A stretch of DNA of 22,574 nucleotides, from IMG/VR virus record IMGVR_UViG_3300020470_001073, positions 1-22,574 of that record. One strand, 5' to 3'. The translations under genes were made by a program, and so were the position numbers. Position 1 is the stretch's first letter; every line of letters starts with the position of its first letter. Source of the DNA: a virus. Under the pieces are notes generated by a model. That model did no database searches. It saw only the letters and a list, made by a program, of their open reading frames with translations, and was not told the origin of the DNA. Shown here in pieces: positions 1-22,574 of this stretch.

Positions 1-3000
1 GCACCATCAACGAATGCACCATTACCACCTAAGAAGGAGATAACAGAAGAGTTCTGTGTATATGGAGATGCTTCAATGATTGGATAATCATCATAGTCAC
101 CACGAATAGCAGATCTCTGATTGTTAGAGTCATAGATGTAACTATCAGGATATGATATTATCGTTGATGTATCATATAATGTTCCAGTTGTCTTAGTTGT
201 TGTTCCAGGAGTAATTGTTCCATCCAAAATGTCCTCAAAGAGTTCCATTTCAGTTGTAACTGTACTAGCAACAGTAGAACATAGTGGAGTACCACCTGTG
301 AATAGGGTAATATTCCAATCTTCAAACTTAGGTATAGGTGAAGATGTAGATATCTGATCATATACAACATAACATCCATTAGTTGCACCACTAACAAATG
401 CATGTGTTGATCCACTAGCAGATCCAGCAGCACCTACATTAACTGTGACTGTTGTGTTACCACCAGCAGATGATACATTAGTAATTGGAAGTGATCTACC
501 GTATGCTTTCTTATCAGCAGGAACCCTTCTTGGATAAGTATGCTGAGTAGCATTGCTATCCTGATCACAAGTAAATGTTAAAGCATCTTCTTTAAATGCT
601 AATCTATGATTCGTTGTTACTGCCTTAGCAGGATCTGGGAATGTTACTGTCAATACACCAGTGTTAGCAGTGTATGATGCACCATTTGGTGTAACAGCAG
701 CAGGTAGTGTAGAAGCAACACCAACATTAACGGTAACTGTTGTGCCAGTTACAGCAGTAATAGCAAGGTTTGCTCCAGAGAAAGGATCATTTGGTCGAGG
801 GTATGATTCCTGAGAAACATGACCATCTTGTTCACAAGTAAATGTAACAGCACCATTAGCAATTTGAAGAGTGTTACTTGTGGTTAAACTATGAGATCCA
901 ATTTCTAATACTAAATTACCATTTGCAGGATCATAAGTTGTTCCAGTTGCCGCTGTCTTAGTACCACCAGCATTAGGAGTAATACCACCAGAAGTACCAC
1001 TAACAAATGTATGTGTTCCAGAAGAACCACTCCAGTTAGATAATGCTTTAATTACATAGTACTTAACTCTCTGATATGCATATATTGTCTGGGCAAGCAT
1101 TCCTGCCTCAATACCAGATAGTTCAGTTCCTGTGAAATATAATTCTGCCTTCTCAACAATACCAGTGTTACCACCAAGTACAAGGTCACGAATCAATCCA
1201 CCAAGAACTAAGTTAATATCTCTACGACACTTCCTTTGATTAAGATCTGAAAGATTTGCGTTAGGATAATTTGCTTCTGTATCTTTTAATGCCTGATCAG
1301 CAATTAGATCTCTATTTCTGCCTATTAAATATGCAGCATCAAGATATACATTAGAAGCATTATTTGATATAACATCTACAAATAGATATGCAAGAGTATC
1401 AATAGCAGCTCTTACATCATCACAAGCAGGAGATCCTGCTGTAGCACCAAAGTTAACAATATATTGGTCTGTATATTGTGTTAAACTTGTATGTTCTGCA
1501 ACATATAATGGATCAGAGGTAGTTCTATTACCAGTTCTCCAGTTACACATAGCATAGATCGCTAATTCTCTAGCGTACTCTATACCACGAACAGTTTGAA
1601 TAATCTCATTTTCAATATAATCTATCTTAGCACCAACAATATACTTCTTGGCAGCTTCAATAGTATTATGGTTTGAACCAAATTCAAGGTCTCTTTGAAC
1701 AGCATTCAAGAAGTGTCTAATATCCTGTCTGCAATTCTCATCTCCATTTGGTTGTATATTACTACCACTTGTAGGAGGACTGAATGATGGATATAACTTC
1801 TGTCCAGAAGTACAAGAAACTAAGATATTTGCTAACTTAACAGTACTATCTTCTGCAATATTTGGTATAGGAGCAGAGACTGTGACAGTTGCATAACCAG
1901 TGTTTATATTATCATAAACAAAGTTACTGACATTATAACTAGTACCACCAAACTCTACAGTACCACCACTTACATATGTGTGTGTTTCTGGTGTTTGTCC
2001 TAGGTATATCTTAAATGATGTACCACCAGTTCCTAATGCATTTGCTGCTGACCTTACAAATGTATGTGCAGTCTGTGGACGGAATCTAACAGCATTTGTG
2101 TCAGCAGAAACAAATGTATGTAATGACTGTGGTGTTATCTTAACTGAATTGGCAGCACCACTAACCCATGTATGAGCATAGTCACCACCAGTTCTTACAA
2201 CTCCTCTAGTAACACTATTGGCAGCAGCAGATACGAAAGTATGAGCAGTTGTGTTAGTAGAAGGTGTAGTATCTAAGACCTGAACATCAAATGTATTGGT
2301 CTGAACATTAGAAATCTTAAGGAACTTACCAGATACAGGGTCAGTAGGTCTAGGATAACTATGGTTTGAACCATTACCATCTTCAGCACATGTAAATGTT
2401 AGAGCACTATCAGCAATCCTTACATGTTCACCATTAACTAATCCATGATTAGCAATAGTTAATGTCATTACACCTGTTGTTGGATTGTATGCTGCATCCG
2501 TAGGTGTTAAACCAGTATTAGGAACAAATGTGTGTGTATGATTACCACCACTAACTACTGAATTAGAATTTGCTGATACAAATGTATGAGCAGTTGTATT
2601 AGAAGAGATACCAACATCAACAGTAATTGTTGTGTTAGTTACCGCAGTAATATTAACTGCTGTGTTATATGCTTTATCTCTCTTCTGTTTAATACCATCA
2701 GCAGCAGCACTTACAAATGTATGTGCATAATCACCACCAGTTTGTACAGCATTAGCAGCAGCAGAAACAAATGTATGAGCAGTGGTATTGGTTGAAGGAA
2801 TAGTTGTTAAGACCTGAACACTGATTGTTGTTGCCGTTACAGCAGTAATTGGGCAAGCAGTGTCAAAGAATGGGTCAGTAGATCTTGGATATGTGTGCTG
2901 AGTATTGTTACCATCTTCAGCACAAGTGAAGGTTAAGGAGTTTGCAGCAAACTTAACACTATCACCAACAATATGGTTATGAGAACCAATTGTCATCTCC

Positions 3001-6000
3001 ATAATACCTGTAGTAGGATTATAGTCAATGGCAGTTGGTTGATAATTTACTATAGGTGAAGCACCAACATTTATATCAAAAGTATCTGTACTTACATTAG
3101 AAACAAGGACATACTGACCGCTAATTGGATCAGTTGCACGAGGATATGTCTTCTGAGAAGTATTTCCATCCATTGTACAAGTGAATGTCAATGAATTATC
3201 TTCTATCTTAACCCAGTCACCATTTCTCATTCCATGAGCAACAGCAGTAAGAGTTAATATTCCAGTAGTAGCATTGTATGTTGCATTACTTGCTGTATGA
3301 GAATCAATTTGTGGACGAGGATAACTATGGTTAGTCTGATCACTATCCTGAGCACAAGTAAATGTAACAGCACCGTCAGTAAGTTTAACGCTTGTATTTG
3401 CTCTTAGGTTATGCTCACCAATTGTTAATTCTAGAAGACCTGTAGCAGGTGTATAAGAGGCGTTAGTTGGTGTGTAAGTTACTTCAGGTGATATACCAAC
3501 ATTAACAGTAACGATTCCATCCTGTCTCTCTAATCCACCTGTAGTAGCGGATATAAATGTATGAGCAGAAGTATCTTGAGATACACCAACATTAACTTCA
3601 AATGTATCTGTGGTTACTTGAGAAATCTCTATCCAATCTCCACCAACAGGGTCTCCTGTTCTTGGATAAGTATGTGTTGAGATATTGTTATCCTTAGCAC
3701 AACTGAATGTAAGAGAATTAGTTGCTATCTTAACACGATCTCCATTAGAGAATCCATGACCAGCAACAGTTAATACCATTACACCTGTAGCAGGTGTGTA
3801 TACAGCAGCAGTTACTGTGTGTGCTGTAAATCCTATTGAATCTACATTAAGTGCCTGTTGGAATGCTCTATCTCTCTTTTGTGATACTCCATTAGCAGTT
3901 GCTGATTGGAATACATGAGTTGATGTGTTAGTAGAAGGAGCACTATCTAAAACTTGTACTGTTACAGTATCATCAGTTACATTGGATACTGGTATCCACT
4001 CACCGCTAATTGGGTCTGTTGCACGAGGATATGTGTGATCTGATCCTTGAGCATCTTGATCACATCTAAATGTTAATGAATTATCAGCAATCTTGATGAA
4101 ATCTCCATTAGACATTCCATGCTTAACTATCGTTAAGGTTAATGTACCTGTCTGAGGATTATATGCTGCGTTAGTTGCTGTATGAAGATCTATATCTGAT
4201 CTTGGATATAACTTCTCAACTTGATTTCCATCCATCAAGCAAGTAAACTTGACTGATTCTTCTTCTAAAACAATAGAATCACCAATGTTGATGTTATGAG
4301 CACCAAGGTTTAATGCAAGAGCACCTGTAGTAGGTGTATATGTTGCGGAAGTTGGAGCGTATGCTACATGTGGTGTAGTTCCAACATTAACTGTTAGAGT
4401 GCCGTCCTGTCTTGCTATACCATTAGCAGTTGCAGAAACGAAAGAGTGTACAGAAGTATCCTGAGAAATACCTACATTAACATCAAATGTATTAGTTTGA
4501 ACATTAGATACTTGTAACCATCTTCCACTTACAGGGTCATATCCAGCACGAGGGTAAGCATGGTTTGATCCATTACTATCAAGAGCACACTGGAATGTTA
4601 AAGATCCATCAGCAATCTTGATGTAATCACCATTAGCGTAGCCATGGTTTGCTACTGTAATGGTCATAAGACCTGTAGATGGATTATATGCTGCGTTAGT
4701 TGCTGTCTTATTTGCAGAACCAACAGCAATAACTGGTATGGATTGTCCTGAAACAGGGTCAGATCCCTGACGAGGATAACTATGAGTGGTAGCATTACCA
4801 TCCATAGCACAGGTGAATGTTAATGCACTATTATCAATAGTAATATCATCACCAACACGAATTCCGTGCTGACCAATAGTTAATACAAGGTTTCCAGTTA
4901 AAGGATCAAATGTTCCGTTTGTTGGTGTAAATGTTTTGTCTGCACCAGCAACACCTACATTAACTGTTACACTTGATGCTGTAGTACCTGTGATAGGAAG
5001 AGATCTTCCAGATGCTTTATCAGATGCACGAGGATATTTCTTAGTTACCTGATTATTATCCATTGCACACTTGAAGTGCAATGATTCATCTTCAATAATA
5101 ATACTTTCACCAGTAGTTAAAGTATGACTACTGATAGTTAAGGTTAAATCTCCAGTGGCAGGATTATAAGTTCCACCAGAAGGAGTGTAATTAATATCAG
5201 ATGGTGATAAACCAACATTTACTGTAAAGGTGTTTGCATCTGCTGCTAAGACTGGTAATGCTTTAGTACTAGCAGGGTCAGTTGAACGAGGATATGAATG
5301 CTCAGTAGCATTACTATCCATAGCACAAGTGAATGTCAGACTATCATCTGTAATTCTTACACCAGTTCCAGTAGTTAATCCATGACTGTTAAGAGTGAAT
5401 ACTACATCACCTGTAGCAGGGTCATAAGTTGCACCTGTTGGTGTGTATTGAGAAGCGGCTGTACCACCAATATCAAATACAGAGAAATGATCTTTAGCAA
5501 ACTGACTGTTTAATTTTCCAACTGCTTCATCAGCAATGTAGTCTACATTGTTACGAATTAATAGACAAGCATCTTGATACCTTCTATTAACAGGAGTTGA
5601 TAATGGGAAACTGTTTGGAGAGTTTAGTAGGGATAAGGTAACTCTCTTAGAGAATGATTTAACTGTTGCAAATTGACCAGGATCAAGATTAGCATCAACA
5701 ATCGCTGGCATCTTTTTAGGAATTACAAATCGTCTAGCACGACCATCTGCATCCTCTATAACCTTATAAATTCTTTGCTTACCATTTAATTCTGATAAGT
5801 CTGGACCTGAAGTAGGAAGACCTTCCAACAGGATTTCTTGACCTTCTTTAAACTCGTGTGTGTTAGTTCTACCAACAAGAGCACTTGTGTAGAATACAAT
5901 ACCACCTATATCTTCTGCATTTCCAAATTGTGCATTCTGGAAACCACCAGTTGCTATAGAAGCATCACCTTGTAATGAGAAATCAATCCTTGTAATAGGA

Positions 6001-7907
6001 AGAGAAGCAGTATAATCTTCATTAAATTCTACAACTTCACCTTCTGCCCTGATTGACTTAATTGCAGTGGTGTCAATTGTATATACTGTTGGAGTTGCTG
6101 CATTTATAGTGAAGTTTCCTGCATTAGAACTAGTCCATGTAGGAGAGTTAAGAATAGGAACGAATGTTACATCCCAATATCCTGATCCAGCATTGGTATT
6201 ATCAATACTTACTACTTGATAGAAACCTTCTGTAAATTCTGCATCATTGGTATCATCAAGTTTTACATATGTACCAGCAGGAATTACAGATGAAGGATCT
6301 TGTGTAAATCTTAGTTTATTAGCACCAGCAGTCTGAGAAATAGTTAGACTGATCGCACCACCAGTGGCAGCAGAAGTGATGTATTCAAATCGCTCACCTT
6401 CAACGAAAGAACCACTTGTTAGTCGTACATCAATATTACCATTAACATATGCACTAGCACCTATAGTGGTATCAAAGTTTACACCAATTATTTTTGCTCT
6501 AGCACCAGTGTTAACACCAACAACTTCTAAGTTGGTTGCTAGATTTGATAAACCAGTGTTCTGCTGGAATGTAACCTTGAACTGATCTGGTCCAAAAACT
6601 TGTGTACCTATTGGATAACTTACACCAAAGTCACCATTTGATTCTGCATCAATGGTAATTTGCTGCTTGTCATCAAAGACCATTGCGTAATCCCAAGTCG
6701 CAACTGGGTCATTGTTAGAATCAATCTTATCCCTGAAGGTGACACCAAGAACATAGTTCTTATCACCAAACTTAAATATATGTTTACCTGGGTTAGCAGG
6801 ACGGATAATAACCAAACGCAAGTTATCACCAACGATTGATGCGTCAGGTGGAATTGATATTGGGTTGTCTTCAACATAGTCTCCACCAGAAACAATAATT
6901 GTTTCTTTTACTCCAGGAGTAGACCATGCCAACTGACATGCTTTTTTAATAGTTCTTACAGGGTTTACCGCAGATCGACCATCGTTAAGGTCAGAACCAA
7001 TCTGTGATGAAACATAAACACGACCACCAACGTCGTTAGTTGCCAGATTCAGAACATATTCAGTAGTAGCAATCTTGTCTGATCTATCACCTAATAGAGG
7101 TGTGATAGAACGAGGAAATACACCAGACTCTCCAGTTTCATTATATCCATATTCAATTGGATCAACTACGCGGAAACCAATGTGTTTAAAGTCAACTTCA
7201 CCATTTTTTACGATTCCATCCTTATGATCTGGAGCACTAGCACCTGTTTGTCCAGAATTAATTGCCTGGTACATATTAGCACCGAAGTACCTATATGCAT
7301 TCTTCTGAACAATAACACCAGCAGCCCAAGGCGTACCAGTGTTGTTAGCATAAGTCTTTAAATTTGGTCCTCTAAAATTGGCATCAGGGGTAATAAAGTT
7401 ATCAATATCAAGGTTCAGAATTCTTGCAGTATCTGAAATGATAGATGTTGATGTTCTAATAGCACCGTTGATGTCAAGTTCAAAGTCAACAGTATCCAAT
7501 TCTGCAACAGCAGTAGCACCAGTACCACCGCCACCAGATATAGTTACAGTTGGAGCAGCATTATATCCAGAACCTGGGTTATTAACAGCAATAGAAACAA
7601 CTTGCCCATTAAAAATAAACGCAGAAGCTTGTGCAGTTATACCACCAGATAATTGTGGTGGTCCAACTTCTACTGAAGGTTGAGTTGTATAACCTGAACC
7701 TCCCGAAACTATATTAATATTGTTTATTCTTTCACCAGTTCTATTAATACCAACACGAGGTAAGTTCGTGGTGACATCCAATTCAGTACGGAGAATCTCT
7801 CTTTCTAGAGCTCCTATACCTCCTCTAATAGTTAACTCATTATCACCTATAAGTTTCGGGGCTACACCCCTAATCTTCTCTTTATCAGAATTAATATGAA
7901 AACTCAT
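1..7907 (-). CDS. Giant beta-helix virion protein with 13 Cys-Asp-YPR modules, at least 2635 aa, C-terminus outside window
   Basis: I read this frame continuously from the ATG at 7907 to the left edge and met no stop, so 2635 codons are present and the end is missing. Residues about 55-130 hold GSGY-type glycine-rich repeats. Residues 290-400 (VYVSSQIGSDLNDGRSA..PVRTIKKA, then SIVGDNLRLVIIRP and KNYVLGVTFRD) are typical of a pectate-lyase-like right-handed beta-helix. From about residue 820 comes a long array of C-x2-D..YPR modules, an alpha-helical duplication (about 2040-2295), two more modules, and then what looks like a resumed beta-helix (PYTQNSSVISFLGGNGAFVDG) at the edge. It has no signal peptide. 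An adhesin or tail-spike role in the virion is inferred from the fold and the position after a fibre gene. No catalytic site could be assigned. Confidence 0.8.
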   Translation of the reverse strand, partial: MSFHINSDKEKIRGVAPKLIGDNELTIRGGIGALEREILRTELDVTTNLPRVGINRTGERINNINIVSGGSGYTTQPSVEVGPPQLSGGITAQASAFIFNGQVVSIAVNNPGSGYNAAPTVTISGGGGTGATAVAELDTVDFELDINGAIRTSTSIISDTARILNLDIDNFITPDANFRGPNLKTYANNTGTPWAAGVIVQKNAYRYFGANMYQAINSGQTGASAPDHKDGIVKNGEVDFKHIGFRVVDPIEYGYNETGESGVFPRSITPLLGDRSDKIATTEYVLNLATNDVGGRVYVSSQIGSDLNDGRSAVNPVRTIKKACQLAWSTPGVKETIIVSGGDYVEDNPISIPPDASIVGDNLRLVIIRPANPGKHIFKFGDKNYVLGVTFRDKIDSNNDPVATWDYAMVFDDKQQITIDAESNGDFGVSYPIGTQVFGPDQFKVTFQQNTGLSNLATNLEVVGVNTGARAKIIGVNFDTTIGASAYVNGNIDVRLTSGSFVEGERFEYITSAATGGAISLTISQTAGANKLRFTQDPSSVIPAGTYVKLDDTNDAEFTEGFYQVVSIDNTNAGSGYWDVTFVPILNSPTWTSSNAGNFTINAATPTVYTIDTTAIKSIRAEGEVVEFNEDYTASLPITRIDFSLQGDASIATGGFQNAQFGNAEDIGGIVFYTSALVGRTNTHEFKEGQEILLEGLPTSGPDLSELNGKQRIYKVIEDADGRARRFVIPKKMPAIVDANLDPGQFATVKSFSKRVTLSLLNSPNSFPLSTPVNRRYQDACLLIRNNVDYIADEAVGKLNSQFAKDHFSVFDIGGTAASQYTPTGATYDPATGDVVFTLNSHGLTTGTGVRITDDSLTFTCAMDSNATEHSYPRSTDPASTKALPVLAADANTFTVNVGLSPSDINYTPSGGTYNPATGDLTLTISSHTLTTGESIIIEDESLHFKCAMDNNQVTKKYPRASDKASGRSLPITGTTASSVTVNVGVAGADKTFTPTNGTFDPLTGNLVLTIGQHGIRVGDDITIDNSALTFTCAMDGNATTHSYPRQGSDPVSGQSIPVIAVGSANKTATNAAYNPSTGLMTITVANHGYANGDYIKIADGSLTFQCALDSNGSNHAYPRAGYDPVSGRWLQVSNVQTNTFDVNVGISQDTSVHSFVSATANGIARQDGTLTVNVGTTPHVAYAPTSATYTPTTGALALNLGAHNINIGDSIVLEEESVKFTCLMDGNQVEKLYPRSDIDLHTATNAAYNPQTGTLTLTIVKHGMSNGDFIKIADNSLTFRCDQDAQGSDHTYPRATDPISGEWIPVSNVTDDTVTVQVLDSAPSTNTSTHVFQSATANGVSQKRDRAFQQALNVDSIGFTAHTVTAAVYTPATGVMVLTVAGHGFSNGDRVKIATNSLTFSCAKDNNISTHTYPRTGDPVGGDWIEISQVTTDTFEVNVGVSQDTSAHTFISATTGGLERQDGIVTVNVGISPEVTYTPTNASYTPATGLLELTIGEHNLRANTSVKLTDGAVTFTCAQDSDQTNHSYPRPQIDSHTASNATYNATTGILTLTAVAHGMRNGDWVKIEDNSLTFTCTMDGNTSQKTYPRATDPISGQYVLVSNVSTDTFDINVGASPIVNYQPTAIDYNPTTGIMEMTIGSHNHIVGDSVKFAANSLTFTCAEDGNNTQHTYPRSTDPFFDTACPITAVTATTISVQVLTTIPSTNTTAHTFVSAAANAVQTGGDYAHTFVSAAADGIKQKRDKAYNTAVNITAVTNTTITVDVGISSNTTAHTFVSANSNSVVSGGNHTHTFVPNTGLTPTDAAYNPTTGVMTLTIANHGLVNGEHVRIADSALTFTCAEDGNGSNHSYPRPTDPVSGKFLKISNVQTNTFDVQVLDTTPSTNTTAHTFVSAAANSVTRGVVRTGGDYAHTWVSGAANSVKITPQSLHTFVSADTNAVRFRPQTAHTFVRSAANALGTGGTSFKIYLGQTPETHTYVSGGTVEFGGTSYNVSNFVYDNINTGYATVTVSAPIPNIAEDSTVKLANILVSCTSGQKLYPSFSPPTSGSNIQPNGDENCRQDIRHFLNAVQRDLEFGSNHNTIEAAKKYIVGAKIDYIENEIIQTVRGIEYARELAIYAMCNWRTGNRTTSDPLYVAEHTSLTQYTDQYIVNFGATAGSPACDDVRAAIDTLAYLFVDVISNNASNVYLDAAYLIGRNRDLIADQALKDTEANYPNANLSDLNQRKCRRDINLVLGGLIRDLVLGGNTGIVEKAELYFTGTELSGIEAGMLAQTIYAYQRVKYYVIKALSNWSGSSGTHTFVSGTSGGITPNAGGTKTAATGTTYDPANGNLVLEIGSHSLTTSNTLQIANGAVTFTCEQDGHVSQESYPRPNDPFSGANLAITAVTGTTVTVNVGVASTLPAAVTPNGASYTANTGVLTVTFPDPAKAVTTNHRLAFKEDALTFTCDQDSNATQHTYPRRVPADKKAYGRSLPITNVSSAGGNTTVTVNVGAAGSASGSTHAFVSGATNGCYVVYDQISTSSPIPKFEDWNITLFTGGTPLCSTVASTVTTEMELFEDILDGTITPGTTTKTTGTLYDTSTIISYPDSYIYDSNNQRSAIRGDYDDYPIIEASPYTQNSSVISFLGGNGAFVDG
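1030..1750 (-). repeat. Duplicated alpha-helical domain interrupting the module array
   Basis: Two segments of about 65 residues (1530-1750 and 1030-1250) align end to end. One begins CRQDIRHFLNAVQRDLEFG and ends MCNW; the other begins CRRDINLVLGGLIRDLVLG and ends LSNW. Both are strongly helical, unlike the surrounding beta modules. The linker contains another helix (AAYLIGRNRDLIADQAL) that resembles LLIRNNVDYIADEAV near 5510-5575, just before the module array starts. Confidence 0.75.
1965..2830 (-). repeat. Cluster of short HTFVSA repeats between array modules
   Basis: Between modules 10 and 11 and after module 11 the protein carries many copies of a short unit, HTFVSAxxNxV, often followed by a GG-rich linker such as TGGDYA. 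Examples on the minus strand are AHTFVSAAANAV, AHTFVSAAADGI, AHTFVSANSNSV, AHTWVSGAANSV, LHTFVSADTNAV and AHTFVRSAANAL. The same motif ends many of the larger modules elsewhere in the array, so this looks like local expansion of a module end. Confidence 0.75.
3036..4695 (-). repeat. Duplicated three-module super-repeat (units 3813-4695 and 3036-3812)
   Basis: Modules 4-5-6 and 7-8-9 of the array align as blocks. Matching Cys codons lie about 883, 887 and 891 nt apart. The links are also duplicated: GISQDTSVHSFVSATANG then ARQDGTLTVNVG in one unit, GVSQDTSAHTFISATTGG then ERQDGIVTVNVG in the other. Likewise YPRSDIDLHTATNAAYN matches YPRPQIDSHTASNATYN. The second unit is shorter because it lacks the tail extension after its last module. 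Confidence 0.8.
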
Positions 7908-7943
7908 GGTGTTACCCAGCTCCGCTGTCCTATATCCACTTTA

Positions 7944-7951
7944 TATTTAGC
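7944..7951 (-). promoter_or_regulatory. T4-like late promoter motif (GCTAAATA) before the giant beta-helix gene
   Basis: The minus strand reads GCTAAATA followed by TAAAG, in the 58-nt gap between the 166-aa gene and the ATG at 7907. The octamer is identical to the one at 22279-22286 and sits at nearly the same distance from the start codon (36 versus 34 nt). It is one mismatch from the T4 late core NATAAATA. A GGAG lies between it and the ATG, 12 nt before the start, a slightly long spacing. Confidence 0.55.
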
Positions 7952-7965
7952 ATCTAAATTGACTA

Positions 7966-8466
7966 CTAAGCCCAATCGATACTGATTATCTGAGTAAAGA
8001 CGACCCACTTGATTGTTTGTGTAGTTCCTGCTCTTGTAGTTGAATAACTAAATCTGTTAGTTGCTCCCTGTGGAACTATGTCCCATGTTTCACCAACAGG
8101 AATATCATCTTTAATAACAGTCTCCATACTTGATAATACAGTGGTAGTTCCTGTATTCCCACATAAAACTGCACTCTCTAACTTTGCAGAGAATACTGTT
8201 CCTGCTGGATTTACAGCAATTATATGACCAGTTATATAATTTAAAGTATTACTTCTAAGAGTTAATTGTGTTCCAACATTATCTAATGCTAAAACAGCAG
8301 TATTGATACCTCTTAAGACATAATGACTTATTGTGCTATCTGTATAATGTGAATTCTTTATTTCTAAGCTATTCAGATCTTTAAAATTCCGAAGCTCGTC
8401 TACAACCACAGTTTTCTCTACGGAAAAACCGCCAGCGGAGTCAAATTGTTCCTTTGTAGTTGCCAT
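7966..8466 (-). CDS. Conserved virion-cluster protein, 166 aa, unknown function
   Basis: The protein begins MATTKEQFDSAGGFSVEK and is mostly short beta strands with few charged clusters. It ends in a compact, well-conserved-looking tail (FSYSTTRAGTTQTIKWVVFT, then SIDWA). I recall proteins with the 'YVLRGINTAVL' and 'IKDDIPVGETW' segments next to fibre genes in T4-like cyanophages, without a proven function. It has no signal peptide, membrane helix or enzyme motif. The ATG lies 2 nt after the stop of the 1797-aa fibre gene and has only a weak AAGAAATAAAG ribosome site, so translation is probably coupled to that gene. A fibre cap, connector or decoration protein is possible. Confidence 0.75.
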   Translation of the reverse strand: MATTKEQFDSAGGFSVEKTVVVDELRNFKDLNSLEIKNSHYTDSTISHYVLRGINTAVLALDNVGTQLTLRSNTLNYITGHIIAVNPAGTVFSAKLESAVLCGNTGTTTVLSSMETVIKDDIPVGETWDIVPQGATNRFSYSTTRAGTTQTIKWVVFTQIISIDWA

Positions 8467-8468
8467 CT

Positions 8469-11400
8469 TTATTTCTTAGTAACGTTAGAGACGATTGTAG
8501 TTGTAATGGAATGTGCATTAGCAACACCTTGTGCTACTGCAAGATTGATCTGAACTTTATTAGTACCAGTTACTTCCCAAGTAACATCGATTAAAGGTTC
8601 AGCTGTTCTTGAATTACCATACTCTGTATGGAAAACATCTGTACCACTATCTATAACACCAAACTCAATAAATTCAGAACTATTATTTGTAGTATTCTCA
8701 GCGACTACAACAACTTTTGCTCCATTCTCTACAGTAGTATCATAAATTGTGGAGTTACCATTATTAACACTACCCTTTACCAGAGTAACTTTATCTGATT
8801 GAATCCTAACATCTGCTAATTCAAACTCCTTAAGATCACTATCAAAGACCTTAACTCCACTATATGTTCCTGTACCATATCCAGTGTTTAAATATACATC
8901 ACCTAAACTGTCAAGACGAAGAATTGGATCAGTATATACACCAGAGGAAACACCAATATCAAAATATTGTTTTGTAGTATGTAGGAAACACTTAGTTGCA
9001 TCAGTATTATCAAAGGTAGCAGCAGCATTATCAAATGTCATTAATGATGCTGTAATCTCAAACTCATCAGAAGTCATTGATCTAATAGTATCTACAGCAT
9101 AGAAATCAAACGATGTTGTAGTTAACTGTAAAGTGTTTGCTCCTGCATTATGGAAGTATAGAGTATCTTGGTCTCCTCCAGCAGTAAGTTCTGGAATAAT
9201 ATAGGTATCTTGATCAACGTCTTTAATACCACCAAGTGATCCCCAGTTTGTTCCATCATATCCTTCAAATTGAAGTGATGATGTATTGTATCTAATAGAA
9301 CCTTGTCCAGCAACTCCTCTTTCAGCAGTAGTACCAGCAGGAATAACCAATGAAGTATTAGCATCTACTGTAATTCTCTTACCAGCATTAGGTCTAATAA
9401 TAAGATCATTAATATCAGTGCTAATAACATTATCAGCAAACCTAAGTTCTCCATTAACAACTAATGGAAGACTACCTGTAGGACCAACTTCTAGTTCCTC
9501 TACATCTTCAAATGTTATCTTACCAACAGCTAATGAATGATATGTTAGTACACATGTACCATTAGTTACAGCACCAGATGTATGTGTAGGTTCTGTACCT
9601 GTAGTACCTGTTGTACCAGCAGTAGTTACCTCATATAAATTATTCTTCCACTTAAGATAAACACCTAAACTAACTGGGACTTGAGAAAGCCAAGTTGTAT
9701 ATGCAGGTGCTGTAGTATTTGCAGATCTAATCTTCTTAACATTAAAGAACTCAAGATGAGTTGGAGTAATCTTAATTGAATTATTTCCATCATTATAGAA
9801 CCATAATGTATTGTCATTTGCACCAATAGTTGCTTCTGCTGCAATGTAAGTATTACCATCTAAGTCTCTTAGACCACCAAGAGAACCCCAAGAAGTTGTA
9901 CTAGCACTATATCCTTCATACTGATTAGTATCTGTGTTATATCTAATAGAACCATTAGACACAGCAGCAGGAGAAGGACGCTGTAATGTAGTACCAGCAG
10001 GAATTGTCAGTGCATTTGTACCATCAATCTTTGCTATCTTTCCACCAGCAGGAGCAATTACAATATCACTTGCTGCATCAGAAGAAATAGTTGCTCCTGT
10101 AATAAACAGATTGTCATTAACATTAACTCTGTTTGTTGTTTTTAATTCACCAGTTGTTTCTATATTACTGGTTGCGTTTATAATATGAACACCATTAACT
10201 GTAAGGTCTCCTGTTACAGCAGTAGTCGTAGCAGTTAATCCTAATGTTCCACCAGGATTTGTAATTAATGGTGTTGTAAGACTAACTGTTGCGGAAGCAC
10301 TACTAAATGTAGCAGTACCAGCAGTAAGAGTTGTTATCTCTGCCTCTGTACCTACTAGGTTTCCAGCAGTAAATTTTCCATCAAGAACTTTAGCACTAAT
10401 AATATCTGTCGTTGCAATCTCAGTTGCCCTAACTTGGAATCCAGTACCAAAAACCTTAGGGTTATTCTGATCTATTGTAATAGTTGCTTCTTGACCATCA
10501 GCACCACCTTCATCTTCATGTCCTGCACCAGAGTTACAGAAATAATAAAGAGTTGGAGTATTTGCAGTTACAGTAAGAGTTGCATCAGTAGCAGTTCTCA
10601 CAAAACCATCAGTATACTCAATACCACTAAATTTAACTACAGTTAAACCAGATGTATCTGGTAAATTATTAAGTGTGATTGTAGTTGCATTGTCTATACT
10701 CTCAACACGAGTAGCAGAAGCAAGAACACCAGTACCACTTACCTTGGTAACTTCCATTCCTACTTGAATTCCTGTCGTACTTGCAACAGTAATTACTCTA
10801 GAAGCATTTGATAATGTAGTTTGAACATTATCAACCAAACTTGGAGCATTTGGACCATCTGGGAATATACTTAAAGAGAATTGATGAGAACTTAATGTAG
10901 CATCAGATAGATCAAATCTATATTTGTTACCAGCAAATAATGTTAAATCTGGAGTTAGTTGTGCTCCATTACCATCACCAATATCAATGTAGAATCTACC
11001 ACCCAAAGCACCTGCTGTATCTACAGTATAAACAGGAGAAGAAGTTCCTGTCTTAACAACAGAATCTCCACTACTGAATACAGTTGCTTGCTCTGCATTA
11101 ATCAACATACTGGTAATGTTTCCACCAGCAGTTGTTAATCGCATAATTTCTACTGCTGTAGCAGTATCAACTGTATCAGCAGTAAGAGTAATATCATGTG
11201 CTGGAGAAGTTCCTCCAACCAAAGTACCAGCGATTGTTATTGCATCAGCAGCAGTATATCCTCCACCACCAGAATTTACTTGTACTGAACTTACTACACC
11301 ATTTGTTCCTCTGACTACATCAAATGTAGCACCAGATCCAGTTCCTCCAGTAGATGCAACTCCTGTAAAAGTACCAGCTTCATCTGATGTAAATGTTAGG

Positions 11401-13862
11401 TTTACATTAGCAGTTTGTAGAGGATTTGCTGATAAAGTAATTTGAGTTGCACTGTCAACAGAAGCAACTGTTGTATTAACCGCAATGTTACCACTACCAT
11501 CTTCAGTAACCAAGTCTCCAGCACTAATACCAGTAGTAGAAGAAAGTCCAGAAACAACAGCAGTAGCACTACTTAATGATGCAGCTAATGGTCCTGTAGT
11601 TGTTGGAGTTATAGTTGGTGTTGAAGTTGTTGTAAAATTTGTTATATTTCCTGCAAGAACTTCAACAGAATCCCCTATAGCAAATGCACTATCTGGAATT
11701 GTTTGTGTAAATGTTACAGTCTGTGATGTTTTAAATGTAACAGCATAATCAATTGGTTGTATTAAGTCTGTTGCAACAGCACTAAGAACATCATCTTTAG
11801 AATAACCATTACCTTCTCCAACAAGAGTAACAGTTGCAACCTCTCCTAAGGTATCAATTGTATATGCCCAATCATCTGCTGGATCTCCATATGCAGGAAC
11901 AAAGTTAACTACAATAGGACCAGGGGTAGTTGCTGATGCAGATATGGTAAGTTCTGTTGCACTATCAACATTAGCAACGGTAGTACCAGCAGCAAGTACA
12001 CCAATACCAGATACTTTCTCTATTCTAGTTCCAATGACTATACCAGTAGTATCATCAACAGTCATCTGAACTAGATTAGCAGATGAGAATATTAAGTTAG
12101 CAGCACCACTTACAGTCGGTGCAATAGATAATGTTAAATCTGTTCCACTATCAACACTTTGAATTGTACATGCTTGATCTAATTGTCCTGTGTCGCCAGC
12201 AGAAGTGTTAACACTCATTCCTGCTACCAAACTTGAGGTATCAGAAATAGTAACTGTGGTACTAGCAACATTTAATGTTGTAGCGAATGATGTTGTTGTA
12301 CCTGGAGCATATGATGATTTGTTAGGAATAGTGGAACTTAATGACAGTTGATCACTAATTGCGTATCCAGTTCCTCTACTATTGAATACAAAATTACTAA
12401 GTAATCCTGGATTAGAAGTAACTGTATATTCAAATCCAGTACCAGTTCCACCACCACCAAGATTAGCATCTGTTGCTGATAATACATCATTTAATGCATA
12501 CCCACTACCTTCATTCGTGATAGTTACAGTATCAACTGTACCAGTGTATGTAACTCCAGAAACAGTCCAAGTAAATCCTGATCCACCAGCTATATCAACT
12601 ACTGAAACTGTTAGTACATCTCCAATTTTATATCCTTTACCATTATTAAGAAGTGCAAATCCTGTTATTGCATTACCAGAAACTGTAATGTCTGCTGCTG
12701 CACCAGCACCAGATTGTCCAGCGGCTCCAGCAGATAGTGTGATATTTCCTCCAGCAGGACCCATACCTGGATGGTTAATACAATCATAACGAATTACATT
12801 TGAACCCTGTGGTGCATTAGGTTTAATGATTAAATCTTGGAAACAATTAGCATTACCAACATCACCTGTTTTCTTTACATCTACAAGAGTATCAGGTAAA
12901 GAAGATCCATTAGGATATTCAAAAGTAAGTTGGTGATCACTACCAGATTGTCCTGGGTTTGCTCCTTGTAAAGAAGCATCAGACATATCAAAACGATATG
13001 TATTACCTACTATAAGGTTGAAAGTTGGTTGACTAGTTCCATCTATCTCATATATAAATGCTGGTTCATTAGGTTGACCAGCATTAGGATTAGCAATAGC
13101 AGTAACTACAAATGTCTGTGTTACAGTATTTGAGAAAAGTTGTACTTGGTTATAGGTTCCATCAGTATATCCTGTACCAGCATTGGTAATAGAACCTGTA
13201 ATCTCTGCTTCACCATTAAATGTAATTGTAGCTTCAGCACCAGTACCAGATCCTCCAGTTAGAGGAACACCAGTGTATGTGCTAGGATTATATCCTGAAC
13301 CAATATTGGTTACTGTTCCTTCAATACCATCTACATCAAAACTCGCTGTACAACCTGTTCCAGAACCACCTGAAATTGGTTGAGTTAAGAATTGACCAGG
13401 AGTATATAAAGATCCTGCATTAGTAACAGCACCTTCCCATGTATTAACAACAATATCTGCTGTAGCACCAGATCCAGTACCACCTGTTAAAGGAACAGCA
13501 GTATAAGATCCTCCATCATAATTCTGACCACCACTAACGAGTGTAATGAAGGATGCGTTAAGTTTTCTCTGCTGAATATTAAAGTCTTGATAAGAATAGT
13601 TTGCTGTTAATCCAATATCAGCAATTTTCTTACCACTTGATACAAACCCAAGTGACTGATTCGCTGGTTTAAAAAGACCTAGCGAGTTATCAGAAGTAAA
13701 ATTAAGTGAAGGAGCATCTACGGTTCCATCACCTAATCTAAGGTTACCTGTTGCTAGATTACTTCCACCTGAAGTAACACTAAACAAATCTGTACCGATT
13801 TCATTAATTTTTACCCTTTGTTGTTCAAAGGTATCGGTTCTAGCGACATTAACAGCTGGCAT
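8469..13862 (-). CDS. Modular tail-fibre-like virion protein with cupredoxin-like domains, 1797 aa
   Basis: Order of parts by residue: 1-60, a conserved-looking N-terminus (MPAVNVARTDTFEQQRVK) that may anchor the fibre; 105-245, four glycine-rich GSGY-type repeats; 275-375, a cupredoxin-like segment with H310, C361, H364 and M367; 380-500, more GSGY repeats; about 525-655 and 755-825, three 'TTGI..GM' modules; 965-1125, a second cupredoxin-like segment (H993, C1109, H1115, no Met) split by a fourth such module; 1170-1290, repetitive beta sequence; 1296-1340 and 1511-1555, two copies of a SIRYNT..FEGY..WGSLGG fibre module; 1391-1441, an LYEVTTAGTTG..PTHTSG module like those in phage fibres and carbohydrate-binding proteins. 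The rest is beta-rich and ends IVSNVTKK. There is no obvious C-terminal chaperone domain. The ATG overlaps the preceding gene by 14 nt; a GAGAG lies 10 nt upstream. Host recognition is the likely role but is inferred. Confidence 0.8.
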   Translation of the reverse strand: MPAVNVARTDTFEQQRVKINEIGTDLFSVTSGGSNLATGNLRLGDGTVDAPSLNFTSDNSLGLFKPANQSLGFVSSGKKIADIGLTANYSYQDFNIQQRKLNASFITLVSGGQNYDGGSYTAVPLTGGTGSGATADIVVNTWEGAVTNAGSLYTPGQFLTQPISGGSGTGCTASFDVDGIEGTVTNIGSGYNPSTYTGVPLTGGSGTGAEATITFNGEAEITGSITNAGTGYTDGTYNQVQLFSNTVTQTFVVTAIANPNAGQPNEPAFIYEIDGTSQPTFNLIVGNTYRFDMSDASLQGANPGQSGSDHQLTFEYPNGSSLPDTLVDVKKTGDVGNANCFQDLIIKPNAPQGSNVIRYDCINHPGMGPAGGNITLSAGAAGQSGAGAAADITVSGNAITGFALLNNGKGYKIGDVLTVSVVDIAGGSGFTWTVSGVTYTGTVDTVTITNEGSGYALNDVLSATDANLGGGGTGTGFEYTVTSNPGLLSNFVFNSRGTGYAISDQLSLSSTIPNKSSYAPGTTTSFATTLNVASTTVTISDTSSLVAGMSVNTSAGDTGQLDQACTIQSVDSGTDLTLSIAPTVSGAANLIFSSANLVQMTVDDTTGIVIGTRIEKVSGIGVLAAGTTVANVDSATELTISASATTPGPIVVNFVPAYGDPADDWAYTIDTLGEVATVTLVGEGNGYSKDDVLSAVATDLIQPIDYAVTFKTSQTVTFTQTIPDSAFAIGDSVEVLAGNITNFTTTSTPTITPTTTGPLAASLSSATAVVSGLSSTTGISAGDLVTEDGSGNIAVNTTVASVDSATQITLSANPLQTANVNLTFTSDEAGTFTGVASTGGTGSGATFDVVRGTNGVVSSVQVNSGGGGYTAADAITIAGTLVGGTSPAHDITLTADTVDTATAVEIMRLTTAGGNITSMLINAEQATVFSSGDSVVKTGTSSPVYTVDTAGALGGRFYIDIGDGNGAQLTPDLTLFAGNKYRFDLSDATLSSHQFSLSIFPDGPNAPSLVDNVQTTLSNASRVITVASTTGIQVGMEVTKVSGTGVLASATRVESIDNATTITLNNLPDTSGLTVVKFSGIEYTDGFVRTATDATLTVTANTPTLYYFCNSGAGHEDEGGADGQEATITIDQNNPKVFGTGFQVRATEIATTDIISAKVLDGKFTAGNLVGTEAEITTLTAGTATFSSASATVSLTTPLITNPGGTLGLTATTTAVTGDLTVNGVHIINATSNIETTGELKTTNRVNVNDNLFITGATISSDAASDIVIAPAGGKIAKIDGTNALTIPAGTTLQRPSPAAVSNGSIRYNTDTNQYEGYSASTTSWGSLGGLRDLDGNTYIAAEATIGANDNTLWFYNDGNNSIKITPTHLEFFNVKKIRSANTTAPAYTTWLSQVPVSLGVYLKWKNNLYEVTTAGTTGTTGTEPTHTSGAVTNGTCVLTYHSLAVGKITFEDVEELEVGPTGSLPLVVNGELRFADNVISTDINDLIIRPNAGKRITVDANTSLVIPAGTTAERGVAGQGSIRYNTSSLQFEGYDGTNWGSLGGIKDVDQDTYIIPELTAGGDQDTLYFHNAGANTLQLTTTSFDFYAVDTIRSMTSDEFEITASLMTFDNAAATFDNTDATKCFLHTTKQYFDIGVSSGVYTDPILRLDSLGDVYLNTGYGTGTYSGVKVFDSDLKEFELADVRIQSDKVTLVKGSVNNGNSTIYDTTVENGAKVVVVAENTTNNSSEFIEFGVIDSGTDVFHTEYGNSRTAEPLIDVTWEVTGTNKVQINLAVAQGVANAHSITTTIVSNVTKK
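9200..9975 (-). repeat. Duplicated SIRYNT..FEGY..WGSLGG fibre module
   Basis: Two copies (about 9850-9975 and 9200-9335) share the order PAGTT, GSIRYNT, EGY, WGSLGG, then DxDxxTYI, followed by a strand with NDNTLWFYNDG or DQDTLYFHNAG. The distance between copies is about 645 nt. Between them lies the LYEVTTAGTTGTTG..PTHTSG segment, which resembles small ligand-binding modules found in phage fibres. This module is familiar from tail-fibre-like proteins of T4-like cyanophages. Confidence 0.75.
10625..12285 (-). repeat. Four dispersed 'TTGI..GM.V..ATRV.SVDSATELTLS' modules in the fibre protein
   Basis: Copies lie at about 12085-12285, 11895-12085, 11380-11600 and 10625-10825 on the minus strand. 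Each has a strand of the type ITVASTTGIQVGMEV, a loop with a variable GTGV-like segment, and then VESIDNATTITLN or VANVDSATELTIS. The first two are adjacent. The last is inserted inside the second cupredoxin-like segment. This 60-70 residue module type is common in phage and bacterial surface proteins; its function is unknown to me. Confidence 0.7.
13090..13560 (-). repeat. Four tandem glycine-rich GSGY repeats near the N-terminus of the fibre protein
   Basis: Four units of about 35-40 residues follow each other, each built as a glycine-aromatic turn (GSGYNPSTYTGVP or similar), then LTGGSGTGA and a short beta strand. Variants are QNYDGGSYTAVPLTGGTG, LYTPGQFLTQPISGGSG, SGYNPSTYTGVPLTGGSG and TGYTDGTYNQVQL. 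Related single units recur around 12380-12660 and 11220-11350, and near the N-terminus of the protein at 1-7907. Confidence 0.75.
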
Positions 13863-14055
13863 TTTTTGCTAACTCTCGTAATAGGGACTTGATTTCAGAT
13901 ATTTCTTCCTTCATGTTATTTATGTCTTCCAACGCGGAACCTAGTCTTAGATTTTTGCGTCTTGATTCAATAGCAGAAGTATCATTATTAATGATAGCAC
14001 CTGAATTCATGTCTCTAACGAGGCCATCATGACCCTTTACTTTAGCAAATGCCAT
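13849..14055 (-). CDS. Small conserved coiled-coil protein, 68 aa, unknown function
   Basis: The protein starts MAFAKVKGHDGLVRDM and has a basic middle (ESRRKNLRLG). It ends in a heptad-patterned helix (LEDINNMKEEISEIKSLLRELAKN) predicted to form a short coiled coil. I recall similar small proteins with an 'AKVKGHDGLVRDM..GAIIN' start among T4-like cyanophage structural genes, but know no assigned function. It starts 11 nt after the 2725-aa gene, and its last 14 nt overlap the start of the 1797-aa gene, so translation of the three is probably coupled. No good Shine-Dalgarno precedes its ATG, which fits coupling. Baseplate or fibre assembly is a guess from location only. Confidence 0.8.
   Translation of the reverse strand: MAFAKVKGHDGLVRDMNSGAIINNDTSAIESRRKNLRLGSALEDINNMKEEISEIKSLLRELAKNASC
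13917..13924 (-). promoter_or_regulatory. Possible internal late promoter (CATAAATA)
   Basis: On the minus strand this is CATAAATA, an exact match to the T4 late core NATAAATA. It lies inside the 68-aa gene, 54 nt before the ATG of the 1797-aa gene. It encodes Ile-Asn in the coiled coil, so it could be chance in AT-rich DNA. It is listed because it would give the fibre gene its own late transcript. Confidence 0.3.
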
Positions 14056-14066
14056 AACGCGGAATT

Positions 14067-17000
14067 TTAGTAAGAAGCAACGGTGCGAAGATCCTGAATT
14101 TTAGGAACATAAACAGGGTCATCAGATCTCATAACAATCTTAATACCAAAGGAAGAAAACTCTGGTAAATTTTGAACACTGTATTTCAATTCTTGATATG
14201 CACTTTGTTTCTCAACAATTCCAGAAATAGTATTTTCACTAGTAGGATATTGAGTAGTATCTGGTAAACCAGTTGCATTAAAGTATTCCCACTCAATATT
14301 CTCAAATGTTTCTTGACTTGAAGACTTCTTATACCTATAAAGTACTTGAATGTCATCAATATTCTTAACATTAACAGTCAATCTAACATCAATAGTTGTT
14401 CCTGGATTACCAATTGATACTTCTTTAGTTGTATACTTAGCAATGGAAGAACTATCACTAAATGTTATCTCTGGATTATATTCAATACCATCTGTATATC
14501 CAACAGATTTAATTTCCCAATATCCTGTTGTATCAGAACTTTGACCAGGATATGAAATGATATCTCCTGCACGGAATATATCTTCTACTCCATCTCCAGA
14601 TCTTGCATTACCAGAACCAGAAGACTCTGATAGGGATTCTGTATAACCAAGAGTTCCATAAGGTTTCTTATCATTCTTAACTGTTGCAATCTGATTTTGA
14701 GAATCAAAGAATACTACCTTACCTTCAATCTTATCATCGAATGTAGAAGACAATGTAGATGGATTTCTGGCAATTATTGCACCAGCAACATCAACACTAA
14801 ACACTTGTCTAGTAGGATCATTTCCTACTACAACTCCAGAAGATCCATTCCAACTCTGTGATGATAATGCAGATTCACCAAATACAATTCCTTCTCCTTT
14901 CTGGAATCCATTAGCTGTTGAAACTCTAACAAATATGTTAGGTGTTCCAGAAATATCTACAACTCTGGCAATCGTTCCTTTAGCCTTAGATGTATAGCCT
15001 TCAACCGTGTAACCAGTATTAATTGTAGGAGTACCTGAAACATTAGATAATGCAAAATAAGATACTTCTTTAAACGATAGAACTTGATCTCTACGACCAT
15101 ATCTATCTTCTTGACCTTTAGACTTTTCAATTCTATTAGTTGCAAGTTTTACAGATGCAGAAGAAAGATCAATAAGTGGAGATAAGTGAGAAACTTGTGA
15201 TGAAAGTTTAATCTCATACTCTAGAGATCTATCTAAAGTATTCATAGTCTGGTTTATAGGAGAAGCAATAACTTTTTGGTTATTGAAATAATGAATCTCA
15301 TTCAAGAATGTCTTCTCATGTACAGTCTGTGAATATGAAACATAATTTGTTGATGTAGAATCTACTGGAAGAACATTAGTTGTCTTAACAGTTGATTCAA
15401 CACTAGTATCACTAAATGTTAGATAATTTACTTGTGGATATAACTTTTCAAACTTTCTATTGTGTGAAGCAAGAACATTAGATCCAGCACCTTTTAATGT
15501 ACTAGCAGCAACTGTTGGACTGGTAATGTGATAATAATCAACACCAGAATTGCTTACTGAGTACAATCTTGTATTTAATTGTGTAGCAGGAATACCACCA
15601 ACATCTACTCCACCATTAAAGAATACATAGGATTTTCCAGAATCTTCAAATCCATGATCTCTATGTTGAACACGCATTACTTTATTGTTATTCCTGAATA
15701 GAGGAGAAGTTGCTCCAGCATTCGCAGTAGCATCTGTCTCTACAGGATTAGCACTCAACATTTCATAACCAAGATCTTCATTCTCTAATTTGAGAGATCC
15801 ATTTCTAGTTAAATCAAATTCTGCTCTATTAAGAGTAAACTTAAGATCTTCAAATAAATCTTCTGACCAACTCTCTGTATTCTGAGATCTATATACAGAT
15901 CCCAAAGAAGGTGTGGTAACTACTGGAGTACTTGTGGCAATATCAATATCACCAAGTCTAGAAGTCCAAAGTGAATATTCAGTAGAATCAGTTTCTACAA
16001 CTAAAGCATACTCTGAATTATTTTGTAAGTAAACAGGATTCTTGAAGTTGAATGTTGTTGGAGTTGTTGAGTCTGTAACACCAGTAGAATCAATTGCAAC
16101 ACCCATTCTTACGGCTGGGGTATCAATTGTTATCTCTGCTTCAACAACAGCACCAGCAGCACCAGTACCTATGCCTTTGACAACGATAGATGGAGGAGCA
16201 GTATATTCAGATCCAAATAATGTAGCCTCAGCATCATATATCTTTCCATCAGATATACTTACCTTACCATTAGCAATACTTCCACCTGGTAATTGAGGAC
16301 TCTCAAAAGATAATACTGCTGATTCATAACTTCCACCAGTTGCAGTAACATTCAAATTAGATACCTTACCAGCATCTTTTGCAATTGTTACTGAAAGAGC
16401 AGTGTTATTAGCATTATTATATGTTGTTAAAACTGGAATAATTAATGTTTCATTAGATTTAAATGTCTTACCATTATGATTACTAAAGACAAATGTATAT
16501 ACTTGCTCGTTTGTTAGACTAACATCTCCATTACTTGCAGGAGTTAACTCATTATTATTTCTATCAAGAACTTTAGCAAGAGGACCACTACAGTTTGATT
16601 TAGATCCAGTAATAGTTTCTCCAATTCTTACTGTTAATATACCATTTGTATAAACACGAACTAAACTATCAGGAAGAAGTGATACTTCTGTTCCAGGAAG
16701 AATATACTTACCTGGTTTCTCACTCTCTGTATTTGTGATATAAACTCTCACTGGTACATTTGTACTCTTTTTATTAAAGAAGAGATCTACACTAGTACCA
16801 AAACAACCACCATCAAAGTTTTCAATCTTAAATGTCTGTGCAAGTGGATTTGGTCTTGCTTCTACATCTGTTACACTATCAATTAACTGAACACCTTCAT
16901 TTGCTTTGAATACTGAAGGAGAAGTTGAATTAATTGTCGAAGGATTCTCTGGGAGTCTTCCAACAGCATAGTATTTAATTTCTGCGTAACTATCTACTGT

Positions 17001-20000
17001 ATCCTTAGCAGCATTGGTAGAACTAGAAGTAAACCTAACAGTCTTAGTTCCAGCAGTTACCCTAATCTGTTCTGATGTAGTATCATACTCCAATGTGTCT
17101 GGACTACCAGTCCAAGCAGCATTTTGCAATGGTGAATATCCACCAGGAATTAAAATAAGTCCACTAGCATTACCATTTTCATCAGTAATGATTGATCCAT
17201 TAAATCCAGAAAGTGAATTACCAGCAATTCCAGTAAACTTGCTATCTGGAGTAACCCATCTAGAAATATCTTTACCTTCTAGGAAAGGATATAGTCTTGT
17301 TGATGGCTTAAGTCTAGTAATTACATACTTAACAGCAATACTTCTAGCAAAGAATCTTAGAGAAGTAGCAACTGTACCCTGAGTATTACTATCGGTAGAA
17401 AGTCCTTTACCTATTTCATTATTTTGTGGACTTACATTAGAAGAACTAGCAACACTTGCTGTTTGTACTGTTGATGCAGCAGAATCAGAGTTTGTAGATG
17501 AGAAAGAAGAAATCTCTCCAAATGAATTCTTAGAACCAACCCAGTTAACAACAAATGAATCAAATATACTTGAGAATGCATCCTTTACATCATTCTTAGC
17601 AATAAAGATTGAATAAAGTTTAGTATTGTTATCTACAATTAAAGGTTCTACAGTCTTATCATACCAAGGATCAATAGAAGGAGTTAAATGACCTTCTCCA
17701 ACATACTGTAATGAAACAAATGGGTTAGGATTAATTGTCTTAGTTGCAGAAGAATTTCCAATAAGAGGAAGAGTTGTATATGGTAATGTTATAGCATCAC
17801 CTGTTCTTTGATAACCACTGATAACTCTTTGGTCATCTCTAGTATTAACTTCATTCAAAGAATAAGAATCTTCATTAGTTTGAGATCTTAATACAGACTG
17901 TTGTGTATCAATAGCACACTTATAGTCTGGAGAAGAAATATCTCCAACTAAATGAGTCTCAAAGTTATCAACAATAAATCCTGTCTTAAATCTATCAAAT
18001 CCAATCTCATCACGAATCTGCATACCCAATGCTTGTTGCTCAAGTATGCTTAATGTTGTGTAATATTCTAATCGTTCGATACGCTTTTCAAGCTTACCGA
18101 TATCCTTCATTGTATATCTACGATTATCAACAGGAGTAATTCTCAAATCCTTACTTGATGTCGTAAATGCAGGAATATAGATGTAATATAATGCAACAGC
18201 ATCATCTATATTCTCTGGTCTAGTTGGGTTCTGTGATGAATTACCTTCCTTGAGTACAAATTGACCTTTCTTGTTTAAGAAAATACCGTCAATTCTGTTG
18301 AGGAATTCAGTTTGACTGAAGCTAAACGTAAATTCAAGATTAGCATCTGGAGCAGGAGTAACTGAAAGAACACCGCCTTCTCCAGTAAAACTAGTTGATC
18401 CTCCTTGTCTTGATGAAGTATTACTATAACCAGTGACAAATGAGGTGGAATCGACTTTTGGTCTAAAGTCAAGAACATTCTTAAGAGAAACAATGCCATA
18501 GACAGAAGAGTTAAATGTAGGAATTTCTTCTAAGGTAACACCAGCCTCATGACTATAACTATCAACGGTACAGAAATCTCCTTGTGAATGCTCAAAGTAA
18601 TCGAATGCTACAACCAGTTGTCCAGTTGGTGCTTCGTATCCTGGTTTTAAAACTATTCTTGAAGTATCATAGAAGGTTTCTCTTTGTCCATTGTCGAAAG
18701 TAAATCTTTCGGTAACATCAATACCATTACCAGTTAAATTTCCAGCAGTATCAACACTAGGAGGTTGGGTAGATGTACCCTCATAGATGTATCTTAGTTT
18801 AAATGCATCAGAGTATGTTGAAAGAATAGTTGATTCATCATCGAAATTCTCACCACGAAGAGGAATAACTCTATCTCCAACAGCTTTAATAAGAATTCTC
18901 TTATTCTTAATAGCAGTCTTAATTCTTGGACGAGCCTTAGTTAATTCTAGTGTTGCTGTTAATTTTAACTTAGGGAAATTAGAAGTAGCACCAAATACTG
19001 TAGTTGGTAATGTAACTACAACAGAACCAGCATTCAATCCACTAGCTAAGTCAGTAGTAGATGAAGTTGATATATCATCTTCTGTGATATAGATGATATC
19101 ACCCTTGGAAACATTAGTTGAATCACCTGGATCCAATACAGTCATAATAAAGTTGGATTCATTAAATCCTACAAACCTTTGTGTACCAAAAGGTAACTGT
19201 GCTGTGAATGTAATAGAACTACCACTAGTACTAGAGGCAGTAACAAAATCTCTTCTATAATAGTACTTGATCTTAGAATCATCAGAACCTCTAGAGATAG
19301 AAGATACCTGACCACTTCCAGTTGGGTATAAAAGAGTTCCTTGATTGAAGTTATCAATCTTAGGTGTAATCTTAACTACACTATCATTAACAACTGCATC
19401 AGGAAGTACTGTATCCAAATAAATTCTAGACTTTAATGTTCCATCTGGTTTTGTAGCATATGATACACATGCTCTTACAGACTTACCATCTTGTCCAGTA
19501 TATTGGATATAGTCACCTTGCTTCAAGAATTGAGTAGCATCGCCACCAAATCCATTACACTCCAATAATTTGTATCCTTTGTTACCTGAGAATGTATAAG
19601 ATGTTACAGGTACTAGGGTTGTATTTGTAGTTTTCTGACTTTCTATATCTGCTGTAAACTTATTAGCACCAAGAGATCCAAAAGCAGAACCAAAAGACTT
19701 AACATCTTGAGGACTATATGTAACTACAGTATCTCTAAACAATACAGCATCTACTCTAGCAGCAAGAGTAACAGTACCACCACCAACATTGACACTTACT
19801 AGAGGTGGTTGATTATATGTCTGTGTGAAAGCAGATCTTTCTTTTACTTCAACATTTGTTACATATCCAGTTCCACCAGTATCTACAGTTACAGTAACTT
19901 TAGAAGTATCAAATAATTGTCCGTTAATATTTAAATTAGTGTTTGATGGATATCCACCAGTACTTCTATACTTAACAACAAAGTGTGAAATAGTATTATC

Positions 20001-22244
20001 TGTTGCGATCTTCGCAGCATTATCACCTTCGTCTCTAATAGTTTCACCTGATCTGAACTTACCAGATAAAGTACGAACCATTAATATACCAACACTACTA
20101 AAGTCTGATGTTTCAGTTCCCTCAACAATACCATAAGCACCGCTAGTTACTCCAACAACATACTGACCAGAAGCAAATCCTGTTGCTGGTTGTGCTTCTA
20201 ATGTTAACTTAGTAAAGAATGTTGGTGCAAAATATGATAGACCAAAGATACCATTATAGGCAGCATCTCCATTGGAGAGTCTTCCTTTAGATAATATATT
20301 ATCGGTATCTCCGTTAAAACCAAATCCTCTTTCTTTAAGACTAAAGTTACTTGGTTTTGCAGTACCTATAAGAGGAGTTACTACAGGGTTATAATCAATA
20401 ACATAACCCAACCTATTAGCAGCAGCTCCAGAACCAGTTGTGGTGTCTAGATATAAGAATCTTCTTTCTGCTGAATCATCTTCTGCATCATATTCAGTGA
20501 TAGCAGCTAACTGTGATTTCTTTCCAAGTAAAGTAATTTCTGCAAATTTCTTTGCTGTATCTCCAGGACTTGCATCTGGTCTAGTTACTAAACTATATCC
20601 AATAACCTTAAGTGTATTAAATGCTGCTGGAAGACCTGATGCTCTAGTTGATACAACATATACCTGATTAGTACCATCACATACATCTGTATATACTAGT
20701 GTTGGTAATCCACTAGAAGGGTTTGCTTTGTCTACAAGATCAGCTTTGGTTATTTCTACTGTGACAGTTTTAATACCGTCACTGTCAGTAAATATAGTTC
20801 CTCTTCTATCAACAGTACTTACTCTTCCATCTCCATTTAAAGCAAACCTTTGAGAAGAACCGAACTCTAAATTCTGACCAATAGTTCCATCATTGTAAAC
20901 ATTAAAGAACTCAAGATCTGGATAAGCAGTTAAATCAGATCCTTCTGAGTTTAATGGTACTGATCCACTAGTATTTGTAATTGCGTATGTTGGGAGACCT
21001 CTTGTTTTAAGAGTTATATTATTTGATTCTAATGTATCTCTTGCTTTGCTAATTTCAAGGTTCTTTGTCTCCTTGTTAACAATTTCATATCCTCTAATAT
21101 ATGCTTTACCTGCTCCAACACCAGCAAGCATTAACTTACTTGCATCTTCGGCAGATTTACCATTATAGAGTCCATCAGAATCAACAGCATATACACCATT
21201 GTTTCCATCCTTCTGTGCATACTCTCTGACATCAACAGAGAAGTTATCCACAACATAATCACCAGACTCATCATATGTCCTTCTAGCAAGAGTCTGTTCT
21301 AATAGTGAGTAGTCTGCTTGTACTACTTTCTTTTGTATTACACCACTCTTAACCCTTAAGAGTTGAATAAAATTCTTATCAGTCTGAGCAGTTAAAGCAT
21401 ATTGCTGAAGTGCAAGACTTATTTTTAATCTATGTGCTCCTGGTGCAGAGAAGTTAGAAGAACTAGTTGCATTATCATACAGAGTTGTATCTTCCTCTGG
21501 AGTTACAATATCTTCTGTAATCTTAAAACCTACTTTAGCACTAGGTGCATTGTAATATGGATCAACAACTAATAGTTGCTCATCATTACGTACAAAATAT
21601 CCATTAACAAAGTAAATACCTTCTTCTACTTTAACAGCAGAAGCATATCCCATAGCAGGACTTACTACCGAAGATTCTACATTTGTATCTGGATCAGTAA
21701 CAGTAACAGCAGTTGGAAGAACAGATCCATCAGTTCCTACTACCATTAAAGGAGTATTAACACCATTAATTACTTCTAAAGTCTCACCTTGTCTAAAAGT
21801 AGACTCATTATTAGCATTACCACTGGTGGTGTATATAACAAATAAGGTATCAGAATTAGTTTCTGTAGCAATCTTAGTAGAAACTACGTTACCAATAACA
21901 CCAGAAGTTAAACCCTTTAACCGAGTTCCTACTAGTGTCGAGATATCATATTTCTTATAAACGATATTACCGCTGCCATCGTTTACAGCAACTTCAGAGA
22001 CAGAAGACAATTTAACAAAATCAAGCTTATTGTTAAGACCTACCTCACCAGGTATTACTAAGTCTCCCTGCTTGAAAGCATATTTACCAAATTGCTCAAC
22101 CTGATTCTGTAGAATCGATTGAAGTTGTGTTAATTCTCTGCCTTGGATAGAGTAACCAGGACGGAAAAGAATCTTATAAAAGTTCTTACTCGCATCAAAG
22201 TCCTCAAAATAAGGAGATACATTTAAATTCGTCTTTTGAGGCAT
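14067..22244 (-). CDS. Giant virion/baseplate-type structural protein, DUF4815-like, 2725 aa
   Basis: The N-terminus (NVSPYFEDFDASKNFYKI, then a LQSILQNQVEQFGK segment and a GDLVIPGE turn) is the signature I associate with the DUF4815-type structural proteins of T4-like cyanophages. Most of the chain is beta-rich, Thr/Ser/Gly-rich sequence. One clear helical segment, residues about 1370-1430 (IGKLEKRIERLEYYTTL and onward), is predicted to form a coiled coil and may be an oligomerisation core. Short glycine-rich GTGY-type repeats appear near residues 830-870 and 1960-2040. The end (FSSFGIKIVMRSDDPVY..KIQDLRTVASY) looks like a conserved terminal domain. There is no signal peptide or membrane segment. 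The ATG at 22244 is preceded by a weak GGCGGA ribosome site. The position directly after gp8 is where T4 carries genes 9 and 10, so attachment to the baseplate wedge is a reasonable inference, not shown. Length may vary among relatives. Confidence 0.75.
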   Translation of the reverse strand: MPQKTNLNVSPYFEDFDASKNFYKILFRPGYSIQGRELTQLQSILQNQVEQFGKYAFKQGDLVIPGEVGLNNKLDFVKLSSVSEVAVNDGSGNIVYKKYDISTLVGTRLKGLTSGVIGNVVSTKIATETNSDTLFVIYTTSGNANNESTFRQGETLEVINGVNTPLMVVGTDGSVLPTAVTVTDPDTNVESSVVSPAMGYASAVKVEEGIYFVNGYFVRNDEQLLVVDPYYNAPSAKVGFKITEDIVTPEEDTTLYDNATSSSNFSAPGAHRLKISLALQQYALTAQTDKNFIQLLRVKSGVIQKKVVQADYSLLEQTLARRTYDESGDYVVDNFSVDVREYAQKDGNNGVYAVDSDGLYNGKSAEDASKLMLAGVGAGKAYIRGYEIVNKETKNLEISKARDTLESNNITLKTRGLPTYAITNTSGSVPLNSEGSDLTAYPDLEFFNVYNDGTIGQNLEFGSSQRFALNGDGRVSTVDRRGTIFTDSDGIKTVTVEITKADLVDKANPSSGLPTLVYTDVCDGTNQVYVVSTRASGLPAAFNTLKVIGYSLVTRPDASPGDTAKKFAEITLLGKKSQLAAITEYDAEDDSAERRFLYLDTTTGSGAAANRLGYVIDYNPVVTPLIGTAKPSNFSLKERGFGFNGDTDNILSKGRLSNGDAAYNGIFGLSYFAPTFFTKLTLEAQPATGFASGQYVVGVTSGAYGIVEGTETSDFSSVGILMVRTLSGKFRSGETIRDEGDNAAKIATDNTISHFVVKYRSTGGYPSNTNLNINGQLFDTSKVTVTVDTGGTGYVTNVEVKERSAFTQTYNQPPLVSVNVGGGTVTLAARVDAVLFRDTVVTYSPQDVKSFGSAFGSLGANKFTADIESQKTTNTTLVPVTSYTFSGNKGYKLLECNGFGGDATQFLKQGDYIQYTGQDGKSVRACVSYATKPDGTLKSRIYLDTVLPDAVVNDSVVKITPKIDNFNQGTLLYPTGSGQVSSISRGSDDSKIKYYYRRDFVTASSTSGSSITFTAQLPFGTQRFVGFNESNFIMTVLDPGDSTNVSKGDIIYITEDDISTSSTTDLASGLNAGSVVVTLPTTVFGATSNFPKLKLTATLELTKARPRIKTAIKNKRILIKAVGDRVIPLRGENFDDESTILSTYSDAFKLRYIYEGTSTQPPSVDTAGNLTGNGIDVTERFTFDNGQRETFYDTSRIVLKPGYEAPTGQLVVAFDYFEHSQGDFCTVDSYSHEAGVTLEEIPTFNSSVYGIVSLKNVLDFRPKVDSTSFVTGYSNTSSRQGGSTSFTGEGGVLSVTPAPDANLEFTFSFSQTEFLNRIDGIFLNKKGQFVLKEGNSSQNPTRPENIDDAVALYYIYIPAFTTSSKDLRITPVDNRRYTMKDIGKLEKRIERLEYYTTLSILEQQALGMQIRDEIGFDRFKTGFIVDNFETHLVGDISSPDYKCAIDTQQSVLRSQTNEDSYSLNEVNTRDDQRVISGYQRTGDAITLPYTTLPLIGNSSATKTINPNPFVSLQYVGEGHLTPSIDPWYDKTVEPLIVDNNTKLYSIFIAKNDVKDAFSSIFDSFVVNWVGSKNSFGEISSFSSTNSDSAASTVQTASVASSSNVSPQNNEIGKGLSTDSNTQGTVATSLRFFARSIAVKYVITRLKPSTRLYPFLEGKDISRWVTPDSKFTGIAGNSLSGFNGSIITDENGNASGLILIPGGYSPLQNAAWTGSPDTLEYDTTSEQIRVTAGTKTVRFTSSSTNAAKDTVDSYAEIKYYAVGRLPENPSTINSTSPSVFKANEGVQLIDSVTDVEARPNPLAQTFKIENFDGGCFGTSVDLFFNKKSTNVPVRVYITNTESEKPGKYILPGTEVSLLPDSLVRVYTNGILTVRIGETITGSKSNCSGPLAKVLDRNNNELTPASNGDVSLTNEQVYTFVFSNHNGKTFKSNETLIIPVLTTYNNANNTALSVTIAKDAGKVSNLNVTATGGSYESAVLSFESPQLPGGSIANGKVSISDGKIYDAEATLFGSEYTAPPSIVVKGIGTGAAGAVVEAEITIDTPAVRMGVAIDSTGVTDSTTPTTFNFKNPVYLQNNSEYALVVETDSTEYSLWTSRLGDIDIATSTPVVTTPSLGSVYRSQNTESWSEDLFEDLKFTLNRAEFDLTRNGSLKLENEDLGYEMLSANPVETDATANAGATSPLFRNNNKVMRVQHRDHGFEDSGKSYVFFNGGVDVGGIPATQLNTRLYSVSNSGVDYYHITSPTVAASTLKGAGSNVLASHNRKFEKLYPQVNYLTFSDTSVESTVKTTNVLPVDSTSTNYVSYSQTVHEKTFLNEIHYFNNQKVIASPINQTMNTLDRSLEYEIKLSSQVSHLSPLIDLSSASVKLATNRIEKSKGQEDRYGRRDQVLSFKEVSYFALSNVSGTPTINTGYTVEGYTSKAKGTIARVVDISGTPNIFVRVSTANGFQKGEGIVFGESALSSQSWNGSSGVVVGNDPTRQVFSVDVAGAIIARNPSTLSSTFDDKIEGKVVFFDSQNQIATVKNDKKPYGTLGYTESLSESSGSGNARSGDGVEDIFRAGDIISYPGQSSDTTGYWEIKSVGYTDGIEYNPEITFSDSSSIAKYTTKEVSIGNPGTTIDVRLTVNVKNIDDIQVLYRYKKSSSQETFENIEWEYFNATGLPDTTQYPTSENTISGIVEKQSAYQELKYSVQNLPEFSSFGIKIVMRSDDPVYVPKIQDLRTVASY

Positions 22245-22278
22245 CGTATTCCGCCAATATACTAGTATCCTTCGATGT

Positions 22279-22286
22279 TATTTAGC
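22279..22286 (-). promoter_or_regulatory. T4-like late promoter motif (GCTAAATA) before the 2725-aa gene
   Basis: Read on the minus strand this octamer is GCTAAATA, one mismatch from the T4-type late promoter core NATAAATA read by gp55-directed RNA polymerase. It lies in the 56-nt gap after the gp8 stop, with 34 nt between the motif and the ATG at 22244. The identical octamer occurs 36 nt before the ATG at 7907. These are two of the few real intergenic gaps in the window, and the matching distances argue that the motif is functional. Confidence 0.55.
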
Positions 22287-22300
22287 GAGGATCCAAGTAA

Positions 22301-22574
22301 TCAGAATTCGATAACTAGTTTAATATCCTCGATTTGGTCAGCAGCACGAGTGATTAGTCTTCTATTCTCAACATAGATGACATCACCTGAATTGTTGTCA
22401 ATTTCAGGAGCACCCAAACCACTGGCAAGAGTTATACCTTCTACTGCTCCGTTAGCACTGGTATCAACATTTCCTGACGCGGTAGAAGATCCACCAGTAA
22501 CAGCGTTTGAACCATTAGATTCAAATGCATATACCTTACCATCAGAGTCAATATGCTGTGCATTACGCTGATAA
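22301..22574 (-). CDS. 8: Baseplate wedge subunit gp8, C-terminal part (5' end outside window)
   Basis: About 90 C-terminal codons are present, ending in a TGA stop; the start lies beyond the right edge. The last 30 residues read SGDVIYVENRR, then a few residues, then ADQIEDIKLVIEF. This lines up without gaps with the C-terminus of T4 gp8 as I remember it (SGEMIYMENRP...MDQTEEINILFTF). In T4, gp8 is a dimeric component of the baseplate wedge, placed between gp7, gp10 and gp6. Upstream of the conserved tail is a glycine/serine/alanine-rich stretch (GGSSTASGNVDTSANGA) that looks like a surface loop. The next gene starts 56 nt downstream on the same strand. The identification rests on a short but diagnostic segment. 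The alternative, another baseplate protein with the same terminal motif, is less likely. Confidence 0.8.
   Translation of the reverse strand, partial: YQRNAQHIDSDGKVYAFESNGSNAVTGGSSTASGNVDTSANGAVEGITLASGLGAPEIDNNSGDVIYVENRRLITRAADQIEDIKLVIEF

Follow-up and report, generated by a model that had tools for sequence, protein, structure and literature searches.

What are the repeated units that fill a giant tail-fibre protein of a marine phage, and why does each of them keep a cysteine at the same place? The earlier note on this DNA described a thirteen-copy array with the signature C-x2-D-x5-[HKE]-x-Y-P-R at exactly constant spacing, and proposed that the Cys might belong to a metal site with the nearby Asp and His, or to a disulfide. 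The best reading of our analysis is that the fibre protein is built on phycobiliprotein-like domains and that tandem beads grow from one or two of their loops.

The module array and its gene

The window, that is, the whole stretch of DNA analysed, is a complete virus record of 22,574 bases. Its minus strand encodes, in this order, the final part of a gp8-like protein, a DUF4815 protein, a protein of 68 aa, two structural proteins of 1,797 and 166 aa, and the 2,635-aa fibre ORF (Table 1), whose residues 1-1171 match the PHROG 5342 'tail fiber protein' with an E of 0. Among phage records, the closest ones come from myoviruses of Synechococcus and Prochlorococcus. The counterpart gene in Synechococcus phage Sf-CH1b is named tail fiber protein and is flanked by the DUF4815 gene on one side and by neck genes on the other, a position that matches the host recognition cluster described between VrlC and gp14 in marine T4-like phages (PMC7029224). 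PHROGs 1276, 5342, 701 and 18802 together span the modules and the fibre protein; the labels they carry are tail fibre, virion structural and unknown only, with neither a fold nor a module function. A Pfam scan of the whole window fibre protein returned no family and nothing at E<=1 (PF12195 included), and its full-length sequence found no match in the PDB.

Inside the fibre ORF we found 13 exact matches to C..D.{5}..YPR (chance expectation for this count from composition, 7.9e-5; 0 in 2,000 shuffles). Pairwise identity among these 13 modules ranges from 24 to 60%, with a mean of 38%, and the only columns invariant across them are G, F, C, D, Y, P and R. They do not form a single array: ten lie in 2814-5447 and one in 2280-2510, and about 1.3 kb of mostly helical domain separates these eleven from the remaining two, in 459-956. 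The block of eleven is closed by a divergent fourteenth module that had been missed and that lacks the Asp. Modules with C1223 and C1518 end after YPR, where the next module directly begins. Thus, the thirteen motifs in one ORF stood as described, but as groups of eleven and two and with one further copy.

Table 1. Position of the fibre ORF, its modules and helical domains, and of the DUF4815 gene, in the window
Feature	Position	Strand	Basis
DUF4815 protein	14067-22244	minus	
Giant tail-fibre protein ORF, 2,635 aa, open at low window end	3..7907	-	PHROG 5342
Phycobiliprotein-like domain 1, N-terminal helices (aa 775-803), before array	5499..5585	-	
Module 1 (C861)	5217..5447	-	motif match and model
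Module 2 (C947)	4959..5189	-	motif match and model
Module 3 (C1033), without last strand before next module	4701..4931	-	motif match and model
Module 4 (C1107)	4479..4709	-	motif match
Module 5 (C1223), truncated after YPR	4200..4361	-	motif match
Module 6 (C1282)	3954..4184	-	motif match
Module 7 (C1403)	3591..3821	-	motif match
Module 8 (C1518), truncated after YPR	3315..3476	-	motif match
Module 9 (C1577)	3069..3299	-	motif match
Module 10 (C1662), second Cys C1685	2814..3044	-	motif match
Module 11 (C1840)	2280..2510	-	motif match
Divergent 14th module (C2032, Cys codon 1812-1814, 'LVSCTSGQKLYPSF'); sole module at corresponding loop in many relatives	1764..1943	-	
Phycobiliprotein-like domain 1, rest (aa 2059-2183), starts C-R-Q-D	1359..1733	-	
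Phycobiliprotein-like domain 2 (aa 2184-2295), C-R-R-D at aa 2227-2230	1023..1358	-	profile match i-E 7.3e-41
Module 12 (C2358)	726..956	-	motif match
Module 13 (C2447)	459..689	-	motif match
Likely last helix of domain 2 ('CSTVASTVTTEMELFEDILD'), after modules 12-13	222..281	-	by eye, resembles domain 1 last helix

Module loci were gathered by scans of viral sequences and one genome scan. The modules occur in 325 phage records, all of them cyanophage or marine, which bears out the remark in the earlier note that they are frequent in marine T4-like phages. In genome contigs they were found at three loci only, two of them in MAGs and one in a Prochlorococcus single cell, for which a phage origin of the contigs is the simplest explanation; a plasmid search gave no match.

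A phycobiliprotein-like domain carries the array

Two helices directly precede the array and the remainder of the same helical domain follows it, so that the modules sit inside this domain; the domain recurs downstream without that insert. Among relatives the insertion loop measures 6-12 aa when it holds no module and about 100 aa when it holds one, and it reaches about 1,250 aa here. The number of beads at this loop varies from 0 to 15.

The helical domain is homologous to cyanobacterial phycobiliproteins. Comparison of the structure predicted for a relative with one module (pLDDT 78) against the PDB gave phycobiliproteins as all of the top 50 chains (Z 15.4-17.1, rmsd 1.9-3.3 over 131-155 residues). 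Foldseek also placed phycoerythrin first, with a probability of 1.00 and an E of only 0.02, and a PDB profile search with the domain retrieved six distinct chains, phycobiliproteins only, with a best E of 6e-4. Profile-profile comparison with 17 cyanobacterial phycobiliproteins gave an E of 1.8e-8 and a score of 48.8, where the null reached 22.2 at most; with the C..D columns masked, the score was still 28.6. The Pfam Phycobilisome family was matched by 8 of 22 domain members (best E 0.0013); only one phage record exceeded its cut-off (PF00502, 22.2 bits), and did so through the sum of neighbouring matches (28.7-29.2), while single matches lay below it.

The helix after the array opens with C-x-R-D, which aligns to the bilin-attachment Cys of phycobiliproteins and to the Arg and Asp that accompany it. 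These residues are conserved in 195 (C), 152 (R) and 199 (D) of 199 clusters. The phage domain thus resembles phycoerythrin and phycocyanin in fold, in profile and in C-x-R-D; it differs from them in belonging to virion proteins, in accommodating giant insertions between helices and, as far as the alignment shows, in lacking the N-terminal X-Y helices. A single-sequence search found the domain in 125 records of the phage collection, all cyanophage or marine. Modules were also present in 285 of 286 ORFs with the helical domain, in a set of loci that had been selected by modules. We found no report of cyanophage fibres with phycobiliprotein or FCCH domains in the open-access literature, and we regard the location of the modules inside a homologue of host light-harvesting proteins as the more important result of this analysis.

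It is conceivable, though in our estimate a long shot, that cyanophage tail fibres contain captured host phycobiliproteins still binding bilin at C-x-R-D, attached via the phage CpeT, so that the bilin genes would serve the virion instead of host light harvesting and the beads would be grafted on a pigmented scaffold. CpeT is present in 239 phage records, and a bilin reductase in one of eight. The distance between cpeT and the phycobiliprotein-like gene is 1-4 kb in four records and about 50 kb in others, and cpeT frequently adjoins CP12; because of this inconsistency, the proximity of CpeT was not counted as evidence for a bilin link. The conserved Cys and Asp of the helical domain may instead have a structural reason. 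If the domain does bind bilin, the cyanophage genes cpeT, pebS and pcyA would gain a testable target in the virion; if it does not, a group of viruses abundant in the ocean would still have turned an antenna-protein fold into a scaffold for its fibres.

Fold and possible role of the beads

A three-module stretch modelled with AlphaFold (56 relatives in the alignment) reached a pLDDT of 88 and was all beta, each module being a small beta-barrel in the prediction. Strand 4 is directly followed by the Cys, then by a short 3-10 turn ending at the Asp, and then by strand 5, which holds the His/Lys and the Tyr. The best rows of the structural aligner for the module model were a neck protein of phage FCWL1, the endosialidase barrels of phi92 and K1F and the E1 FCCH barrel, with Z of 5-6 and a best value of 6.0; the K1F and phi92 barrels scored Z 5.5-5.8 (rmsd 2.2-2.3 over 62-65 residues), too low to be relied on by itself. 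Likewise, Foldseek against the PDB gave a best E of 0.45, with none below 0.4, so that no structure match of the bead was significant alone.

Sequence searches agree with the structural aligner on both the families and the range. The endosialidase barrel PF12195 was weakly matched by 7 of the 56 relatives (best E 0.029) and PF16190 (E1_FCCH) by 2 of the 56 (best 15.3 bits against a curated cut-off of 29.5), in both cases under the curated cut-off. Profile-profile comparison of the module with PF12195 gave a score of 33.4 (E 5.5e-6, P 85.6), while the maximum of 200 column shuffles was 17.7. We conclude that the modules are distantly related to the glycan-binding barrel of endosialidases and to the E1 FCCH barrel. 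This gives a fold and a distant family to a module that is among the most common unassigned ones in fibres of marine cyanophages, and it narrows the earlier statement that no function is assigned to it. An iota-carbonic anhydrase match of the module profile (summed E 6e-4) was rejected, single repeats having E of 9 or worse, as were weak matches to PF23003, PF14262, PF17653 and similar Pfam families, short pieces inconsistent with the model.

Modules and endosialidase barrels of the K1F and phi92 tailspikes share the core strands 'xTIxxHGLxxGDxVxFxxs' and 'TVxxVxdxnTFTV', as well as their presence in phage host-recognition proteins. The modules differ in having about 20 additional residues (Cys...YPR...DP) in a loop, in forming tandem arrays and in lacking a propeller, and the aligned PF12195 members are devoid of the module-type Cys. 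The FCCH domain is likewise a small barrel, aligned over the corresponding range, without the Cys loop. In the K1F tailspike, PF12195 covers aa 424-506, a barrel that forms one of the protein's three polysialic-acid sites and in which S460 and S468 affect host discrimination (PMC12632334). The Cys...YPR segment aligns as an insertion where the K1F barrel has the loop NFSNSAVTGVSG, flanked by these same two serines. As aligned, the segment is thus a lineage-specific insertion at the polysialic-acid loop of K1F.

Taken as a whole, we give about an even chance to the reading that the fourteen modules are beta-barrel beads of the host-recognition fibre of a marine T4-like cyanophage, each with a buried thiol anchoring its loop, and that together they make multivalent contact with glycans. 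According to this proposal, the bead core is a distant relative of the endosialidase and E1-FCCH-like barrels into which the lineage inserted the loop C-x2-D-x5-[HK]-x-Y-P-R-x2-D-P between strands 4 and 5. Tandem duplication would then have multiplied beads at one fixed loop of the phycobiliprotein-like domain, generating an arm of variable length. The array might provide many individually weak contacts with host surface glycans, with the inserted loop as the putative contact surface. The distant homology is the whole basis for proposing glycan contact by the beads.

The beads could also be passive spacers that set fibre length, with the receptor bound elsewhere and the Cys merely stabilising the bead. 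We hold this to be rather unlikely, though it is in keeping with the variable copy number at one insertion point and with the fair conservation of the inserted loop (Y, P, R and D), which exceeds the expectation for a receptor-binding loop, such loops being often hypervariable, and which counts against glycan contact. On the other hand, the equivalent loop of the K1F barrel is a glycan site (PMC12632334), and the bead loops retain Tyr, Arg, His and Asp of a sugar-binding kind.

Conservation and role of the module cysteine

To avoid circularity, the motif columns were masked in the module profile before the re-search, and conservation was counted over 518 clusters of modules (<70% identity), which came from 303 loci. 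Results showed that the Cys is present in 515 of the 518 clusters (99%), so that it is not often replaced in the family, which supports real selection on this residue. The other positions are less conserved: Asp 83%, His 61% (Lys 19%), Y 67%, P 82% and R 66%. The spacing, constant in the 13 modules of the window protein, is that of the window in 72% of the clusters, the loop ranging from 8 to 26 residues. The selection claimed on all the motif residues is therefore upheld for the Cys, while neither Asp, His and Y-P-R nor the exact spacing are kept family-wide.

This uneven conservation bears on the proposed metal site, in which iron or zinc would be bound by the Cys, Asp and His within each module, or by those contributed by three subunits round the fibre axis. 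A precedent exists in T4 gp37 and in marine phage fibres, whose HxH motifs bind iron (PMC11705849) and are also conserved residues repeated in fibre proteins; nevertheless, the module residues are other ones, and it is the Cys, not the His, that is conserved. The site would draw on the invariant Cys, on an Asp and a His present in most clusters and on a moderate D49-H55 coupling (rank 47 of 3,003) in a covariation analysis of 1,206 modules (effective number 590). Conservation of the three ligands is not joint, since the Cys stays where Asp or His is lost, where Lys replaces His and across all loop lengths. The Cys does not travel with Asp and His, which argues against such a site. H27 (92% conserved) is not coupled to Cys46, Asp49 or His55, and it belongs to the HGLxxGD motif common to Cys-free endosialidase barrels. 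We thus consider the metal site improbable, the invariant Cys having been shown to be independent of its supposed partners.

Disulfides between modules or fibre subunits, formed in the oxidising outside medium, would fit the one invariant Cys per module and the concentration of extra Cys, where found, at columns 69 and 81 (37/55), but they appear slightly more doubtful still: all 102 isolated single modules retain the Cys (8 of them in a slightly different context), which argues against pairing of neighbouring modules, even numbers of modules per run are not favoured, three equivalent thiols cannot pair in a three-fold symmetric fibre, the side chain of the Cys alternates with core residues, and columns 69 and 81, probably inner positions, are not coupled to C46.

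The Cys most likely serves as a buried structural thiol by which the loop is anchored to the barrel. Near-total invariance is unusual for a merely buried Cys, for which Val, Ala and Ser commonly substitute. Covariation recovers the hairpins and puts strands 4 and 1 side by side. L42-x-F44-x-C46 alternate as inward positions, F44 couples to A11/T12, and Cys46 couples to G18 in the beta1-beta2 turn (the latter based on few variable sequences); because of this alternation and these couplings, the Cys probably continues the inward positions of strand 4 and packs near that turn. The Asp would cap the loop tip, where Asp49 couples to T45 and T53, while His55 couples to residue 48 and R59, and Tyr57 to D62.

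Phycobiliprotein-like domains in the fibre

Probably nothing else in the window is as surprising as the two phycobiliprotein-like domains within the tail-fibre protein, the first of which holds the inserted module array in one loop. A giant gene with phycobiliprotein-like domains lies 1-4 kb from cpeT, on the same strand, in the records L040 (G002), L020 (G004), L049 (G009) and L092 (W01); in other phages about 50 kb separate the two genes. Barrel modules and phycobiliprotein-like domains are both present in the 7,312-aa protein of P-SSM4 annotated as 'gp7' (L093, NC_006884 57144-79082), a name that is therefore doubtful.

Incomplete modules and other repeats

Three half-modules were found in the fibre ORF, and in each case the next module begins immediately afterwards. 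Since Cys spacings of 59-60 and 73-74 were found repeatedly in relatives, these may be strand-sharing forms. In the predicted structure of a one-module relative, the 'HTFVSAxANxVxxGG' element forms a long beta-hairpin preceding the barrel. The N-terminal repeats match part of PHROG 460 (head closure Hc2), and similar repeats occur in the neighbouring 1,797-aa structural protein encoded on the same minus strand.

Features of the fibre ORF (window positions)
Feature	Position	Description
Phycobiliprotein-like domains (two)	1023-1733 and 5499-5585	Within tail-fibre protein; C-x-[RQ]-D
Half-modules	4200-4361, 3315-3476	End after YPR, without last two strands
Half-module	4701-4931	Without last strand
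'HTFVSAxANxVxxGG' repeats	2052-2777; also 3549, 4434, 999, 390	18 residues, 54-nt spacing; between barrel modules
'GSGYxxxPxVxI-GGGGTGATA' repeats	7460-7750 (aa 54-146)	Close to N-terminus
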